Assembly (NCBI RefSeq): GCF_900119165.1
Contig: NZ_FPJG01000006.1
Location: 2,976,001-3,040,000 of the forward strand
From: Amycolatopsis australiensis
GTDB taxonomy: Bacteria > Actinomycetota > Actinomycetes > Mycobacteriales > Pseudonocardiaceae
DNA length: 64,000 bases
Reading direction: 5' to 3'
Part shown: positions 1 through 64,000 of the stretch, piece by piece
How the letters are laid out: each line of letters begins with the position of its first letter
How positions within the stretch are numbered: position 1 is the stretch's first letter
Program-made: the position numbers and the translations under genes
The notes under the pieces: generated by a model
The model's input: the letters and a program-made list of their open reading frames with translations, nothing else
Told to the model about the DNA's origin: nothing
The model's database searches: none

Positions 1-600
1 GCAGACCTCCCGTAACGACCAGCGGTAGGCCCGGGCGTTGTCGGTCATCAACCGTTCGATGCGGGTGATGCCGTGACCGGCGGAGTAGGCGATGGCCCGG
101 GTGAGGAAGGCCGCGCAGGTTGGCCCGTTCTCGTCCGGGTGGATCTCGGAGCAGGCCAGGCGGGAGTGGTCGTCGACCGGGGAGCGGACGTAGTCGTAGC
201 CGATCTTGGCGCTGCGCTCGCCGGCCTCCGCCGTCGGGGATGCGGCCGATCTTCTTGACGTCGATGTGGACCAGCTCACCCGGCTGCTCGCGCTCATAGC
301 GGACAGCTGCGGTCTTGCTGGCCCGGACCACCTGTCCGGTGATCGGGCCAGCGCGGCCAGTCGCGGGATGTGGTGGCGGGCCAGTACCCGCGACACTGTC
401 CGCGTCGGAACCCCCGGTTCACAGCCGAGCCAGGCCGGGCCGCGGCGTTCGCGCTGCCGCAATGTGATGATCCGCTGCTCAAGCTGCTCGTGGCGAGGTA
501 TGCGGCCGCGAGGATCGGTCACGAAGACCGGACTCGCCCTCGCTGGCGTAGCGGTCCAGCCAGGTCTTCACGCATTCGCGAGCCTCACGTCAACCCGAGC
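1..600 (-). mobile_element. IS481-family transposase relic, frameshifted and cut by window edge
   Basis: Read on the minus strand this stretch gives blocks typical of actinobacterial IS481 transposases: an N-terminal helix-turn-helix piece (DRYASEGESGLRDRSSRP), then GELVHIDVKKIGRIPDGGG with the first catalytic Asp, then VDDHSRLACSEIHPDE and HGITRIERLMTDNARAYR with the second. The blocks lie in different frames, with breaks near positions 225, 340 and 490, so no intact protein can be made. The rest of the catalytic core (DDE Glu) would lie beyond position 1. No terminal inverted repeat was recognised at the right end. It is a dead element next to otherwise ordinary genes. Confidence 0.8.
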
Positions 601-630
601 CTCCGCTACCGACGTCCTGGCCAGATACAC

Positions 631-1509
631 CTAGCTCGGGACCGGTGCCGGCAGCGGACGGTACGGCGCGGGAACCCACTGCGCGTCGCCGTCACGGAAA
701 CGGATCCGGCCGACGCCGGGAAACGGCAGGTGCGCGGCGCCGACCGCCCAGCCCCGGGCCCGGATCTCGGCCAGGACGCGCTGCCGGGCCGCGCGGGCAC
801 CCGGCCGGTCGCTGTCGATGTCCATCGTGACGTGCGGGGCGGGCAGCTGGACGGCGTGGCTGTGCACGGTGTCGCCCCAGAACAGCAGCCGTTCCGCGGC
901 GTCGCCGACGAGATAGCCGCTGTGGCCCGGCGTGTGCCCGTGGAGATCGACCGCGGTGACGCCCGGCACGGGCTGCTCACCGTAGGTGAAGGTCGCGAGC
1001 CGGCCATCGGCGCGATAGGGCGCCAGCGCCTGCGCGGCCCACTGGTGGATCTGCGCTTGCACGCCCTCGGCGCGCGCGGCGACCGCGTCGTTCAGCCAGT
1101 GCTCGACGTCGGGCGCCGACACGTGGACCGTCGCGGCCGGGAACGCCGCCTGCCCCGTGGCGGTCAGCAGCCCGGATGCGTGGTCCGGGTGCAGGTGCGT
1201 GATCAGCACGTCGTCGATCTGCTCCGGCGAGGTACCGGCGGCACGGAGGTTGCCGAGCAGGTGACCGGTGCCCGGCCCGAGCGAGGTGCCGGCCCCCGCG
1301 TCGACCAGGACCGTGCGGCCGGCGGACCGGAACAGGAAGGTGTTGACCGCGGTCTGCAGGTCGCCTTCCGGCGGCAGGAACCCGTCGGCCAGCAGTTCGG
1401 TGATCCGCTGCGGGGACTCGCCGTGCATGTCGGCGGCGAAGATGGGCAGCGCTCCGTCGTAGATCGTCGTCACGGTGACCGCGCCGATCGTGGTCTGGGC
1501 CGAACTCAT
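631..1509 (-). CDS. MBL-fold metallo-hydrolase
   Basis: A 292-residue metallo-beta-lactamase-fold hydrolase, probably cytosolic and binuclear zinc. The signature HLHPDH sits at about residue 106 (LITHLHPDHASGL), followed by the later metal-ligand blocks LHGHTPGHSG and LLFWGDTVHSH. Length fits the AHL-lactonase/arylsulfatase-like branch of the fold, but the substrate cannot be told from sequence. There is no signal peptide. The ATG overlaps the stop of the upstream SDR-like gene in an ATGA, so the two are translationally coupled and probably act on related substrates. The start at 1509 is fixed by that overlap. Confidence 0.9.
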   Translation of the reverse strand: MSSAQTTIGAVTVTTIYDGALPIFAADMHGESPQRITELLADGFLPPEGDLQTAVNTFLFRSAGRTVLVDAGAGTSLGPGTGHLLGNLRAAGTSPEQIDDVLITHLHPDHASGLLTATGQAAFPAATVHVSAPDVEHWLNDAVAARAEGVQAQIHQWAAQALAPYRADGRLATFTYGEQPVPGVTAVDLHGHTPGHSGYLVGDAAERLLFWGDTVHSHAVQLPAPHVTMDIDSDRPGARAARQRVLAEIRARGWAVGAAHLPFPGVGRIRFRDGDAQWVPAPYRPLPAPVPS

Positions 1510-2405
1510 GATTTCCCGTGTCCTCGGTGGATCGCGTTCGCGAGGAACTGCTCGAACGTCGTCGGTGTGGCGGTTTCGGCGGCACGCGGGCGCGTCATGG
1601 CGATCCGCCGTTCCGCGACGTCGCTCGTCATGGCGGTGACGCCGTCGGCCATGTGCGCCGAGAAGCCGGCTTCGAGGAGGCCGGCGCGCAGGGTGGCGGC
1701 GTCGATCTGCTCGTAGCGGGCGCCGGGGCGGCCGACGGCGTCGCCGATCGCGGCGGTGATCTCGGCGAGCGTGATGTCCCGCGGGCCGTGCAGTTCGAGC
1801 GTGCGGGTGGCGGCCGTGCGGCGTCCGGTGAGCAGGCACGCGGCGACCACGCCGATGTCGGCCGTGGCGATGGCCGGGAGCGGGAGGTCCGCGGGGATCA
1901 GCCCGTGCGCGACGCCGGTCGCGCGGACCTCGTCGATCATCGGGACGGCGTTCTCCATGAACCACCCGGGCCGCAGGTGGACCGACTTCACCCCGGTCAA
2001 AGTGTCGAGGGCTTCTTCGAGCGGGCGCAGCCCCCACACCGGGCCGCGGGCGCCGGCGTGGTTCGCGGCCCAGCCGCTGAGGCTGACGATCCGTTCGAGC
2101 CCGCCGAGCCCGGACAGCGCTTTCCGGTGCGTGTCGATCACGCGCCGCTGGTGCGCGGGGAAGTCGGTGCTGCCCGGGATGAGGCCGGGCGCGATCATGA
2201 CGAAAGCGGCGTGGGCGCCGGCGAAGGCGGCACGGAGGCTGCCGGGGTCGTCGGTGCGGACTTCGACGGCTTCGGCGCCGCGGTCGGCGAACCGGTGCAG
2301 CCGGTCGCGGCTGCGGCCGAGCACCCGGATCTCCGCACCGGCGGCGAGCAGCGCTTCGGCGACGGCGGCACCGGTGTTGCTGGTGGCGGACGAGACGACG
2401 ATCAT
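1506..2405 (-). CDS. NmrA/SDR-like NAD(P)-binding protein
   Basis: A 299-residue atypical short-chain dehydrogenase/NmrA-like protein. The N-terminus MIVVSSATSNTGAAVAEALL is a Rossmann nucleotide-binding loop of the GxTGxxG kind with the first glycines replaced (SSATSNTGAAV). It lacks the usual YxxxK pair, as do NmrA-type proteins, which act as NAD(P)-linked reductases or redox sensors. The ATG at 2405 follows a GAGGAAAGG ribosome site. Its stop overlaps the MBL hydrolase start. An XRE regulator lies 38 bp upstream on the same strand, so the three genes may form one transcript. It is a distant paralogue of the protein at 4049-4924. Confidence 0.88.
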   Translation of the reverse strand: MIVVSSATSNTGAAVAEALLAAGAEIRVLGRSRDRLHRFADRGAEAVEVRTDDPGSLRAAFAGAHAAFVMIAPGLIPGSTDFPAHQRRVIDTHRKALSGLGGLERIVSLSGWAANHAGARGPVWGLRPLEEALDTLTGVKSVHLRPGWFMENAVPMIDEVRATGVAHGLIPADLPLPAIATADIGVVAACLLTGRRTAATRTLELHGPRDITLAEITAAIGDAVGRPGARYEQIDAATLRAGLLEAGFSAHMADGVTAMTSDVAERRIAMTRPRAAETATPTTFEQFLANAIHRGHGKS

Positions 2406-2443
2406 GACCTTTCCTCGTGGTCGACGGTGATGTGCGGGACGCC

Positions 2444-3298
2444 TCAGCCGGCGGCGAGGGACCCGAGCAGCGCGAGCCGGTCGGCGGAGCGCGTGCCGGC
2501 CTCGGCGGCGCTGACGATCAGCCGCTGCCCCGGGTCGTCGGGCAGGCGGAGGATCTCTTCGTTCAGCTCGAGTTCGCCGACCAGCGGGTGCCGGTAGCGC
2601 CGCACCGAGTGCAGGCAGTCCCGCACCGGGTGCTCGCGCCACAGGCGGGCGAAGTCGTCGCTGCCGGCGGCCAGTTCCGAGACGAGCCGGTGCAGGGCGA
2701 CGTCGTCGGGCCGCTCCGCCGCGGCGAGCCGCAGGTACGACGCGAGGTCTTCGGCCTGCCGCTCCCACTCGGCGAACAGCTCGCGGGCGGCCGGGTCCAG
2801 GAAGACCCGCCGGGCCTGGTTCGGCGCGTGCGCAGTGCCCACGGCCGCGATCTCCGCGGGCGTGAGGTTCCACAGCGCGTAGCCGAGCGCGTTCCCCGCG
2901 AGGATGTCGGCCCGCCGTCCGACGAGCACGGCGGCCCCCGGACTGCCGGTGACGAGGTCGCGCACCGGGCCGCGGACCTCGTCCTCGTGCCCGGTGCCCC
3001 GCACCGGCGGAAGGGCCCGCGCGAGCCGGTGGAGGTGGGCGCGCTCGTCGGGGGAAAGCCTCAGCACCCGCGCGATGGCGTCCAGCACGGCGTCGGAGAC
3101 CTGATGGCTCTCGCCGCGCTCCAGCCGGGTGTAGTACGTCGCACTGAGCCCGGCCAGCTCGGCGAGCTCCTCCCGCCGGAGGCCCGGCACCCGGCGCCGG
3201 TCCCCGTACGAGGCGGCGATGCCGAGGTCCTGCGGACGCACCGCGGCACGACGCGAACGGAGGAAGGCACCCAGCTCCTGCGACGACGGTTTGGCCAT
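2444..3298 (-). CDS. XRE-family regulator with MmyB-like ligand domain
   Basis: A 284-residue transcription factor. Residues about 8-75 form a lambda-repressor-like helix-turn-helix with the family landmarks RVPGLRREELAELAGLS and YYTRLERG. Residues about 100-270 match the MmyB-like ligand-binding domain (NALGYALW, RRVFLDPAARELFAEW, HPLVGELELNEEIL). Such regulators usually control a neighbouring dehydrogenase gene, often transcribed divergently; here the SDR gene follows on the same strand after 38 bp, so the protein may act on its own promoter and the downstream pair. The ATG at 3298 is the only sensible start at the edge of the HTH homology. Confidence 0.9.
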   Translation of the reverse strand: MAKPSSQELGAFLRSRRAAVRPQDLGIAASYGDRRRVPGLRREELAELAGLSATYYTRLERGESHQVSDAVLDAIARVLRLSPDERAHLHRLARALPPVRGTGHEDEVRGPVRDLVTGSPGAAVLVGRRADILAGNALGYALWNLTPAEIAAVGTAHAPNQARRVFLDPAARELFAEWERQAEDLASYLRLAAAERPDDVALHRLVSELAAGSDDFARLWREHPVRDCLHSVRRYRHPLVGELELNEEILRLPDDPGQRLIVSAAEAGTRSADRLALLGSLAAG

Positions 3299-3324
3299 GG
3301 CCCCAGTTTCGGTGTTGCCCGGAC

Positions 3325-3357
3325 CGCGTGCCTGTCCACGCGGTGGACAGGCACGCG
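3325..3357. terminator. Perfect GC-rich hairpin after the TetR gene
   Basis: Arms CGCGTGCCTGTCCAC and GTGGACAGGCACGCG (15 bp, no mismatch) are separated by three bases and abut the TetR stop codon. No T-tract follows, so it could be an actinomycete-style terminator for the TetR gene or a dyad operator in the XRE promoter region. It sits between two genes on the same strand. Confidence 0.6.
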
Positions 3358-3978
3358 TCAGTCCGCGGCCGGTGGCAGCACCATCCGCACCAGGCGCCGG
3401 ATCCGGGCGAGGTCGACGTCGGCCGCCAGGGTGGCCTCCTCCGGCAGTTCGTCGACGGGCGGTTCCACGCCGAACAGCAGGCGGGGGAGCGTCGGGTGGA
3501 CGACCAGGCCGATCAGCTCGTTCGCCGCCGCCTCGGCCTCGGCGGGCGCCAGCCCCGCCGCCGTCGCCAGATGCGACGCCAGGTCGCCGGCCGTGACGCC
3601 GAAGACGACGTCGTACAGGCCCGCCGCCAGGTCGGGCAGCCGGTCCGTGTCCGCGATGCCGAGCCGCAGCATCCGCGCCACCGACGACCACCGCAGCAGC
3701 TGCACGAAGCGCCCGCAGTACCGCACGACCGCCTCCGACGGCTCCGCGGAGTACTCGGCGGGCGTGCGCATCCGCGACCCGAACAACGCGCGGATCCGGC
3801 CCACCACCGCGAGGAACAGCGCGTCCTTGGTCGGGAAGTGCGCGTACAGGGAACGCTTCGACGTTTCCGCGCGCGCCGCGATGGCGTCCATGGAAGTCCG
3901 CGCGAAGCCGTCCTCCAGGAACGCCTCCTTCGCCGTGTCGAGGATGTGCTCGCGCAGCGCTTCCCCGCGTCGGGCCAT
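3358..3978 (-). CDS. TetR/AcrR-family regulator
   Basis: A 206-residue repressor. The N-terminal HTH (about residues 9-55) has the usual TetR landmarks: ILDTAKEAFLEDGFARTSMDAIAARAETSKRSLYAHFPTKDALF, quoted here only as the region running from ILDTAKEAF to HFPTKDALF. The C-terminal helical domain is the ligand-binding part. ATG 3978 is preferred over the in-frame codon at 3993 because AGGTGG lies about 6 bases before it. The gene is divergent from the NmrA-type reductase at 4049, and the 70-bp space between holds an operator-like dyad; a related site precedes the amidohydrolase at 4961. It probably represses both genes and itself. Confidence 0.92.
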   Translation of the reverse strand: MARRGEALREHILDTAKEAFLEDGFARTSMDAIAARAETSKRSLYAHFPTKDALFLAVVGRIRALFGSRMRTPAEYSAEPSEAVVRYCGRFVQLLRWSSVARMLRLGIADTDRLPDLAAGLYDVVFGVTAGDLASHLATAAGLAPAEAEAAANELIGLVVHPTLPRLLFGVEPPVDELPEEATLAADVDLARIRRLVRMVLPPAAD

Positions 3979-3992
3979 GGGCGTCCACCTCA

Positions 3993-4019
3993 AAGTATAC
4001 GGTACAGTAGAGTCTACTT
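3993..4019. promoter_or_regulatory. Putative TetR operator, divergent promoter
   Basis: AAGTATAC and GTCTACTT form an imperfect dyad in the spacer between the TetR gene and the reductase. Inside it, TACAGTAGAGTCTACTT (4003-4019) matches TACAGTTGAGTTTACCT at 4934-4950 at 14 of 17 positions. GTAGA-G-TCTAC is itself a perfect palindrome. Confidence 0.6.
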
Positions 4020-4048
4020 AGTTCTGGTGCCGAACGGAGTCATCATCC

Positions 4049-4924
4049 ATGATCGTGCTCACCGCCCCGACCGGGCAGATCGGCAGCAAGCTCGCCGCCA
4101 CGCTGCTGCGGCAGAGCGAGCCCGTCCGCCTCGTCGTCCGCGACCCCGGCAAGCTGCCCGCCGGCGTGCGCGAACGCGCCGAGGTCGTCGCCGGGTCGCA
4201 CCGCGATCGCGACGTCCTCGACCGTGCCCTCGAGGGCGCGGACGCACTGTTCTGGCTCATGCCGGCCGCCCCGGCCGCGAGCAGCCCGTACGAGGCCTAC
4301 GTGACCGCCTCCATCCCCGGTGCCGACGCCGTCGTCCGCCACGCCGTCCCGCGCGTGGTGGTCGTCTCCGCGCTCGGGCGCGGGTCGCAGATCTACGCGG
4401 GCCACATCTCCGCGTCGCACGCCATGGAAGACCTCTTCCGCAGCACCGGCGCGCACGTGCGGGCCCTGGCGCTGCCCACGTTCATGGACAACGTCCTCCG
4501 GCAGGTCGCCGCACTCAAGGACGGCGTCCTCCCGGGCACCCTCCCGGCCGGCTTCCGGATGCCGTGGATCGCGACGAAGGACATCGCCGCGCTCGCCGCC
4601 CGGTACCTTTCCGACCGCACGTGGGCCGGGCAGGGCACCGTCGAGACCCTCGGTGGCGAGGACCTTTCGCACGAGGACATCGCCGCCATCCTCACCGACG
4701 TCCTCGGCAGGCCTGTCCGGTATCAGCCGGGCGACCGCGCCGCCGCCAAGGAGTTCCTCGTCGGCCGTGGCCTTTCCGAGGCGATGGCGCAGTCCGTGAT
4801 CGACATGGACGTCGCCGGCGAACGCGGCATCAACAGCGCGACGCCGCGCACCGCGGAGAACACGACACCCACCACGTTCCGCGAGTTCGCCGAAGAAGCC
4901 GTCAAGCCGCTGGTGACGGCGTAG
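4049..4924 (+). CDS. NmrA-like NAD(P)H-binding reductase
   Basis: A 291-residue NmrA/atypical-SDR protein, cytosolic. The nucleotide-binding loop is at the N-terminus (LTAPTGQIGSKLAATLL, a TGxxG form). Residues about 94-105 (VVVVSALGRGSQ) are the strand before the active-site region, and the tail DVAGERGINSATPRTAENT followed by TTFREFAEE is typical of the azoreductase/QorB-like branch. It resembles the protein at 1506-2405, including the TPTTF tail. It is transcribed away from the TetR gene and is followed 36 bp later by an amidohydrolase, separated by a second copy of the operator-like sequence, so both belong to the same regulon. Confidence 0.9.
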   Translation: MIVLTAPTGQIGSKLAATLLRQSEPVRLVVRDPGKLPAGVRERAEVVAGSHRDRDVLDRALEGADALFWLMPAAPAASSPYEAYVTASIPGADAVVRHAVPRVVVVSALGRGSQIYAGHISASHAMEDLFRSTGAHVRALALPTFMDNVLRQVAALKDGVLPGTLPAGFRMPWIATKDIAALAARYLSDRTWAGQGTVETLGGEDLSHEDIAAILTDVLGRPVRYQPGDRAAAKEFLVGRGLSEAMAQSVIDMDVAGERGINSATPRTAENTTPTTFREFAEEAVKPLVTA

Positions 4925-4933
4925 CGAAAAGTA

Positions 4934-4950
4934 TACAGTTGAGTTTACCT
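4934..4950 (+). promoter_or_regulatory. Second copy of the TetR operator-like site
   Basis: TACAGTTGAGTTTACCT lies 10 bp before the amidohydrolase ATG and matches 4003-4019 at 14 of 17 positions. It suggests that the downstream gene has its own TetR-controlled promoter, although the spacing also allows read-through from 4049. Confidence 0.55.
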
Positions 4951-4960
4951 GGGGAGTGCC

Positions 4961-5995
4961 ATGACCCTGATCTGTATCGAAGAGCACGCGGTCGACCGGT
5001 CGATCGCCGAAGCGGCCGCGCCGGTCCTCGACCGGGAAGCGCCGTACCTGCGCAGGCAGAGTTCCAGCGCGTCGCCCGTGCGGCCGGGGCCCGGCCGCCG
5101 GCCCGCCGTCGACATGGCCGAAGCCGTCCGCCTCGGGGCCGACCTCGGCCCGGACCGCGTCCGGCGGATGGACGAGCACGGCATCGACCTGCAGATCGTC
5201 TCGTGGACCAGCCCGATCCAGCTGGTCCCCGCCGACCGGGCGCTCCCGCTGTGCCGGTCGGTCAACGACCGGCTCGCGCGGGCGGTCGCCGCCCGTCCCG
5301 ACCGGCTGCAGGGGATGGCGGCGCTGCCCTGGCAGGACCCGGCCGCCGCCGTCGACGAACTGGACCGCGCCGTGACCGAGCTCGGCCTGCGCGGCGTCCT
5401 GCTCCTCGGCCGTCCCGGCGCCGGGTTCCTCGACGATCCGCGGTACCTGCCCGTGCTGGAGCGGATCGCCGCGCTGGAGGTGCCGCTCTACGTGCACCCG
5501 TTCCATCCGCTTCCGCAGGTGCAGCAGGCCTACTACGCGGGGTTCGGCGAAAAGGTGACCGCCGAACTGTCGCTGGGCGCCTGGGGCTGGCACCACGAAG
5601 CCGGCGTCCACGTCCTGCGGCTCATCCTCGCCGGGGTCTTCGAACGGCTCCCGCAGCTGCAGGTGATCAGCGGCCACTGGGGCGAGCTGGTCCCGTTCCA
5701 CCTCAGCCGCCTCGACGACGTCCTGTCCCCGGGCGACACCGGGCTGTCGCGGACCATCACCGAGGTCTACCGCTCGAACGTCTGGGTCACCCCGAGCGGC
5801 ATGTTCCACCGGCCCCAATTCGACTTCGTCCGCGCCGTGGTCGGCCTGGACCGGGTGATCTGGTCGGCCGACTACCCGTTCCTGCGCCTCGACGGCACCC
5901 GCGAGTTCCTCGGCGAACTCGACGTCACGCCCGAAGAACGGGAGAAGATCACCCACGTCAACGCCGAGCGGCTCTTCCGGCTGACCGGCCGGTGA
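4961..5995 (+). CDS. Amidohydrolase-family metalloenzyme (ACMSD/DHBD-like)
   Basis: A 344-residue TIM-barrel amidohydrolase. Metal-ligand positions are visible: EEHAVD near residue 7 (the ExH form used by 2,3-dihydroxybenzoate decarboxylase-like enzymes), VHPFHPLPQ near residue 170, ISGHWGE near 228, and WSADYPF near 288 with the catalytic Asp. This pattern is that of the amidohydrolase-2 branch, which contains aromatic decarboxylases and lactone hydrolases; the substrate is not evident. The ATG follows GGGGAG. It sits in the TetR regulon and ends directly against the stop of the convergent LysR gene. Confidence 0.9.
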   Translation: MTLICIEEHAVDRSIAEAAAPVLDREAPYLRRQSSSASPVRPGPGRRPAVDMAEAVRLGADLGPDRVRRMDEHGIDLQIVSWTSPIQLVPADRALPLCRSVNDRLARAVAARPDRLQGMAALPWQDPAAAVDELDRAVTELGLRGVLLLGRPGAGFLDDPRYLPVLERIAALEVPLYVHPFHPLPQVQQAYYAGFGEKVTAELSLGAWGWHHEAGVHVLRLILAGVFERLPQLQVISGHWGELVPFHLSRLDDVLSPGDTGLSRTITEVYRSNVWVTPSGMFHRPQFDFVRAVVGLDRVIWSADYPFLRLDGTREFLGELDVTPEEREKITHVNAERLFRLTGR

Positions 5996-6883
5996 TCACT
6001 TCGCCAGCAGCCGCAGCATCGACGCGAGCGGCGGCCAGGCGGCGCGGCCCCGGCGGGTGCACCCGAAAGCGCGTTGCCGGAGATCCGGATCGCTCAGCGG
6101 GAGCACGGTCACGCCGGGGCCGGTGCGGCGGCCCACGGGCAGCAGGCCGACGCCCCGGCCCGTCGCGGTGATCAGGTCTTCGACCAGGTCGAGGTTGTCC
6201 GCGCGGTGCGTGACCCGGGGCGTGAACCCGGCGATGGACGCCAGGGTCCGGACGACGTCCTCATCGGCGTCGTTGCGGGAGTTGCCGATCCAGTCGTGGT
6301 CGCGGAACGCGTCGAACACCGCCAGCGTGTGCTCGCCCCGCACCCGGCGCGCGTCGGCGGCGGGGACGCCGAGTCCCCACGCCGCTGTCCACAGTGGAGT
6401 GACGCCGATCTCCGGGTCCACTGTGGCCGGTGCCAGGTCGTAGTCGTAGACGAGGGCGAGGTCGACGTCGTCGGCCAGCAGCGCCGCCAGTGCTTCGGCG
6501 GGTTCGTACTCGCTCACGGCGACGCGCACGCGAGGGTGGTGTTCGGCGAGGGCGGCGACGGCGGGCAGCACGGACCGCCGGACCGCCGTGGCGAACCCGG
6601 CGACGCGGACCATGCCCGCCGGCTCGGCCTGCGGGTCGAGGTCGGCGCGGGCGGCTTCCACCGCGGCCAGGATCGTCACGGCGTGCTCGGCCAGCCGCCG
6701 CCCGGCCGGCGTCAGGCGCACCCGGCGCCCGTCGGGTTCCAGCAGCGGCGCGCCGGTTTCCCTGGCCAGCACGGCGATCTGCTGCGAGACGGTCGACGTG
6801 GTGGTGCCGAGCACGTCCGCCACCGCCCGCATCGACCCGTGGCGGGACAGCTCCAGCAGGAACTGCAGCCGGCGCGTCTCCAT
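5996..6883 (-). CDS. LysR-family regulator
   Basis: A 295-residue LysR regulator. The N-terminal winged HTH (about 1-60) shows [20 protein letters not shown] and [13 protein letters not shown]; residues about 88-290 are the periplasmic-binding-like effector domain ([25 protein letters not shown]). The ATG is at 6883. The gene is divergent from an EamA permease with about 84 bp between starts, the classic arrangement for a LysR regulator and its target exporter. Its stop touches the stop of the amidohydrolase gene. Confidence 0.93.
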
Positions 6884-6967
6884 GCGCCGGATTGTCCAGG
6901 ATTCCCGAACGATATGTCCAGCATCGGTAAGTGGACACGATCGGTCCCGGCGGTATTCCCTGGACGC

Positions 6968-7822
6968 GTGCCGTCCTCGACCCGATCCGGAGCGACCCTC
7001 GCGGTCGCTTCCATGCTGTGCGTCCAACTCGGTCTCGCCGTGTCCGTCGGCCTGTTCGACCGCGTCGGCCCCGAAGGAGCGGCGTGGCTGCGGCTGGCCT
7101 GGGCCGGCGTGCTGCTCGCCGTCGTCGTCCGGCCCCGGCCGTCCTCGTTCCGGCGGCGGACGCTCGCGGCGTGCGTGGCGCTGGGGGTGGTGACGGCCGG
7201 GATGACCATGTTGTTCATGGCGGCGGCGGCCCGGCTGCCGCTGGGCACGGCGAGCGCGCTGGAGTTCCTCGGGCCGCTGACCGTGGCGATCACCCGCGGC
7301 CGCGGCGGCCGGAAGCTGTGGCCGGTCGTCGCGGCGATCGGCGTGGTGCTGCTGACCCGGCCGTGGCAGGGCGGCGCCGACCTGGCCGGTGTGGGCTACG
7401 CGCTGGCGTCGGCGGTGTGCTGGGCCGGCTACATCCTGCTGACCCAGCGCGTCGGCGACGAGGTTTCGGGCGTGCGCGGGCTGGCCGTGTCGATGCCGGT
7501 GGCCGGGATCGCCGCGACACTGGTGTGCGGTCCCGGCGTGTTCGCACACCTGACGTGGCCGCTGCTGCTGACCGGGCTGGGCCTGGCGATCCTGCTGCCG
7601 GTGGTGCCGTTCAGCCTGGAAATGCTCGCCCTGCGGCGCCTGACTGCGTCCGCGTTCGGCACCCTGATGAGCCTCGAGCCGGCGATCGCGCTGATCATCG
7701 GAGCGGCGCTGCTGCGCCAGCAACCGGACGCGGCCGCGGTGGCGGGCGTGGCGTTCGTGGTGGCGGCGGGCGTCGGCGCCGAGCGGACCGGAGCGCGCCA
7801 ACCGGTGGCCGAGCCGGCCTGA
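6968..7822 (+). CDS. EamA/DMT-family permease
   Basis: A 284-residue drug/metabolite-transporter permease with about ten hydrophobic segments in two EamA repeats, the second starting near [19 protein letters not shown]. EamA landmarks include [12 protein letters not shown] and the [11 protein letters not shown] motif near the end of the second repeat. The GTG at 6968 is chosen because it leaves room for the divergent LysR promoter; an in-frame ATG at 6914 would leave 30 bp and lacks a good ribosome site. It probably exports an amino-acid-like or small organic compound under control of the adjacent LysR protein. Confidence 0.85.
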
Positions 7823-7845
7823 CGGGTTGGCGCGCCCGGCGGGCG

Positions 7846-8700
7846 TCAGCCGGAGCCGCCGATCGCGTCCTCTCGGGCGGCCCGGCGGCGCAGCAGGTCG
7901 TGCCGGCAGCCGAGCTCGTGGATCTGGTCCTCGTACGCGCGCTTGGTGGCCAGGTGCGGGCGCACGCACTTGCTGTAGTGGCGCAGGTCGTCCTGTTCCA
8001 GGGAGCCGTCGCGGAAGGCGGTCCAGAACACCAGCGTCGCCGAAACGACCATCACCACCGCGACCAGCACGGCCATCAGCACCGCGAGATCCGTCGCGCC
8101 CGAAAGCAGGCCCTCGGTCGAGATCCGGACGAACATCAGCACGCCCATCAACCCGACCAGCAGCCCGACGGTGCCCAGGCTCAGCTTGGAACCCGCCGAC
8201 AGGCTCGCCCAGCGGAGCTGGCGCTGGTCGTTCTTGTGCTGGCGCAGGTTGTGCCCGAGGTGGTGCAGCGCGGACGCCGCCCCGCCGGTCGCCAGCACCG
8301 AAATGACGACGCTGATGGCCAGCGGCAGCCCGAACGGGTCGGCCCAGTCGACGTTGAAGACCGAGGTGGCCAGCCACAGCATGATCGGCAGGTCGACCAC
8401 GCTCACCGTGAGCAGGGTCAGCACCCGGGTCAGCCGGTTGACGCGCCGGTGCCGGAGGCTGCCGCGGACCTGTTCCATTTCGATGAGGTCGTCGAGGCGG
8501 GCGGCGCGGCCGCAGGCGTCGGCCACGGTCAGGTTCTGCCCGTGCGGGCCGACGACGTAGCCCTCCAGCACCCGCGCGGACAGATAGCGCAGTTCCTGGA
8601 TCCGGGCGAGCAGCCGGTCCCCGGCGGCGGTGGTGCTGTCCCCGTCCTCTCGCGGCTGCCGCGGCTGCGGCAGGGGGTACGTCACATCGGTGTGGTCCAT
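7846..8700 (-). CDS. Membrane protein of unknown function
   Basis: A 284-residue integral membrane protein I do not recognise. A polar N-terminus of about 95 residues is followed by hydrophobic segments near TLLTVSVVDLPIMLWLAT, LPLAISVVISVLATGG, LGTVGLLVGLMGVLMFV and TDLAVLMAVLVAVVMVVSA, then a charged cytoplasmic tail with several His and Cys residues (KCVRPH, LGCRHDLLRRR). It begins 42 bp after the OmpA-type lipoprotein on the same strand and is probably co-transcribed, suggesting a shared envelope role. Confidence 0.8.
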   Translation of the reverse strand: MDHTDVTYPLPQPRQPREDGDSTTAAGDRLLARIQELRYLSARVLEGYVVGPHGQNLTVADACGRAARLDDLIEMEQVRGSLRHRRVNRLTRVLTLLTVSVVDLPIMLWLATSVFNVDWADPFGLPLAISVVISVLATGGAASALHHLGHNLRQHKNDQRQLRWASLSAGSKLSLGTVGLLVGLMGVLMFVRISTEGLLSGATDLAVLMAVLVAVVMVVSATLVFWTAFRDGSLEQDDLRHYSKCVRPHLATKRAYEDQIHELGCRHDLLRRRAAREDAIGGSG

Positions 8701-8742
8701 GGCGTTGCCTCCTGTCTACCCGGTTCTCTTCCCGGATCGGGA

Positions 8743-10020
8743 TCAGTACGTGATCTCCACCCGCCTCATCGCGGCCGCGGCCGCCTCGTCGAACTTCCCG
8801 TCCTTCATCGCCGTCCGGCCGGGTTCGGTCCCGGTGCCGCCGACGTCCGGCCGCTGCCGCACCCCGGCCTGCCGCAGCGCGCCGGCCACGGCCTCGGCCC
8901 GCAGCTCGGCCAGCTCCTGCCGGCCCGCCGCGGTCGAGCCCGGCGGGTCGGCGGCGTAGCCGCGGATGGTGACCGGCGCGGCGGGGTTCCCGCCGAGCCG
9001 CGCGGTGATGCTCGCCGCGATGCCCCGCAGCAGGCTCTCGGCGCCGGGGGAGAGCGCGGCCGAGTCGCCCGCGAACCCGAGCGCGCTGTCGGAGACGACG
9101 GTGCTGACCTGCCCGCCCGGCCCGACCACCGACGTCACGCCCGGCACCGGCACGACCGGCGTGGCGGCGGAAGCCCGCGGCGCCTCGGCCGGGGTGCGTC
9201 GCTCGTCGAAATCGCAGCTCCCCGCCTGGGCCTTCGCGCAGATCGCGTGCCAGTACTGCGTCAGCTTGTCCCGGGACGCGCCGGGCAGCGGCGGCTGCGG
9301 CCCGGCGACGTCCCCGAGCCCGGTGAACAGGACCCGCCAGCCCGCCAGCCGCGGCAGCTCGTGCTTGGCCGCCAGCTGCTCGGCGACCGCCTGCGGATCC
9401 GCGTCCCAGCCGACCTGGCGCAGGTCGAAGGCGCCGGTCGTGCTCAGCCCGCTGCTGACCACGACGAGCGTGCCGGGCGTGACACCGCGCACGGCGGCGT
9501 CGACGCCGGCCAGCAGGTCCAGCCCGCTGTGGGTGGCCGCGGTGGCGGCGACGGCGTCCGCGGCGGCCCGGACGTTGCGCTCCACCAAGGACGGCCGCTG
9601 GAAGCCGTGTTCGAGCGAGCCGTCGGCGCGGCGCGGGGTCAGCACGATCGCGCGCGACTGGACGCCGTCGGCCGCCGAGATCAGCGCGACGCTGCTTTTG
9701 CCCGACCCCTGCGCGCTGACGTTGCCGCTGTTGGCCGCGTCGCGGAGCACGGCGAGCGCGGCTTCGGTGAGCGCGGGACGTGGTTCGTTCGCCGTCGCGC
9801 CCGCCACGATGACCACCCGGTCGCCGCCGCTCGCGGTGGCGGCCTCCCTGGCGTGGCCGGCGCACCCGGCGACGGCCGCCGCGACCAGGAATCCTCCGGC
9901 AATTGCCGTCCGCCGCGGCGATTGTCCGGCCATGGCCAGTGGCGATCGGCGGAACCGCAGGTGGATCGGGAAATTCGTCGATCGGCTGACTGATCTTCGT
10001 GACCTGTTCAGGGGCTTCAT
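8743..10020 (-). CDS. OmpA-family lipoprotein with vWA-like central region
   Basis: A 425-residue predicted secreted lipoprotein. A lipobox (AAAVAGC) lies near residue 53 after a long charged leader. The middle part has a Rossmann/vWA flavour (DRVVIVAGATANEPRP, LDLLAGVDAAVRGVTPGTL, VVVSSGLSTTGAFDL) without a clear MIDAS. The C-terminus (about 320-425) matches the OmpA peptidoglycan-binding domain: SALGFAGDSAALSPGAESLL, IRGYAADPPG and RAEAVAGALRQAGV. ATG 10020 is chosen for GGGGAGG six bases upstream; ATG 9933 would give a more ordinary signal peptide but has no ribosome site. It is a likely cell-wall anchor working with the downstream membrane protein. Confidence 0.85.
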   Translation of the reverse strand: MKPLNRSRRSVSRSTNFPIHLRFRRSPLAMAGQSPRRTAIAGGFLVAAAVAGCAGHAREAATASGGDRVVIVAGATANEPRPALTEAALAVLRDAANSGNVSAQGSGKSSVALISAADGVQSRAIVLTPRRADGSLEHGFQRPSLVERNVRAAADAVAATAATHSGLDLLAGVDAAVRGVTPGTLVVVSSGLSTTGAFDLRQVGWDADPQAVAEQLAAKHELPRLAGWRVLFTGLGDVAGPQPPLPGASRDKLTQYWHAICAKAQAGSCDFDERRTPAEAPRASAATPVVPVPGVTSVVGPGGQVSTVVSDSALGFAGDSAALSPGAESLLRGIAASITARLGGNPAAPVTIRGYAADPPGSTAAGRQELAELRAEAVAGALRQAGVRQRPDVGGTGTEPGRTAMKDGKFDEAAAAAMRRVEITY

Positions 10021-10278
10021 GGCGGCCTCCCCGGCTGCGATCGGCAAATCCAGGATGGCAGTTGCCGTGTAACGTCGTCAATTGTCAAAACGATGACGTT
10101 TGGTCGGACACCGCTCTGACCCGCGCTGATGGCTGCCGTCGAGGCGAGGCTGAACCGGGAACGAGCACCGACCGTGTGACCGGAACAGGCTGGTGACGGC
10201 CGTGTGGCCGGCAGGAACGCGACACGCCCGCACTTGACAACGGGCGAGAGGCAATTGCCGGAGCGGAGGGTCTACGCT

Positions 10279-11760
10279 GTGCCGGTGGTGAAGCGCGATC
10301 CCCGCGTGGAAGGGGTCCGGGCCGTCCTCCGCAGGTTGCGGACGCGCTCCGGGCTCACCGTCGAACGCCTCGGTACCACCGAGGTCGACCTCAGCGTGCT
10401 CGCCGACCTGCCCGCGGTACGCCGGGTCGTCGAGGACACCGGCGTGACGACCGCGGAAGCCATCGTCGCCGTCGTCTCCGAGGTCGTGGGCCGGCTCGAG
10501 CCGACCGACCAGCTCGTCGCGGACGCGACCCTGGCCCTCGGCGTCCTCCGGTCCCGGCTCGCCGCGCGGCCGGAGCTGACCGGCATCTACGCCGACGACC
10601 TCGGCGAGCGCCGGGCCGCCCTGTCCACGCGCTGGGAAGCACTGCACACCGCCCTCGGCATCGCCCGGGTCCCGGCTGCCGCGAGCGTCCGCAGCCTGCG
10701 GAGCACGATCGAGGGCGAGACCCTCGCCCGGCTGGCCGAGCTGTGCGTGCACGCCGCCGACGTGCCACTGCCCCGCCAGGAGCCCGCCGCCCCGCCCGCG
10801 CACACGATCGTCGTCGTCGGCGGCGCGGTCACCGACCACGTGATCGTGTCCGACGACTGGCCGGACGTCGGGGCCTCGGTGCAGGCGCGGACGTTCGACG
10901 ACCACCCCGGCGGCAAAGGCCTCAACCTGGCCGTCGCGAGCAAGCGTCTCGGGCTCGAGGCGAAGCTCATCGCCGCGATCGGCGGCGACACCCAGGCGGC
11001 GGAGCTCGTGCAGTACATGCGCACCGAGGGCCTGAGCACCGAATGCATCCGGGAGAAGCCGGGGACGGTCAACCCGCGCGCGCTGATGCTCGTCGCCAAC
11101 AACGGCGAAACCCGTTACCTGGGCTGGATGAACGAGACGGCGGTGGCACTGTCCGCACGCGACCGGTCGGAGCCGACGATGCGGCAGGCGTTCGCCGGGG
11201 CGGACGCGGTCCTGGTCACGCTCGAACCGCCGATGGACACCGTCCGCTGGGCGCTCGCGACCGCCGCGGCCCAGCCACGGAACCCGATCGTGCTGCTCCA
11301 GGCCTCCCCGCCGCGCGAGGCGCCGCAGCAGCTGTACCGGTTGCTGAGCGGGGTGGACTACCTCGTCGGCCGGGAAAACGAGCTGCGCGGGCTGCTGTAC
11401 GACCCGGGCGAGCCGGAAGACGTGGACCAGCTGGCCCGTTCGCTGCTGGCCCTGGGCGTCGGCGCGGTCTGCGTGGTCGAGAGCTTCGGCTGCAAAGTCC
11501 GTTCCACCCTGCTGTCGCGGGACATCCCCGGCCCGCCGGTGCCGCTCAATGACGCGCCCGGCGCCCGGGAGGCTTTCTCGGCGGCCCTGGTCCATCACCT
11601 GATCCGGGAAGGTGACGGCCGGACGCGGGAGCAGGCGCTGGAATGGGCGGTCGCGGCGATGTCGACCAACCCGACCCTGGACGAGATCACGAACTCCATG
11701 CCGGCCACCGACGACGTCGAGCGGACCCTGGAGACGGAAAAAAGCCTGGAGCCCTCTTGA
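10279..11760 (+). CDS. PfkB-family sugar/nucleoside kinase with extra N-terminal domain
   Basis: A 493-residue fusion. Residues about 1-160 form a helical domain I cannot name (motifs TRSGLTVERLGTTEVDLS, PTDQLVADATLALGVLRSR, YADDLGERRAALSTRWEALH). Residues about 175-470 are a ribokinase-type PfkB fold: VVVGGAVTDHVI, the substrate motif HPGGKGLNLAVASKRLG, IGGDTQAAELV, VGRENEL and the C-terminal PGAREAFSAAL. The last corresponds to the PfkB anion-hole motif DTxGAGD but reads DAPGAREAF, so the catalytic Asp is not obvious and activity may be altered. GTG 10279 follows GGAGGG by eight bases. The stop overlaps the start of the GTP-cyclohydrolase-like gene. Confidence 0.88.
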   Translation: MPVVKRDPRVEGVRAVLRRLRTRSGLTVERLGTTEVDLSVLADLPAVRRVVEDTGVTTAEAIVAVVSEVVGRLEPTDQLVADATLALGVLRSRLAARPELTGIYADDLGERRAALSTRWEALHTALGIARVPAAASVRSLRSTIEGETLARLAELCVHAADVPLPRQEPAAPPAHTIVVVGGAVTDHVIVSDDWPDVGASVQARTFDDHPGGKGLNLAVASKRLGLEAKLIAAIGGDTQAAELVQYMRTEGLSTECIREKPGTVNPRALMLVANNGETRYLGWMNETAVALSARDRSEPTMRQAFAGADAVLVTLEPPMDTVRWALATAAAQPRNPIVLLQASPPREAPQQLYRLLSGVDYLVGRENELRGLLYDPGEPEDVDQLARSLLALGVGAVCVVESFGCKVRSTLLSRDIPGPPVPLNDAPGAREAFSAALVHHLIREGDGRTREQALEWAVAAMSTNPTLDEITNSMPATDDVERTLETEKSLEPS

Positions 11761-12434
11761 CCGACACGGTGCAGCACGAGCTGGACGGCGCCAACGGCGC
11801 GTTCAAGGTGGTCGTCCTGGGCGACCGGAGCGACCAGCCGAACCCGGCGTGCGCGATGGTGTACGGCGACCCGGTGGACGGGTGCCCGGTGCGCGTGCAT
11901 TCCCGCTGCCTCTACGGCGAGATCTTCGAAGCCACCACGTGCGACTGCCTGTTCCAGCTGAGGATGTCGCAGAAGGTCATCCGCGACCACGGTTCCGGAG
12001 TGCTGATCTACCTGGACCAGGAGGGCCGCGGCGAAGGGCTGCTGGCGAAGGCGGAGGGCTACCGGCTCTGCCAGAAGACGGGCATCGACACGTTCGACGC
12101 CTACGCGGAGCTGGGCTACAAGGCGGACAGCCGGTCCTATGCGGACGCTGTCGCGCTGTTGAAACACTTGGGGCTGAAGGAAATCAGCCTGCTGACGAAC
12201 AACCCGGCCAAGTGGGAAGCGCTGGCCTTGGCGGGCATCAAGGTGCGCCAGCAGCCGTTGATCATGCCCGAGCCCGGTGACCTCGCCCGCGCGTATCTGG
12301 CGGCGAAGGAACTGCAGGGGCACATGTTTTCCCTGACGTCGCGGCGCAGGCGCCGGATGGACATCACGCGGAAGGTCGTGGTCTCGTCGCTCACGAGGTT
12401 CACCGGCCGGTCGAAGGCGCGCGCCGGTCAGTAG
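11757..12434 (+). CDS. GTP cyclohydrolase II-like protein
   Basis: A 225-residue RibA-type enzyme without the DHBP synthase domain of bifunctional RibBA. The zinc ligands are visible in VHSRCLYGEIFEATTCDCLF (Cys, CxC), and the GTP-binding and catalytic parts in YLDQEGRGEGLL and ISLLTNNPAKWEAL. Canonical GCH2 opens GTP to a diaminopyrimidine, the first step of riboflavin synthesis. Here it starts with TTG inside the TTGA overlap with the PfkB-fusion stop, with GGAG five bases before, so the two are a translational unit. With no other riboflavin genes adjacent, a specialised role with the kinase is more likely than housekeeping RibA. Confidence 0.88.
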   Translation: MTDTVQHELDGANGAFKVVVLGDRSDQPNPACAMVYGDPVDGCPVRVHSRCLYGEIFEATTCDCLFQLRMSQKVIRDHGSGVLIYLDQEGRGEGLLAKAEGYRLCQKTGIDTFDAYAELGYKADSRSYADAVALLKHLGLKEISLLTNNPAKWEALALAGIKVRQQPLIMPEPGDLARAYLAAKELQGHMFSLTSRRRRRMDITRKVVVSSLTRFTGRSKARAGQ

Positions 12435-12874
12435 CCCGGAGCCGGCCAGGCCGGGTGAACCGGCGGTGGCGATGGTCGATCGGCGTCCCGGGCCGGAACC
12501 GGATCTCGTACTCGGCCACCGTCACCTCGCCCGGCGCCAGCGGACGCGTCAGCCGATCTTCCCGCCGGCATGCCGGTCTCCCGGTCCACGCAGTCCTGGC
12601 CGAGCCGGGCGTAGCGGTAGCGCGATCCGCTGACAGGGGGTCATCAGGCGGCGGCGTTCGATGCGGCAGGCGGCGTCGTCGACCCGGCGCCCGCGACGAT
12701 GAACGTCTTGGTGCCGCTCATGGCCGGCGGCGAGCGAAGCCTCGTGGATCGCGCTGATCTGCGGGACGCCGAATCCCGCGGCCGCAAGAGTGGCCGAGTG
12801 TAGCTTCCAAGTACAAGCTTCAGCATGTTGTCCGGTCTTTCACAAGCGGCCCTCGATCCGGCATCATTTTCCGG
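12435..12874. other. Gene-free stretch with possible coding relic
   Basis: No ORF here has convincing coding character. On the minus strand, around 12440-12550, LAPGEVTVAEYEIRFRPG resembles a piece of a real protein, but it is bounded by stops and frame changes. The last 60 bp are AT-richer and likely hold the promoter of the pentapeptide gene. Confidence 0.4.
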
Positions 12875-14044
12875 ATGATGCGACGACTATTCCGGTCCTG
12901 GAGGGTCACCGCCGCGACGCTCGGTGTTGTCGCGGTCCTCGCCGGCTTTGTCTTCACTGTCTGGCTCGGCCCGCGTTTGATCGCCCGGGAGGTCCTGGCG
13001 GACGCAAAGGCCACCGCGGCCGATCGCGAGAAGGCCGTCCACGATGCCCGAGTGATGATAATCTCGCTCGGTGGCGGAATAGTCGTCGTTACCGGCCTGC
13101 TGTACACCGCAAGAAACTACCGGCTGAACCATCGGGGGCAAATCACCGACAGGTTCGCCAACGCGCTCGAAAGACTAGGCTCCAACGAACTGTACATTCG
13201 TATCGGCGGCATCCATGCGCTCGAACACGTCATGCACGACTCGCCAGAGTTCGGCACGGACGTCGTTCAAGTTCTTGTCAATTTCATTCGTGCCCGTAGT
13301 CCGCGTCGCGCCGACAATGCTGACGAGAACGCCAACTGGATGCACCCACCAGGCTGGATCGAAGAACCAGATCGCCCAGACGAGCCGCTGCCAGATGTAC
13401 AAGCAGCGCTCAGTGCGGTGGGTCGACGTCCGACGCAGAAATACTATGGCAACGCACCCGTCAACTTGCGCGGATTGCATTTGCGGGGTGCCGACCTGAG
13501 CGAAGCGAATCTGGCAAACGTCGACTTCGAAGATACTGACCTCGCCGAATGCCGGCTGAACTTTGCCGATCTCACTGACGCTTCGCTCAGTCAGGCTAAC
13601 CTGGAGGGCGCCAGGCTCAACCGCGCCGATTTGACCAAAGTCACTCTTGAGGCTGCCCAGCTCGCTCGCGCCAGCCTCCGCGGCGCCAACCTCACCGAAG
13701 CACTGCTTGGTCAGGCCGACCTCACGGGAGCCAATCTCAGTCGCGCCGATCTTTCCAACGCGCACGTTAGTAATGCTCGCCTCGTCGACGTAAACTTCCA
13801 GAAGGCAAAATTGACCAGTACCTTCCTCTACCGGGCCGATCTGGTGGGGGCAAACCTTGCTTGCGCCGATCTCAGTAATGCCTATCTTGAAGGCGCTGAC
13901 TTGACTGGTGCGAATCTTCACGATGCTACATTGACGGGGGCGGACTTCAGGTTTGCCGACCTGTCGCGCGCCACGATTGCAGGCTATATTCACGATACAA
14001 ATATCACGATGAATCAGCTTTCGCAAGCTTTGTCCGGCGAATAG
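12875..14044 (+). CDS. Membrane-anchored pentapeptide-repeat protein
   Basis: A 389-residue protein. Two membrane segments lie at about 11-32 (VTAATLGVVAVLAGFVFTVW) and 61-78 (VMIISLGGGIVVVTGLLY). A conserved linker RGQITDRFANALERLG and IRIGGIHALEHV follows, typical of this actinobacterial family, and residues about 197-375 carry pentapeptide repeats (ADLSEANLAN, ADLTGANLHD) predicted to form a right-handed beta-helix. Function in such membrane forms is unknown. Third-position GC is visibly lower than in neighbours (many AAT, GAT, ATT codons), suggesting transfer. It converges on the fasciclin gene across a strong hairpin. Confidence 0.9.
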   Translation: MMRRLFRSWRVTAATLGVVAVLAGFVFTVWLGPRLIAREVLADAKATAADREKAVHDARVMIISLGGGIVVVTGLLYTARNYRLNHRGQITDRFANALERLGSNELYIRIGGIHALEHVMHDSPEFGTDVVQVLVNFIRARSPRRADNADENANWMHPPGWIEEPDRPDEPLPDVQAALSAVGRRPTQKYYGNAPVNLRGLHLRGADLSEANLANVDFEDTDLAECRLNFADLTDASLSQANLEGARLNRADLTKVTLEAAQLARASLRGANLTEALLGQADLTGANLSRADLSNAHVSNARLVDVNFQKAKLTSTFLYRADLVGANLACADLSNAYLEGADLTGANLHDATLTGADFRFADLSRATIAGYIHDTNITMNQLSQALSGE

Positions 14045-14096
14045 ACTTCGGCCGGAGCGCGTAGAGCTCCAGCCGCCGGTCGCGTCCTCGGCCGCG

Positions 14097-14135
14097 ACGT
14101 GCCCGGCGCTGCCGATGGAGCAGCGCCGGGCACGT
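14097..14135. terminator. Bidirectional hairpin terminator
   Basis: Perfect 16-bp arms ACGTGCCCGGCGCTGC and GCAGCGCCGGGCACGT with a seven-base loop lie between the convergent pentapeptide and fasciclin genes. There is no long T-tract, as is common in actinomycetes. Confidence 0.75.
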
Positions 14136-14151
14136 GTCCGGGGGCGGGGAT

Positions 14152-14832
14152 TTACTTGTTGGTCCCGGGGGTGAGCACCTTGTCGATGACGAAGACGGTG
14201 GCGTTCTTGGTGGGAATGTTGCCGCACAGGATCTTCGCGCCGTTGATGGTCATGTTCTCCCCGGAGCCTTCGACCTTGACGGGGCCGCCGGCGGTGTTGA
14301 GGGTGTCCACCGAGCCGGCGGCGGCGAGGCCCTTGGCGTCGTAGCGCTTGCCGACGACGTGGTACTGCAGGATCGGCGCCAGCTGGTCGGGCTTGCCGGC
14401 CAGCTCGTTGAACTTCGCGTCACCCAATGCGGCGAAGGCCGGGTCGGCCGGGGCGAACACGGTGATGGCGGACTGGCTGTTGAGCGTGTCGACGAGGTTG
14501 GTGGCCTTGACCGCGGCGACCAGCTTGGTCAGCAGCGGGTTGGTCGAGGCGGCCGACGCGACCGGCTGCGGGCCCATCGAGTCGAGCGAACCCGGGGCGC
14601 TGCCCTGCGGCAGCTGGGAACACGCGGGCCCGAACACGTCGGCGTTGGTCGTCACACCGTCGGTGGAGCCGGACGCGGCGCTCGGCATCGGGGCCGACAT
14701 CGAGCTGGACGGCGCCGGCGCGGGGGCGCTGCCGGAGCTGCCCGAGGACGCGGTGTCGCTGCTGCTGCACGCGGTCAGGGCCAGGGCGGCGACCGCGGTG
14801 ATGCCGGCACCGGCAATACGCATGGATTTCAC
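14152..14832 (-). CDS. Fasciclin-domain lipoprotein
   Basis: A 226-residue predicted lipoprotein. The signal ends in LALTACSSS, a lipobox near residue 22, followed by a Ser/Ala/Pro-rich linker. Residues about 90-225 are one FAS1 (fasciclin) domain with the conserved H1 and H2 regions: DTLNSQSAITVFAPADPAFA and LQYHVVGKRYDA. Mycobacterial relatives are MPT70/MPT83. GTG 14832 is preferred because GGAG lies seven bases upstream. The SuoX-like oxidoreductase lies 138 bp upstream on the same strand, a neighbourhood seen in several actinomycetes, so they may share envelope-redox regulation. Confidence 0.92.
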   Translation of the reverse strand: MKSMRIAGAGITAVAALALTACSSSDTASSGSSGSAPAPAPSSSMSAPMPSAASGSTDGVTTNADVFGPACSQLPQGSAPGSLDSMGPQPVASAASTNPLLTKLVAAVKATNLVDTLNSQSAITVFAPADPAFAALGDAKFNELAGKPDQLAPILQYHVVGKRYDAKGLAAAGSVDTLNTAGGPVKVEGSGENMTINGAKILCGNIPTKNATVFVIDKVLTPGTNK

Positions 14833-14970
14833 GATGATGCTCCGATTCAACTGAGGAAAAAAAGGGAAGGCGGCGAAGCGGTCCGTACGCCGTCGTTGTT
14901 GCTCACTGGTGATTCGGTGCCCATCCGGACGTGGATTGGTTGATCGGGAGAGTTTTTCCGGGAATGTGAT

Positions 14971-16548
14971 TCAGCTGACGGTGATGGTGGCGCTGTGCCG
15001 GCCGGTGGCGCCGTCGGGGACGGTGCCGGCGCGGTCGGCCGTCTGGGTGTAGCCGGACTTGTCGGTGGCGCGGCATTCGATCTGGTGCACGCCGGCGGCG
15101 AGCTTGAATTCGGTCCACCACATGCGCCAGGTGTCGAGGTTCACCTCATGGGAGAGGGTGGCTTCCTGCCACGCGCCCTGGTCGGCGCGGACTTCGACCT
15201 TGCTGATCCCGGTGTGCTGGGCCCAGGCCGTCCCGGCGACGCGCACCGTTCCGGCCGGCATGGTCGCGAATCCCTTGGGCGTATCGATCCGGGATTCGGT
15301 CTTGATCGGCGCCTCCCGGGCCCAGCCCCGCTTGAGCCAGTACGCCTGCTTGGCCGCCCACGTCGTGACCTCCAGGTCGACCACCCACTTCGTCGCCGAG
15401 ACGTAGCCGAACAGGCCGGGCGTGACCAGCCGGGCGGGGAAGCCGTGTTCCAGCGGCAACGGCTCGCCGTTCATCCCGATGGCCAGCATGGCCCCACGAC
15501 GCCGGTCCGTCGCCGCGGCCACCGGAGTGCCGGACGTCCAGCCGTCGACGCTGGTGGAGAACAGCTGTTCCGCGCCGGCTTGGACCCCGGCTTCGTCGAG
15601 CAGGTCGGCCAGGTCGATGCCGATGAAGTTCGACGTCGACACGTAGTCACCACCGACCTCGTTGGACACACATGTCATGGTGATCGTGCGCTCCACCAGC
15701 GGGCGGTCGTGGATGTCGCGGTAGCGGTACCGGCGTTCCCGGTCCACCATGCCGTGGATGCGCAGGCTCCAGTCCTCGGTACGCACCTGCGGCACCGACA
15801 ACGCCGTATCGACCCGGTAGAACCGGGAATTCGAGGTGAGGAACGCCGGTGTGCCGAGCTTGGCGAAGTCGGCGTCGGCCGGGATCGCCGGGGCGGTCCG
15901 GGCCGGCACGAGCTTGCCGACCGCCTCCCGGGACGCGGTCGCGTCACGGGTGCCGCTGAGCAGCTGGCCACCGGCGCCGAGCACGCCCGCGCCCACCGCG
16001 ACCCCGGCGCCGCCGAGCAGGAACGCCCGCCGCGGAGTGCCGGTCTTCACGCCGGTGCCGGTGTCGCCGCGCACGCGTGGCGCGAGACGGTGCAGCAGCA
16101 CGAACACCGCGACGCCGACGACGAGACTGGCCAGCGGGGCCAGCAGCGCCACCGCGGCCAAATCGGGACGGGCGTAGACGGCGGCAAGGCCGACCACGCC
16201 GAACAGGGTGATGACGACGGCACCGGGCCATCGGGACCGCAGCGACAGCAGGCCCGCGAGCGCGGCGGCCAGCACCATCACCACGGCCATGCCGGAGAGC
16301 AGCACCAGCTTGTCGTAGGTGCCGAAGGTGCGGACGGCGAAGTCCTTCAACTCGACCGGGGTCAGGTCGATCGCACCGTTGCCCACCGCCAGGTACGGCG
16401 AAGCGTTGATGTTGACGAATCCGGCAACGAGATGTCCCGCGGCCAGCGCCGCGGCCAGTGCCAGCACCCCGGCAGCCGCCGCGGACAGCACACGCAACCG
16501 AGCCCGCGGCGGCGGGTGCTCGGCGGGGAAGACTTCGGAAGCGGCCAT
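14971..16548 (-). CDS. Membrane-bound SuoX-like molybdopterin oxidoreductase
   Basis: A 525-residue protein. The N-terminal 160 residues contain four to five membrane segments, then PRRAFLLGGAGVAVGAG, a twin-arginine-like motif before a further hydrophobic stretch, which would place the catalytic part outside the membrane. Residues about 240-430 are the oxidoreductase molybdopterin-binding domain, with the cofactor Cys in TMTCVSNEVGG and the pterin-site residues around LPLEHGFPARLV. Residues about 435-525 form the Mo-cofactor dimerisation/Ig-like domain. The substrate is unknown. It precedes the fasciclin lipoprotein. Confidence 0.9.
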   Translation of the reverse strand: MAASEVFPAEHPPPRARLRVLSAAAAGVLALAAALAAGHLVAGFVNINASPYLAVGNGAIDLTPVELKDFAVRTFGTYDKLVLLSGMAVVMVLAAALAGLLSLRSRWPGAVVITLFGVVGLAAVYARPDLAAVALLAPLASLVVGVAVFVLLHRLAPRVRGDTGTGVKTGTPRRAFLLGGAGVAVGAGVLGAGGQLLSGTRDATASREAVGKLVPARTAPAIPADADFAKLGTPAFLTSNSRFYRVDTALSVPQVRTEDWSLRIHGMVDRERRYRYRDIHDRPLVERTITMTCVSNEVGGDYVSTSNFIGIDLADLLDEAGVQAGAEQLFSTSVDGWTSGTPVAAATDRRRGAMLAIGMNGEPLPLEHGFPARLVTPGLFGYVSATKWVVDLEVTTWAAKQAYWLKRGWAREAPIKTESRIDTPKGFATMPAGTVRVAGTAWAQHTGISKVEVRADQGAWQEATLSHEVNLDTWRMWWTEFKLAAGVHQIECRATDKSGYTQTADRAGTVPDGATGRHSATITVS

Positions 16549-16662
16549 ATCCGGTGTTCGGTCACCGCGCCGTCGCGGATTGGCTGCTTCACCCGAACGA
16601 CCCGACTGGCGCAGTCGTCCAGGACCGGCCCGGGCAGGCGCTCGATCACTTCGGCGCGTTCG

Positions 16663-17234
16663 TCAGCGCACTCGGCGGTCGGTGGCGGTGGTGAACCGGA
16701 ATCCGATGCCGACCGGGACCGTCTCCAGATCGAGAGCCTGCCGGAGCCGGGGAAGTCCTTCGGTGTTGATTCGCCCGCGGGTCGATGCCGGGTCGCCGTC
16801 CTGCTCGACGGTGACGGTCAGGGCCAGCGTCGGGTTCTCGCGCGGTCCGGCGAGCGTCGCGCGGGCGTGGTGCACGCCGGGGTAGCTGCGGAGTTCTTCG
16901 GTGAAGGGCGCGACTGCGGCGTCGGTGGCGAGTTCGGTCCGGCCGCGTGCGGGTTCGGTGCCGGATCGCCAGGTCTGGGTCCGTGGCCGGCGGGTCAGCT
17001 GGGCGAGGAGCGACCGCAGGCGAGCAGCCCGAGCACCACCGCGACCGCGGCCGTGACGTACCACACCCACGTCGGCGGTGCCGCCGTGCCGGGGACGAGC
17101 GGGGCCGCCGGGTCCGCGACGGCGAGGCGGCGGAAGTGGGTCGCGAGCGCGAATCCGCCCGCGGCGAGCAGGCTCACACCGAGCAGCCCGAGCAGCGTGC
17201 GGTTCAAGCGGGCCGGCCGGTTGAGGTTCGTCAT
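16663..17234 (-). pseudogene. AmaP-like Asp23-operon membrane protein, apparent frameshift
   Basis: This encodes an alkaline-shock membrane anchor (AmaP-type) protein in two frames. The first part (start ATG 17234, LLGLLGVSLLAAGGFALA and TWVWYVTAAVAVVLGLLAC) carries two membrane segments and runs into a stop at 16995. The second part continues in another frame with LRSLLAQLTRRPRT, DAAVAPFTEELRSYPGV and RRINTEGLPRLRQALD-type sequence (here RGRINTEGLPRLRQAL) to 16663. The switch lies near 17015 in a GC-rich run. The 572-nt span equals a whole gene with one base missing or two extra. It could be a sequencing error or a genuine break. The start overlaps the DUF6286 stop. Confidence 0.78.
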
Positions 17235-17638
17235 TCAGCCCTCCTGGGGGCTCGGATCCGCACCGTGACCGCGGGGCGCGTGGCGGGTGCGATCCGGTCG
17301 AGGTGGTCGTCGACCGCGGCGCGGACGGCGTCGGCGAGGCCGTCGACGCGCGCCGCGGCGGCTCGCAGTGTGGAGCGGTAGCTGCCGCGGGCGGCACCGG
17401 CGTCGAAAGGGCCGTTCAGCGGCAGGACCGTGGGCGCGCCCGGCAGGATCGCCGCGAGCAGCAGGACGAGGCCCAACGCCGCGGTGACGCCGCCGGCGAT
17501 CGCCGGAAGCAGGTCGGACCAGTGCTGACCGTGGAGGGTGGTCGCGACCGCGTCGTAGCTGATCCAGGGCCGTTCGCCGAGGATGAGCTGGATCGCGACC
17601 ACGGCGGCGGGGGCGCTGCGGCGGGGACGGCGTTTCAT
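17231..17638 (-). CDS. DUF6286-type membrane protein of the Asp23 operon
   Basis: A 135-residue protein with a short hydrophobic N-terminus (PAAVVAIQLILGERPW), a second membrane segment (LLPAIAGGVTAALGLVLLLAAIL) and a C-terminal soluble tail (STLRAAAARVDGLADAVRAA, RPAVTVRIRAP). The layout matches the DUF6286 proteins found between Asp23 and AmaP genes in Pseudonocardiales. The first membrane segment looks shorter than usual. The start overlaps the end of the small Asp23-like reading frame, and the stop overlaps the AmaP start, so it is translationally coupled on both sides. Confidence 0.82.
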   Translation of the reverse strand: MKRRPRRSAPAAVVAIQLILGERPWISYDAVATTLHGQHWSDLLPAIAGGVTAALGLVLLLAAILPGAPTVLPLNGPFDAGAARGSYRSTLRAAAARVDGLADAVRAAVDDHLDRIAPATRPAVTVRIRAPRRAE

Positions 17639-17752
17639 GCGACCCTTTCGCCGCCGACGTCGTCGACCTCGGACACCGCGTGGACCGCGAGCCGTCGCAC
17701 GGCGTGCTCGGCGATGGTCAGGGTGCCCCCGGTCGGGTGCGACGACGGTCAT
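17635..17752 (-). pseudogene. Truncated Asp23-like remnant with a frame slip
   Basis: ATG 17752 overlaps the stop of the preceding small membrane protein and encodes MTVVAPDRG. After a run of five G the frame that resembles Asp23 is the next one: GTLTIAEHAVRRLAVHAVSE, then VDDVGGERVA and a stop overlapping the DUF6286 ATG. Removing one G restores a 37-codon frame. Complete Asp23-like proteins at this place are about 110-130 residues, so even repaired it is only the N-terminal third. It is best read as a deletion remnant that keeps the coupling of the operon. Confidence 0.6.
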
Positions 17753-17931
17753 GGCCGGCTCCGGTCGCGGGTGCTGAGCCGGGACAGGTCGAGCTTGCCG
17801 TCGAGGCAGCGGCCGGCGAGGAAGCCGATCGCGCCGAGCAGGGCGACGGCGGCGAACGCGCCGAACCCGCCGAGGGCGATGGCCAGGCCGAGGGCGAGGC
17901 CGGTGAGCAGGCCGAGCCGAGTGGAACTCAC
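17749..17931 (-). CDS. Small membrane protein of the Asp23 operon
   Basis: A 60-residue protein with two close hydrophobic segments (LGLLTGLALGLAIALGGFGA and AAVALLGAIGFLAG) and a basic tail (LSRLSTRDRSR), like the DUF2273-type proteins that accompany Asp23. It starts at a GTG inside a GTGA overlap with the gene before it and ends in an ATGA overlap with the next reading frame. Length and position support a real gene despite its size. Confidence 0.8.
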   Translation of the reverse strand: MSSTRLGLLTGLALGLAIALGGFGAFAAVALLGAIGFLAGRCLDGKLDLSRLSTRDRSRP

Positions 17932-18206
17932 GAGAGGTTCTCCTTCGCTGGAACGGCGAGATCGGCGATCACGACATGGACGGGTCGCCCTCCGGCACCT
18001 GCCGCTGCGCGCATGGCCGTGGCGAGGTCGGCGGCGACCATCGGGAACCGCGCGATGACCTCCTCGTCGCGCACGCGGACGCCGGTGATCCGCCGTGGCG
18101 GGACGAGCGTGGCGATTTCGCCGAAGCGCCCGCCGGGCAGGCCGGCCACCCCGGGCACGGCCTGCGCGGCGGCGGCGATCCGGGCGGCGTCCGGCTCGGT
18201 GGTCAC
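17928..18206 (-). CDS. Small Asp23-operon protein
   Basis: A 92-residue soluble protein (motifs AAAAQAVPGVAGLPGGRFGE, RITGVRVRDEEVIARFP, RPVHVVIADLAVP) that has the strand pattern of a single Asp23-like domain lacking the longer core. It starts at a GTG overlapping the Asp23 stop (GTGA). Such short companions are regular members of this operon in Amycolatopsis-type genomes; the function is unknown. Confidence 0.85.
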   Translation of the reverse strand: MTTEPDAARIAAAAQAVPGVAGLPGGRFGEIATLVPPRRITGVRVRDEEVIARFPMVAADLATAMRAAAGAGGRPVHVVIADLAVPAKENLS

Positions 18207-18652
18207 TGCACCCGGCCGGTGTCGGCGGGTTCGCCGTCGTCGTCGGACGGGAGGTGCAGGTCGCCGACGTGGATGTTCACCTCGACGACCGCCAGCCCGG
18301 CCATCTGCTCCACGGCCGTGATCACGTTGCGGCGCACCGAACGCGCCAGATCGGCGATGGACACGCCGTATTCGACGACGATCTGCAGATCGACGGCGGC
18401 TTGCTTTTCCCCGACTTCGACCGACACGCCCTGGCCCGCCGAAGCGGTCGCGCCCGGGATCCGCTCACGGATCGCCGAGAACGCCCGCGCAGCCCCGCCG
18501 CCGAGGTCGTGCACGCCGGGGATTTCGCGGGTGGCCAGGCCGGCGATCTTCTGGACCACGACGTCGGCGATCGTCGTCGAGCCCTGCGTGGTCACCAGCA
18601 CGCCCTCGCCGGCACTGGTCTTGGGCGTGTCCTGCTGGGCGGCGTTGGCCAT
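18203..18652 (-). CDS. Asp23/Gls24-family envelope stress protein
   Basis: A 149-residue Asp23/Gls24 protein, head of a six-frame operon running to 16663. Core motifs are TTIADVVVQKIAGLATREIP, GVHDLGGG, VSVEVGEKQAAVDLQIVVEY and VRRNVITAVEQMAGLAVVEV with NIHVGDLHLP. Members gather at the membrane through AmaP-type anchors and are induced by envelope stress; the anchor here is the frame-broken product at 16663-17234. The ATG at 18652 follows GAAGGAGA. No sigma-factor consensus was clear in the 278 bp upstream. Confidence 0.92.
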   Translation of the reverse strand: MANAAQQDTPKTSAGEGVLVTTQGSTTIADVVVQKIAGLATREIPGVHDLGGGAARAFSAIRERIPGATASAGQGVSVEVGEKQAAVDLQIVVEYGVSIADLARSVRRNVITAVEQMAGLAVVEVNIHVGDLHLPSDDDGEPADTGRVQ

Positions 18653-18930
18653 GGCGTCTCCTTCGCGCGGACGGAATCCGTTGTGCCGTGGCGGAAACCC
18701 CTTCTATCGTTTCCTCCACACAGGACAGACACCGCGCCTGGAGGATCGTCACGCCCCGATCGTGTGAACCACACCACTGGCTCGACGACCCAACCGGCCT
18801 TCGCGCACGGTCCCGTGAGGGCAGAGCCCTTCGTGTGCGGCGGGAGAGATCGCCGAAGTCGATGCTGTCGCCCGCTTCGGCACCGACCCCGGAACTCCGG
18901 TCCGGCCCTGGCTGCACCGCCAGCTCCGGT

Positions 18931-19800
18931 TCAGCGCGCCGCCGTCTCCGCCGACCTCATCGACCGGCTCGTCGGCAGCACGGGAAGCCGGCGTACTTCA
19001 CGGGCGGCGTCGAGGCAGCTGGACCCGCATGAATCCGCGGCGGCTCGTCCGACGGTCACCGGGGTTCCCGGCAGCACCATCCGGACTTCGACGTCCGGGG
19101 CGAGGCGCGCGACCGCGTCGGCGTAGTGGCGCGGGTCGCGGTCGGCCTTGGTGATCATCCGGTCGCCGAGCCGGCCGCTGTGGAAGGCGTAGTGGTGCGG
19201 CACGGCCAGGGTCGGCCGGAGTGCCGCGGTCAGCCCGGCCGCTTCCGCCGCGTTCATCACGACCTGCCGCAGGTTCATCGGCCGGACGCACAGGCCGTTG
19301 GTCGGCAGGATGGCGAGGTCGACGTGGCCGAACCGCTCCGGGATGGTGTCGAGTTCGGGGACGCGCAACGAGTCGCCGCCGAAGAAGACGGTGCGTCCGG
19401 CCGCCTGGATGACGAACGTGACTTCGTGCACGCCGTGTTGGCCGGGGGTCGCGGTCACCGTCAGGTCGCCGACGGTGGTGGCTTGCCAGGCTTCGACGGT
19501 GCGGACGTCGCGGAATCCCTTGTCCCGCGCGATGGCCGTGACGGTGCCGGGGCCGACCAGCGGGGTGTCGAGATCGAATCCGGCGGTGACGAGGGCGTCG
19601 AGGTCGCAGTGGTCGTAGTGCTCGTGGCTGACCACCAGGGCGTCGATGCGGCCGAGTTCGCCGGCGCGGGCGGCGACGGGCTCGCCGGGGTAGTACGTCG
19701 CGGTCTGGGTGAACCACGGGTCGGTGAGAACGCGGAGTTCGCCGAGCTCGATCAGCTGGCAGGCGTGACCGATCCGGGTCACGGTGAGCGGAGCGGTCAT
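18931..19800 (-). CDS. MBL-fold hydrolase, UlaG-like
   Basis: A 289-residue metallo-beta-lactamase-fold protein of the UlaG/L-ascorbate-lactonase-like branch: GHACQLIELGELRVLTDPWF at the N-terminus, the metal motif SHEHYDHCDLD near residue 65, GQHGVH near 122, FFGGDSL near 140 and PHHYAFH near 208. AGGAGA lies seven bases before the ATG at 19800. It is separated by 28 bp from the alpha/beta hydrolase upstream on the same strand and so probably belongs to the MarR-controlled unit. The tail beyond residue 255 (VGRAAADSCGSSCLDAAREV) is low in similarity to the family. Confidence 0.88.
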   Translation of the reverse strand: MTAPLTVTRIGHACQLIELGELRVLTDPWFTQTATYYPGEPVAARAGELGRIDALVVSHEHYDHCDLDALVTAGFDLDTPLVGPGTVTAIARDKGFRDVRTVEAWQATTVGDLTVTATPGQHGVHEVTFVIQAAGRTVFFGGDSLRVPELDTIPERFGHVDLAILPTNGLCVRPMNLRQVVMNAAEAAGLTAALRPTLAVPHHYAFHSGRLGDRMITKADRDPRHYADAVARLAPDVEVRMVLPGTPVTVGRAAADSCGSSCLDAAREVRRLPVLPTSRSMRSAETAAR

Positions 19801-19828
19801 GGTGGGTTCTCCTTGCGTGGACGGAAAG

Positions 19829-20626
19829 TCAGCGGCCGAGGTCGAGCAGGGCACCGAGGAGTTCTTCGGGCGTTTCCAGTTGTGGCAGGTGGCCGGTGCG
19901 GGGCAGCAGCGTGAATTTCGAGCCCGGGATGGCGGCGGCGTAGGCCTTGCCGTACTCGGGGCCGGCGATCCGGTCGCTTTCGCCCCAGAGCACGTGCACC
20001 GGGATGTCGACGTCGGCGAGGCGTCCGGCCAGCGTCGCGTCGGCCATGGCCGGCCCGGTGTACCCGATCAGGGCCTGGACGTCCGGGCTCGGGCCCGTGC
20101 CGCCGGCGCCCGGCGGCGTGGGGGCCTTGCTGGGGTCGTGGTAGGAGTGCGCCAGCAGCTCGGTGCGGGCCAGAACGCTGACGTCGGTGAGCGGGTGGCC
20201 CGGCACGTCGATGCCGATCCCGTCGACGATCACCGCGCCGCTGACGCGGGGACTGTGCTGCAGGGCGATCTCCGCGGCCAGCCATCCCCCGAAAGAGTTG
20301 CCGAGCACGGTCACGTCCGTGAGGTCGAACCGGTCGAGCAGGCTGACGTAGGCCCGGGCCAGTTCGGTGACGCCGGTGAGTCCGGCGGCTTTCGGAGTGC
20401 CGCCGAAGCCGGGGTGGGTGGGCAGGAGGACCCGGGAGTGGGTGCGTTCGGCGAGCAGGTCGGCGAAGCCGGCCATCGTGGCAACGCCGCCTCCGCCGTG
20501 CAGGAGCAGGAACGGGCGGGTGCGGTCGCTGTCCCGGACGGTGATCTCGATCCGGTCGTCGGTGCCGACCCGGTGCGTGCAGGTGTTCGGCGGCCGGAGG
20601 GTGCCGGCCGTGCTCGGAGTGCTCAT
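19829..20626 (-). CDS. Alpha/beta-fold hydrolase
   Basis: A 265-residue alpha/beta hydrolase. The oxyanion-hole motif FLLLHGGGG lies near residue 40, the nucleophile elbow GNSFGGW near 108 with Ser in GxSxG, the acid in VLWGESDRI near 215, and the catalytic His in RTGHLPQLE near 245. Substrate unknown. It is divergent from a MarR gene with two palindromes in the 85-bp spacer, and is probably co-transcribed with the MBL hydrolase that follows. Confidence 0.92.
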   Translation of the reverse strand: MSTPSTAGTLRPPNTCTHRVGTDDRIEITVRDSDRTRPFLLLHGGGGVATMAGFADLLAERTHSRVLLPTHPGFGGTPKAAGLTGVTELARAYVSLLDRFDLTDVTVLGNSFGGWLAAEIALQHSPRVSGAVIVDGIGIDVPGHPLTDVSVLARTELLAHSYHDPSKAPTPPGAGGTGPSPDVQALIGYTGPAMADATLAGRLADVDIPVHVLWGESDRIAGPEYGKAYAAAIPGSKFTLLPRTGHLPQLETPEELLGALLDLGR

Positions 20627-20659
20627 GGTCCTTCTCTCTGTATCGGCTGTCTAAGGAAG

Positions 20660-20688
20660 CTTATATAAGGTTGCTTATATACGCAACC
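20660..20688. promoter_or_regulatory. MarR operator palindromes
   Basis: CTTATATAAG (20660-20669) is a perfect palindrome, and GGTTGC / GCAACC flank TTATATAC at 20669-20688. This AT-rich island lies between the divergent hydrolase and MarR genes and is where an autoregulating MarR dimer would bind. Confidence 0.7.
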
Positions 20689-20711
20689 TGGCCTCACGGT
20701 AGGCTCCCGGC

Positions 20712-21134
20712 ATGAGCTACCGCCCCGCCGATGTCGCGCTCGCCGTGAAGCGCCTGCAGTACCGTCATCACCGGGCGCTGACCCGGGCGCTGGCGCCGCT
20801 GGGGATCTCCCTGGTGCAGTGGGACACCCTGCGTCACCTGCACCGGCGGCCGGACGCTTCGCTGCACGACCTGGCTGTGCTGACGTTCCAGACCGACCAG
20901 TCCTTCGGCTCGCTGGCCGCGCGGATGGTCGACCGCGGCCTGATCGAGCGGGTCCCCGGACCGGGACGGGCCGTGCGGCACCGGCTCACGGCGGAAGGCG
21001 AACGCCTGCGCGCTGCCGGTCAGGACGCCGTGGACGCCGTCGTCACCTCGTCGTTCGGCGCCCTGTCGGCGGCCCAGCTCGACCAGCTGGGTGCGTTGCT
21101 GGACGCGGCTCTGGGCCCGGACCCGACGGCCTAG
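20712..21134 (+). CDS. MarR-family regulator
   Basis: A 140-residue MarR regulator. The winged HTH is at about 35-100 (LVQWDTLRHLHRRPDASLHD, LTFQTDQSFGSLAARMVDRG, RVPGPGRAVRHRLTAEG), with the dimerising helices at both ends. It is divergent from the alpha/beta hydrolase and shares the palindromic spacer, so it most likely represses the hydrolase-MBL pair and itself in response to a small ligand. There are no Cys residues that would suggest thiol sensing. Confidence 0.93.
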   Translation: MSYRPADVALAVKRLQYRHHRALTRALAPLGISLVQWDTLRHLHRRPDASLHDLAVLTFQTDQSFGSLAARMVDRGLIERVPGPGRAVRHRLTAEGERLRAAGQDAVDAVVTSSFGALSAAQLDQLGALLDAALGPDPTA

Positions 21135-21305
21135 CGCGCCGGCTCGGGCAGCGCCCGTGCGGGAGGACGACGGTGCGGGCCTCGAGGTGCGGGGGACCGG
21201 CGGCTCGAGCATGGTGCGTCGGCATGATCCGGTGTGGAGCAAGACTGCCGGGCGGGAGGTGGCGGGCATCGATGTGACTCGGCCGGCGGGGTGCCGGCGG
21301 TCAAG

Positions 21306-21686
21306 TCACATCGGCAGTTCGCCGAGGCGCGGAAACAGCCGGGTGCTGTTGTGGACGGTGAGTTCTCGCCAGCTGGTGTCCGGGTGCTGCGTCGATGGCG
21401 GCGAGTCGGGCGTCGACCGCCGCGGGCGGGGTCCAGCAGTAGTCGCTGCGGTGCAGAGCCGCTCGGTGCCGAAGGCGCGCTCGAACGCCGGGACCTGGTG
21501 GGGAAGCGGCGTTCCCGCGATGTCGAACCACAGGCCGCCGACGTTGGCTCCGATGGTGATCCCGTCGGCGCCGTCGGACAGCGACAGGGACGCGAAGTGG
21601 CCGAATCGGACCAAAGTGGACGGTGACTTGCGGGTGACCGGCCGCGGGTACTGCAACTCTGCGCCCGTCCGGCGCGCCGGTTCCAA
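21306..21686 (-). pseudogene. Degraded hypothetical gene
   Basis: Fragments of a protein appear in two frames on the minus strand. One frame gives SLSDGADGITIGANVGGLWF and TPLPHQVPAFERAFGTERL; the next frame continues with HRSDYCWTPPAAVDARLAAI and DAAPGHQLARTHRPQ; the first frame resumes with WRELTVHNSTRLFPRLG. The composition is protein-like, but frame changes near 21465 and 21390 prevent a single product. I do not recognise the family. The rest of 21135-21894 shows no gene. Confidence 0.4.
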
Positions 21687-21894
21687 AGGGGGAGGGATCC
21701 GGCGCGATCACTTGGGTACTTCTGGTAGCGCCCGAGGCTGTGACCCACACGATCCCCTGGCCGTAGGTGTGGACCTGAGGGTACTAAGTGGGATAGTGGC
21801 TTCCTGCTTCCGTCGCCAGGAACCAACGGCCGGTTACCTCACTCTGGCCCTGCCAGTGGTCCTGAGGCCAGGAGGTGCGTCCGCATCGGGACCA

Positions 21895-21920
21895 TATACA
21901 TCAACCGGGATTGATGTATA
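21895..21920. promoter_or_regulatory. ArsR-type operator overlapping the start codon
   Basis: TATACATCAA and TTGATGTATA form a perfect 10-bp inverted repeat with a six-base centre. The ATG of the ArsR-phosphatase fusion (21914) lies inside the right arm. This is the size and AT-rich form of ArsR/SmtB operators, and would place the transcript start at or very near the start codon. Confidence 0.8.
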
Positions 21921-22687
21921 TTCAGACGGTGGTCTTGCCCGAGGAACCGCCGGTGTTCGTGCGGCTGATGGCTGATCCGGTGCGTTGGCAGCTGGCACGT
22001 GCGCTGGCAGTCGGTGATCTGCGCGTCCGGGAGCTGGTAGCGGCGGTCGGGCACCCGCAGAACCTGGTGTCGTACCACCTGCGGCAGCTGCGGTCGGCCG
22101 GTTTGGTGACGGCTCGGCGCAGCAGCTTCGACGGCCGGGACAGCTACTACCACCTGGACCTCGCGCGATGCGCGGACGCATGGGCCGAAGCCGGAACCGC
22201 GCTGCACCCGGGGATCGGATCCCCGGCCGGGGCCGCCGAACCGCGCGCTGGCCGCGCGCGAGTACTGTTCCTCTGCACGGGCAACAGCGGCCGTTCCCCG
22301 CTGGCGGAGGCGTTGCTGCGGCACCGCACACGCGGTGCCGTCGAGGTGACCAGCGCCGGCAGCCACCCGAAACCCCTGCACCCCGACGCCGTGCGCGCGG
22401 CCGCCGAACGCGGGATCACCCTCGAGCACGAGCCGACGCACCTGGACACGCTGCGGCGACGGCGGTTCGACTGGGTGATCAGCCTGTGCGACAAGGTCCG
22501 CGAGGTCGTCCCCGCCTTTCCCGGGCGGCCGATGACGATCCACTGGAGCCTGCCCGACCCGGCACGGGAACCCGATCCCGGCGGCGACACCTTCGCCGCG
22601 TTCGCGCGCACCGCCGCCGAGCTGGACACCCGGATCCGGTTCCTTCCCTTCACCCTGACGACCGATGCGGAGGAGACCCGAACATGA
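21914..22687 (+). CDS. ArsR regulator fused to LMW phosphatase/arsenate-reductase domain
   Basis: A 257-residue fusion. Residues about 8-95 are an ArsR-type winged HTH (FVRLMADPVRWQLARALAVG, HPQNLVSYHLRQLRSAGLV, RSSFDGRDSYYHLDL). Residues about 116-250 are a low-molecular-weight phosphatase domain with the CX5R loop VLFLCTGNSGRSPLAEALL, FDWVISLCDKVREV and the acid loop WSLPDPA. Such domains include thioredoxin-type arsenate reductases. The metalloid-binding Cys pair common in ArsR is absent, so the phosphatase loop may be the sensing part. ATG 21914 lies in the operator; GTG 21929 is an alternative start. It overlaps the VOC gene. Confidence 0.88.
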   Translation: MYIQTVVLPEEPPVFVRLMADPVRWQLARALAVGDLRVRELVAAVGHPQNLVSYHLRQLRSAGLVTARRSSFDGRDSYYHLDLARCADAWAEAGTALHPGIGSPAGAAEPRAGRARVLFLCTGNSGRSPLAEALLRHRTRGAVEVTSAGSHPKPLHPDAVRAAAERGITLEHEPTHLDTLRRRRFDWVISLCDKVREVVPAFPGRPMTIHWSLPDPAREPDPGGDTFAAFARTAAELDTRIRFLPFTLTTDAEETRT

Positions 22688-23073
22688 CTGCCGATCCGGA
22701 CGCGCTGGTGAGCGTGCGGTACCTCGTCGACGACGTCGACGCCGCGCTCGCCTTCTACACCGGGCACCTCGGGTTCGAGGTGCGGACGCACTTCCCGCCG
22801 GCGTTCGCCGACGTCACCCGCGGCAACCTCCGGCTGTTGCTGAGCGGGCCCACCAGCTCGGCCGGGCGGGCGCTGCCGGGCGGGGCCCAGCCCGCGCCGG
22901 GTGGCTGGAACCGCATTCACCTGATCGTCGAGGACATCGACGCCGAGGTGGCACGGCTGCGCTCGGCCGGGGTCGCGTTCCGCAGCGAGGTCATCAGCGG
23001 CCCCGGCGGGCGCCAGATCGTGCTCGACGACCCGGCCGGCAACCCGGTCGAGCTGTTCCAGCCCCGAAGCTGA
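22684..23073 (+). CDS. VOC (glyoxalase/bleomycin-resistance) family protein
   Basis: A 129-residue vicinal-oxygen-chelate protein: VRYLVDDVDAALAFYTGHLG opens the first beta-alpha-beta repeat, HLIVEDIDAEVARLRSAGV the second, and QIVLDDPAGNPVELFQP carries the C-terminal Glu ligand. The ATG overlaps the stop of the ArsR-phosphatase fusion, so it is the effector gene of that unit. It has no Cys residues, which argues against ArsI-type C-As lyase. Detoxification or binding of a small electrophile is likely; the substrate is unknown. Confidence 0.9.
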   Translation: MTADPDALVSVRYLVDDVDAALAFYTGHLGFEVRTHFPPAFADVTRGNLRLLLSGPTSSAGRALPGGAQPAPGGWNRIHLIVEDIDAEVARLRSAGVAFRSEVISGPGGRQIVLDDPAGNPVELFQPRS

Positions 23074-23439
23074 CCCACCGGCCTCTCGAGGAAAGCCACC
23101 ACCACGACCAGTGGCAGCACCCCGCGCTCGCCCGGCGGCCGGGCACCGGTGACGCCGTTGTCATCGGGCTCGGCCCGGAGGCGGTCAGCGGCTACGCCGC
23201 AGTGGCCGCCTCCGGGCGAGGGCTTGCGGTCCGCCCTTCGGACACCTGGCCGGCAGTCCCCGCCACGAGACAAGGCGGCTTGGGACCGATCGGCCGGATC
23301 CCGGAGGGGACGGTGCTTGCTCCGGTGGTGGTGAAGACACGCCAGTTCGCGGTGTACACAGTGGACATGGTGTTCCGCGACGCCACGGCGGGCAGCCGCG
23401 CGATCCGGTATGGCTGGTCGGCGGGGCGTGAGCGGATCT
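23074..23439. other. Gene-free stretch
   Basis: Between the VOC gene and the convergent MFS gene I see no ORF with coding character, no strong hairpin and no repeat. Confidence 0.5.
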
Positions 23440-24912
23440 TCACCTCGGGAATGCACGAGGAGGCCGGCGCCGCCATCTCCTGGTCGCTGCGCGCCGGTGC
23501 CGTGGCAGCAGCAAGCCGGCCGCTGCGATGGCCACCGCGAATCCGGCCGCGATGAGGAAGACGCGGTCGTAGCCGGCGGCGAGGGCGGCCGGGGAACTCC
23601 CGCCGTCCGCCGTCCGCGTGGCGGCGGTGGCGAGCACCGCCAAGCCCAGCGATCCGCCTGCCTGGCCGGCGGTCTGGGCCAGGCCGCCGATGGTCCCCGC
23701 GTCGCCGCCGGGGACGTCGGCGGTGGTGGCGGCCATGAGGGTGGGGAAGGTCAGTCCGATGCCGGTGGCGATGAGCAGGGTGGGCCCGAGGATGCCGGTG
23801 AGGTAGCTGCTGTCGGCCTGGGCCAGGGCGAGCCAGCCGAACCCGGCCAGGAAGCACGCGCTGCCGGCGAGGATCAGGGGTCGTACGCCGGTGCGGGGCA
23901 GCAGCGCGGCGGCCGATCGCGCGATCACCATGAACGTCACTGCCGCGGGGGTTTGCCCGAGCCCGGCTTGGAACGCGCCGTATCCGAGGACGTTCTGCAG
24001 GAACAACGAGGTGAAGTACCACATCGCGATGGCGGTCCCGCCGAAGAGCAGCAGCATGCCGCTGCCGACGGCCACGCCGCGGATGCGCAGCAGTTGCAGG
24101 GGCAGCATCGGGTGGGTGGCGAACCGTGCTTCCACCACGGTGAAGGCGGCCAGCAGGAGCAGGCCCGCCACGGCGGGCCCGAGGACCGTCGGGGATGCCC
24201 AGCCGTGGTCGGTGCTGCGCATGATCCCGTAGATCAGCGCGGCCAGCCCGGCCGTGCCGGTGACCGCGCCGGCGATGTCGAGGGTTTCTTCCCGGGCGGC
24301 TCGGGTGCGGGGCAGCGCACTCATGGCCGCTGCGATCAGCATCGCGCCGATCGGCACGTTGATCAGGAAGACCCACCGCCAGGAGAGGCCGGCGGTGAGG
24401 GCGCCGCCGGCGACCGCGCCCGCCATGCCGCCGACACCGCCTGCGGCCGACCATGCGCCGAACGCGCGGGCGCGCGGGCGGCCCTCGGTGAAGCTGGTGT
24501 TGATCACGGCCAGTGTCGCCGGGGCCAGCAGCGCGGCTCCGACGCCTTGTGCGACGCGGGCCGCCACCAGGATCTGCGGAAGGGGCGCCAGGCCGGCGAC
24601 CAGGCTCGCGGCACTGAACAGCACCAGCCCGGCGGTCAGGATCCGGCGCTGGCCGAACAGGTCGGCGGCGCGGCCACCCAGCAGCATGAAGCCGGCGAAG
24701 GTGAGCAGGTAGCCGTTCACCACCCAGGCCAGGCCGGCGGGAGTGAAGCCGAGGTCCCGGTCGACCGAGGGCAGGGCGACGTTCACGATGGAGGAGTCGA
24801 GGATCACCACGAACTGGCAGGCGCACACCAGCGCCAGGATCAGCCACGCGGATCCGGTTCGTGCTTCGACAGCGCCGCCGGGCAGGGGAGCCGCGGAGGG
24901 TGGGGTGGTCAC
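23440..24912 (-). CDS. MFS drug exporter, DHA2 (14-TM) family
   Basis: A 490-residue exporter with about 14 membrane segments. Family landmarks are VVILDSSIVNVALPSVDRDL in TM1, the motif-A loop LLGGRAADLFGQRRIL, and SWRWVFLINVPIG after TM5-6. The C-terminus is very basic (RHRRAATRRWRRRPPRAF). GTG 24912 follows AGGAG by six bases. It lies 44 bp after wrbA on the same strand and is thus under the MarR-controlled palindromic promoter at 25.7 kb, which suggests export or tolerance of quinone-like compounds. Confidence 0.93.
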   Translation of the reverse strand: MTTPPSAAPLPGGAVEARTGSAWLILALVCACQFVVILDSSIVNVALPSVDRDLGFTPAGLAWVVNGYLLTFAGFMLLGGRAADLFGQRRILTAGLVLFSAASLVAGLAPLPQILVAARVAQGVGAALLAPATLAVINTSFTEGRPRARAFGAWSAAGGVGGMAGAVAGGALTAGLSWRWVFLINVPIGAMLIAAAMSALPRTRAAREETLDIAGAVTGTAGLAALIYGIMRSTDHGWASPTVLGPAVAGLLLLAAFTVVEARFATHPMLPLQLLRIRGVAVGSGMLLLFGGTAIAMWYFTSLFLQNVLGYGAFQAGLGQTPAAVTFMVIARSAAALLPRTGVRPLILAGSACFLAGFGWLALAQADSSYLTGILGPTLLIATGIGLTFPTLMAATTADVPGGDAGTIGGLAQTAGQAGGSLGLAVLATAATRTADGGSSPAALAAGYDRVFLIAAGFAVAIAAAGLLLPRHRRAATRRWRRRPPRAFPR

Positions 24913-24956
24913 AAGAGTCTCCTGAGGGAGGGAAGAGGCCGAGGTGATGGCGTCGG

Positions 24957-25631
24957 TCACGCGGTCTGGCGAGGCGTTCCGAGCGCGGCCGCGCGGGCGT
25001 TGCCGCCGGACTCGGTGTCGGCGACGCGGCTGCCGGTCAGCAGCCTGATCGTGATCTGGGCCAGCCGCTGGCCCTGGTAGCGGGCCGCGTCCAAGGCCGC
25101 GGTCTTGAGGTCGTCTCCGGTGGGGCCGGTCACGGCGGAGACGCCGTAGGGGTTGCCGCCCGCCGCGTACACGGCCGGGTCGGTGAACCCGGGCGGGACG
25201 ATCAGCGCGCCCCAGTGATAGAACACGTTGCCCAGCGAGAGGATCGTGGCCTCGCTGCCGCCGTGCCGGTTGTGCGCCGCGGTGAAGGCCGTCACCGGCT
25301 TGCCGGCCAGGCCGCCTTCCTGCCACAGCCCGCCGGCCTGGTCGATGAACTGCTTGAGCTGCGCGGCCGGCGTGCCGAACCGGGTCGGCGTCCCGAACGC
25401 GAACGCGTCAGCCCACGCCAGGTCCTCCATCGTGGCCTCGGCGCTCGTGGTGGTGGCGGCGTGCTCCCGCCACTGCGGGTTCTGGTCGATCGCGGCCTGG
25501 GGCGCCAGTTCGGCGACTCGTCGCAGCCGCACCTGGGCCCCGGTCGAGGCGGCCCCCTCGGCGACGGCTTGGGCAAGGGCGTGCACGGTGCCCGTGGCGC
25601 TGTAGTAGATGACGGCGACCTTCGCGGTCAT
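24957..25631 (-). CDS. wrbA: NAD(P)H:quinone oxidoreductase, WrbA type
   Basis: A 224-residue flavodoxin-like protein. The FMN phosphate loop IYYSATGTVHALAQAVAEGA is at the N-terminus, FGTPTRFGTPAAQLKQFID near residue 80 and FTAAHNRHGGSEATILSL near 116 are WrbA signatures, and HWGALIVPPG follows. WrbA reduces quinones by two electrons, avoiding semiquinone radicals. GGGAG lies five bases before the ATG. The gene is divergent from a MarR regulator across a cluster of palindromes and is followed by an MFS exporter, forming a quinone/electrophile-response unit. Confidence 0.93.
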   Translation of the reverse strand: MTAKVAVIYYSATGTVHALAQAVAEGAASTGAQVRLRRVAELAPQAAIDQNPQWREHAATTTSAEATMEDLAWADAFAFGTPTRFGTPAAQLKQFIDQAGGLWQEGGLAGKPVTAFTAAHNRHGGSEATILSLGNVFYHWGALIVPPGFTDPAVYAAGGNPYGVSAVTGPTGDDLKTAALDAARYQGQRLAQITIRLLTGSRVADTESGGNARAAALGTPRQTA

Positions 25632-25668
25632 GTCGCTCCCTGATGGTTGCGTAGCGTTGGTTGTCCAG

Positions 25669-25702
25669 ATAACGTTATGCGCATAATAGTTATGCGCATA
25701 AC
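25669..25702. promoter_or_regulatory. Tandem MarR operator palindromes
   Basis: TTATGCGCATAA occurs twice (25675-25686 and 25690-25701), centres 15 bp apart, and ATAACGTTAT (25669-25678) overlaps the left copy. The cluster lies between the divergent wrbA and MarR genes. Confidence 0.82.
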
Positions 25703-25723
25703 TAACTTGTCAAGGGAGCGCTC

Positions 25724-26182
25724 GTGGACTTCGACCAAGCCGACGCCATCAATCAGGCCGTCCGCATGCTGAGCCTGCGCCACCGGGCCAGGACCGCCGA
25801 ACTGCTGGCCCCGCTCGGTCTGCACCCCGGCCAGGAGGCCCTCCTGCTCGAACTCGCCCGGTCCGGCCCCATGATCCAGGCCCAGCTCAGCGAGGCGCTC
25901 GGCGTCGAGCGGCCCAGCGTCACACTGATGGCCCGCAAGCTCGAAGCGGCCGGTCACATCCGCCGCAGCTGCGCCCCTGACGACCAGCGCGCCACCGTCG
26001 TCGAACTCACCGACCGCGGCCGAGCCCTGACCGACCAGGTCAAGCAGCTGTGGTGCGCCCTGGCGCAGCAGACCCTCGCCGGCCTGCCTGCTGAAACGGT
26101 GGCCGGGCTACCTGGCCTCCTCAAGACCCTGGCCGGCAACGTCGACACCCGGCGGCCCCACCATCGCCGCGACGCCGGATGA
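25724..26182 (+). CDS. MarR-family regulator of the wrbA unit
   Basis: A 152-residue MarR protein: HTH region GPMIQAQLSEALGVERPSVT and LMARKLEAAGHIRRSCAPD, wing DDQRATVVELTDRGRALTDQ. Two Cys residues lie in the wing and C-terminal helix (RRSCAPDD and KQLWCALAQQ), so thiol sensing of quinones is possible, as in YodB/MhqR-type regulators. GTG 25724 follows AAGGGAG by five bases. The double palindrome upstream fits two dimers and autorepression. Confidence 0.92.
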   Translation: MDFDQADAINQAVRMLSLRHRARTAELLAPLGLHPGQEALLLELARSGPMIQAQLSEALGVERPSVTLMARKLEAAGHIRRSCAPDDQRATVVELTDRGRALTDQVKQLWCALAQQTLAGLPAETVAGLPGLLKTLAGNVDTRRPHHRRDAG

Positions 26183-26358
26183 GCCGCGAGCCACCGAGTG
26201 CCCCTCGACACTGAGGCGCGATGGTGGGGCGTGGTGATCACTTCTGGGCCTTGCGCAGTGCGCAAGTACCGCGTGTTCGGCGGCGCGGAGCCAGTTGGGC
26301 GGGATTCGTTCTCGTTCAGGCGGTGACCGCTGTGACTGCCGGTTCTGAGTCGGTCCGG

Positions 26359-27342
26359 TCAGCTGCGGCTTTGCCTACACGACGGACTACCAGCGGAATC
26401 CCGACTGCGGGCGCCGCTGCTGCACGGCGCCGAGCGCTCGGGTGATGGGTCATGACCGGTCTGTATGGTGTCCGGCGTTATGGCCGGTGGGTCACCGTGC
26501 CTGGCTTGCTTCTCGGGTGTGCTGCTCTCCGTGTTCGGCTGCAGGGCGGCCAGGATGGCTTGCGGTGAGGTCAGCAGCTGCGGATGGTGGTCGAGCAGGA
26601 GTTGCTGTGCGGCGGTCAGCTGATGCACTGCAATGGTCCACTCGACCTTCACGATCAGGAGCGCGCCGACGCGGATCACCGCGTCTTTGGTCGTCTGCAG
26701 CGCTCCGAGGACCGGGCCAGATTCTGCATCATTGTCGCGGTGCCGGTGGCATCGCGGGCAAGAACGACGTGGGAGTCGATCGCGTGTGCGGCCGCAACCG
26801 CTGTCTCGCGAGCGAGATCGGACGCGGCGGCACGGACCATTGCACGCATGCGCCGGAACCACGAGCCGGTGATGGGATCGTCGCGGTCGATGATCTCTGC
26901 TCCGGCCGCGGTCACCAGGTCCTCCACCGCGGTTTGCACGTGGCGGTGGGCTGCCTGCGCGAGCAGCTCCGGCACAGCGGACTCCTGAGCCGACAACACC
27001 AGCGGTACGCCATTGTGGCGGACCTCGTGCGTTTCCCGGTAGATCTCGAGGTCCCCAACACGTAGTGGCGGCGACTCGGCGTTTCCGACCCGGCGTGAGA
27101 GGCTCGTCCTTGGTCGTCAGGAACAGTACGGGCGTCGACCAGCCGGATCCGCACGCAGTTCAGGGCGTCACTGGGCAGGAACCGGTTGAAACGACACAGT
27201 CATAGGAGGTAGTGGCGAGTAGGCTGTCGGCTTCTGGAAGGTCGTCTGCGAAGTCCACCGACATCCCGGCCTGACGCGGGGACGCGGTGATGGCCACGCG
27301 GAGATTGTCGTGGTCCTCGACGATCAGCACATGCACCGTCAA
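26359..27342 (-). pseudogene. Decayed OmpR-type response regulator joined to an unknown helical protein
   Basis: Starting at 27342 the minus strand encodes a receiver domain (VHVLIVEDHDNLRVAITA, GMSVDFADDLPEADSLLATT, YDCVV), then frame changes lead to PVLFLTTKDE and to the winged-helix start LRVGDLEIYRETHEVRHNG, with VPLVLSAQESAVPELLAQAA. From about 26945 the frame continues into an unrelated-looking helical stretch (VEDLVTAAGAEIIDRDDPIT, MRAMVRAAASDLARETAVAA), with another break near 26700 before VLGALQTTKDAVIRVGALL. At least four frame breaks show a dead gene, perhaps two genes joined by deletion. The remaining sequence between 26183 and 27700 has no intact gene. Confidence 0.55.
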
Positions 27343-27700
27343 GCACCCCTCACCTCAAAACGGCCGGTCCTGGTCCGAGACCGCCACATCAAGCGTTCGA
27401 TAGAACCCCTTGACCGGGCTGTGCGGTCCATGGGTGTGCCTGCTCCGCACGGCGGATGTCGTCGCTTTTCGATGTCGCCACCCCCACGGAAACGAGTCAG
27501 GCGAGCGCTGCGATAGAACGGCGTGCACGATGGCCAAGCACTCTCGTCCCGCGCACGCAACACGCTGTCACCTCGCACTTGCACGACCGCGTCCTCAGCC
27601 GTTGATTCGGGCGCCGCGGCGTTGCGTAGAGCGATTTCCATGGCTGCGGGCCCAGGCTTGTGCGGCGTTGGGTCGACACGCCTCGCTCGGATGAAGTTGT

Positions 27701-27716
27701 TCGAACGAATGTTCTA
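27701..27716. promoter_or_regulatory. LexA/SOS-box-like sequence
   Basis: TCGAAC-GAAT-GTTCTA matches the actinobacterial SOS box TCGAAC(N4)GTTCGA at 11 of 12 defined bases. It lies 25 bp before the ATG of the 70-aa ORF at 27742, a position expected for a repressor site. Confidence 0.55.
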
Positions 27717-27741
27717 GAGAGCTGATAGGTTCGAGGGGTCG

Positions 27742-27954
27742 ATGTCGGATCCGCTGAGCCAGGAGGTCGCGGTGGCGTGGTTGCTGAGGGAGCGGGCAAC
27801 CGGACAGGAGTGGCGCATCGGCGACAGCGACCTCGCGTGGGAAGCCGGCGGTTACGACGCGGCGCGTTTCGAGCTGCACGTCCTGGACGAGGACGTCGAC
27901 GGTGCGCCGGACGGCTTGCCGACCCCTCACCTGAAGGCGTCCTGCAAGGCTTGA
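27742..27954 (+). CDS. Small hypothetical protein, possible SOS-box gene
   Basis: A 70-residue acidic ORF (VAVAWLLRERATGQEWRIGD, SDLAWEAGGYDAARFELHVL, DEDVDGAPDGLP). Codon usage is typical of genes here, with high GC at the third position, which supports coding. I do not recognise it. It begins 25 bp after a LexA-like box and points toward the metallopeptidase cassette 335 bp downstream. There is no strong ribosome site (GAGGGG about 5 bases before the ATG). It could be a genuine small SOS-regulated protein or a chance ORF. Confidence 0.5.
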   Translation: MSDPLSQEVAVAWLLRERATGQEWRIGDSDLAWEAGGYDAARFELHVLDEDVDGAPDGLPTPHLKASCKA

Positions 27955-28288
27955 GTGGCTCCATCCCTGCGATGATCATCACGGGTGGTCTCATCATGGG
28001 GTGGATACCGGATGGCGGGATCGGGCTGACTTCCTGTCTGGTGAGCGGTCAGCCAGGCCCAGGTGACGTCAAGCTCGCGCCGAGCGTCGGCGTCCTGCTT
28101 CGCAGGTGGTCGTTTCGCGAAGGTCAGGTACCCATGGGCCCGTCGACGCCGGCGTGGCACACCGATCGATGATCGTGATCCTGGGACGGCAGGCCGCGCC
28201 GTTCTGTGCGTCCGATCCCTGTGCAAGGCGGCGTTACGTTTTCGGCCCGAGTTGCGACGTACAGGCAGAAGCTCCAGGTGGGGGTGCT
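27955..28288. other. Gene-free stretch before the metallopeptidase cassette
   Basis: No gene is supported. A minus-strand run with RPPAKQDADARRELDVTWAW looks weakly protein-like but lacks a start and family match. The promoter of the cassette probably lies in the last 100 bp. Confidence 0.4.
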
Positions 28289-29542
28289 ATGGCGACCGAG
28301 CGTGACGATCGGGAAGTCAACGAGTTCTACCTCCGCATGCTGGCGGCCGGCGACGGGAAGCCGGTTGCGATCGGGGCGCCTGCTGACGATCCCGTAGCGC
28401 GGGTCATCCAGCAGATCGTCGACGGAGTGCTGAGCTACGTCGACCTGGAGATGAGTGACCCTGCCGTCGCCGAGCTGATGCGTTCCGATCGGATAGCGGT
28501 CCGGACCATCCCGCCCGCGAGCATCCAGGCGTTGACGGTCTGGATCGAGCCCCGGCACGTCGTCGCGTTCAACCGTGGTCTTGGTTTGTTCTTGTACCGG
28601 CTTGCCCGCGCCTTCGCCGGAAACTACATAGTCCGTGGTCCCGGAGACCCGCCGGCGCCCCCGGAGAGCGATGCAATAAGCATTATCGCGACGCTGCTCG
28701 ACTGGATGGCGTCGCCTGTGCGGGCGCCGCTTCTCCAGGATTGGGAAGTGGGGCCGCGAGAGATCAAAACGGCGGAAAACTTCACCACAGCGGCTGAGCG
28801 CTTTGTGATGTGCCACGAGTTGGCTCACATCATGTACGGGCACCTCATCGCTGACAGTTCGGCCTTCACCACGGACTCGGTTTCGCTCGCCGATCTGGAC
28901 ACCAGGCCGCTGAGGCAAGAGACCGAGGCGGACGTGGCGGGGGCCGTGCTCGCCATCGACTCCATGCCGCACATCGGTATAGATCCACGTGCCGCCGCTC
29001 ATGGCATATATTTCTTCTTCTGGGCGTTGGATCTCGCCGAGCGAGTCGGGGCAGTGCTCACCGATGGTTCACATCTGGCGGCGGCGGAGCGTCTCGAAGT
29101 GTGCCGATTCGGGATTGGTCAGTGGTACGGTGAAGAATCTGCGACAACCTTGTTCAAACCGGTCGACGAGACAGGAGAGCTGCTGTCCCGTCTGGGAGAA
29201 GCGGCCTTCGAGCTCCAGCGCGGACGACGCTTCCTGGTCGCGTCGAGGATGGACGAGTTGTTCGCCAAGACCTCTTGGCCGGAGTGGCCGCAGCAAGAAC
29301 AGATGTCCGAGTTGCGGCGCGAAGTGATGGACATGATGCTGGAAGCACCCAGCGCGGTCGTCGACGCGCTGGCCGCAAACCTGCTCAACCACGGCGACTA
29401 TGCCGCATTGCTGAAATCCATGGCTTCGCCGGACGAACGCCAGTACAACGACCGGTGGCGGCGACACCAGATCGCCCACTTCCTCGCCCGGCACGCGCCG
29501 GAGCAGGTCCGAACGTGCTTGGGTGTGACGACATTCCCGTGA
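28289..29542 (+). CDS. HExxH zinc metallopeptidase-like protein, unknown family
   Basis: A 417-residue protein. The zincin motif CHELAHIMYGHL lies near residue 176 with both His and the Glu, and a likely third ligand is in RQETEADVAGAVLA near 212; this order resembles ImmA/IrrE- or M48-like cores. Upstream, IQALTVWIEPRHVVAFNRGL and FLYRLARAFAGNYIV may shape the active site; the C-terminal 150 residues are helical. No signal peptide or membrane segment was seen, so it should be cytosolic. ATG 28289 follows GGTGGGGG. It heads a three-gene run with the zinc-ribbon and membrane proteins. I know no named system with this set. Confidence 0.88.
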   Translation: MATERDDREVNEFYLRMLAAGDGKPVAIGAPADDPVARVIQQIVDGVLSYVDLEMSDPAVAELMRSDRIAVRTIPPASIQALTVWIEPRHVVAFNRGLGLFLYRLARAFAGNYIVRGPGDPPAPPESDAISIIATLLDWMASPVRAPLLQDWEVGPREIKTAENFTTAAERFVMCHELAHIMYGHLIADSSAFTTDSVSLADLDTRPLRQETEADVAGAVLAIDSMPHIGIDPRAAAHGIYFFFWALDLAERVGAVLTDGSHLAAAERLEVCRFGIGQWYGEESATTLFKPVDETGELLSRLGEAAFELQRGRRFLVASRMDELFAKTSWPEWPQQEQMSELRREVMDMMLEAPSAVVDALAANLLNHGDYAALLKSMASPDERQYNDRWRRHQIAHFLARHAPEQVRTCLGVTTFP

Positions 29543-29567
29543 CGATCGTTGACGGAGGCTCGCTGCT

Positions 29568-29963
29568 GTGGCAAAGCCGCTGAACTACACCGACGATGTG
29601 GATCCGTCGTGGGCGGGCCGGGCCATGGAGACGCTCGACGTGACGCCGGCGCCCAGCGCCGACGACCCCGTCGTACTCGAACTCAGCGGCCGATGCCCGC
29701 GATGCGACGAGAAGATGGAAGACTCGCTCTGGTTGATCACCATTCTGGGCGTCTCCGGGCTCAACCGGGAGGATGCCTTCAATGCAGCCGACGCGCTGCG
29801 GGAAGCCGGGATCCTGGCCCAGCCCTTGCTTCCTGCCGAGTTCACCGTCAGCTGCAAGTGCTCGACTCCGCACCCGGACCCGCTGGGACGCACGGACCTC
29901 AAGGGGTGCGGTGCGACTTGGAAGATGCGCTTCGAGGCTGTCGAGGACGATTCCGATGAGTGA
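29568..29963 (+). CDS. Zinc-ribbon-like small protein
   Basis: A 131-residue protein with four Cys in two knuckles: RCPRCDEKMEDSLW near residue 42 and VSCKCSTPHPDPLG with KGCGATWKM near 95-117. It is probably a structural zinc ribbon with an insert. The helical middle (LNREDAFNAADALREAGILA) has no recognisable domain. GTG 29568 follows GGAGG by eight bases, 25 bp after the peptidase gene; it overlaps the membrane-protein gene by eight bases. A role as substrate adaptor or sensor for the peptidase is inference from position only. Confidence 0.85.
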   Translation: MAKPLNYTDDVDPSWAGRAMETLDVTPAPSADDPVVLELSGRCPRCDEKMEDSLWLITILGVSGLNREDAFNAADALREAGILAQPLLPAEFTVSCKCSTPHPDPLGRTDLKGCGATWKMRFEAVEDDSDE

Positions 29964-30663
29964 TCGCGGCGATGCGCGACCGGCCGCCGGCAAGGCCCGC
30001 CGCGGGTCGGTGATCAAGGCAGTGCCGCCGCACGACGTCGTGCCCAACACCCGGGAGCTGCAGGAGCGCGCCAAGCTTGCCGACGAGGTGGCCGCGGCGC
30101 TGGGCAGAGTGCGGTCCACGGCGCAGAACTGGCGCACCGGAATGGCCGGGCTGATCACCCTTGTGACGGCGACCTTGCTTTTCAAGGGACGAAACAGCAT
30201 TTCCGACTACGTGAGCTGGGTGCGCTACTCGATCGGTGCTCTCACCGCACTGGCTCTCATCGCCGGAGTCGCCTCGCTGTGGTGGTTTCTCCTGGCTGCC
30301 TACGGCAGGCCGGAGGTGGTCAGTGCCCAGTCCGTGATCGATCAAGGCGGTGTGGCTGTCCGCGACGTCCTCCTCGCGCAGGCCGCCAGGAAGGACCTGA
30401 AGTTCGCTCAGCTTCTCGCCATTGTCAGCGCGGCGCTGCTCGCGGCGGCTCTGATCTTGTCCTGGTACGGGCCGGCCGAAACCAGCTCGCCCCCGGCGTT
30501 CGCGTCCGTGAAGGTTCGGCACCCGTCGGGCACGGAAGCGATCTGCGGCTCACTGGTCGCCCAGAACGGGACCACTACTGAACTGCGGGTGAAGGGTGAG
30601 CCGGACGCCCGTCGAATCCCGACCGCCGACCTGGTCTCGGTAGTGCTCGTATCCGCTTGCTGA
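29956..30663 (+). CDS. Membrane protein of the peptidase cassette
   Basis: A 235-residue membrane protein. A basic N-terminus and a helical segment (TRELQERAKLADEVAAALGR) are followed by three hydrophobic segments: MAGLITLVTATLLF, YSIGALTALALIAGVASLWW and LLAIVSAALLAAALILSWY. The last 60 residues (SVKVRHPSGTEAICGSLVAQ, TTTELRVKGEPDARRIPTAD) form a small beta-rich domain ending in VLVSAC. The ATG lies inside the end of the zinc-ribbon gene, so the two are coupled. It may be the membrane target or effector of the cassette. Confidence 0.85.
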   Translation: MSDRGDARPAAGKARRGSVIKAVPPHDVVPNTRELQERAKLADEVAAALGRVRSTAQNWRTGMAGLITLVTATLLFKGRNSISDYVSWVRYSIGALTALALIAGVASLWWFLLAAYGRPEVVSAQSVIDQGGVAVRDVLLAQAARKDLKFAQLLAIVSAALLAAALILSWYGPAETSSPPAFASVKVRHPSGTEAICGSLVAQNGTTTELRVKGEPDARRIPTADLVSVVLVSAC

Positions 30664-30972
30664 CCGTGACCTTCCGAGCAGACCCAGCGCAGCTGGTAGG
30701 CAAAGGTCGCCTAGAGGCCGATCCGGCCGCCTAGATCGACTCGAGCTGCAAGAAGTCGCTCGCAGGACGCGCGGGGCAACCGCCGGCCCCGGCGGCGCGG
30801 AGGTACGAGAGCGCGACGGAGGCCGAGAAGGGCGACGACGGGACACTGCGCAAAATCGGGGACTTCGGGCAGGTTCACTGATTGCGGCGTGAGCGGACGT
30901 TCTCGCGGGGGTGCGGTCCGGCGGCGGGTGTGCTCGCGAATCCTGGTGGGCGACCGTTCGGCCGGAATGTCC
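30664..30972. other. Gene-free stretch next to IS relic
   Basis: No intact gene. Minus-strand pieces resembling the tail of an IS5 transposase (GRPPGFAST near 30950) run into stops. No second terminal inverted repeat matching the right end at 31.73 kb was found. Confidence 0.4.
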
Positions 30973-31738
30973 TCAAGGCCGGCCCGCTGCGGGGCGAAGC
31001 CGTGTTCGATGAGGTCGAAGGTTTCCTCCACGGCGGCCAGTGGCTGTGGGGTGTTGACCTGGAGGGGACATCGAGGCCGCGGCAGTGATGCCGGGGTTCC
31101 GGTTCGGTAGTCCCGGACCGCGGCCGCGCGCGGGCGGTGTCGATGGGATCGGCTGCGTCAGGTCGGCGTCGACGGTGAACATCCGGGCCTGGTCCGTGGT
31201 GAACCCGCAGACGGGTTCCCAGCCGATGCGGGAGACGCGCCGATGCGTGCGGCTCCACGGCGGAGCGTCGAACAGTTCGCCGTCGATGATCAGCGAGTAC
31301 GGGGCGTCCGGGTGGGGCCCAGCAGGGTCGACACCGGCCATGACCGTGGTGAACTGGGTGCAGTCGTTGACGTTGCCGCCGGTCAGCGCGACTGACAGAG
31401 GCCGCCCGTGGCCGTCGCGGGCCAGGTGGATCTTGGTGGTGAGTCCGCCCCGGGACCGGCCGATGGCATGATCACCTGGCTCGCCAGCGGCGTGCTGATG
31501 CGCCCGCACGATGCTGGAATCGACCGACACTCCCCGGTCGAGTTCGCCGATCGCTTCGGCCGGCACCTGCGCCTGTGCCACCAGCGCGGACAGGATGCCG
31601 GTGCGCGACCAACGCCACCTCTTCGCACCAGGCACCGGAAGCAACGGCTGGATAACCCGCCACTGCTCGTCGGTCAGCTCATGCTCACGCACCACGACCG
31701 AAGATCAAAACCCGCAGCAGCTTTGAGGACAGGCCCTA
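30973..31738 (-). mobile_element. IS5-family transposase relic
   Basis: The minus strand from 31695 encodes the start of an actinobacterial IS5 transposase: VREHELTDEQWRVIQPLLP, then an in-frame loss of about 60 residues (GAKRWRWSRTGILSALVAQA), then the catalytic-core part GELDRGVSVDSSIVRAHQHA, RSRGGLTTKIHLARDGHGRP and LSVALTGGNVNDCTQF. After PYSLIIDGELFD the sequence is scrambled. The outer end carries GGGCCTGTCCTCAAAG (minus strand, 31721-31736), typical of this group's terminal repeat; the other end was not found. It borders the metallopeptidase cassette. Confidence 0.8.
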
Positions 31739-32026
31739 GTGAGCAGCAGCGCGACGTCGCCTTCATCCGCGTCATCGGTTTCGAGGCCGAACTGGGTGCG
31801 GCTGTGCCGCCGCGGATCGGTGGCCGATGTGCGTAGTCCCAGGGCTGGCGCAGACGGTCACGCGGCCGGCGGTCCGGTCGCCGACGGCGACAACGTCCGA
31901 CGGCGTCTGGCGGAGCCAGCATGCCGCCGACGAGGTCTCCGCGAGATTGTCGCCAAGGCCAACGTCGCCTGAATCGCGGCGACTGCGTTGCCGGCCGCAT
32001 CGATCGTCACTTTCGTTCGCCGCTCA

Positions 32027-32524
32027 TCAGGGCAGACGGGCGTGTTCGGCTCGGGTGGCAGCGATCCGCTCACGCGCGAGTGTGCGGGCCCGCTTGGTGT
32101 CGTCGCCGGTGAGTCGGGCGAGGATCGTTGCGAGCGGCCTGATCTGGCCCCAGCCGCCCCAGTGACCTTCGGGGATCTCGGTGGGGAATACCCAGATCCG
32201 GCCGGCGTCGCGCGGCCAGGCGCCGTTCTCCGCGTCGAGGATCGCCTCGGTGACCTCGGCGATGACTCTCGCACGCTTCTGCTCGTCGAGCTGGCCCTCG
32301 GGGACGGACGGGACGACCTTGTAACGAGGTGCGTCCGCGGGTTCTCCGCCGACGTAGATGCCGGCCGGTCGGTGCAGCCAGAGCCAGGAGACGGAACGGC
32401 TCACTGGGTCGGCGGGGTCGAATCCCTCGTTGCGGACGAGGATCTCGGTGATGCGGTTCACCAGCGCAGCCTCGGCGCCCGGCTGAAGCGCGCCGTCGGG
32501 AATGTACACGTCGAGCATAGGCAT
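32027..32524 (-). CDS. Tautomerase-superfamily protein
   Basis: A 165-residue protein starting MPMLDVYIPDGALQPGAEAA, so after Met removal Pro1 would be the catalytic base as in 4-oxalocrotonate tautomerases. Length and a second repeat-like part (YKVVPSVPEGQLDEQKRARV) suggest two fused beta-alpha-beta units, as in cis-CaaD/MSAD-like members. WVFPTEIPEGHWGGWGQI is a notable Trp/Gly-rich segment. It is divergent from the HxlR regulator at 32618 with two inverted repeats in between and is presumably its target. Confidence 0.88.
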   Translation of the reverse strand: MPMLDVYIPDGALQPGAEAALVNRITEILVRNEGFDPADPVSRSVSWLWLHRPAGIYVGGEPADAPRYKVVPSVPEGQLDEQKRARVIAEVTEAILDAENGAWPRDAGRIWVFPTEIPEGHWGGWGQIRPLATILARLTGDDTKRARTLARERIAATRAEHARLP

Positions 32525-32539
32525 GATCGATCTCCTTGT

Positions 32540-32593
32540 TGAGTTTAATTCTTCAACTCAGAGGGAGGCTACAAGCGCTAAGTACAGCTTGTA
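32540..32593. promoter_or_regulatory. Two inverted repeats in the tautomerase/HxlR spacer
   Basis: TGAGTT(N9)AACTCA lies at 32540-32560, and TACAAGC(N10)GCTTGTA at 32570-32593. Both are perfect in their arms and fill the divergent promoter region, so they are candidate HxlR sites. Confidence 0.65.
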
Positions 32594-32617
32594 AACCCAG
32601 GTGGGTACACTCGTCCC

Positions 32618-33109
32618 ATGGAGATGCGGCGAATCGACCCAGCCAACTGCTCGGTGGCGCGCGCCCTCTCGGTGGTGGGGGAGCGCTGGTCGCTGCTGAT
32701 CGTTCGTGAAGCGCTGGACGGCGCGCGCCGGTTCGGAGAGTTCCACTCCCGCCTCGGGATCGCCAGAAACCTCCTGGCGACTCGGCTCGAGACCTTGGTG
32801 GCCGCAGGAGTGATGCGCCGCGTGCCCTATCGGGAGCCCGGGGATCGGCAGCGCTTCGCCTACGAGCTCACCGAGCAAGGCCGGGCGTTGCGGCCCACGC
32901 TTGTGGCGCTCCTGGAATGGGGTGACACGTACCTCGCCGACCCGCAGGGCCCGTCGGTCATCGTCCGGCACCGGCCCGTCGACGATGCCGGCTTCTGCGA
33001 CGAACCGGTCAAGGTCGTCCTCGAGTGCGCTGCGGGGCACAGCCACCTCGCCCCGGAAGACGTCTGCCGCACGCCCGGGCCGGGCGCGCGCTTCGTGGAG
33101 AGCTCCTGA
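32618..33109 (+). CDS. HxlR-family regulator
   Basis: A 163-residue HxlR regulator, longer than the usual 110-130. The core is SVARALSVVGERWSLLIVRE, RRFGEFHSRLGIARNLLATR and LVAAGVMRRVPYREPG with DRQRFAYELTEQGRALRP. The 50-residue extension after the wing (VIVRHRPVDDAGFCDEPVKV, LECAAGHSHLAPEDVC) contains three Cys and several His and could bind metal or sense redox. It faces the tautomerase gene across palindromes. Confidence 0.92.
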   Translation: MEMRRIDPANCSVARALSVVGERWSLLIVREALDGARRFGEFHSRLGIARNLLATRLETLVAAGVMRRVPYREPGDRQRFAYELTEQGRALRPTLVALLEWGDTYLADPQGPSVIVRHRPVDDAGFCDEPVKVVLECAAGHSHLAPEDVCRTPGPGARFVESS

Positions 33110-33525
33110 GCCCCCCGGATCGTGCTCAGCAGCTCATATCGCCCGCGAGCTGATCACCGCCGCGGGTCCGCGCGGTGCTCAGCGGCACCGAGATCCCCAC
33201 GTCGACCGGCGAGGTGGTCGACCTCGCGGCCGAGTAGCCGGTAGTGCCGTTCCACGCCGCGGTGGGCATCCGCTGAAACACCTGTGGCTCGGGCGGGTCA
33301 GCGGTGTCTGTAGCGCTCTCGCTGATTCGCCGGAGCGCCACCTGCTCATGGTCAACCTGGACAACCTGGACAACCTGGGACAGCGAAACATGGACTGGAA
33401 AGATTACTTCGGCGAGTCCGGCGCGGACGCCGAGGACGACGTCGTCGAGGCGTGGAGTGACTTGGCTCGGCGACAGGGTGCTCGAACGCCGCCGCACGGC
33501 CGCCGTACGCGATCACCCCGCACCG
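33110..33525. other. Gene-free stretch with short tandem repeat
   Basis: A 9-bp motif (ACCTGGACA) is repeated three times at about 33355-33382. The short ORF through it (VNLDNLDNLGQRNMDWKDYF then GESGADAEDDVVEAW) has coding-like codons but no upstream domain, and it runs into the convergent TetR gene. No gene is claimed. Confidence 0.4.
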
Positions 33526-34182
33526 CTACTGCGGTTTCGCATAGGCTCGCATGAAGGTGCGCACACCTTCGGTCATGATGTGCCGTATCCGGCCGAGGTC
33601 GACGTTCGCGGCGTTGGGCTGGTCGTCGTAGGCCAGCAGAATGGTGAGCGCGGCCAGGTGGGCGGCCGCCATGGTGACGTCGGATGCCTCGAGTAGCCCC
33701 GCTTCGGCGAAGTGAGCGATGCGTTCGGCCAGTGCTGCTTGCGGCGCACGGGTGGAAACCTCGTCGGACGTTCCGGGGGAGTGCCACCGTTGCTGCGCGA
33801 CGAGCGCGAACGCGGCGGCGTATTCGGCCGACGCGATCATCGTCGTGCCGAGTTCGACGGAGAACCCGATGAACGCTTCTTCCAGCCGGTCCCGCGTGGT
33901 GATCTCCGCGTCGTCGGCGAGGTGTGCTGCGATCGCTCGCTCCGTGAGGGCGTTCAGGGACTCCGTCGCGGCGGCCAAGATCGCGAGGAAGAGGCGGCGT
34001 TTGTCGCCGAAGTAGTCGTACACCGTGGCCTTCGAGACCTTGGCGTGCGCGGCCACGGCGTCCATGCTCACCCGGTCGACTCCCTGCCGGACGAACAATT
34101 CGCGTGCCGCGTCGAGGATCGCCCGCCGCTTCACGGCGGATCGCTCTCGCACCGGCTTGACCGGGCCGCTCTCCTGAGTCAT
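33526..34182 (-). CDS. TetR-family regulator of the monooxygenase
   Basis: A 218-residue TetR repressor. HTH: RRAILDAARELFVRQGVDRV, SMDAVAAHAKVSKATVYDYF, GDKRRLFLAIL. The C-terminal domain resembles AefR-like TetR proteins (DRLEEAFIGFSVELGTTMI). ATG 34182 is preferred to GTG 34191 by position. It is divergent from an FAD monooxygenase, with a 17-bp dyad in the spacer, so it probably represses that gene and itself. Confidence 0.93.
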   Translation of the reverse strand: MTQESGPVKPVRERSAVKRRAILDAARELFVRQGVDRVSMDAVAAHAKVSKATVYDYFGDKRRLFLAILAAATESLNALTERAIAAHLADDAEITTRDRLEEAFIGFSVELGTTMIASAEYAAAFALVAQQRWHSPGTSDEVSTRAPQAALAERIAHFAEAGLLEASDVTMAAAHLAALTILLAYDDQPNAANVDLGRIRHIMTEGVRTFMRAYAKPQ

Positions 34183-34203
34183 CAGGCACACCGTACGGAC
34201 ACA

Positions 34204-34250
34204 AAACTGAACCGTCTAGTCTTGTACGACTGAACTAGACGGTTTAGTTT
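34204..34250. promoter_or_regulatory. Long TetR operator dyad
   Basis: AACCGTCTAGT (34210-34220) and ACTAGACGGTT (34234-34244) form a perfect 11-bp inverted repeat, extendable to 17 bp per arm (34204-34220 and 34234-34250) with one mismatch. It is centred between the TetR and monooxygenase genes and overlaps their likely promoters. Confidence 0.85.
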
Positions 34251-34289
34251 AGTTGGTGTCGGCCTCTCCGACCCATCCCTGGAGGAACC

Positions 34290-35834
34290 ATGTCCCACTC
34301 CGCTTCCGCTGGCGCGTTCACCGACGTGCTCGTCATCGGCGCCGGCCCGACCGGCCTGACACTCGCGTGCGACCTCGCCCGCCGCGGCGTCGACGTCCGC
34401 GTGATCGAGCGCTTCGACCGGCCCAGCGTCGCCTCGCGCGGGAAGGGGCTGCAGCCGCGCAGTCTCGAAATCCTCGACGACCTCGGCGTGGCCGGCGAGA
34501 TCCTGGCTCGCGGCGCCACGAAGCTGCCGGTCCGCATGATCGACGCCGACGGGTCTGTCGTCGATCGCGAGCCGATCGCCACACCAGTTCCCGATCCGAG
34601 CATGACCCCGTACCCGGAGCTGCTGTGGATCGCCGAGTTCGACGTCGAGGGGCCGCTGCGCGATCGCCTCGCGCTCGACGGTGTGCACGTCGAGTTCGCC
34701 ACCACGGCCACCGCCCTCGAACAGCACGACGACCACGTTCTCGTCCACGTGAACAGCGCTCGGGGGCCGGCGAGCATCCGCGCCCGCTGGGTCGTCGGCG
34801 CGGACGGTGGCAAGAGCACCGTCCGGCACTGCCTGGGCCTGCCCTTCGAGGGGTTCACCATGGACGACTACTGGTACCTCGGAGATCTCCGGCTGGACGG
34901 GCTCGACCACAGCCTTCAGTACATCTTTCCCACGGCCGAGGGGATGATCGGCCTCACGCCACTGCCCACGACCGACCTCTGGCAGTGGCAGTCGACCATC
35001 AAGGCCGGCGCCGAACTCCGAGAACCCTCGCTGCCGCTGTACCAACGGCTGCTGGACGAACACCTCGGCGCCGGCCGTGTCACCCTCACCGACGCGACGT
35101 GGCTGTCCCTCTACCGCGCCAACGTCCGTCTCGTACCTCGTTACCGCGTCGGACGGGTGTTGCTGGCCGGAGATGCCGCGCACGCGCACTCACCCGCCGG
35201 CGCCCAGGGCATGAACACCGGGATCCAGGACAGCTGGAACCTCGCGTGGAAGCTCGGCGCGGTGCTCTCCGGCGCGGACGCGTCGCTGCTCGACACCTAC
35301 GAGGAGGAACGCCGGCCTGTCGCTGCCGCCGTGCTGCGGCTGAGCACCACGAGGATGCGCAAGTTCGTGGCCACGGCCGCCGACGGAGCCGACGGCGTGA
35401 ATAAAGGACTTGCGAGCATGGGCGGTGAGGTCACGACCGGCCTCGCCATCGGCTACCCGGCGAGTTCCCTGTCCCTCGACGGCAGGCGAGCCGAGCGCGC
35501 CCCGTATGCGGCGGGCCTTCGCGGCCCGGGATTCGCCGGCAGCACGTTCGACCTGTTCCGCGGGCCCCACTGGACGATCCTCGTGTTCAGCGATCGCGCG
35601 GACAGCACGAAGTCGTTTGCCGGCCTACCCGCCGACGTGCATGTCCATCGGATCGGCACCGGGGCGATCCACGACTCCCGGGGCGCGGCCGCGGCCCGGT
35701 TCGACACCGGGCCCGAGACGGTGGTTCTGGTGCGTCCCGACGGCTACATCGCGGCGCGAGCGCCACTCGGCGAAACTGCCCAGGTCCGTGCCCACGTCCA
35801 GCGGCTGACCGAACGCCAGTCCGTAGCCGCATAG
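34290..35834 (+). CDS. FAD-dependent aromatic monooxygenase (class A)
   Basis: A 514-residue flavoprotein of the p-hydroxybenzoate-hydroxylase type. The dinucleotide loop VLVIGAGPTGLTLACDLARR is near residue 13, the DG motif VVGADGGKSTVRHCLG near 165, and the GD motif VLLAGDAAHAHSPAGAQGMN near 287, followed by IQDSWNLAWKL. The C-terminal 130 residues are the thioredoxin-like domain of RdmE/phenol-hydroxylase-like members. It inserts one oxygen into an aromatic or polyketide substrate using NAD(P)H. GGAGG lies eight bases before the ATG. Control by the adjacent TetR protein suggests induction by a xenobiotic or antibiotic-like substrate. Confidence 0.94.
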   Translation: MSHSASAGAFTDVLVIGAGPTGLTLACDLARRGVDVRVIERFDRPSVASRGKGLQPRSLEILDDLGVAGEILARGATKLPVRMIDADGSVVDREPIATPVPDPSMTPYPELLWIAEFDVEGPLRDRLALDGVHVEFATTATALEQHDDHVLVHVNSARGPASIRARWVVGADGGKSTVRHCLGLPFEGFTMDDYWYLGDLRLDGLDHSLQYIFPTAEGMIGLTPLPTTDLWQWQSTIKAGAELREPSLPLYQRLLDEHLGAGRVTLTDATWLSLYRANVRLVPRYRVGRVLLAGDAAHAHSPAGAQGMNTGIQDSWNLAWKLGAVLSGADASLLDTYEEERRPVAAAVLRLSTTRMRKFVATAADGADGVNKGLASMGGEVTTGLAIGYPASSLSLDGRRAERAPYAAGLRGPGFAGSTFDLFRGPHWTILVFSDRADSTKSFAGLPADVHVHRIGTGAIHDSRGAAAARFDTGPETVVLVRPDGYIAARAPLGETAQVRAHVQRLTERQSVAA

Positions 35835-36320
35835 AACAACGCGCCTGAGCCGTTGTGTTCGTATGCCGAAGCAGCCGGCCTGCGCCGACTACTTGCTGCG
35901 CCGTTTCACAGAAGCCACGCCGTCACGTCGATTGGTCATGGGCTGGGAACGGCGCGAGGCCCTGGCCGGACGCTGGCCATCCGAGCGAAGGGAGCCGGCG
36001 TTGTCGGCGATCGCTTGCCACCAGGGGCCGGCCGACGTCTTGGCGACCCGGGATTACGCCCGCCACGACGAGGTGCTGCACGGCCTGCTGGTGCGTGCGG
36101 CGGAGTCGAACAGCGCAGGCCGTCGGAGGACAGCCGCGATGTTCAGGTGGCCGTGCTCGGGCACCGCCGCCGGCTGCTGTTCCGGACGAGGTGGAGGCGA
36201 TGGTGACGGCCAGACCGGGGTTGCGGATCCGGAAGAACCAGCGGTACAAGGCAGGGGAGCATCCCGAGCGCGAGCCCCCCGGGTGCCGGGACCCGGCGGT
36301 GCCGCCCCGCTCGTCCCCGT
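35835..36320. other. Stretch without a supported gene
   Basis: From 35863 a plus-strand frame has coding-like codons for about 90 residues (ALSAIACHQGPADVLATRDY, ARHDEVLHGLLVRAAE) and then loses them, suggesting a truncated or decayed gene I cannot name. Confidence 0.35.
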
Positions 36321-36755
36321 TCACTCGTCGAGTTCGCCGGGGAACGGATAGCCCGCGGCGCACGCGAGACCGCTGGTCCGCTCGCCGGCCGTTCCCACGA
36401 GCACCGTGACCGCTTCGCCCGCCAGGACCGAGCCGGCCCGGGTGGCGACCCTGGCGGCGATCGCCCTGGCGCGGGCGGTCGAGCCGACCAGCAGCGTCAC
36501 CGGGTTCCCCGCGCCCAGCAACGCGCTGAGGAATTCCACCTGGCGGGTCTCGAGGTCTCCCGAATCCGTTTCGGCCAGGTAGATGCTGCTCGCGCCGTGC
36601 GCATGCAGTCCCCGCGACAGCTTCCCCACCGTGCCGGTGGGACCGACCGCCACCGCCGAGGGTTCCCCCAGCCCGCGGGCGACGGTCAGCAGCTCGAACG
36701 TGCTCGGCCGGATCTTCCCGTCGAGATGGTCGACGAGCACCAGAACCTCAGCCAT
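36321..36755 (-). pseudogene. etfA: Electron transfer flavoprotein alpha, truncated
   Basis: A 144-residue ORF starting AEVLVLVDHLDGKIRPSTFE with LLTVARGLGEPSAVAVG, the N-terminal domain of EtfA. Normal EtfA is about 320 residues; the whole FAD-binding C-terminal domain is absent, and the frame ends in SGLACAAGYPFPGELDE, which looks non-homologous. No etfB is adjacent. It is the last gene of the acyl-CoA operon, where a functional EtfAB would accept electrons from the dehydrogenase at 39138. As it stands it is probably non-functional. Confidence 0.8.
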
Positions 36756-36784
36756 GGCGTTGTCCTCCAGGGTTTTCACGCGGG

Positions 36785-37927
36785 TCAGACCGCCAGGGGG
36801 TCGAGGTCGCCGTCGAGCACGGCCAGCGCTTCGGCGAGGTAGTAGTCGCCCCAGACCAGCTCGTTCGCCGTGGCCAGGCCGAGCAGCTTGTCGTAGCAGC
36901 CGGTGGTGAGCACGGCGATGTCCCCGGGAAGGTCCGGTACGGGCCGGAGGTGACCGGTGACCAGCGCGTCGACGGTGCGCCGCGCCAGCTCGCGGTACTT
37001 CCCGCCGTCCGGCAGCAGGGCGGCGAGCTTGAGCAGCGCGGCCGCCGCGATGGCGGTCGCCGAGGTGTCCTTGAGCGTGCGCGGGACGGCGGGGTCGTCG
37101 AAGTCCCAGAAGGTGACAAGGTCCTCCGGCACGTGCGCCGCCCACCAGTCGGCGACGGTCACGGCGGTGTCGAGGAACTCGGGGTGTCCCGGCAACCAGT
37201 GTGCCGACATCGTGAAAGCGAGCATCGCCCACGCCTGGGCGCGCGCCCAGGTGCTCGACGGCGAGTGTCCCTTGTGGCTGTACCGCCGTACGAGCTCCCC
37301 GGTCACCGGGTCGACCGTGCCGGACTGGCACACCGAACCGTCCGCCCGCACGCAGATCTCGATGTGCCGCCGGGCGTGGGAGACGGCGGCCTCGCGCATC
37401 CGGTGGTCACCGGTGCGCTCCGCGACCGCGGCGAGCAGCGCCGACACGGCGCCCACCGCGTCGATGCTGGTCTCCGTGTCCCCGACGCTGTGCGCCTCCT
37501 CGGCCGCCGTCCCCAGGGGCATGATCCCGGCGACGGGGTCGAACGAACCGGCCAGCCCGCGCGCCCCGCGCTCGGCGCGTTCCCACGCGGCCGCGTCGCC
37601 GAGCAGGTGACCGCCGAGCGCGGCGCCGTAGTGGAAGAGGAACCCGCGGAAGATGGTCGGCGAGTTCTCGCGCCCGTCCAGGCGGGCCGAGTACTCGCGG
37701 GCGGCTTCCCGATGGCGGCCGCCGCGGCCGGCCGCCAGCCAGAGCTGTCCGACGAAGTGCCCGCCGGTCCAGTCCCCGTCGGGTGTGGTCGTCCACTCCC
37801 CGGTGTGCACGTCCGCGTAGTGCGGCAGCCCGGGCAGGTTCGCCGCCACCGTCTGGTCCACCCGGGCGAGCATGCATTTGCGGGCGGTCGCGATGGTCGC
37901 GGGGTCGGGGTGCGGTCCGGCGGTCAT
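36785..37927 (-). CDS. GH88-like (unsaturated glucuronyl hydrolase-type) protein
   Basis: A 380-residue (alpha/alpha)6-barrel protein. Resemblance to GH88 enzymes is seen in DGDWTGGHFVGQLWLAAGRG, TETSIDAVGAVSALLAAVAE (the Asp of the SIDxxMN-type motif), YSHKGHSPSSTWARAQAWAM (Trp-Ala-Arg-Gly/Ala-Gln motif) and TFWDFDDPA. The other acid, in the HDLGF-type motif, seems replaced: TIFRGFLFHYGAA has no Asp. GH88 enzymes hydrate the vinyl ether of unsaturated uronic sugars. Its place in an acyl-CoA operon, with an ATGA overlap with a CoA transferase, suggests another hydratase-type substrate. Confidence 0.82.
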   Translation of the reverse strand: MTAGPHPDPATIATARKCMLARVDQTVAANLPGLPHYADVHTGEWTTTPDGDWTGGHFVGQLWLAAGRGGRHREAAREYSARLDGRENSPTIFRGFLFHYGAALGGHLLGDAAAWERAERGARGLAGSFDPVAGIMPLGTAAEEAHSVGDTETSIDAVGAVSALLAAVAERTGDHRMREAAVSHARRHIEICVRADGSVCQSGTVDPVTGELVRRYSHKGHSPSSTWARAQAWAMLAFTMSAHWLPGHPEFLDTAVTVADWWAAHVPEDLVTFWDFDDPAVPRTLKDTSATAIAAAALLKLAALLPDGGKYRELARRTVDALVTGHLRPVPDLPGDIAVLTTGCYDKLLGLATANELVWGDYYLAEALAVLDGDLDPLAV

Positions 37928-39141
37928 CGGTGGATCTCCTCCTGCACGACGTGGTCGGCGCGGACGGCGCCCTGCCTGGCGAACTCCGCGATCTGCTCCG
38001 GCGGGTAGCCGAGTTCGGCGAGGACTTCGGCGGTGTGCTCCCCCACCCGCGGGACCGCCCGGCGGACCTCCGCGGGGCTCCGGGACAGCCGCACGGGGTA
38101 GCCGACGACGCGTGCCGGGTCCTGGCCCGGGACGTCCACCTCGACGAGCAGTTCGTTGGCGGCGAGCTGCGGGTGCCGCAGCACCTCGGCGAGCGTGAGC
38201 TGCGGCGCGCAGAGCAGGTCGACCCGCTCGAAGCGGCGGAGTGCCTCCTCGGTGCTCAGCCGGGCGACGACCGGGGCGACGACCTCGTTGACGAGATCCC
38301 TGTTCCTCGCCTGCAGTTCGCTCGTCGCCAGTTCGGGGCGCAGGCTCAGGTCCGGTACCTCCAGGGCGTCGCAGATCAGCCGGACTGCGTTGTCCCGGAA
38401 CAGTCCGAGGACGGTGACCACGCCGTCCGCCGTGGCGAAGGTGCCGCCGTACCACTGCGTGACCCAGTTCAGCGGGTGCGCGTACATGCTGTGCGCCGCC
38501 GCCTCCAGCATCTGCATGGCCACGGCCGTGTCGAGCAGGTTGACGCGCACCTCCTGCCCGCGCCCGGTGCGCTCCCGCTCGAGCAGGGCGGCGAGGACGC
38601 CCTGCACCAGTCCCATGCCCGAGGCGTAATCCACCTGGGCGGTGGGGTTCAGGTACGACGTCAGCCCCGGGTCGCCCACCGCCGTGGCGAGCCCGCTGAC
38701 GGTCTGGGCGAGCATGTCCTGCCCGGGCTTGTGCGCCCAGGGCCCGGTGACGCCGAAGCCGGAGGCGCTGGCGTACACCAGCCGCGGGTACTGCGCCGAG
38801 ATGTCCTCATAGGACAGTCCCAGCCTGCGGATGGCGTGCGGCCGGTAGTTGTGCACCAGCACGTCCGCCTCGGCGAGGAGCCGGTGCAGGATTTCCATCC
38901 CCCCGGCCGTTTTCAGGTCGAGGGCGACGCTGCGCTTGTTCCGGTTCAACGCCACGAAGTACGACGACATCCGGCCGGTTCCGACCGCTTCCCGGTCGAG
39001 GACGCGCATCGCGTCGCCCCGCTCGCCCCGTTCGACCTTCACCACGTCCGCGCCGAGATCACCCAGCGTCTGACCGGCGAGCGGTCCCTGCATGATCTCG
39101 CAGAGCTCCACCACCCGGACGCCGTCCAGCGCGCGGCTCAT
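37924..39141 (-). CDS. Family III CoA transferase (CaiB/BaiF)
   Basis: A 405-residue class III CoA transferase. The N-terminus LDGVRVVELCEIMQGPLAGQ is the CaiB-type opening; LGDLGADVVKVE, NRNKRSVALDLKTAGG, VLVHNYRPHAIRRLGL and GVTGPWAHKPGQDMLAQTVS follow, with Asp in GQDML at the position of the acyl-anhydride-forming residue. It moves CoA between carboxylic acids. It overlaps the acyl-CoA dehydrogenase stop and the GH88-like start (ATGA both times), so the operon is translationally coupled. Confidence 0.92.
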   Translation of the reverse strand: MSRALDGVRVVELCEIMQGPLAGQTLGDLGADVVKVERGERGDAMRVLDREAVGTGRMSSYFVALNRNKRSVALDLKTAGGMEILHRLLAEADVLVHNYRPHAIRRLGLSYEDISAQYPRLVYASASGFGVTGPWAHKPGQDMLAQTVSGLATAVGDPGLTSYLNPTAQVDYASGMGLVQGVLAALLERERTGRGQEVRVNLLDTAVAMQMLEAAAHSMYAHPLNWVTQWYGGTFATADGVVTVLGLFRDNAVRLICDALEVPDLSLRPELATSELQARNRDLVNEVVAPVVARLSTEEALRRFERVDLLCAPQLTLAEVLRHPQLAANELLVEVDVPGQDPARVVGYPVRLSRSPAEVRRAVPRVGEHTAEVLAELGYPPEQIAEFARQGAVRADHVVQEEIHR

Positions 39142-40280
39142 GCCGCACCTGCCGCGGCGTAGGCCGCCTTGGCGATGAGGGTCCGCTGGATCTGGTTGGT
39201 GCCCTCGTAGATCTGGGTGATCTTCGCGTCGCGCATCATGCGTTCGACCGGGTAGTCGCGGATGTAACCGTATCCGCCGAAGAGCTGCACGGCGTCGGTG
39301 GTGACGGACATGGCGTTGTCGCTGCACAGCAACTTCGCCATCGCGGCCCTGGCGCGGGCATCCGGGTGGCCGGCCTCGATCAGCGCGACGGCCTCGTACA
39401 GCAGGGCGCGGGCGGACGCGAGCCGCACGGCCATGTCGGCGACCATTCCGCGCACCATCTGGAAGCGCGCGACGGGCTGGCCGAACTGCGAGCGCTCGGA
39501 GGTGTAGGCGAGCGCCGCGTCGAACGCCCCTTGTGCGACGCCGAGCGCCTGCGCCGCGATCAGCGCCCGGCTGCCGTTCAGCTCGCCCATGATGTAGCGG
39601 TACCCCTGGGCGGGATCGCCCACGACCCGCACGTCCGGCACGAAGCAGTCGTCGAGCACGACGTCGGCGGTCGGGCTGCCGCGCAGGCCCATCTTGCGTT
39701 CGTGCGGTCCGAAGGACAGCCCCGGATCGTCGCGGTGCACGATGAACACGCCGTGGCTCGACTCGCCGGTACGAGCCAGGACCGCGAACCACGCGCCCCA
39801 GGGCGCGTTGCTGATGAAACGCTTGAGACCGTTGAGGCGCCAGCCTCCGTCGACCTTGGTGGCGGTGGTGGTCAAGCCCGCGACGTCGGAGCCCGCGGTC
39901 GGCTCGGTGAGGCACCAGCCCGCACCGGCCTGCCCGCTCGCCACCTGCGGGACGACGAGCTCCTGCAGCTCCTCCGAGCCGTGGGACAGGATCGTGGAGG
40001 TTCCCGCCCAGTTCACCAGCAGCACGTGCGAGGTGGTCATGCACGCCGCGGCGATCTCCTCGACGGCGATGACCTGCGACAGCAGGTCGGCGCCGGAACC
40101 GCCGAGGCGCTCGGGGTGGGCGAGCCCGGCCAGGTCGGCCTCGACGATCGCCTGCCACGCCTCCTCCGGGAAGCGTTCCTGCTCGTCCACGTCCGCGGCG
40201 TGCGGTGCGATCCGCTCGGTGGCGATCTTGCGCACGGTCGCCCGGAAGTCGGCGTGGACGTCGGTCTCGATGGTGCTCAT
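39138..40280 (-). CDS. Acyl-CoA dehydrogenase
   Basis: A 380-residue flavoenzyme of the acyl-CoA dehydrogenase family. FAD-contact signatures are AGWCLTEPTAGSDVAGL and ISNAPWGAWFAVLAR; the C-terminal motif RDAKITQIYEGTNQIQR holds the catalytic Glu. ERSQFGQPVARFQMVRG and LFGGYGYIRDYPVERMM are also typical. It oxidises an acyl-CoA to the 2-enoyl form and passes electrons to ETF; the only nearby ETF gene is the truncated one at 36321. It lies three bases after the racemase-like gene and overlaps the next CoA transferase. Confidence 0.94.
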   Translation of the reverse strand: MSTIETDVHADFRATVRKIATERIAPHAADVDEQERFPEEAWQAIVEADLAGLAHPERLGGSGADLLSQVIAVEEIAAACMTTSHVLLVNWAGTSTILSHGSEELQELVVPQVASGQAGAGWCLTEPTAGSDVAGLTTTATKVDGGWRLNGLKRFISNAPWGAWFAVLARTGESSHGVFIVHRDDPGLSFGPHERKMGLRGSPTADVVLDDCFVPDVRVVGDPAQGYRYIMGELNGSRALIAAQALGVAQGAFDAALAYTSERSQFGQPVARFQMVRGMVADMAVRLASARALLYEAVALIEAGHPDARARAAMAKLLCSDNAMSVTTDAVQLFGGYGYIRDYPVERMMRDAKITQIYEGTNQIQRTLIAKAAYAAAGAA

Positions 40281-40283
40281 GCC

Positions 40284-41468
40284 TCAGGAATTCCTTTCTG
40301 TGCGGGAGCCAGGGTGGGGCCGGGTGATCGGCGGCCAGCTCAGGTCGCCCGCGGCGGCGTCGTGCGGTGCCACGACGCGCGCGGCCTCGTCCGGGGTGAG
40401 CCCGAAGCGCCCGAGCACCGCGACGGTCTCTTCGGGATCCGGTGTGCCGCCGGGGGCGGCGGGGGTGCGGGAAAGCCTCGGCACGGCCGGAACCCGGTCC
40501 AGCGCGAAGTCCGGATGACGAGCGGTCACGTGGGGATGCGCCGCCAGCTCGTCGGGTTCGAGCACGGGCGTGACGCACGCGTCGCTTTCGGCGAAGTGTG
40601 CCGCCCAGCTGTCGCGGTCCTTGCCGCGGAAGACCTCCGCCAACGTGCGGGTGAGCTCGGGGAACGCGGCGGGATCGAGGTGGTCGGGCACGTCGGAACC
40701 GTTCCCGAGCCCGAGTTCGGTCCACAGCGCCGCGAAGAACCGCGGTTCCAGCGCCCCGACCGCGACGTACCGGCCGTCGGCGCATTCGTAGGTGCGGTAG
40801 GCGGGCATGGTGCCGGTGAGCGCGCCGGTTCCGCGCGCGGGCAGGGTCGGCGTACCCCAGTCCGCGAAGGGCATCGCCATCATGGACAGCACGCCGTCGA
40901 CCATCGCGGCGTCGACGTGCTGACCGGCGCCCGAGCGTTCCCGCTCGTGCAGTGCGGCGAGGATGCCGAACGCGGCGAGGAGACCGCCTCCGCCGAAATC
41001 GGCCAGGAGGTTCAGCGGCGGGGTCGGCGGGGCGTCGGCGGCGCCGAACGTGCCCAGTGCCCCCGCGACGGCCAGGTAGTTGATGTCGTGCCCCGCGCGC
41101 TGCGCGAGCGGGCCGTCCTGCCCGTAACCGGTCAGGCTGCACGAGACGAGTCGCGGGTTGATCCGGCTCAGCCGGTCGTGATCGGCGCCGAGCCGGGCGG
41201 CGACGCCGGGCCGGAAACTCTCGATGAGGACGTCGGTGTGCTCGACCATGCGGTCCAGCACGGCGCGCCCTTCCGGGGTCTTCAGGTCGAGCTCGATGGC
41301 GTGCTTGCCGCGGCGCAGGACCGGGATGGGGGCGCCGGTCCGGCCGCCGCCGACCATCACCACCTCCGCGCCGAGGTCGGCGAGCAGCATGCTGCAGTAG
41401 GGCCCGGGGGCGAGCCGGCTCAGATCGAGGACCCGGATGCCCGTCAGGGCCCGTTGGTTCCGCGTCAT
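40284..41468 (-). CDS. CoA transferase/alpha-methylacyl-CoA racemase-like
   Basis: A 394-residue family III CoA-transferase-fold protein closest to alpha-methylacyl-CoA racemase. RVLDLSRLAPGPYCSMLLAD opens the fold. The racemase pair is visible: His in QRAGHDINYLA near residue 127 and Asp in LLADFGGGGLLA near 157. These act as the two bases for C2 epimerisation, so a racemase is favoured over a transferase. It overlaps the transporter stop (ATGA) and precedes the dehydrogenase, consistent with making the right isomer for oxidation of a branched acyl-CoA. Confidence 0.9.
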   Translation of the reverse strand: MTRNQRALTGIRVLDLSRLAPGPYCSMLLADLGAEVVMVGGGRTGAPIPVLRRGKHAIELDLKTPEGRAVLDRMVEHTDVLIESFRPGVAARLGADHDRLSRINPRLVSCSLTGYGQDGPLAQRAGHDINYLAVAGALGTFGAADAPPTPPLNLLADFGGGGLLAAFGILAALHERERSGAGQHVDAAMVDGVLSMMAMPFADWGTPTLPARGTGALTGTMPAYRTYECADGRYVAVGALEPRFFAALWTELGLGNGSDVPDHLDPAAFPELTRTLAEVFRGKDRDSWAAHFAESDACVTPVLEPDELAAHPHVTARHPDFALDRVPAVPRLSRTPAAPGGTPDPEETVAVLGRFGLTPDEAARVVAPHDAAAGDLSWPPITRPHPGSRTERNS

Positions 41469-42391
41469 GGCGTGTACTCCAGCTTCGGGTGGGTGGCGGG
41501 ACTGCGGTCAGTGGTGGCGCCTGGCCGGAGCGCGACGGCGCTGAGCAGGCTCAGCACGCCCAGCACGCCCAGCAGGACACCGACGGCGAACACGCCGTGC
41601 GCGGCGGCCAGTGCGGCCGCGACCAGCGGTGCGATGGCGCCGCCGAGAATTCCCCCGAGGTTGTAGGCGATTCCCGCGCCGGTGTACCGGTACGCGGTCC
41701 GGAACAGCTCCGGCAGGTAGGCACCGACCGGGCCGTAGGCGATGCCGTAGGTCTCGGTGACGGACAGCCGCACATAGAGTCCGATGAGGACCAGGACGGC
41801 GCTCGCCAGGAAGGGAATCCGCCAGCCGTAGGAGAGGAAGGCGGGGCTGCCCTCGCCGACGGCCAGATCGACGACGAGGAACGTTCCGCTGGCGAGTGCG
41901 AAGCCCAGCGCCGGCCCGAGTTGTGGGAAGACGGCGTACAGCCCGCGCTTCCCGGGCGGGGCGTTCTCGGCGGCGAGCAAGGTGGCACCCGCCCACTCCC
42001 CGCCGACGGCGAAGCCCTGCAGGAAGCGCAGCACCGTCAGCAGGATCGGCCCGGCCGCGCCGGCGACGCTCGCCGGCGGCAGCAGCCCGATGACCACGGT
42101 CGCCACGCCCATCAGCACCAAGGTCGCGACCAGTGTGTTCTTGCGGCCGAGGCGATCCCCGAAGTGACCACACACCACGGCGCCGACCGGGCGCGCCACG
42201 AACGCGACGCCCAGCGTCGCCAGCGACGCGACCGATCCGGCCGCCGCGCCGAGCGCGGGGAAGAACACCTTCGGGAAGACCAGCGCCGCGGCGGTCCCGT
42301 AGAGGAAGAAGTCGTAGAACTCGATGGTCGTACCGGCACAGCTCGCCACGGCCACGCGGCCCAGCGCCGTCCCCGTTCGTTCGTCGGTCAC
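41465..42391 (-). CDS. MHS-family transporter with internal deletion
   Basis: A 308-residue metabolite:H+ symporter-like protein. The first half is normal (TIEFYDFFLYGTAAALVFPK, GHFGDRLGRKNTLV, RFLQGFAVGGEWAGATLLAA). After YVRLSVTET the sequence jumps to YGPVGAYLPELFRTAYRYTG, which in full-length members lies about 110 residues later, so TM7-9 are missing in frame. Relatives are about 430 residues. It is first gene of the acyl-CoA operon and probably imported its substrate; transport now is doubtful. AAAGGAG directly abuts ATG 42400, so GTG 42391 is the better start. Confidence 0.85.
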   Translation of the reverse strand: MTDERTGTALGRVAVASCAGTTIEFYDFFLYGTAAALVFPKVFFPALGAAAGSVASLATLGVAFVARPVGAVVCGHFGDRLGRKNTLVATLVLMGVATVVIGLLPPASVAGAAGPILLTVLRFLQGFAVGGEWAGATLLAAENAPPGKRGLYAVFPQLGPALGFALASGTFLVVDLAVGEGSPAFLSYGWRIPFLASAVLVLIGLYVRLSVTETYGIAYGPVGAYLPELFRTAYRYTGAGIAYNLGGILGGAIAPLVAAALAAAHGVFAVGVLLGVLGVLSLLSAVALRPGATTDRSPATHPKLEYTP

Positions 42392-42586
42392 TCGGCTCAT
42401 CTCCTTTGATGAGGTGGGTGTCGCCGTTTCCCGGCCTGGTTGTGCGCGAGAACAAACCGCGCGTAGATGATCGCTCGAGCACTGGATCCCGTTCGAGGAG
42501 AACCTCGGCCTCCGGGCGTTGTAGCTGCTACTTTAGACAGAACCAACAGGTCAGATCCATGTTTCGCACGATGACGGTCGGGCGCG

Positions 42587-42610
42587 CTCGTTGTGCCGTG
42601 GCACAACGAG
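42587..42610. promoter_or_regulatory. Perfect palindrome upstream of the PucR gene
   Basis: CTCGTTGTGCC and GGCACAACGAG form an 11-bp perfect dyad with a two-base centre, 17 bp before the PucR ribosome site and within the divergent spacer to the acyl-CoA operon. It is a likely operator. Confidence 0.75.
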
Positions 42611-42636
42611 GGGCCTCCGGTCGGAAAGGAGGCCTG

Positions 42637-43845
42637 GTGAGCGAGTCCACTCGCGAAACCCGCGTGCGGGGTATGGCCGGCGCCTTCGGCGACCTCGCGC
42701 GGCTCCTCCGCGAGAACGCGGACAGGCTGGCGGACGAGATCGTCACCGAGATCGTGGCGAAGGTGCCGACCTACGCGGCCGTCACCCCGGCCTCACTGCG
42801 CAGGTCGCTGGGGCAGCACATCGAAACCGCGTCCCGTTCGCTGACCGTCGGGAAGGCTCCCGAGCGGGTGCCGGACGTGTCCGTGGCCGCCGAGCGGGCC
42901 CGGTCCGGCATTCCGATCGAACACGTCCTGCTCGCCATCCGGTTGTCTTTCCAGGCGCTGCGGGAATTCGTGATCGGCGCGGCGACTGAGCTGGGCATCG
43001 AACCCGGCGTCCAGCTCGAGGGCGTCCGCATCCTGTGGGAGGTCAACGACCTCATCAGCCGCGAGTACGCGGTGGCGCACCGCGACGAGGACCTCGACAT
43101 GGCGCGCACCGCCGAGACGCGTCGTGTCGAGTTCGTGCGCCGCCTGCTCCGGGACGGCGTGAACACACCCGACATGGGACTGCACGCGGCTTCGTTCGGG
43201 CTGGCCGCCACGGCGCGCTACCGCGCCTTCCGGGCGCGGCCCGCGGTCGGGGAAACGGCGGGACAGCTGCTGCAACAACTCCTGAGCTGGGGGAACGCAC
43301 ACCGCCTCGCGCCGTTCGGCGCGGTCGTGGAAGGCGACGCGGTCGGCATCCTCACCGGCGAGGACCTGCCCGGTGCGGGACCGACGGCCGGAATCGGCCC
43401 GGCCGTCGAGCTGAGCCAGATCCACGAGTCCTACCGCGTAGCGGGACAGATGAACCAGGTCGGCCTCGAATTCGGCCGCACCGGACCGCAGACTCTGGAA
43501 AACCTCACGCTGCACGTCGCGGTGGCCTCCGAGCACAGCGTCGGCGACCACCTCGTCGAACGCATCCTCGCCCCCCTGCTCGCGCAGGGCGGGTTCGGGC
43601 GGGAGCTCCTTTCCTCCCTCGACGCCTTCCTCGCCACCGGCATGAACACCGCGGCGGCGGCCGAGGGGCTCGTCATACACCCCAACACCTTGCGGTACCG
43701 GATCAACCAGGTGAAGCAGCTTTCCGGGCTGAGCCTGGAATCCGCGCAGGAGATCAGCGAGGTGTGGTGGGCGCTGCGCCGTCACGAATGGAAGGCGCGC
43801 ACCAAAGTGGACACCCCCACTGCCGGCGATTCCGGCAACCCCTGA
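42637..43845 (+). CDS. PucR-family transcriptional regulator
   Basis: A 402-residue activator-type regulator. The N-terminal part (ADRLADEIVTEIVAKVPTYA, RSGIPIEHVLLAIRLSFQAL) is the RsbR-like/CdaR input region; the C-terminus holds the PucR HTH (LLSSLDAFLATGMNTAAAAE and GLVIHPNTLRYRINQVKQLS). GTG 42637 follows AAAGGAGG by five bases. It is divergent from the six-gene acyl-CoA operon and most likely controls it. A 24-bp palindrome lies just upstream. Confidence 0.92.
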   Translation: MSESTRETRVRGMAGAFGDLARLLRENADRLADEIVTEIVAKVPTYAAVTPASLRRSLGQHIETASRSLTVGKAPERVPDVSVAAERARSGIPIEHVLLAIRLSFQALREFVIGAATELGIEPGVQLEGVRILWEVNDLISREYAVAHRDEDLDMARTAETRRVEFVRRLLRDGVNTPDMGLHAASFGLAATARYRAFRARPAVGETAGQLLQQLLSWGNAHRLAPFGAVVEGDAVGILTGEDLPGAGPTAGIGPAVELSQIHESYRVAGQMNQVGLEFGRTGPQTLENLTLHVAVASEHSVGDHLVERILAPLLAQGGFGRELLSSLDAFLATGMNTAAAAEGLVIHPNTLRYRINQVKQLSGLSLESAQEISEVWWALRRHEWKARTKVDTPTAGDSGNP

Positions 43846-44676
43846 CCCGGGGTTCGGTCCGGGCTTGCGCTCCCGGCGCTGACCGGGACGAGATCCGGTA
43901 CGGACAGTGTGATTCCACCCACGGCGACCTCCGGCTCTCCTCCGGCATGCCGCCGGTTCCGCAGGCGTCGACCGGCTTCAAGCTTTGAGCACGACGTGGG
44001 ACAGCGCCGGAACTAGCTCTGTCCAAGCATCTCGACGAATCGAATGGAACGGCATGTTCGTGTTCTGGCACTGGAAACAGACGGTGCCGGTGCGCATCCG
44101 GCCGCCCACCCGCGGAGGTGCTGCACCCGGCGGCGATCCGAGACGTGGTGCTGACCGCGGAAGCCGCGGGATTCACCCTCGTCACCTTCGCCGGCTCGCC
44201 GCTGCGCCCGGGCCGCCCGGCGAGGTCGCCGGACGGCTGAAAGCCGGTGGCCGCGCCGCGGAACTCTCTGGGACGGAGCCCGGTGATGATGCCGACCCAA
44301 GCTCAGCGGTCTTGACGCTGGTATCCCCGGACCGCAACCTCATGCTGATCGACCTGCGGGAAGCCGAGTCGAGGCGTCGTCCTTGCGATGGCCCGGGATC
44401 TTGCGGCGGCACCGTGGCCGGCTCGCACGCAGATCACGCTCGTCGGCACCGCAGGATGTCGGCCGGACGCCACCCGGAGCGAGCCGCACCCGGACCGGCC
44501 GCAGCGCGGTCTCGCCGAGCGAGATTGCGTGGTTTCGGACCTAAAGCAAGCCATGGAGCCGATGCGGCGAGGAAGCTGGCCGGAGCCATCCCGCGCAAGC
44601 TCTGCACCCAACCTCGGGCTCGCAGGAGGCCACAAAGGACAGAGAGAAAGCGGACGACATGATTCCAGATACCACA
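43846..44676. other. Gene-free stretch with coding relics
   Basis: No intact gene. Around 44108-44230 the plus strand reads EVLHPAAIRDVVLTAEAAGF and TLVTFAGSPLRPGRP, like a piece of a flavin-dependent luciferase-type monooxygenase. Around 44320-44480 there are LTLVSPDRNLMLIDLREAES and MARDLAAAPWPARTQITLVG in different frames, like part of a large LysM-type membrane protein. Both look like decay remnants. Confidence 0.45.
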
Positions 44677-44678
44677 AA

Positions 44679-44707
44679 CCCCAGGTCGATGGAGATCGAA
44701 CCTGGGG
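44679..44707 (-). terminator. Hairpin downstream of tRNA-Lys
   Basis: CCCCAGGT and ACCTGGGG pair across 13 bases, ten bases after the 3' end of the tRNA on its strand. There is no T-tract. Confidence 0.6.
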
Positions 44708-44716
44708 TGTGAGGGG

Positions 44717-44789
44717 TGCGCCATCAGGGACTCGAACCCCGAACCCGCTGGTTAAGAGCCAGCTGCTCTGCCAATTGAGCTAATGGCGC
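44717..44789 (-). tRNA. tRNA-Lys (anticodon CTT)
   Basis: A 73-nt cloverleaf: acceptor GCGCCAT/ATGGCGC, D-arm GCTCAATTGGCAGAGC, anticodon stem GCTGG/CCAGC around CTCTTAA, and T-arm CGGGG-TTCGAGT-CCCTG. The anticodon CTT reads AAG. No CCA is encoded (the next bases are CCC). It stands alone between decay remnants and the L,D-transpeptidase gene. Confidence 0.95.
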
Positions 44790-44955
44790 CGGTGTCTGCC
44801 GGAGGTTTCCCTCGGCGACGTGGAAAACATTAGCACCCCCTGTGGAGGCCCTTTCGCGGGGGGTCCCTTAACCGGGTTCCGGTGTTGCCGTCCCCCGGTC
44901 GGGGCTGGTCGGGCACACTGGAGCCGGACATCGACGGCGAAACAGGCAGGTGGGC

Positions 44956-46143
44956 ATGAGGGGTTCGACCGGTGTGGGGGCGCGGCTGCTGGTGGCCGTC
45001 GGCGTGATCGGGCTCACTTTGGCCGGGTGCAGTAGCAGCCCATCGAGTGAACCGGTCGCGACGTCGTCGAGCGCGCCGCAGCCCGTCGCGAAGGCTGCCG
45101 TCCTCACGCTCACGCCCGGCAAGGACGCCAAGGACGTCGCGCCCGGGGAACCCGTGAGCGTCGGTGTTGCCGACGGGAAGGTCGGGGACGTCAAGCTGAC
45201 CGGGGCCGATGGCAAGGTCGTCGCCGGGAAGGTGCGGGCCGGCGGCTCCGGGTGGGACTCCGCCGAGCCGCTCGGCTACGGCAAGACCTACACCCTCACG
45301 GCCACCGCGACCGGCTCCGACGGCAAGCCCGTGACGCAGACCTCGTCCTTCACGACCGTCAAGCCCGCCCGGCAGCTCAGCGTCTCGGTGAACCTCGACG
45401 AAGGTGAGACCGTCGGCGTCGGCATGCCGCTGATCTTCACCTTCAGCGGGAACGTCACCGACAAGGCCGCCGCCGAGAAGGCGCTCAAGGTCACCGCCGA
45501 GCCGGCCACCGAGGGCGCCTTCCGGTGGTTCGGCGACAAGCAGGTCGTCTGGCGGCCGAAGGACTACTGGAAGAGCGGCACCAAGCTGAAGGTCGACGCC
45601 GCCGTCTACGGCAAGCCGCTCGGCAAGGGCAGCTACGGCCGTGAGGACAAGACGATCACCGCCGCGGTCGGCGACAAGCTCGTCGCGGTCGCCGACGGCC
45701 AGACCCACCAGATGACCGTCTCGATCAACGACAAGGAAGTCAAGACCATGCCGACCTCCATGGGCAAGCCGGGGCACAACACGCCCGCCGGCACCTACAC
45801 CGTGATGAGCGAGCACACCGGCTACACCATGGACTCCGGCACCTATGGCGTCCCCGAAGACGCTCCCGGCGGCTACCGCACCTTCGTCCAGTACGCCGTG
45901 CGCCTGTCCTACAGCGGCATCTTCTACCACTCCGCGCCGTGGTCGGTGCGGCAGCAGGGGCACAGCAACGTCAGCCACGGCTGCCTCAACCTGTCCACCG
46001 AAAACACGAAGTGGCTGATGGACACGTCCAAGAAGGGCGACGTCGTCACGGTCCGGAACAGCGGCGGCCCGAAGCTCGAACCCACCGACGGCTGGAGCTA
46101 CTGGCAGCTGTCCTGGGACGACTGGCGCGCCGCCGGCAACTAG
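44956..46143 (+). CDS. L,D-transpeptidase lipoprotein
   Basis: A 395-residue cell-wall enzyme. The signal ends in IGLTLAGCSS, a lipobox near residue 25. Two Ig-like domains follow (LTLTPGKDAKDVAPGEPVSV; SVNLDEGETVGVGMPLIFTF), then the YkuD catalytic domain with the motif HSAPWSVRQQGHSNVSHGCL, where Cys is the nucleophile. It makes 3-3 peptidoglycan crosslinks, as mycobacterial LdtB-type enzymes do. ATG 44956 has AGGTGG just upstream. The stop overlaps the convergent HxlR gene by the four bases CTAG. Confidence 0.94.
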   Translation: MRGSTGVGARLLVAVGVIGLTLAGCSSSPSSEPVATSSSAPQPVAKAAVLTLTPGKDAKDVAPGEPVSVGVADGKVGDVKLTGADGKVVAGKVRAGGSGWDSAEPLGYGKTYTLTATATGSDGKPVTQTSSFTTVKPARQLSVSVNLDEGETVGVGMPLIFTFSGNVTDKAAAEKALKVTAEPATEGAFRWFGDKQVVWRPKDYWKSGTKLKVDAAVYGKPLGKGSYGREDKTITAAVGDKLVAVADGQTHQMTVSINDKEVKTMPTSMGKPGHNTPAGTYTVMSEHTGYTMDSGTYGVPEDAPGGYRTFVQYAVRLSYSGIFYHSAPWSVRQQGHSNVSHGCLNLSTENTKWLMDTSKKGDVVTVRNSGGPKLEPTDGWSYWQLSWDDWRAAGN

Positions 46144-46478
46144 CGGTCGTCGTAGGCCGCGCGGGCGGCGTCGATCAGCGGCAGGTGCGCGATGCTCCAC
46201 TCGAGCAGCGGCGCGGTCGCTTCCCGCAGCGTCCGGCCCATCGGCGTCAGTTCGTACTCGACGTGCGGTGGCATGACGTTGCGGACCCTCCGCGTCACGA
46301 TCCCGTCCCGCTCCAGGTCGCGCAGGGTGACGGTGAGCATGCGCTGGCTGATGCCCTCGACGGACCGCTTGAGCTCGGTGAACCGCCGCGGCCCGTCCTT
46401 GAGCATGCGCACGACCAGCAGCGCCCACTTGTCCCCGACGATCGCGAGGACTTCGCGGGCCTTGCACGGGTCCGCCAT
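46140..46478 (-). CDS. HxlR-family regulator
   Basis: A 112-residue HxlR regulator: CKAREVLAIVGDKWALLVVR, RRFTELKRSVEGISQRMLTV, TLRDLERDGIVTRRV, PPHVEYELTPMGRTL. A single Cys near the N-terminus (ADPCKAREV) is at the place used for redox or electrophile sensing in HypR/QorR-type members. AGGAGG lies six bases before the ATG. It is divergent from the alpha/beta hydrolase at 46598, its likely target; AGTGCCT and AGGCACT flank the spacer. Confidence 0.93.
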   Translation of the reverse strand: MADPCKAREVLAIVGDKWALLVVRMLKDGPRRFTELKRSVEGISQRMLTVTLRDLERDGIVTRRVRNVMPPHVEYELTPMGRTLREATAPLLEWSIAHLPLIDAARAAYDDR

Positions 46479-46597
46479 GGTTACCTCCTGAGAACCGGGG
46501 CACGGAAAAGTGCCTTATTGCCCGGTCCGCGCCGAGTGGATCACGATGGTTCCGGTTACTGAATGGTACCGAGGCACTGACCGGAACTGAGGTGGGC

Positions 46598-47296
46598 ATG
46601 GCGACTTTCTTGCTGGTACACGGCGCTTGGCACAGCGGACGGGCCTGGGATCGGGTGGTCCCGCTGCTGGAGTCGGCGGGACATCGGGTGCTCGCACCGT
46701 CGTTGACCGGCTACGGCGACAAGGCGCACCTGCTGAGCCCCGAGGTCGGGCTCGACACGCACGTCGACGACGTCGCCGGCCTGATCGAAGACGAGCGTCT
46801 CGACGACGTCGTGCTCGTCGGCCACAGCTACGCCGGGCTGGTCATCTCGTCGGTGGCGAACCAGGTGCCGGAGCGGATCGCGCACCTGGTCTACCTCGAC
46901 GCGATGGTCCCCGAGGACGGCGAAACCGCCGTGGACGTCCTGCCCGTCACCAAGCAGCTGATCGACGCGGCCGTCGACGGCTGGCGGGTGCCGCCGCTGC
47001 CGGAGCAGCCGCCGCCGCTGGGCCTGTTCGGGGTCACCGATCCCGACGACGTCGCCTGGCTGCGCTCGATGCTGTCCGACCAGCCGGTGCGCTGCCTCCA
47101 GCAGCCCGTCCGGCTGGACAACCCGGCCGTGCACGCGATCCCGCGCACGCACATCCACTGCGTCGGCGGGCGGCCGGAGGGGATCACGCGACGTCCCGCG
47201 CCGCCGGGCGCGCGCGTGCAGGAGCTGCCGACCGGGCACGACTGCATGATCACCATGCCCGCCGAGCTGGCCGGCCTCCTGCTGGAGACGGCCTAG
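46598..47296 (+). CDS. Alpha/beta hydrolase (salicylate-esterase-like)
   Basis: A 232-residue hydrolase of the plant-esterase-like group: TFLLVHGAWHSGRAWDRVVP with HG oxyanion hole, nucleophile elbow VVLVGHSYAGLVI near residue 77 and catalytic His in LPTGHDCMITMPAEL near 217. The Asp/Glu acid is not at a standard spot, as the region before it (HIHCVGGRPEG) is short. It is divergent from the HxlR gene. ATG 46598 has AGG five bases upstream. Its stop overlaps the convergent transporter stop by CTAG. Confidence 0.9.
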   Translation: MATFLLVHGAWHSGRAWDRVVPLLESAGHRVLAPSLTGYGDKAHLLSPEVGLDTHVDDVAGLIEDERLDDVVLVGHSYAGLVISSVANQVPERIAHLVYLDAMVPEDGETAVDVLPVTKQLIDAAVDGWRVPPLPEQPPPLGLFGVTDPDDVAWLRSMLSDQPVRCLQQPVRLDNPAVHAIPRTHIHCVGGRPEGITRRPAPPGARVQELPTGHDCMITMPAELAGLLLETA

Positions 47297-48717
47297 CCGT
47301 CCTGGGCCGAGGTGCGGACGAGTTCCCGCGCCTCGGCCTCGGTCGACACCGACGGGCCCGAGCCCCACAGCGGCTGGTTCGCCGTCTCGCGGCTGAAGAA
47401 CACCGCGACCGCGCCGATCGCGCCGGCCGCCATCAGGTACCAGGCCGGCCAGAAGTCGTGGCCGGTGGCCGAGATCAGCGACTGCATCACCAGCGGTGTC
47501 GTGCCGCCGAAGAGCGACACGGAGATGTTGAACGCGATGGACAGCGCGCCGTAGCGGATGGCGGTCGGGAACAACGCCGGCAGCGCCGAGGGCATCGACA
47601 CCTCGAAGCAGAGCAGCAGCAGGCCGAGCCCCATCAGGCCGAGGAACGTCACGACGAGGCCGCCGTCGTGCACGAGCAGCATGAGCGGCCAGGACAGCAG
47701 GACGTAGCCGAGGCAGCCCGCCATCATCACGGGCTTGCGGCCGACGTGGTCGGTGATCCGGCCGCCGACCATGATGAGCAACATCATCACGACCATGACG
47801 ACGATGATCAGCAGCAGGCCGTGGGTGGCGTCGAGGTGCAGCTGCTCGGACAGGTACGTCGGCATGTACGACAGCAGCATGTAGTCGGTGACGTTGAACA
47901 CGAGCACGAGACCGACGCAGATGAGCAGCGCGGGCCAGTACTCGGTGAACATCTTCCAGAACGGCTCGCCGGAGCGGCCGCGCTTCTCGGCTTCCTCCGC
48001 GTGCTTCTGGAACGCCGGGGTCTCCTCCAGCTTCAGCCGCAGGTAGAGGCCGATGACGCCGAGCGGGCCGGCGACGAGGAACGGGATCCGCCAGCCCCAG
48101 TCGAGCAGCGTCTCGTGCGGGACCCAGGCCTTCATCCCGGTCACGACGGACGCGCCGAGCACATACCCGGACAGCGTGCCGAATTCGAGCCAGGAGCCCA
48201 TGAATCCGCGTCGCTTGTCGGGGGAGTACTCGGCGATGAAGGTGGTCGCGCCGCCGTACTCGCCGCCGGTGGAGAAGCCCTGCACCATCCGCGCGAGGAC
48301 GAGCAGGACGGGCGACCAGACGCCGATCGTCGTGTAGGACGGGATCAGGCCGATGCAGAGCGTCCCGATGGCCATCATGATCATGGTGACGGCCAGCACC
48401 TTCTGCCGTCCGATGCGGTCGCCGAGCGGTCCGAAGACGAGCCCGCCGAGCGGCCGCATGAGGAAGGCGGCGGTGAAGGCGCCGAACGTCCCGATCAGCC
48501 GGATGCCGGGCGAGACGCTGGCGGGGAAGAAGACCTCGGAGATGGTGTCGGCGATGTAGGCGTAGACGCCGAAGTCGAACCACTCCATGGCGTTGCCGAG
48601 CGCGGCGGCCCCGACGGCCCGCTTGAGCAGCGACCGGTCGACGACGGTGATGTCCTCGAACCGCAGTTTCTTCTTCCGGCCCCTGACTTTCGGTGCTGAA
48701 CGTTCCACGACAGACAC
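47293..48717 (-). CDS. MHS-family MFS transporter (ProP-like)
   Basis: A 474-residue transporter with 12 membrane segments. Signatures include LGNAMEWFDFGVYAYIADTI in TM1, the motif-A loop VFGPLGDRIGRQKVL, ARMVQGFSTGGEYGGATTFI and WGWRIPFLVAGPLGVIGLYL. It resembles ProP-type compatible-solute/proline symporters and dicarboxylate importers. GTG 48717 is chosen because upstream sequence belongs to the tRNA-His terminator; no strong ribosome site was seen. It is complete, unlike the deleted relative at 41465. Confidence 0.92.
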   Translation of the reverse strand: MSVVERSAPKVRGRKKKLRFEDITVVDRSLLKRAVGAAALGNAMEWFDFGVYAYIADTISEVFFPASVSPGIRLIGTFGAFTAAFLMRPLGGLVFGPLGDRIGRQKVLAVTMIMMAIGTLCIGLIPSYTTIGVWSPVLLVLARMVQGFSTGGEYGGATTFIAEYSPDKRRGFMGSWLEFGTLSGYVLGASVVTGMKAWVPHETLLDWGWRIPFLVAGPLGVIGLYLRLKLEETPAFQKHAEEAEKRGRSGEPFWKMFTEYWPALLICVGLVLVFNVTDYMLLSYMPTYLSEQLHLDATHGLLLIIVVMVVMMLLIMVGGRITDHVGRKPVMMAGCLGYVLLSWPLMLLVHDGGLVVTFLGLMGLGLLLLCFEVSMPSALPALFPTAIRYGALSIAFNISVSLFGGTTPLVMQSLISATGHDFWPAWYLMAAGAIGAVAVFFSRETANQPLWGSGPSVSTEAEARELVRTSAQDG

Positions 48718-48798
48718 GGTGCACCGCCGTTCGGCCGTTCGCACGCTGAGCCATCCGGCCGTGAGGGTTGCCACGAAGGCCGTAGTGCCGGGAACGCG

Positions 48799-48845
48799 AA
48801 AAACCCCAGCCTGGCTGCGGGCCGTGAGGCCCGACCAAACTGGGG
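48799..48845 (-). terminator. Rho-independent terminator of tRNA-His
   Basis: On the minus strand CCCCAG...CTGGGG encloses CGGGCC-TCAC-GGCCCG and is followed by TTTTT. It ends the tRNA-His transcript about seven bases after the tRNA. Confidence 0.85.
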
Positions 48846-48851
48846 TGATGG

Positions 48852-48925
48852 GGTGAGCGACGGGTTTCGAACCCGCGACCTCCTGGACCACAACCAGGTG
48901 CTCTACCAGCTGAGCTACGCCCACC
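48852..48925 (-). tRNA. tRNA-His (anticodon GTG)
   Basis: Cloverleaf with acceptor GTGGGCG/CGCTCAC plus the extra G-1:C73 pair that marks tRNA-His, D-arm GCTCAGCTGGTAGAGC, anticodon stem CCTGG/CCAGG around TTGTGGT, and T-arm GCGGG-TTCGAAA-CCCGT. No encoded CCA. It is followed by a rho-independent terminator. Confidence 0.95.
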
Positions 48926-49000
48926 ATCGCCGAGGGAACCGCGTGCGATCACCTCGATGGCAGTAATCGTAGCGGGTGCCCTCGGGCAGGTTGCAGGGGG

Positions 49001-49609
49001 TTACCTCTGGTGCCGTTCCTGCACTTCAGCGGCCGCGGCCTTGGCTTCGTCGCTGGTCGGGCCGGGCTGCTGGACGAAGGCCGTGCGCCGGTAGTAGTCG
49101 AGTTCGCCGATCGACTCCCTGATGTCGGCGAGCGCGCGGTGCGCGAGGCCCTTCTCCGGCTTGGCGTAGTAGATCCGCGGGTACCAGCGGCGGACGAGTT
49201 CCTTGACGGAGGAGACGTCGACCATCCGGTAGTGCAGGTGGGCGTCGAGGGCCGGCATGTCACGGGCGATGAAGCCGCGGTCGGTGCCGATCGAGTTGCC
49301 GGCCAGCGGCGCGGTGCCCGGCTCGGGGACGTGCTCGCGGATGTACTCGAGGACGCGGCGTTCGGCTTCTTCGAGCGTGACGGTGGAGCGGCGGACCTCT
49401 TCGGTGAGGCCGGAGTGGGCGTGCATCTCGCGGACGACTTCGGGCATGCCGCCGAGCTTTTCCTCGTCGGCGTGGATGACGATGTCGACTCCTTCGCCGA
49501 GCACGGTGAGCTCCGCGTCGGTCACGAGGGCGGCGATTTCGATCAACGCGTCCTTGCCGAGGTCGAGCCCCGTCATCTCGCAGTCGATCCAGACTAGGCG
49601 GTCGGTCAC
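49001..49609 (-). CDS. orn: Oligoribonuclease
   Basis: A 202-residue DEDDh 3'-5' exonuclease. The acidic residues are visible in [20 protein letters not shown], in [16 protein letters not shown] and in [15 protein letters not shown] with the catalytic His. It degrades 2-5 nt RNA fragments and pGpG in the cytoplasm. Length is standard for actinobacterial Orn. GTG 49609 is the start; the gene is divergent from the HerA-like ATPase. Confidence 0.96.
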
Positions 49610-49724
49610 CCGGTGACCCTAACCCGACACGGGGATACGAGTGGCGTTACCTGCGCGTACGGCGCGTTACGCTCGCCAGGCCGCAACCAGGTGTGGTGCA
49701 GGACACAGGATCGGGGAGCTGCGA

Positions 49725-51260
49725 GTGACCGAGCAGGGGTCGCCGGCGAGCGAGATCGCCGCCGGTTATGCGAGTGAGGGTGCCGCGCTGGAACTGGGCG
49801 CGGTGGTGATCGACGGGCAGGTGGACGCCGCCGCGGCGGTGCGCCTGCCGCTGGCGACGCTGAACCGGCACGGCTTGGTGGCGGGCGCGACCGGGACGGG
49901 CAAGACGAAGACGTTGCAGCTGGTCTCGGAGCAGCTGTCGGCCGCCGGCGTCCCGGTGGTGCTCGCGGACGTGAAGGGCGACCTGTCCGGGCTGGCGGCG
50001 GCGGGCGAGGCGAACGACAAGGTCGCGAAGCGGGCGCAGGAGCTGGGCGACGACTGGACGGGGACGGCGTTCCCGGTGCAGTTCCTGTCCCTGGGCACCG
50101 GCGGGAAGGGCTCGCCGATCCGCGCGACGATCACCAGCTTCGGGCCGGTGCTGCTGTCGAAGGTGCTGGGCCTGAACGAGACGCAGGAGTCGACGCTCGG
50201 CCTGATCTTCCACTGGGCCGACCAGCGCGGCCTGGCGCTGCTGGACACCAAGGACCTCCGGTCGGTCATCACGCACCTGACCAGCGACGAGGGCAAGCAG
50301 GACCTCAAGGGCATCGGCGGTGTCTCGGCCGCGACGGCCGGGGTGATCCTGCGTGCGCTGTCCAATCTGGAGGCTCAGGGCGGCGAGGACTTCTTCGGCG
50401 AACCCGAGCTGGACGTGCACGACCTCATGCGCCAGTCCGACGGCAAAGGTGTCGTGACGCTGCTGGAGCTGGACAACCTGCAGTCGAAGCCGGCGTTGTT
50501 CTCGACGTTCCTCATGTGGCTGCTGGCCGAACTGTTCGAGGAGCTGCCGGAGGAAGGCGATCTCGACAAGCCGAAGCTGGTGTTCTTCTTCGACGAGGCG
50601 CACCTGCTGTTCAACGACGCGTCGAAGGCGTTCCTCGAGCGCATCGAGCAGACCGTGAAGCTGATCCGGTCGAAGGGCGTCGGCGTGTTCTTCTGCACCC
50701 AGCTGCCCACGGACATCCCGAACAACGTGCTTTCCCAGCTCGGCGCCCGGATCCAGCACGCGTTGCGCGCGTTCACGCCCGACGACCAGGCGGCGCTCGC
50801 CAAGACGGTCAAGACCTACCCGAAGACGAAGTTCTACGAGCTCGACACGGCGTTGACGTCGCTGGGCATCGGCGAAGCGATCGTCACGGTGCTTTCCGAG
50901 CGGGGCGCGCCGACGCCGGTGGCGTGGACGAGGTTGCGTGCACCGCGCTCGAAGATGGGCTCGATCGGCGCGGAGGCCGTCGCGGCCGCGGTCGCTTCGT
51001 CGGACCTGCACGCGAAGTACTCCGAGACGATCGACCGCGAGTCGGCCTACGAGAAGCTGGCCGCGAAGGTGGCCCAGGCACCCGCCCCTGACGCTCCGGC
51101 GGCACCGGCTCCTTCTCCGGCCCCAGCGCCGGAGAAGGACGAGCCCGGGTTCATCGAGTCGGCGATGAAGAACCCGGCGGTCAAGTCGTTCATGCGGTCC
51201 GCCGCGAGCGCCCTGGGCCGCGAGATCACCCGCGGGCTGTTCGGCAACCGGAGGCGGTGA
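49725..51260 (+). CDS. HerA-like ATPase (DUF853)
   Basis: A 511-residue RecA-fold ATPase. Walker A is in HGLVAGATGTGKTKTLQLV near residue 52; VVLADVKGDLSGLAAAG follows; Walker B is in KLVFFFDEAHLLFNDASKAF near 287; IRSKGVGVFFCTQLPTDIPN is the sensor region. The C-terminus is a Pro/Ala-rich linker and a short basic tail (FMRSAASALGREITRGLFG). Members of DUF853 resemble HerA/FtsK pumps; the cellular role is not settled. GTG 49725 follows GGGGAG by eight bases. Confidence 0.93.
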   Translation: MTEQGSPASEIAAGYASEGAALELGAVVIDGQVDAAAAVRLPLATLNRHGLVAGATGTGKTKTLQLVSEQLSAAGVPVVLADVKGDLSGLAAAGEANDKVAKRAQELGDDWTGTAFPVQFLSLGTGGKGSPIRATITSFGPVLLSKVLGLNETQESTLGLIFHWADQRGLALLDTKDLRSVITHLTSDEGKQDLKGIGGVSAATAGVILRALSNLEAQGGEDFFGEPELDVHDLMRQSDGKGVVTLLELDNLQSKPALFSTFLMWLLAELFEELPEEGDLDKPKLVFFFDEAHLLFNDASKAFLERIEQTVKLIRSKGVGVFFCTQLPTDIPNNVLSQLGARIQHALRAFTPDDQAALAKTVKTYPKTKFYELDTALTSLGIGEAIVTVLSERGAPTPVAWTRLRAPRSKMGSIGAEAVAAAVASSDLHAKYSETIDRESAYEKLAAKVAQAPAPDAPAAPAPSPAPAPEKDEPGFIESAMKNPAVKSFMRSAASALGREITRGLFGNRRR

Positions 51261-51326
51261 GAAAACCTGACGCAACCTGTCAGGTATGGCTGCGATGCTG
51301 GTGGCCACATCGAAGAAGGGAACACC

Positions 51327-51704
51327 ATGACCAGCACCGCCACCGCGTCGTTCACCGTCGACCAGTGGGAGCCGCAGGCGACCGACGAGTTCGCCGGCAA
51401 CGAGCTCGGCCGGGTGGCGATCGCCAAGACCTTCACCGGGGCGGTCGAGGGAACCAGCAAGGTCGAGCTCCTGACCGTGAACAACGCGACTTCGCGCGCG
51501 TACGTCGGTTTCGAGCGGCTCGAAGTCTCGGTCGACGGCCGCAAGGGCAGCTTCGTCCTGCACCACACGGCCGACGAGGAGTCCGGCATGACCGTGCAGA
51601 TCCTCACCGGCTCCGGGGCGGGCGAGCTGGCCGGGATCGCCGGGACGGCGGAGATCGAGATCGACGGCGACGACCACCGCCTGACCCTCACCTACACGCT
51701 CTGA
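51327..51704 (+). CDS. DUF3224 protein
   Basis: A 125-residue beta-barrel-like protein of the DUF3224 family: TATASFTVDQWEPQATDEFA, VAIAKTFTGAVEGTSKVELL, GSFVLHHTADEESGMTVQIL and TGSGAGELAGIAGTAEIEID are the conserved strands. The fold resembles allene-oxide-cyclase/lipocalin barrels; function unknown. AAGGGA lies about eight bases before the ATG. It ends at a strong bidirectional hairpin. Confidence 0.92.
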   Translation: MTSTATASFTVDQWEPQATDEFAGNELGRVAIAKTFTGAVEGTSKVELLTVNNATSRAYVGFERLEVSVDGRKGSFVLHHTADEESGMTVQILTGSGAGELAGIAGTAEIEIDGDDHRLTLTYTL

Positions 51705-51712
51705 CCAGCACG

Positions 51713-51755
51713 AAGGCCGTTTCGAGAGCCCCCGATCGACTCTCGAAACGGCCTT
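51713..51755. terminator. Bidirectional hairpin terminator
   Basis: Perfect 16-bp arms AAGGCCGTTTCGAGAG and CTCTCGAAACGGCCTT with an 11-base loop sit between the convergent DUF3224 and HtrA-type genes. Confidence 0.88.
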
Positions 51756-51818
51756 CGCCCATCCCCGCTCCCCGAAAGCGGGTGGACGGGCCGCCCCGAC
51801 CACGGCCCGTCCGCGTCC

Positions 51819-52838
51819 TCAGTTGTTCACGATCTGGTCGACGATCTTCTTGGCGTCGTTGATCGGGATGGCGAAGCCGATGCCGACGCTGCCGGCCGAG
51901 CCGTTCGCCGACGCCGTCGGGCTGTAGAGCGCCGAGTTGATGCCGATCACGTTGCCCTGGCTGTCGACCAGCGCGCCGCCGGAGTTGCCCTGGTTGATCG
52001 CGGCGTCGGTCTGGATCGCGGTGTAGCTGGGCGAGTCCGCGGACCGGTTCGAGGTGCGGCTGAACGGCGACTGCTGCTGGCCCTCGCCGATGTCGGACAG
52101 GTTCCGGTTGAGCGCGCTGACGATGCCGGTGGTGACGGTGTTCTGCAGCCCGCCCGGCGAGCCGATCGCGATGACCTGCTGGCCGACGACCAGCTTGCTC
52201 GAATCGCCCAGCGTCGCCGCGCTGAGGCCGCCGGCGTTCTGGGCCTGCACGACCGCGATGTCCGCCTTGGTGTCGGCGCCGACCACGCTCGCCTGGTACT
52301 TCTTGCCATCCGACGTCGTGACGACGACGTTCCGGGCGCCGTCGACCACGTGGGCGTTGGTCAGGATCCGGCCGTCGGAGGTGAGGATGACGCCGGAGCC
52401 GATGGCCTCGCCCTGGGCGGTGGTGACGTTGATCTGGACGACGCTCGGCGTCACCTTCGCCGCGACGGCGCTCACGTCGTTGGCAGCGGTCGAGTCGGAG
52501 ACCGGCTGCCCGCTCGCGGCCGGCGTGCTCACCGACGTCGTGGTGCCGTCGGCCGAGGTCGTGGTGAGCCCGACGACCGCGGCGCCGCCGGCGCCGCCGA
52601 CCAGCGCGGCGCCGAGGGCGGTGGCGCTGACCATCATCGCGACGCGGCCGCCCTTGCGCGGCTTGGTCTTCAGGGCCGTGGGTGCCTGCTGCTGCGGCGG
52701 CTGCGGGGTGAAGAGAGGGTTCGGCGCCGCCTGCTGCTGGTAGGCGTATTGCGCGTACGGCCCGTACTGCTGGGTGCTCTGGTGCGGCTGGTGCCCACCG
52801 GGTGAGGCGGGGCCGGGCCGGCTCTCGTTCTCGGTCAT
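51819..52838 (-). CDS. HtrA/DegP-type membrane serine protease lacking PDZ
   Basis: A 339-residue S1C protease. A polar Gln/Pro/Tyr-rich cytoplasmic tail (YGPYAQYAYQQQAAPNP) precedes one membrane segment (MMVSATALGAALVGGAGGAA), then an outward protease domain with the triad His in LTNAHVVDG, Asp in TKADIAVVQ and Ser in NQGNSGGALVD. It stops at IVDQIVNN right after the protease domain, so the PDZ domain of classic HtrA is absent. Envelope protein quality control is the likely role. Inverted CTCAGC repeats lie upstream of the start. Confidence 0.94.
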   Translation of the reverse strand: MTENESRPGPASPGGHQPHQSTQQYGPYAQYAYQQQAAPNPLFTPQPPQQQAPTALKTKPRKGGRVAMMVSATALGAALVGGAGGAAVVGLTTTSADGTTTSVSTPAASGQPVSDSTAANDVSAVAAKVTPSVVQINVTTAQGEAIGSGVILTSDGRILTNAHVVDGARNVVVTTSDGKKYQASVVGADTKADIAVVQAQNAGGLSAATLGDSSKLVVGQQVIAIGSPGGLQNTVTTGIVSALNRNLSDIGEGQQQSPFSRTSNRSADSPSYTAIQTDAAINQGNSGGALVDSQGNVIGINSALYSPTASANGSAGSVGIGFAIPINDAKKIVDQIVNN

Positions 52839-52883
52839 GGACCCAGGTTCGCGCCCGTGCTTGTGAGCAGCCTGTGGAAACAC

Positions 52884-52925
52884 CTCAGCCTTTGCTGAGA
52901 AGAATCAGCTGAGAAAACTCAGCTG
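52884..52925. promoter_or_regulatory. Clustered CTCAGC inverted repeats upstream of the protease gene
   Basis: CTCAGC-CTTT-GCTGAG (52884-52899) and CAGCTGAG-AAAA-CTCAGCTG (52906-52925) are two perfect hairpins in the 98 bp between the M20 stop and the protease start. They could end the M20 transcript or be operator boxes; CTCAG-type repeats recall sites described before mycobacterial pepD (from memory, unverified). Confidence 0.55.
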
Positions 52926-52936
52926 ACACTCAGGCT

Positions 52937-54259
52937 TCAGGCGAAGAACGACGGGACGTCCAAGGCTCCTCCCGCCGCTTCGAACTCGTCGTGCACCGCC
53001 TTCCGCAGCTCGGCGTCCGCGAGGTAGTCGGCGGCGGTGAGGGCCAGGCCCAGCGCGCCGTCACGGACCGCGGTGTCCCCGGTGGACGATCCGGCCGCGG
53101 CCGCGAACTCCTTGGTGTGCAACGCGACCGTGGGACCGGAGACGGCGAGCATCGGGTGCAGCGCCGGCATCCGGTAGGAGAGGTTGCCGAGGTCGGTGGA
53201 GCCGGTGAGCGATTCGGGGACGATGCCCGGCGGCAGCGGCTTGCGGCCGGTGAGCGCCTGGTTGACCGACCACCGCCCGGCGAGCGCGGTGTTGAACCGG
53301 ATCGGCAGGTAGGCGGGCTGGGCATCCCAGACCAGCTCGACCCCGCAGCCGGTCATCGCCGCCGCGCCCTCCGCGATGGCCGTCATGCGGGCGGCGAGGT
53401 CGCGCAGGGTTTCCGGGTTCTGGGACCGGAGGTAGAACAGCAGCGCGGCGCGGGCCGGGATGACGTTCGGCCGGGCACCGCCGTCGGTGAACACGCCGTG
53501 GACGCGGTCGCTTTGCGGAAGTTGCTGGCGCAGCGCGGAAACGCCCTGGTATGCGGCGACGGCGGCGTCGAGCGCGTTGCGGCCCATGAACGGCTGGGCG
53601 GACGCGTGCGCCCCGACGCCGTGGAAGATCATCTCCAGCTGACGCCGGCCGAGGAACGGGTGCAGCGCGATGTCGTGGCTGAACGGGTGCAGCATGATCA
53701 CCGCGTCGACGTCGTCGAACACGCCGGCGCGGGCCAGGATCTCCTTGCCGCCACCGCCTTCTTCGGCCGGCGTCCCGATGAGGCTGACGCGGCCACCGAG
53801 CCGCTCGGCGACCGTCGCGGCGCCGAGGAAGCCGCCGGCCGCGGTGGTGCAGATGATGTTGTGGCCGCACGCGTGGCCGAGGCCGGGCAGCGCGTCGTAC
53901 TCGGCCAGGACGGCGATGTGCGGGCCGTCCTGCTCCTTCGTGCTGACGCGCAGTGCGGTGTCGAGCCCGCCGACGCCGACGGTGGCTTCGTGGCCGTGGC
54001 GGTTCAGGAGGTCGGCCAGTGCGCGGACCGACCGGTGCTCGGCGAAGCCCTCTTCGGGATGGGCGTGCAGATCTTGGCTCAATGCCACCAGATCGGGGGA
54101 GCTGCGCTCGACCGCGGCGGTCACTTCGGCCCGCGTCGCCGCGTCCGCGCCGGTGTGCGGCGAGGACAGCGGTTCGGCGGCCGCGACGGCGTCGGCGGTG
54201 GCCGCCACCAGGGAACGCAGGTAGCTGTCGTCGGGCGGGACGGGATCGGCGTGGGTCAT
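52937..54259 (-). CDS. M20-family metallo-amidohydrolase
   Basis: A 440-residue M20/AbgB-like amidohydrolase. LVALSQDLHAHPEEGFAEHR is the family opening, GLGHACGHNIICTTAAGG gives His/Cys-His metal ligands, GTPAEEGGGGKEILARAG holds the catalytic Glu pair, and MIFHGVGAHASAQPFMGRNA starts the lid domain. Relatives cleave p-aminobenzoyl-glutamate or N-acyl amino acids; the exact substrate is not clear. No signal peptide is seen, so it is cytosolic. Confidence 0.93.
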   Translation of the reverse strand: MTHADPVPPDDSYLRSLVAATADAVAAAEPLSSPHTGADAATRAEVTAAVERSSPDLVALSQDLHAHPEEGFAEHRSVRALADLLNRHGHEATVGVGGLDTALRVSTKEQDGPHIAVLAEYDALPGLGHACGHNIICTTAAGGFLGAATVAERLGGRVSLIGTPAEEGGGGKEILARAGVFDDVDAVIMLHPFSHDIALHPFLGRRQLEMIFHGVGAHASAQPFMGRNALDAAVAAYQGVSALRQQLPQSDRVHGVFTDGGARPNVIPARAALLFYLRSQNPETLRDLAARMTAIAEGAAAMTGCGVELVWDAQPAYLPIRFNTALAGRWSVNQALTGRKPLPPGIVPESLTGSTDLGNLSYRMPALHPMLAVSGPTVALHTKEFAAAAGSSTGDTAVRDGALGLALTAADYLADAELRKAVHDEFEAAGGALDVPSFFA

Positions 54260-54299
54260 GGCGCCGATGCTAGCCCGGGGGTCCGACAGTTCGCGGTGA

Positions 54300-55052
54300 T
54301 CAGCTCCGGCGGCCCGCCACGATCTGCGTGACACCCGCGTACCGCTCGCTGATTCCGGTGAAGCCGCGGGCGCGCAGGCCTGCCGCGATTTCGCCGCGGT
54401 CGAACATCCGCTGGCCGCTCAGCGCCCCGCCGATCGACTCGGCCAGCCGCACGGGCTGCCGGCCGCGGCGGGCGCTGGTGAGCAGGACGATCCGGCCGCC
54501 GGGTTTCAGCACGCGTGCGAAGGAGTCCAGCGCGGTTTCCGGCTCGGCGAACATGTGCAGGGCGGCAAAGCAGCAGATTCCGTCCACAGTGGATTCTTTC
54601 AGCGGCAGATGGACGGCGTCGGCGCGCAGGTAGGCGACGGTGTCCGGAGCGCCCTCGGCGACGGCCTTGGCGAGCATCGTGCGCGCGCCGTCGAGGCCGA
54701 TCGCCAGGCCGTCCGGAGCGACGGCCGCGCCGAACGCCCGGGTGAAGCGGCCGGTGCCGCAGGCGACGTCGAGGACGACGTCGCCCGGGGTGAGGGCGAG
54801 GAGCTTCGCCGCGAGCCGGACCTCGCCGGCCATGCTCGGCCCGAACGGGCCTTTGAGCGCGCGGCCGAGGGCGGGGCGCCAGTACCGCTCGTTGACCTGC
54901 GGGAGCAGCGTGGTGCGCATCAGGCGCTGGGTGAGGCCGGTCGGCGGGCCTGCCTGGTCTGCCTCGCCCAGCAGGTCGAGAAAGCCCTGCGCGGGCTGGG
55001 CCGGGGTGTCGAGCAGGCGTTGGAGCCGCTCGGTGGCTGTCTGTGCCGGCAT
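54300..55052 (-). CDS. SAM-dependent methyltransferase
   Basis: A 250-residue class I methyltransferase. SAM motif I is VVLDVACGTGRFTRAFGAAV near residue 92, motif II around AYLRADAVHLPLKESTVDGI, and the post-motif FARVLKPGGRIVLLTSARRG. The N-terminal 85 residues resemble the UbiE-like/mycobacterial lipid-methyltransferase group. AGGAGG lies five bases before the ATG. Substrate unknown. It is divergent from the AlkA-like gene. Confidence 0.92.
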   Translation of the reverse strand: MPAQTATERLQRLLDTPAQPAQGFLDLLGEADQAGPPTGLTQRLMRTTLLPQVNERYWRPALGRALKGPFGPSMAGEVRLAAKLLALTPGDVVLDVACGTGRFTRAFGAAVAPDGLAIGLDGARTMLAKAVAEGAPDTVAYLRADAVHLPLKESTVDGICCFAALHMFAEPETALDSFARVLKPGGRIVLLTSARRGRQPVRLAESIGGALSGQRMFDRGEIAAGLRARGFTGISERYAGVTQIVAGRRS

Positions 55053-55199
55053 GGCCCTCCTCTCGTCCGGATACCGGCAGTATGTCAAATCGCGGCCACT
55101 CGAAAGAGTGAACAATCTCGGGGACCAGGCGTTCGAGCCCGGAAATTGTCGGTGCCGGTGCCTAACGTCGCAGGCGAGGTCCCGATCCGAGGAGGAGAC

Positions 55200-56102
55200 A
55201 TGACGATTCCCATGCTGGGCGGCGAAATCACGGTCCGTGGCGACTTCGACCTGGCGGCGGCGGCCCGGTTCCTGGCCGGCTTCGCCCCGGCCGGGCAGCC
55301 GGAAGCGGAACCCGGCGCGCTGCGGCTGGCGTTCCCGCTGGAGGGCGAGTGGACACCGGTGGGCGCGGTGCTGCGGCAGAGATCGCCGGGCGAGGTGGCG
55401 GTGGAGGTCCACGGCCCGCCCGAGCACGCCGGCGCGGTGGTGGAGCAGGTGCGGCGGATGTGCGCACTGGACGTGGACGGCACGGAGTTCGGCGGCGTCG
55501 GCCGCCGCGACCCGGTCATCGGGTTGGCGCAGGAAGCGCATCCGGGCCTGCGGCCGGTGCTGTTCGCATCCCCGTACGAGGCGGCGTGCTGGGCGGTGCT
55601 GAGCCACCGGGTCCGGATGGCACAGGCGGTCCGGCTGCGCCGCGACCTGACGGAACGCCACGGCACAGAGCTCGACGTGGGCGGAAGGGTGTTGACAGCG
55701 TTCCCGGAGCCGGCGGCGCTGGCGAAGCTGGAGCACCTGCCGGGAGCACCGGAGGTGAAGCTGCAACGCCTGCGAGCAATGGGGGAGGCGGCGGCCGCGG
55801 GAATGCTGGACGCGGCGGCACTGCGGGCAATGCCGGCGGAGGACGCGCTGAAGGAGCTGCAGAGGCTGCCGGGGATAGGCCGGTTCAGCGCGGAGCTGAT
55901 CCTGATCCGCGGCGCGGGCCACCCGGACGTGTACCCGCGAGGAGAACAGCGCCTGCACGAGATCATGCGCGCGGCGTACCACCTCCCGGACGCGGGGGCG
56001 GAGGAGCTGGCGGAGATCGCGGAGGCCTGGGCACCGTATCGGAGCTGGGCGGCGTTTTTGCTCCGGGTGGAAGGGGAGGCCCGGCTGCGGGAGTCCCGAT
56101 GA
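55200..56102 (+). CDS. AlkA-like DNA-3-methyladenine glycosylase
   Basis: A 300-residue HhH-GPD glycosylase. The N-terminal 110 residues form the AlkA-type beta domain; PYEAACWAVLSHRVRMAQAV starts the helical core, and the helix-hairpin-helix is in LKELQRLPGIGRFSAELILI followed by RGAGHPDVYPRGEQRLHEIM. At the site of the catalytic Asp in AlkA-type enzymes the sequence has Glu (GEQRLH). It should excise alkylated bases. GGAGGAG lies four bases before ATG 55200. A tandem repeat follows its stop. Confidence 0.9.
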   Translation: MTIPMLGGEITVRGDFDLAAAARFLAGFAPAGQPEAEPGALRLAFPLEGEWTPVGAVLRQRSPGEVAVEVHGPPEHAGAVVEQVRRMCALDVDGTEFGGVGRRDPVIGLAQEAHPGLRPVLFASPYEAACWAVLSHRVRMAQAVRLRRDLTERHGTELDVGGRVLTAFPEPAALAKLEHLPGAPEVKLQRLRAMGEAAAAGMLDAAALRAMPAEDALKELQRLPGIGRFSAELILIRGAGHPDVYPRGEQRLHEIMRAAYHLPDAGAEELAEIAEAWAPYRSWAAFLLRVEGEARLRESR

Positions 56103-56130
56103 GACGGTCCACGCGCTGTGTGGACGGCAG

Positions 56131-56505
56131 GAGGCGGAGCCGGGTCGGCGTTTCCGGGCGGGGGGTGGTGGCCGGGGCCGCGGGGGGTGGAGCAGGTCCG
56201 GCGCGGATGGCTGGGTGGCACAGCCGGGTGGGCGTTTCCGGGCGGGGTGGTGGCCGGGGCCGCGGGGGGTGGAGCAGGTCCGGCGCGGATGGCTGGGTGG
56301 CACAGCCGGGTGGGCGTTTCCGGGCGGGGTGGTGGCCGGGGCGGCGAGGGGCGAGCAGGTCCGGCGCGGATGGCTGGGTGGTGGAGCCGGGTGGGCGTTT
56401 CCGGGCGGGGTGGTGGCCGGGGCGGCGAGGGGCGAGCAGGTCCGGCGCGGATGGCTGGGTGGTGGAGCCGGGTGGGCGTTTCCGGGCGGGGTGTGGGCCG
56501 TTCGT
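56131..56505. repeat. Tandem 81-84 bp repeat, about 4.5 units
   Basis: The motif GGCGTTTCCGGGCGGGG recurs at 56147, 56231, 56313, 56394 and 56475, spacing 84, 82, 81 and 81 bp, within nearly identical units containing CAGGTCCGGCGCGGATGGCT. The first unit is the most diverged and the last is partial. It starts 28 bp after the glycosylase stop. The long ORFs through it on both strands are a by-product of very high GC. Confidence 0.9.
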
Positions 56506-56914
56506 GCCCGACCCGGCATCCCGGGCGGCGCGTGGCTGGCCGAGAGGGGCTGTGACCCCATCCGGGCGGCTACTCCGCGCGCTGCCTGCCGATCGGCCGA
56601 GCCCCAGCTCGGCGGCGGGTTGCCGATCGGTCGCGAGCCGCCCAGCTCCGCTGCTGTCCGCTGGCTGCCGACCAGTCGCGCCCTCGGCGCCCGCCATGCC
56701 CGGGTCCCGCCGATCGGTCGCGAGCCGGGTCTAGCCCGCTGCCGCTGACCAGCAGCGAGGCCCAGTGCCCGCGCTCCCTCGAAACCGCAGGCCGATCACC
56801 CGACCCCCGTCACCCACAGAAAGGAGAACCGCATCGAGCCTTACCCCGACCCAGCGAGCCACCGCACGGCAGGGACTCACAGTAGCCAGATATCGCCTGT
56901 GGTGAGGTGTCCGG
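56506..56914. other. Gene-free stretch with short dispersed repeats
   Basis: No ORF is credible. CCGATCGGTCGCGAGCC occurs twice (about 56623 and 56709), with a diverged third copy between. The last 50 bp before 56915 may hold the promoter of the peptidase gene. Confidence 0.5.
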
Positions 56915-57667
56915 GTGAGCTCGCCCGTTCAACTCGCATCCGCCGGCCCGGCCGCTGACGCCCTCTCCGCCACCTCCACCCTGGTCGAGCAGGCCCAAAC
57001 GCCCGCCGTGATCACCCTGGTCGCCGGTGGCGTCGCGTTGCTGGTCGTGCTCGTCGGCGGCCGGCCGTGGCGGTTGGCGCGCAACGTCGTCACCATCGTG
57101 CACGAGGCCGGGCACGCCTTCGCCGCCGTGCTTGTCGGGCGGCGGTTGCAGGGCATCAAGCTGCACTCCGACACCTCCGGTGTCACCGTCTCGCGCGGGA
57201 AGCCCGAGGGACCCGGCATGGCCTTCACCGCCATGTCCGGCTACCTCGCCCCTTCCGTGCTCGGGCTGCTGCTCGCCAGCCTGCTCGGCGCCGACCTCGT
57301 CGGCACCGTGCTCGGCCTGATCGCGCTGCTGCTGCTCGGCGTGCTGGTGATGGTGCGCAACGCCTACGGGGTGTTCACCGTCGTCGTCAGCGCCGTCGTG
57401 CTCGCGCTCGTCGCCTTCGTGGCGCCGGTCGAGGTGCAGGCGCCGTTCAGCTACCTCGTGACGTGGTTCCTGCTCTTCGGCGGCGTGCGGCCCGTGATCG
57501 AGCTGCAGGTCAAACGGCGGCAGGGCCGGGCCCGCGACTCCGACGCCGACCAGCTCGGCCGGCTCACCGCGGTGCCGCCGGTGCTGTGGGTGCTGGTCTT
57601 CACCGTCGCGACCGTCAGCTGCCTGATCGCCGGCGGGCTGTGGCTGCTGGAGCCCGTCGCCGCCTAG
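56915..57667 (+). CDS. M50-family-like membrane metallopeptidase
   Basis: A 250-residue membrane protein. The zinc motif TIVHEAGHAFAAVLVGRRLQ lies inside the membrane region near residue 63, and GIKLHSDTSGVTVSRG follows, as in M50B/site-2-protease-like proteins. Five to six hydrophobic segments are visible (TLVAGGVALLVVLVG, PSVLGLLLASLLGADLVG, VFTVVVSAVVLALVAFVA). The usual second motif (NPDG-type) is not clear; WFLLFGGVRPVIEL may take its place. GTG 56915 follows GAGG. It is tightly followed by proA. Confidence 0.9.
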   Translation: MSSPVQLASAGPAADALSATSTLVEQAQTPAVITLVAGGVALLVVLVGGRPWRLARNVVTIVHEAGHAFAAVLVGRRLQGIKLHSDTSGVTVSRGKPEGPGMAFTAMSGYLAPSVLGLLLASLLGADLVGTVLGLIALLLLGVLVMVRNAYGVFTVVVSAVVLALVAFVAPVEVQAPFSYLVTWFLLFGGVRPVIELQVKRRQGRARDSDADQLGRLTAVPPVLWVLVFTVATVSCLIAGGLWLLEPVAA

Positions 57668-57721
57668 TCACGCCCATGCGGCAAACTGGTCTCCGCTGGT
57701 CCGCGCGGAGGGAGACGAACG

Positions 57722-58954
57722 ATGGACGAGGTCGCCAAGGCCGTGGAGGAGTGCGCACGGGCGGCGAAGCTGGCCGCGCCGTCGCTCGCCGCCGCCTCCG
57801 CCGAGGCCGTCGATGCCTCCCTCACCGGGATGGCCGAACGGCTGCTCGCGCACCGTGACGAGATCCTCGAGGCCAACCAGGCCGACGTCGAGCGCGCGAA
57901 GGCCGACGGGATGAGCGCCGGCCTGCTCGACCGGCTCACCATCACCCCGGAGCGGCTGACGGGCATGGCCGAGCAGCTGCGGCTGCTCGCCGGCGCCCCG
58001 CACCAGGAGCGCTCGGTCGACGTGTCCACCCTGGACGGCGGCCTCAAGCTCGTCGAACGGCGCCGCCCGGTCGGCGTCATCGGCGCGAACTACGAGGCGC
58101 GGCCGAACGTGACCGTCGACGTCGCGTCGCAGCTGGTCAAGTCGCGCAACGCCGGCGTGCTCCGCACGGGCTCGGCCGCGCTCGGCTCGGCGCAGCGGCT
58201 GCGCGAGGTCGTCATCGCGCCGGCGCTGACCGAGGCCGGCATCGACGCCGACTGCGTCCAGCTCGTGCCGCGGGTGGAGCGCGAGGCGGCGTCCGCGCTG
58301 GTGCGGCTGCCGAACCTGGTCCCGCTCGTGATCCTGCGCGGCAGCGGCGACAGCACGCGGGCCCTGGCCACCGAAGCGGCGGTCCACGGCGTCCGCACGC
58401 TCGCCCACGCCGACGGCGGCGGCGTCCTGTACGTCGACCGCGGCGCGGACGTCACCAAGGTGCGTGACCTCGTGTACGCCAGCCTCGACCGCCTCGGCGT
58501 CTGCAACCGGCTGAACCTGCTGCTCATCCACGAGGGCATCCACGACGACGTCTGGCCCGCCATCTCCGAGGCGCTCGCCGAGCGCGGTGTCACGCCTTCG
58601 CTGGCCCCGCACGAGCACGCGATCGGCTACGAGTGGGCGCTCGACTCCGAGCGTGAAGCGACCGTCACGGTCGCGAAGGTCGGCGCGCTCGCGGACGCCG
58701 TCGAGATCGCCAACGAGCAGACGTCCGGCCTCGCGGCGGGCATCGCCACCGAGGACGAGTCGGCCGCCGACGCCTTCTTCGACGGCTACACCGGCACCGG
58801 CGTCTTCTGGAACGCCCCGACCCGCCTCCTCGACGGCTTCAAGCTGCTCGCCGTCCCGGAGACCGGCATCAACCTGGACAAGGTCCCCGGCCCCCGCGGC
58901 CCGGTGACGTACACGGACCTCTACGTCCGCCAGTACGCCGTCCTGCCCGCCTGA
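57722..58954 (+). CDS. proA: Glutamate-5-semialdehyde dehydrogenase family (ProA)
   Basis: A 410-residue aldehyde-dehydrogenase-fold enzyme of the gamma-glutamyl phosphate reductase group: LKLVERRRPVGVIGANYEAR, PNVTVDVASQLVKSRNAGVL, the catalytic Cys in LDRLGVCNRLNLLLIH and the tail GPRGPVTYTDLYVRQYAV. It reduces L-glutamyl-5-phosphate with NADPH in proline synthesis. The sequence is divergent from standard ProA in several blocks (GANYEARPN rather than GVIYESRPN), so a variant substrate is possible. No proB is adjacent. Confidence 0.88.
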   Translation: MDEVAKAVEECARAAKLAAPSLAAASAEAVDASLTGMAERLLAHRDEILEANQADVERAKADGMSAGLLDRLTITPERLTGMAEQLRLLAGAPHQERSVDVSTLDGGLKLVERRRPVGVIGANYEARPNVTVDVASQLVKSRNAGVLRTGSAALGSAQRLREVVIAPALTEAGIDADCVQLVPRVEREAASALVRLPNLVPLVILRGSGDSTRALATEAAVHGVRTLAHADGGGVLYVDRGADVTKVRDLVYASLDRLGVCNRLNLLLIHEGIHDDVWPAISEALAERGVTPSLAPHEHAIGYEWALDSEREATVTVAKVGALADAVEIANEQTSGLAAGIATEDESAADAFFDGYTGTGVFWNAPTRLLDGFKLLAVPETGINLDKVPGPRGPVTYTDLYVRQYAVLPA

Positions 58955-58961
58955 GCCACGG

Positions 58962-59213
58962 CTAGATCGTCGGGCCGATGCTCGCGATCCGGCGGAGCTC
59001 ACGGACCGTGTCGGCGGCGTTGGCCACCAGCTCGGTCCGGTCTCCGGCGTCGCCCGAGTAGCGGTAGATCGCCGTCGGGCCGTCGCCGATCGCGATCGCC
59101 GCGACCAGGCGGCCTTCCGGGTCGCGGGTGAGCCCGGTCGTCACCGACACCTCCCGGCCGACCGTGTCGACCGTGGTCAGGGTCCGTTCGTGGTACCAGC
59201 CGCGCGTGCCCAT
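58962..59213 (-). CDS. Small hypothetical protein
   Basis: An 83-residue ORF (TRGWYHERTLTTVDTVGREV, SVTTGLTRDPEGRLVAAIAI, DGPTAIYRYSGDAGDRTELV) with a beta-rich pattern and normal codon usage. It fills the space between the convergent proA and the divergent RibD-like gene. I do not recognise it. Its ATG is at 59213, 54 bp from the RibD-like start. Confidence 0.7.
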   Translation of the reverse strand: MGTRGWYHERTLTTVDTVGREVSVTTGLTRDPEGRLVAAIAIGDGPTAIYRYSGDAGDRTELVANAADTVRELRRIASIGPTI

Positions 59214-59267
59214 GCCGGGTAGACGCCGCGATCGCCGGGCGCGTTACGGCCCGGCATACTGGGCCGG

Positions 59268-60362
59268 GTGATCACCCGGCCGCACGTCCTGCTGTCCGCC
59301 GCGCAATCGCTCGACGGCTTCCTCGACGACACCTCGCCCCGGCGGCTCGTTCTGTCCACTGAGGACGATTTCGCCGTCGTGGACCGGCTGCGGGCCGAGG
59401 CCGACGCCATCTTCGTCGGCGCCGGGACCGTGCGCGCGGACAACCCGCGGCTGCTCGTGCGCTCGCCGCGGCTGCGGCAACAACGGCTGGAACAGGGTAA
59501 ACCCGAACAACCGGTCAAGGTCACCGTGACCACCCGCGGCCTCGACCCGGACGCGCAGTTCTTCACCACGGGCGACACCGAAAAGATCGTCTACGCCCCA
59601 CCGGGAGCGGCGGACGCGCTGAAGCACGTCGCCACCGTCGTCGACGCCGGGAACCCGCCGGACTTCGGGCACGTCCTCGACGACCTCGGGGCGCGCGGCA
59701 TCCGGAAGCTGCTGGTCGAGGGCGGCGGCGGGATCCACACCCGGTTCCTCACCGAAGGGCTCGCCGACGAGCTGCGGCTGGCGATCGCGCCGTTCTTCGT
59801 CGGGCAGCCGGACGCGCCGCGGTTCGTCGGGCCCGGCCTCTACCCGCGGCCACTGGTCCTCACCGCCGCGAAGGAACTGCAGGGCATGGCGATCCTCGAG
59901 TACCGCGCCGCGGACGAGCCGACCGGCCGGGACGTCCGGCGGCTCCGGGAAGCCATCGCGCTCGCCGCCCAGTGCCCGCCGAGCCACACCTTCCGGGTCG
60001 GGGCCGTCGTCACCGACGCCGACGGCGACGTCATCGCCACCGGGCATTCCGGCGAAGGCGACCCGTTGAACCACGCCGAAGAAGCGGCGCTCGCGAAGTG
60101 CGCCGGTGACCCGCGCCTGGCCGCGGCGACGATGTACAGCTCCCTGGAACCGTGCAGCCACCGCAGTTCCCACCCGCGCAGCTGCACGCAGCTCATCCTC
60201 GACGCCGGCATCCCGCGCGTGGTGTTCGCGTGGCGCGAGCCGCCGGTCTTCGTCGACGCGCAGGGCACCGAGCTGCTGCGCGCGGCCGGGCGGCACGTCG
60301 TCGAGGTGCCCGCGCTGACCCCGGAGGTCCAGCGCGAGAACACCCACCTCGACTGGAGCTAA
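59268..60362 (+). CDS. RibD-like bifunctional protein with swapped domain order
   Basis: A 364-residue fusion. Residues about 1-215 are a RibD_C/dihydrofolate-reductase-like domain (LLSAAQSLDGFLDDTSPRRL, AIFVGAGTVRADNPRLLVRS, KLLVEGGGGIHTRFLTEGLA). Residues about 225-350 are a cytidine-deaminase-like domain with zinc motifs in DPLNHAEEAALAKCA (HAE) and SSLEPCSHRSSHPRSCTQLI (PC...C). In standard RibD the deaminase comes first, so the order here is reversed. It likely performs the deaminase and reductase steps of riboflavin-type pyrimidine processing. GTG 59268 is the start. Confidence 0.9.
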   Translation: MITRPHVLLSAAQSLDGFLDDTSPRRLVLSTEDDFAVVDRLRAEADAIFVGAGTVRADNPRLLVRSPRLRQQRLEQGKPEQPVKVTVTTRGLDPDAQFFTTGDTEKIVYAPPGAADALKHVATVVDAGNPPDFGHVLDDLGARGIRKLLVEGGGGIHTRFLTEGLADELRLAIAPFFVGQPDAPRFVGPGLYPRPLVLTAAKELQGMAILEYRAADEPTGRDVRRLREAIALAAQCPPSHTFRVGAVVTDADGDVIATGHSGEGDPLNHAEEAALAKCAGDPRLAAATMYSSLEPCSHRSSHPRSCTQLILDAGIPRVVFAWREPPVFVDAQGTELLRAAGRHVVEVPALTPEVQRENTHLDWS

Positions 60363-60391
60363 CCCCGTGCCGGCCGGGAGCCGGCACGGGG
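60363..60391. terminator. Bidirectional hairpin terminator
   Basis: CCCCGTGCCGGC and GCCGGCACGGGG (12 bp, perfect) with a five-base loop lie between the convergent RibD-like and chitinase genes. Confidence 0.85.
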
Positions 60392-60399
60392 CTGGCTCG

Positions 60400-61605
60400 T
60401 CAGCAGGCGCCGTTGTCCTGCCACACGCCCCATTCGCCGGTGGTGCCGGGCTCTTCGCCCTGCGTCCACCACTTGGCCGTCCACTTGTGGCCGTTGTGCG
60501 ACACGACGTTGTCCTTGACGTAGACCTTCGTCCGGTCCCACTCCGGCGCGGTGCAGGTGCCGCCGCCCGGGGTGGTCGGGGTCGTCGTCGCGGTCGGGGT
60601 CGTCTGCGGCGGCGTCGCGCCGGCGAACCGGACGCTGAACTTCGTGAAGTCCCAGTCGTTCTGCGGGACGTTGCTGCAGACGCCGTTGTCGGTCGTCCCG
60701 ACGCAGGCGCGGTCGCGGTTGACCGACCAGAACGTGAAGCGGCCGAGGCCGTGGCTGGTCGCGTAGTCGTACACCGTCTGGAAGTCGGAGGTGTAGAACA
60801 TCTCCGCGGCGTCCGACTTGCCGTTCATGCCCGAGAAGCCCTCGTGCGAGTACGCGGTCGCGCTGTCCCAGCCCAGGTGCGACATCAGCAGGCCGTGGAA
60901 CGCCTCCAGCGCCGACACCTGCGACGAGCCGCCGTTGAAGCCGCCGTCGAACGGCATGATCGAGAAGTTGTTGGGCGAGAAGCCGATCGACTTGGCCTGG
61001 TCGAGCAGCTGCGTGCCGAACCAGCCGGTGCCGGCCGAGGTGCCCGGCATGGTCACCGACACGAACAGGCCGGGGTTGTCGGCCTGCAACGTCTTGGCCG
61101 CGCCGAGCTCGTTCGCGATGGCGGCGGTGTTCTCGTACTCGGGCTCTTCGAGGTCGAAGTCGATGGCCTTGAGCGAGTACTTGGTGACGACCTGCTGGTA
61201 CGCGGCGGCCGTCGCGGCGACGGTCCCGCAGGTCTGGCCGAGCTTGGTGCCGCCGTAGCCGCCGACGGACACCGAGACGTCACCGCCGGCGCCGCGGATC
61301 TTCGCGATCGCGTTGGCGACGGTGGTGTCGGTGGTGATCGGGTCGGTGCCGTCCCAGGTGGGACTGCAGCCGCCGCCGTTCGGCGCCAGGATGAAGGCCA
61401 GCTGGAACGCCTTGAGCCCGGTCGCGTTCATCACGGTCACCGGATCGGGTGGGTTGTTGCTCTGGGGCATGAGGTAGGGAGCCGCGGCGTACCAGTTGTT
61501 GCTCAACGCCGCGGTCGCCGAGGGCGCGCCGAGCACGAGGCTGACGGCGGTGGCGGCGAAAGTGGCGGCGGCGAGCCCGATGGCGGCCAGTCTGCTTCTG
61601 CGCAC
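60400..61605 (-). CDS. Secreted GH18 chitinase with CBM5/12
   Basis: A 401-residue secreted enzyme. A Sec signal (AAIGLAAATFAATAVSLVLG, cleavage near APSATA-AL) is followed by a GH18 barrel with the catalytic DxxDxE variant in LKAIDFDLEEPEYEN near residue 150, where Glu is the acid. A Thr/Pro linker (PPQTTPTATTTPTTPGGG) leads to a C-terminal chitin-binding CBM5/12 module (VVSHNGHKWTAKWWTQGEEP). It degrades chitin outside the cell. GTG 61605 follows GGGAGGA. Confidence 0.94.
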   Translation of the reverse strand: MRRSRLAAIGLAAATFAATAVSLVLGAPSATAALSNNWYAAAPYLMPQSNNPPDPVTVMNATGLKAFQLAFILAPNGGGCSPTWDGTDPITTDTTVANAIAKIRGAGGDVSVSVGGYGGTKLGQTCGTVAATAAAYQQVVTKYSLKAIDFDLEEPEYENTAAIANELGAAKTLQADNPGLFVSVTMPGTSAGTGWFGTQLLDQAKSIGFSPNNFSIMPFDGGFNGGSSQVSALEAFHGLLMSHLGWDSATAYSHEGFSGMNGKSDAAEMFYTSDFQTVYDYATSHGLGRFTFWSVNRDRACVGTTDNGVCSNVPQNDWDFTKFSVRFAGATPPQTTPTATTTPTTPGGGTCTAPEWDRTKVYVKDNVVSHNGHKWTAKWWTQGEEPGTTGEWGVWQDNGAC

Positions 61606-61779
61606 GATCTGTCCTCCCGGTGGGGATCGAGGGTGGACAGATCATTGGACTAGACCATTGATGAAGTCAACACACGATGGGCGCAGTGGGTGAATCACGG
61701 GGAAATGTCCGGTTGGGATCGGTACTTTCGTCGGCCGGCAGGCCACGCGCCGGGCGGGTGGGCCGCTGCGCGCCGACCG

Positions 61780-62862
61780 TCAAGCCGCCGGCAGGGTCAC
61801 CGTCACCACCAGGCCACCCTCCGGCCGGGCCGTTGCCGTCACCTCGCCACCATGCGCGTGGGCCACCGAGCGCACGATCGACAGCCCCAGGCCCGCGCCC
61901 TCCGCGGCCACCCGCGCGCGGCGGTGGAACGGGTCGAACAGCGCCGGGACCTCCTCCGCCGGAATGACCGGGCCGCTGTTCGACACCTCCAGCCGGACCC
62001 TTCCGCACTCCGGCCTGGTCGTCACCCGCGCCCAGCCGCCGGGCACGTTGTGCCGCAGCGCGTTCTCCAGCAGGTTGTGCGCCAGCCTCTCCAGCAGCAA
62101 CGCGTCGCCCACCGTCAGGGCCTCCGTCAGGTCCTCCGACACTCCCGGGGGCACCACGTGCGCCACGATCGCCGCCAGGTCCACCGGGTGGCGTTCGGTC
62201 AGTGCGCTCTCCGAACGCGCCAGCAGCAGCAACCCGCTGATCAGCTTCTCGTGCCGCGCGTTGATCCGCAGCAGCTTGCTTCCCAGCTCGCGGACGTCTT
62301 CCGACGCCGTCCGGCGGTGCATGGCCACCTCGACCAGGGAACGGTTCAACGTCAGCGGGGTGCGCAGTTCGTGCGACGCGTTCGCGACGAACCGGCGCTG
62401 CGCGTCGAACGACCGGTCGAGCCGCTCCACCATCACGTCGAACGCGTCGGCGAGGGTCTTCACCTCGTCGTCCGGGCCGCGCAGCGCGATGCGCCCGTGC
62501 CCGCCCGGGTCGGCCGTTGCCGCGATGCGGCGGGCCGTGTCCGTCACCTGGCGCAACGGAGCCAGCGCGCGGCCCGCCACCAGCCAGCCCATGCCGGCCG
62601 CCAGCACCGCCACCACCGCCAGCGCGATGCCGCCCTGCGTCAGCAGCGACGTCACCGCCGCCGCCCGCACCTGACGGGCCTGCTCGTCGAACGCCGCCAG
62701 GGGCGGCAACGGCGGTGCGCCCGGCGGCGGGCTGCCCGAGAGCACCGTGACGCGCCGCCCGACCTGCCGCGCGAACAGCACGTACGTGACACCCAGCAGC
62801 ACCACGCCCGCCAGCAGGAACAGGCCGCCGTACAGGACGGTCAGCCGCAGCCGGAGGCTCAC
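61780..62862 (-). CDS. Sensor histidine kinase
   Basis: A 360-residue membrane kinase. Two membrane segments (LTVLYGGLFLLAGVVLLGVT and IALAVVAVLAAGMGWLVAG) flank a short extracellular loop, followed by HAMP, the HisKA box FVANASHELRTPLTLNRSLV with the phosphorylated His near residue 167, and the HATPase region (HNLLENALRHNVPGG, GAGLGLSIVRSVAHAHGG). It pairs with the response regulator, whose stop overlaps its GTG start. The sensed signal is unknown. Confidence 0.95.
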   Translation of the reverse strand: MSLRLRLTVLYGGLFLLAGVVLLGVTYVLFARQVGRRVTVLSGSPPPGAPPLPPLAAFDEQARQVRAAAVTSLLTQGGIALAVVAVLAAGMGWLVAGRALAPLRQVTDTARRIAATADPGGHGRIALRGPDDEVKTLADAFDVMVERLDRSFDAQRRFVANASHELRTPLTLNRSLVEVAMHRRTASEDVRELGSKLLRINARHEKLISGLLLLARSESALTERHPVDLAAIVAHVVPPGVSEDLTEALTVGDALLLERLAHNLLENALRHNVPGGWARVTTRPECGRVRLEVSNSGPVIPAEEVPALFDPFHRRARVAAEGAGLGLSIVRSVAHAHGGEVTATARPEGGLVVTVTLPAA

Positions 62863-63515
62863 CGGAGCCGGTAGCCGACGCCGGTGACCGTCTCCACCAG
62901 CGGCGGGTCGCCGAGCTTGCGGCGCAGCTTGAGGATGGTGAGCCGGACCGCGCCGGTGAACGGGTCCGCGTGCTCGTCCCACGCCTTCTCCAGCAGGTGC
63001 TCGGCGGACACCGTGGCGCCGTCCGCGCGCAGCAGCTCGGCGAGCACGGCGAACTCCTTTTTGGACAGTGGCAGGTACCGCCCGTCGCGGAACACCTCGT
63101 GCCGCGCCGGATCGAGCGTGACGCCGGAGCGGCGCAGCACCGGCGGCGCCGCCGGGCGGCAGCGCCGGCCCAGCGACTGAATGCGCGCCGCCAGCTCGGG
63201 GAAAGCGAACGGCTTCGTCAGGTAGTCGTCGGCGCCCAGCGACAGCCCGTCGACGCGGTCGGTGACCTCGACGGCCGCGGTGAGCATCAGCACCCGCGTC
63301 GCCGCCTCGGACGCGACCACCCGGCGGCAGACGTCGTCGCCGTGCACGACCGGCAGGTCCCGGTCGAGCACGACGACGTCGTAGTCGTGCACGGCGATCC
63401 GGTCGAGCGCCGCCCCGCCGTCGTGGGCGACGTCGACGGCGTGGGACTCGTCGCGCAGCCACTCCGCGATCGCGTCCGCGAGCATCGGCTCGTCCTCCAC
63501 CACCAGGACCCGCAT
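62859..63515 (-). CDS. OmpR-family response regulator
   Basis: A 218-residue regulator. Receiver: MRVLVVEDEPMLADAIAEWL with the acidic pair, phosphorylated Asp in YDVVVLDRDLPVVHGDDV near residue 51, and Lys in ADDYLTKPFAFPEL. The winged helix (LPLSKKEFAVLAELLRADGA, AVRLTILKLRRKLGDP, ETVTGVGYRLR) binds DNA. It overlaps the kinase gene (GTGA). It is transcribed after the glycosyltransferase gene with a 35-bp gap, so they may form one operon. Confidence 0.95.
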   Translation of the reverse strand: MRVLVVEDEPMLADAIAEWLRDESHAVDVAHDGGAALDRIAVHDYDVVVLDRDLPVVHGDDVCRRVVASEAATRVLMLTAAVEVTDRVDGLSLGADDYLTKPFAFPELAARIQSLGRRCRPAAPPVLRRSGVTLDPARHEVFRDGRYLPLSKKEFAVLAELLRADGATVSAEHLLEKAWDEHADPFTGAVRLTILKLRRKLGDPPLVETVTGVGYRLR

Positions 63516-63550
63516 GCCGCCATGATCGCCGCGGCGGTGTTTCCTCGCCG

Positions 63551-64000
63551 TTAGCGGCACCGGTAGAGCGTGTCCGCGCCGCCGGCCACCCGGACCGGCC
63601 CACCGGACCGGCCGCCGTACTCGCCCGGGTCGACGACCGCGCAGTGCCGCTCGATCCAGCGCTGCCGTTCGCCCTGCACCGGGCTCCGCGGCGGCCCGCC
63701 GGGAACGGTGCCCGCGCTGCTCAGCACGAACCGCAGCTTGCCTTCGGCGAGCCAGCGGTCCAGCTGCGCGACCGGCGGCGCGTCGTCGCGGCCGCCGAAG
63801 CCGCCCATGCCGATCACCGTCGCGTCGGAGTCGATGACGAACGGCGCGACCGCGTTCGCTTCGGCGTTCACGGCGAGGGTGATCTCGGTGCCGTGCGCGC
63901 GGGCGTAGTCGAGGATGCGGCGTTGTTCACCGGACAGCGTGGCGGTGCCGTCGCCGCCCGCGAGCATCAGGCGGGGTCGCGGCCCGCCCGGTGACGGCGG
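63551..64000 (-). CDS. ArnT-like glycosyltransferase, C-terminal part (5' end outside window)
   Basis: The last 149 residues of a larger protein. LSGEQRRILDYARAHGTEIT, NAVAPFVIDSDATVIGMGGF, DDAPPVAQLDRWLAEGKLRF and VLSSAG match the soluble C-terminal domain of actinobacterial PMT/ArnT-like membrane glycosyltransferases, often encoded beside two-component systems. The membrane part lies beyond position 64000. The tail has two Cys (ERHCAVVDPGEY, TLYRCR). Confidence 0.85.
   Translation of the reverse strand, partial: PPSPGGPRPRLMLAGGDGTATLSGEQRRILDYARAHGTEITLAVNAEANAVAPFVIDSDATVIGMGGFGGRDDAPPVAQLDRWLAEGKLRFVLSSAGTVPGGPPRSPVQGERQRWIERHCAVVDPGEYGGRSGGPVRVAGGADTLYRCR

Follow-up and report, generated by a model that had tools for sequence, protein, structure and literature searches.

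What a metallopeptidase, a zinc-ribbon protein and a membrane protein might do together is the question raised by three adjoining genes of Amycolatopsis australiensis, found in a stretch of 64,000 nucleotides that was analysed as a whole and is called the window here. The three intact ORFs form one cassette at 28289-30663, all on the + strand: a peptidase gene (28289-29542, 417 aa), a zinc-ribbon gene with a GTG start (29568-29963, 131 aa) and a membrane-protein gene (29956-30663, 235 aa), with 25 bp between the peptidase stop and the zinc-ribbon gene and an 8 bp overlap between the latter and the membrane-protein gene, just as a preliminary description of the DNA had it. Database matches, the window's own included, number 26 for the peptidase, 12 for the zinc-ribbon protein and 19 for the membrane protein, and because all three frames are open and each product has relatives, chance ORFs are excluded. 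Pfam, NCBIfam and PADLOC gave no match above curated cut-off for any of the three window proteins, and PDB sequence searches with them returned nothing useful. We read the cassette, with a probability of about one half, as one branch, the one with a metallopeptidase, of a modular conflict system coupled to proteases, because a constant pair of zinc-ribbon and membrane proteins occurs with exchangeable proteases.

The cassette, its surroundings and its three products

On the 5' side of the cassette, and not part of it, lies a response-regulator fragment (27160-27342, − strand) that scores 24.5 bits against PF00072 (cut-off 30.2) over the first 47 of 111 positions, and adjoining the cassette, again not part of it, is a shortened IS4/5-type transposase gene (30973-31695, − strand; PF01609 at 39.1 bits and part of PF13340). 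A MarR gene (25724-26182) and a tautomerase-like gene (32027-32524) appear whole, and so the decay that the preliminary description saw all around the cassette holds close by and fails farther out. The G+C content of the cassette is 65.2%, below the 70.9% of the window, which suggests import. That the cassette is intact may reflect selection, as the preliminary description proposed, or recent arrival. As a test for an empty site the tautomerase-like flanking gene was sought in the 16 other genomes of the genus; three of them gave weak matches only (best 36% identity), and no insertion site emerged. Among the neighbours examined no recognised defence genes were seen near the window cassette or near the trio of Bradyrhizobium sp. 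LTSP849 described below. Elsewhere in the window, at 21875-22687, a low-molecular-weight phosphatase domain is fused to an ArsR-type HTH.

The peptidase, a cytosolic protein, is an M48-like gluzincin and probably a distant relative of the phage-exclusion protease Lit. It contains CHELAHIMYGHL and EADVAGA, and its structure model (pLDDT 86.2, pTM 0.86) comprises an M48-like gluzincin domain at about residues 28-290, which VIA-align brings to M48 peptidases, and a C-terminal helical domain at about residues 314-417. Within the HELAH zinc motif (residues 176-180; 28814-28828, + strand) H176, E177 and H180 are invariant in 22 sequences, as are E211, A214 and D215 of an E-x-x-A-D motif (residues 211-215; 28919-28933, + strand), which is presumed, from its role in M48, to provide the third zinc ligand and its neighbour. 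The gluzincin fold with HExxH and third-ligand Glu is thus found in the window peptidase. Against Pfam PF01435 (M48) the window protein scores 14.7 bits, under the gathering score of 20.3, and the same family matches 22 of 22 relatives at E <=1 (best 3.9e-9). The profile of the peptidase aligns to Lit by hhalign with probability 82 and E 1.1e-5 over 121 columns that span HExxH, E-EAD and HP-A-ER. Precomputed annotation puts the label PF10463.16 on 25 of the 26 peptidase matches, with which a local run of PF10463.15 disagrees, as it finds 5 of 22 relatives at E <=1 (best 0.003) and leaves the window protein unmatched. With the peptidase model Foldseek gave 0 matches to PDB or to viral structures at E 0.001, and the weaker viral rows included unnamed phage proteins (probability 0.98-1.00) and an IrrE protein; no relatives of the peptidase were found in phage records or IMG/VR. 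The PADLOC capP model reaches the window peptidase at 17.4 bits and E 5.8e-4 only. The partner of CapP in CapP-CapH is an HTH protein, whereas the partner genes in the window encode a zinc ribbon and a membrane protein and have no Pfam HTH match above cut-off.

The nearest characterised relatives found are therefore M48 peptidases and Lit, with no housekeeping assignment, and a match to a well-characterised housekeeping family, which the preliminary description had named as telling against its reading, did not emerge. Lit of E. coli e14 (peptidase family U49) is likewise an HExxH zinc peptidase, but it has 297 aa, and its K-12 copy is without an adjoining zinc-ribbon and membrane pair. From M48 peptidases such as BepA and HtpX the window peptidase differs by its extra C-terminal helical domain and in that no membrane or secretion segment is seen in it. 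Genistein induces a protein of Bradyrhizobium japonicum for which a U49 peptidase is predicted, according to the relevant passages of one report (PMC9069715).

The zinc-ribbon protein has five cysteines (43, 46, 96, 98, 114) and a conserved His102 in the alignment, in place of the four cysteines first reported, and its signature CPRC ... CKC-x3-H ... GCGA lies at 29694-29915 (+ strand). Y7, CPRC, C96-x-C98, H102 and GCGA are invariant in 16 aligned zinc-ribbon proteins from zincin- and CHAT-linked loci, and further copies differ at the Arg and at the last Ala (CPKC, CPAC, CPNC). The membrane protein model, of moderate confidence (pLDDT 74.7, pTM 0.53), begins with a long helix that continues as TM1, a shape shared with SLATT proteins, followed by TM2 and TM3, so that the three segments first described reappear as three long hydrophobic helices, and then a five-strand SH3/Sm-like barrel at the C-terminus (about residues 177-235, from the model and structural matches). 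C197 and C235 are invariant in 18 sequences. If the basic N-terminus lies inside, the barrel would lie outside. The barrel is optional, because it is missing in a CHAT-linked genus (at least 13 loci).

No family of Pfam, NCBIfam or PADLOC reaches its cut-off with the zinc-ribbon protein or the membrane protein, and Pfam searches of their relatives brought up none that was prominent; PADLOC 2.0.0 has no model that matches either window protein at E 1, nor one that matches the zinc ribbon-membrane fusions P0058 and P0060, described below, at E 0.001. Pfam EACC1 matches neither the window membrane protein nor its relatives, the SLATT families leave the window protein unmatched with SLATT_4 matching a single one of the 18 relatives, at E 0.32, and no gasdermin stands among the 50 structural matches listed for this moderate-confidence model.

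The zincin trio in other genomes

Outside the window, Rhizobium sp. ASV8 (L002) and Bradyrhizobium sp. LTSP849 (L003) carry the trio with its gene order unchanged, the L003 peptidase being frameshifted in that assembly, and Nocardia sp. NRRL S-836 (L004) has a relic of it. Diverged and rearranged trios are seen on the Rhodococcus opacus plasmid pLPS8 (L035; order zinc ribbon, membrane protein, peptidase, with the membrane gene over two frames), at L036 (zinc ribbon and membrane protein with a convergent peptidase, whose homology hhalign puts at probability 94 and E 1.4e-7) and at L042 (weak zinc-ribbon and membrane matches, peptidase convergent). The three genes thus co-occur elsewhere, the lack of which had been named beforehand as grounds for abandoning the idea of a system. 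Contigs of equal size recur among the protein matches (peptidase with membrane protein 6167 and 2842; zinc ribbon with membrane protein 2342, 8738 and 1826), which suggests that these are the same contigs. The Rhizobium trio is directly preceded, at L002:5787-8405, by genes for HipA-type and HTH proteins and by an IS240-type transposase.

Zincin trios are rare. A single peptidase sequence found no match in genome contigs, and the peptidase profile found three loci there. Searching with the peptidase returned one of 296 genomes of the phylum, the window's own; the profile matched 28 of 249 genomes of the family, among which only the window's own match was strong. The 27 non-self matches, judged from 16 stretches examined, were not counted as the system, being mostly short weak matches to the HExxH region and often in housekeeping surroundings. 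Among 341 genomes of the Bradyrhizobium family the membrane profile matched one, the seed itself, and among 319 of the Bradyrhizobium phylum it matched 3, only the seed strongly. As to residence in defence or mobile islands, which the preliminary description had also raised, plasmids, IS elements and the HipA/HTH pair are found, whereas the surroundings of the window and LTSP849 cassettes are ordinary where examined.

One membrane module beside unrelated protease folds

Further loci were chosen by searching with the membrane protein only, a procedure that is blind to the protease. At the level of the order 23 of 397 genomes matched, and 20 of the 22 non-self ones were taken in addition to G395, which was already in the set, with G1086 (<25 bits) left out; plasmids gave 4 records, all used; at the level of the class 17 of 374 genomes matched and 13 of the 16 non-self ones were taken, as 14 stretches, in addition to G909, which was also already in the set, with G1365 and G1036 (<25 bits) left out. 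L096-L098 were dropped for a membrane match <25 bits. A membrane match of at least 80 bits defines 30 loci (L079-L095, L099-L102, L125-L133), and a zinc-ribbon gene is present in 30 of 30, weak in some (19 bits at L092, 24 bits at L130).

Beside this conserved pair there is usually one protease gene, and its class varies: M48/Lit-like zincin, CHAT, caspase, trypsin or subtilisin-like. CHAT neighbours account for 21 of the 30 loci (L079-L091, L093, L094, L100, L125-L128, L131), a caspase with iHD-CE and HSP90-associated parts for 3 (L129, L132, L133), an EAD1-trypsin for 2 (L092 and L130, mutually 38% identical over 345 columns) and a subtilisin-like protease for 2 nearly identical plasmid loci (L101, L102), the last assignment resting on the record name S8/S53 and a PDB intracellular serine protease at E 0.005, with no Pfam match at E 0.01. 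The remaining two are L099, where an IS5 copy cuts a CHAT-like gene (Pfam CHAT 21.3 bits, cut-off 24), and L095, where the contig ends. CHAT was confirmed by Pfam at L080, L081, L083, L084, L088, L090 and L100 and assigned at the other CHAT loci through a profile built from six of these, which matched one gene per locus, always that adjoining the pair. Where whole, the CHAT and caspase partners have about 1240-2180 aa, and in those examined the catalytic motifs of these families are present. Partner order may follow the window, protease then zinc ribbon then membrane protein on one strand, as at L080, L100 and L125-L128 (CHAT) and at L129, L132 and L133 (caspase), and in L092, L101, L102 and L130 the zinc ribbon and the membrane protein are a single polypeptide. 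Several copies of the system lie on plasmids or near IS elements.

These counts are to be read with the sampling in mind: the CHAT loci are not independent, because 14 of the 21 come from one genus (g4), 13 of those with the same convergent layout; three more (L125-L127) come from another genus, and the 21 fall into six groups (g4, g296, a Streptomyces plasmid, g329, g314, g340). In contrast to many defence genes, the g4 form stays at one position in the chromosome, and several of its loci adjoin a gene that we take, by its sequence, to be pyruvate kinase. Strict coupling is weakened by L134, L135 and L137 (membrane match 40-71 bits), since scans detected no zinc-ribbon gene or protease there. 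A fusion of a zincin with a dCTP-deaminase-like domain is found at L136/L138 (<80 bits), which are two contigs from a single genome, and at L136:439-2463 this HEVAH (HExxH) protein is convergent with a relative of the membrane protein.

At L130:982-5188 an EAD1-ThsA_Macro gene (PADLOC ThsA, E 1.4e-61), a candidate TIR-like ORF, an EAD1-trypsin gene and the zinc ribbon-membrane fusion adjoin one another. The TIR-like ORF (L130:2605-3096) is a candidate by a motif and had no PDB match. The EAD1-ThsA_Macro gene was considered as the partner at this locus and rejected, as the EAD1-trypsin gene was found in between.

That one membrane module stands beside unrelated protease folds is established by the loci themselves. 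Exchange of the protease has likely happened repeatedly: on a tree of 31 membrane-protein sequences the 6 partner classes require 8 label changes, where 5 is the minimum possible (the L130 row carries the label 'macro', although a trypsin gene adjoins its pair), the clade of the fused form (99/98) contains subtilisin-like and trypsin partners, and the window zincin clade (99/99) lies near the CHAT rows L094 and L100. The tree alone falls short of proof, because several rows are long and the well-supported branches alone force only one change each for CHAT and zincin.

Proposed function, and what is known of similar systems

A conflict role is suggested by the identity of the partners and by the patchy distribution. 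The kinds of partner match those of bacterial conflict systems, with EAD1, CHAT or caspase peptidases and at L130 an EAD1-ThsA_Macro gene as well, and the likeness to conflict systems that the preliminary description drew is strengthened because the same pair adjoins CHAT, caspase, EAD1-trypsin and subtilisin-like proteases; its interpretation as a whole is partly supported. On the best reading the cassette is a conflict module, probably for anti-phage suicide, whose protease either switches the membrane pair or is switched by it. The zinc-ribbon and membrane proteins would form one membrane unit with the ribbon on the cytosolic side, where it may dock or restrain the partner protease. A signal of infection or damage would lead to activation of the protease, which would cut or free the pair, and the pair would then damage the membrane such that the cell is stopped or killed. 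Such a device would work on the principle of bacterial gasdermins and protease-gated nucleases, but with a membrane protein unrelated to them.

Several known systems share parts of this layout. Gasdermin systems, in the parts of one account that deal with them, encode a membrane protein beside a protease, often caspase-like (PMC9079055), whereas the membrane partner in the window has three helices and a small barrel. HamMAB, Avs and canu nuclease pairs, as outlined in sections of PMC12799240, similarly have one partner that recurs with trypsin-like or caspase proteases, but there it is an MBL-type nuclease and here a membrane pair. The nearest layout, though with the opposite role assignment, is EACC1-caspase of actinobacteria, where portions of PMC7159879 place a constant membrane component beside a caspase-family gene; in the present system the protease class itself varies, and EACC1 lacks a zinc ribbon and has a single TM helix, in contrast to the three long hydrophobic helices of the modelled window protein. 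SLATT proteins, covered in the same portions, are likewise small helical membrane proteins of conflict systems, from which the window protein differs by its three TM helices and barrel. The open-access PMC literature, searched with few sets of terms, yielded no account of the trio or of the pair. The theme of an immune protease with a dedicated partner is already known; this membrane module, with its branch that uses a metallopeptidase, is apparently new to the literature.

The roles could be the other way round, with the barrel outside and the ribbon inside sensing an event in the envelope or the cytosol and activating the protease, which would arrest the cell by cutting a host protein in the manner of Lit. 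This is the main rival and the less likely reading, although the alignment of the peptidase profile to Lit fits it, as do the action of Lit on EF-Tu (in the relevant passages of PMC3014915), the reading of the constant membrane part of EACC1-caspase as a sensor (likewise in portions of PMC7159879) and the fusion at L136, which implies that another effector can be joined to the enzyme. A membrane effector gated by the protease is preferred, in a judgement that is itself evenly poised, because the large CHAT and caspase partners carry other parts able to sense, and because the known analogues, in those sections of PMC9079055 and PMC12799240, pair a constant effector with a releasing protease; the absence of the barrel from at least 13 loci also speaks against a sensor. 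Regulated proteolysis in envelope stress or development, with the protease turning over the pair in normal physiology, is a rather improbable account. It agrees with the constant chromosomal position that the CHAT form keeps in one genus, with hosts that are mostly actinomycetes and with the want of a defence gene adjoining the window cassette, and it is opposed by how rarely the zincin trio occurs (1 of 296 genomes of the phylum and one strong match in 249 of the family, both the window's own), by copies on plasmids and by partners of conflict type (EAD1-trypsin, caspase-iHD-CE, ThsA_Macro). That the three genes merely drifted together is very improbable indeed: whole zincin trios are confined to few sequenced genomes, the Nocardia copy being a relic and the LTSP849 peptidase frameshifted, but the linkage recurs in two phyla in varied orders and orientations, and the fusions of zinc ribbon and membrane protein contradict chance.

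Under the preferred reading of a protease-gated membrane effector one may go further, tentatively and with more doubt than confidence, and propose an unrecognised class of protease-gated membrane killers, built on a module unrelated to gasdermins that has recruited at least five protease families, of which the Lit-like metallopeptidase branch is the one seen here. If so, a constant membrane module would join the short list of targets or controllers of bacterial immune proteases, and a Lit-like metallopeptidase would occupy the same slot as caspases. The targets of many actinomycete CHAT, caspase and EAD1-trypsin genes would also become testable, the candidate partner being the adjoining gene.

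More distant peptidases were met in other company. At L037:9678-11761, L038:8459-10521 and L040:6158-9334 distant HExxH peptidases adjoin a protein of 329-355 aa with N-terminal CxxC pairs, which at L037 and L038 has TPR repeats by Pfam, and these loci possibly represent a second zinc-ribbon-partnered peptidase system. A distant M48-like peptidase (30 bits) lies amid recombinase genes on a Paraburkholderia plasmid (L104:5707-7005), and on a Streptomyces plasmid (L103:5776-8205) an ISAs1 transposase gene overlaps the end of another distant peptidase.
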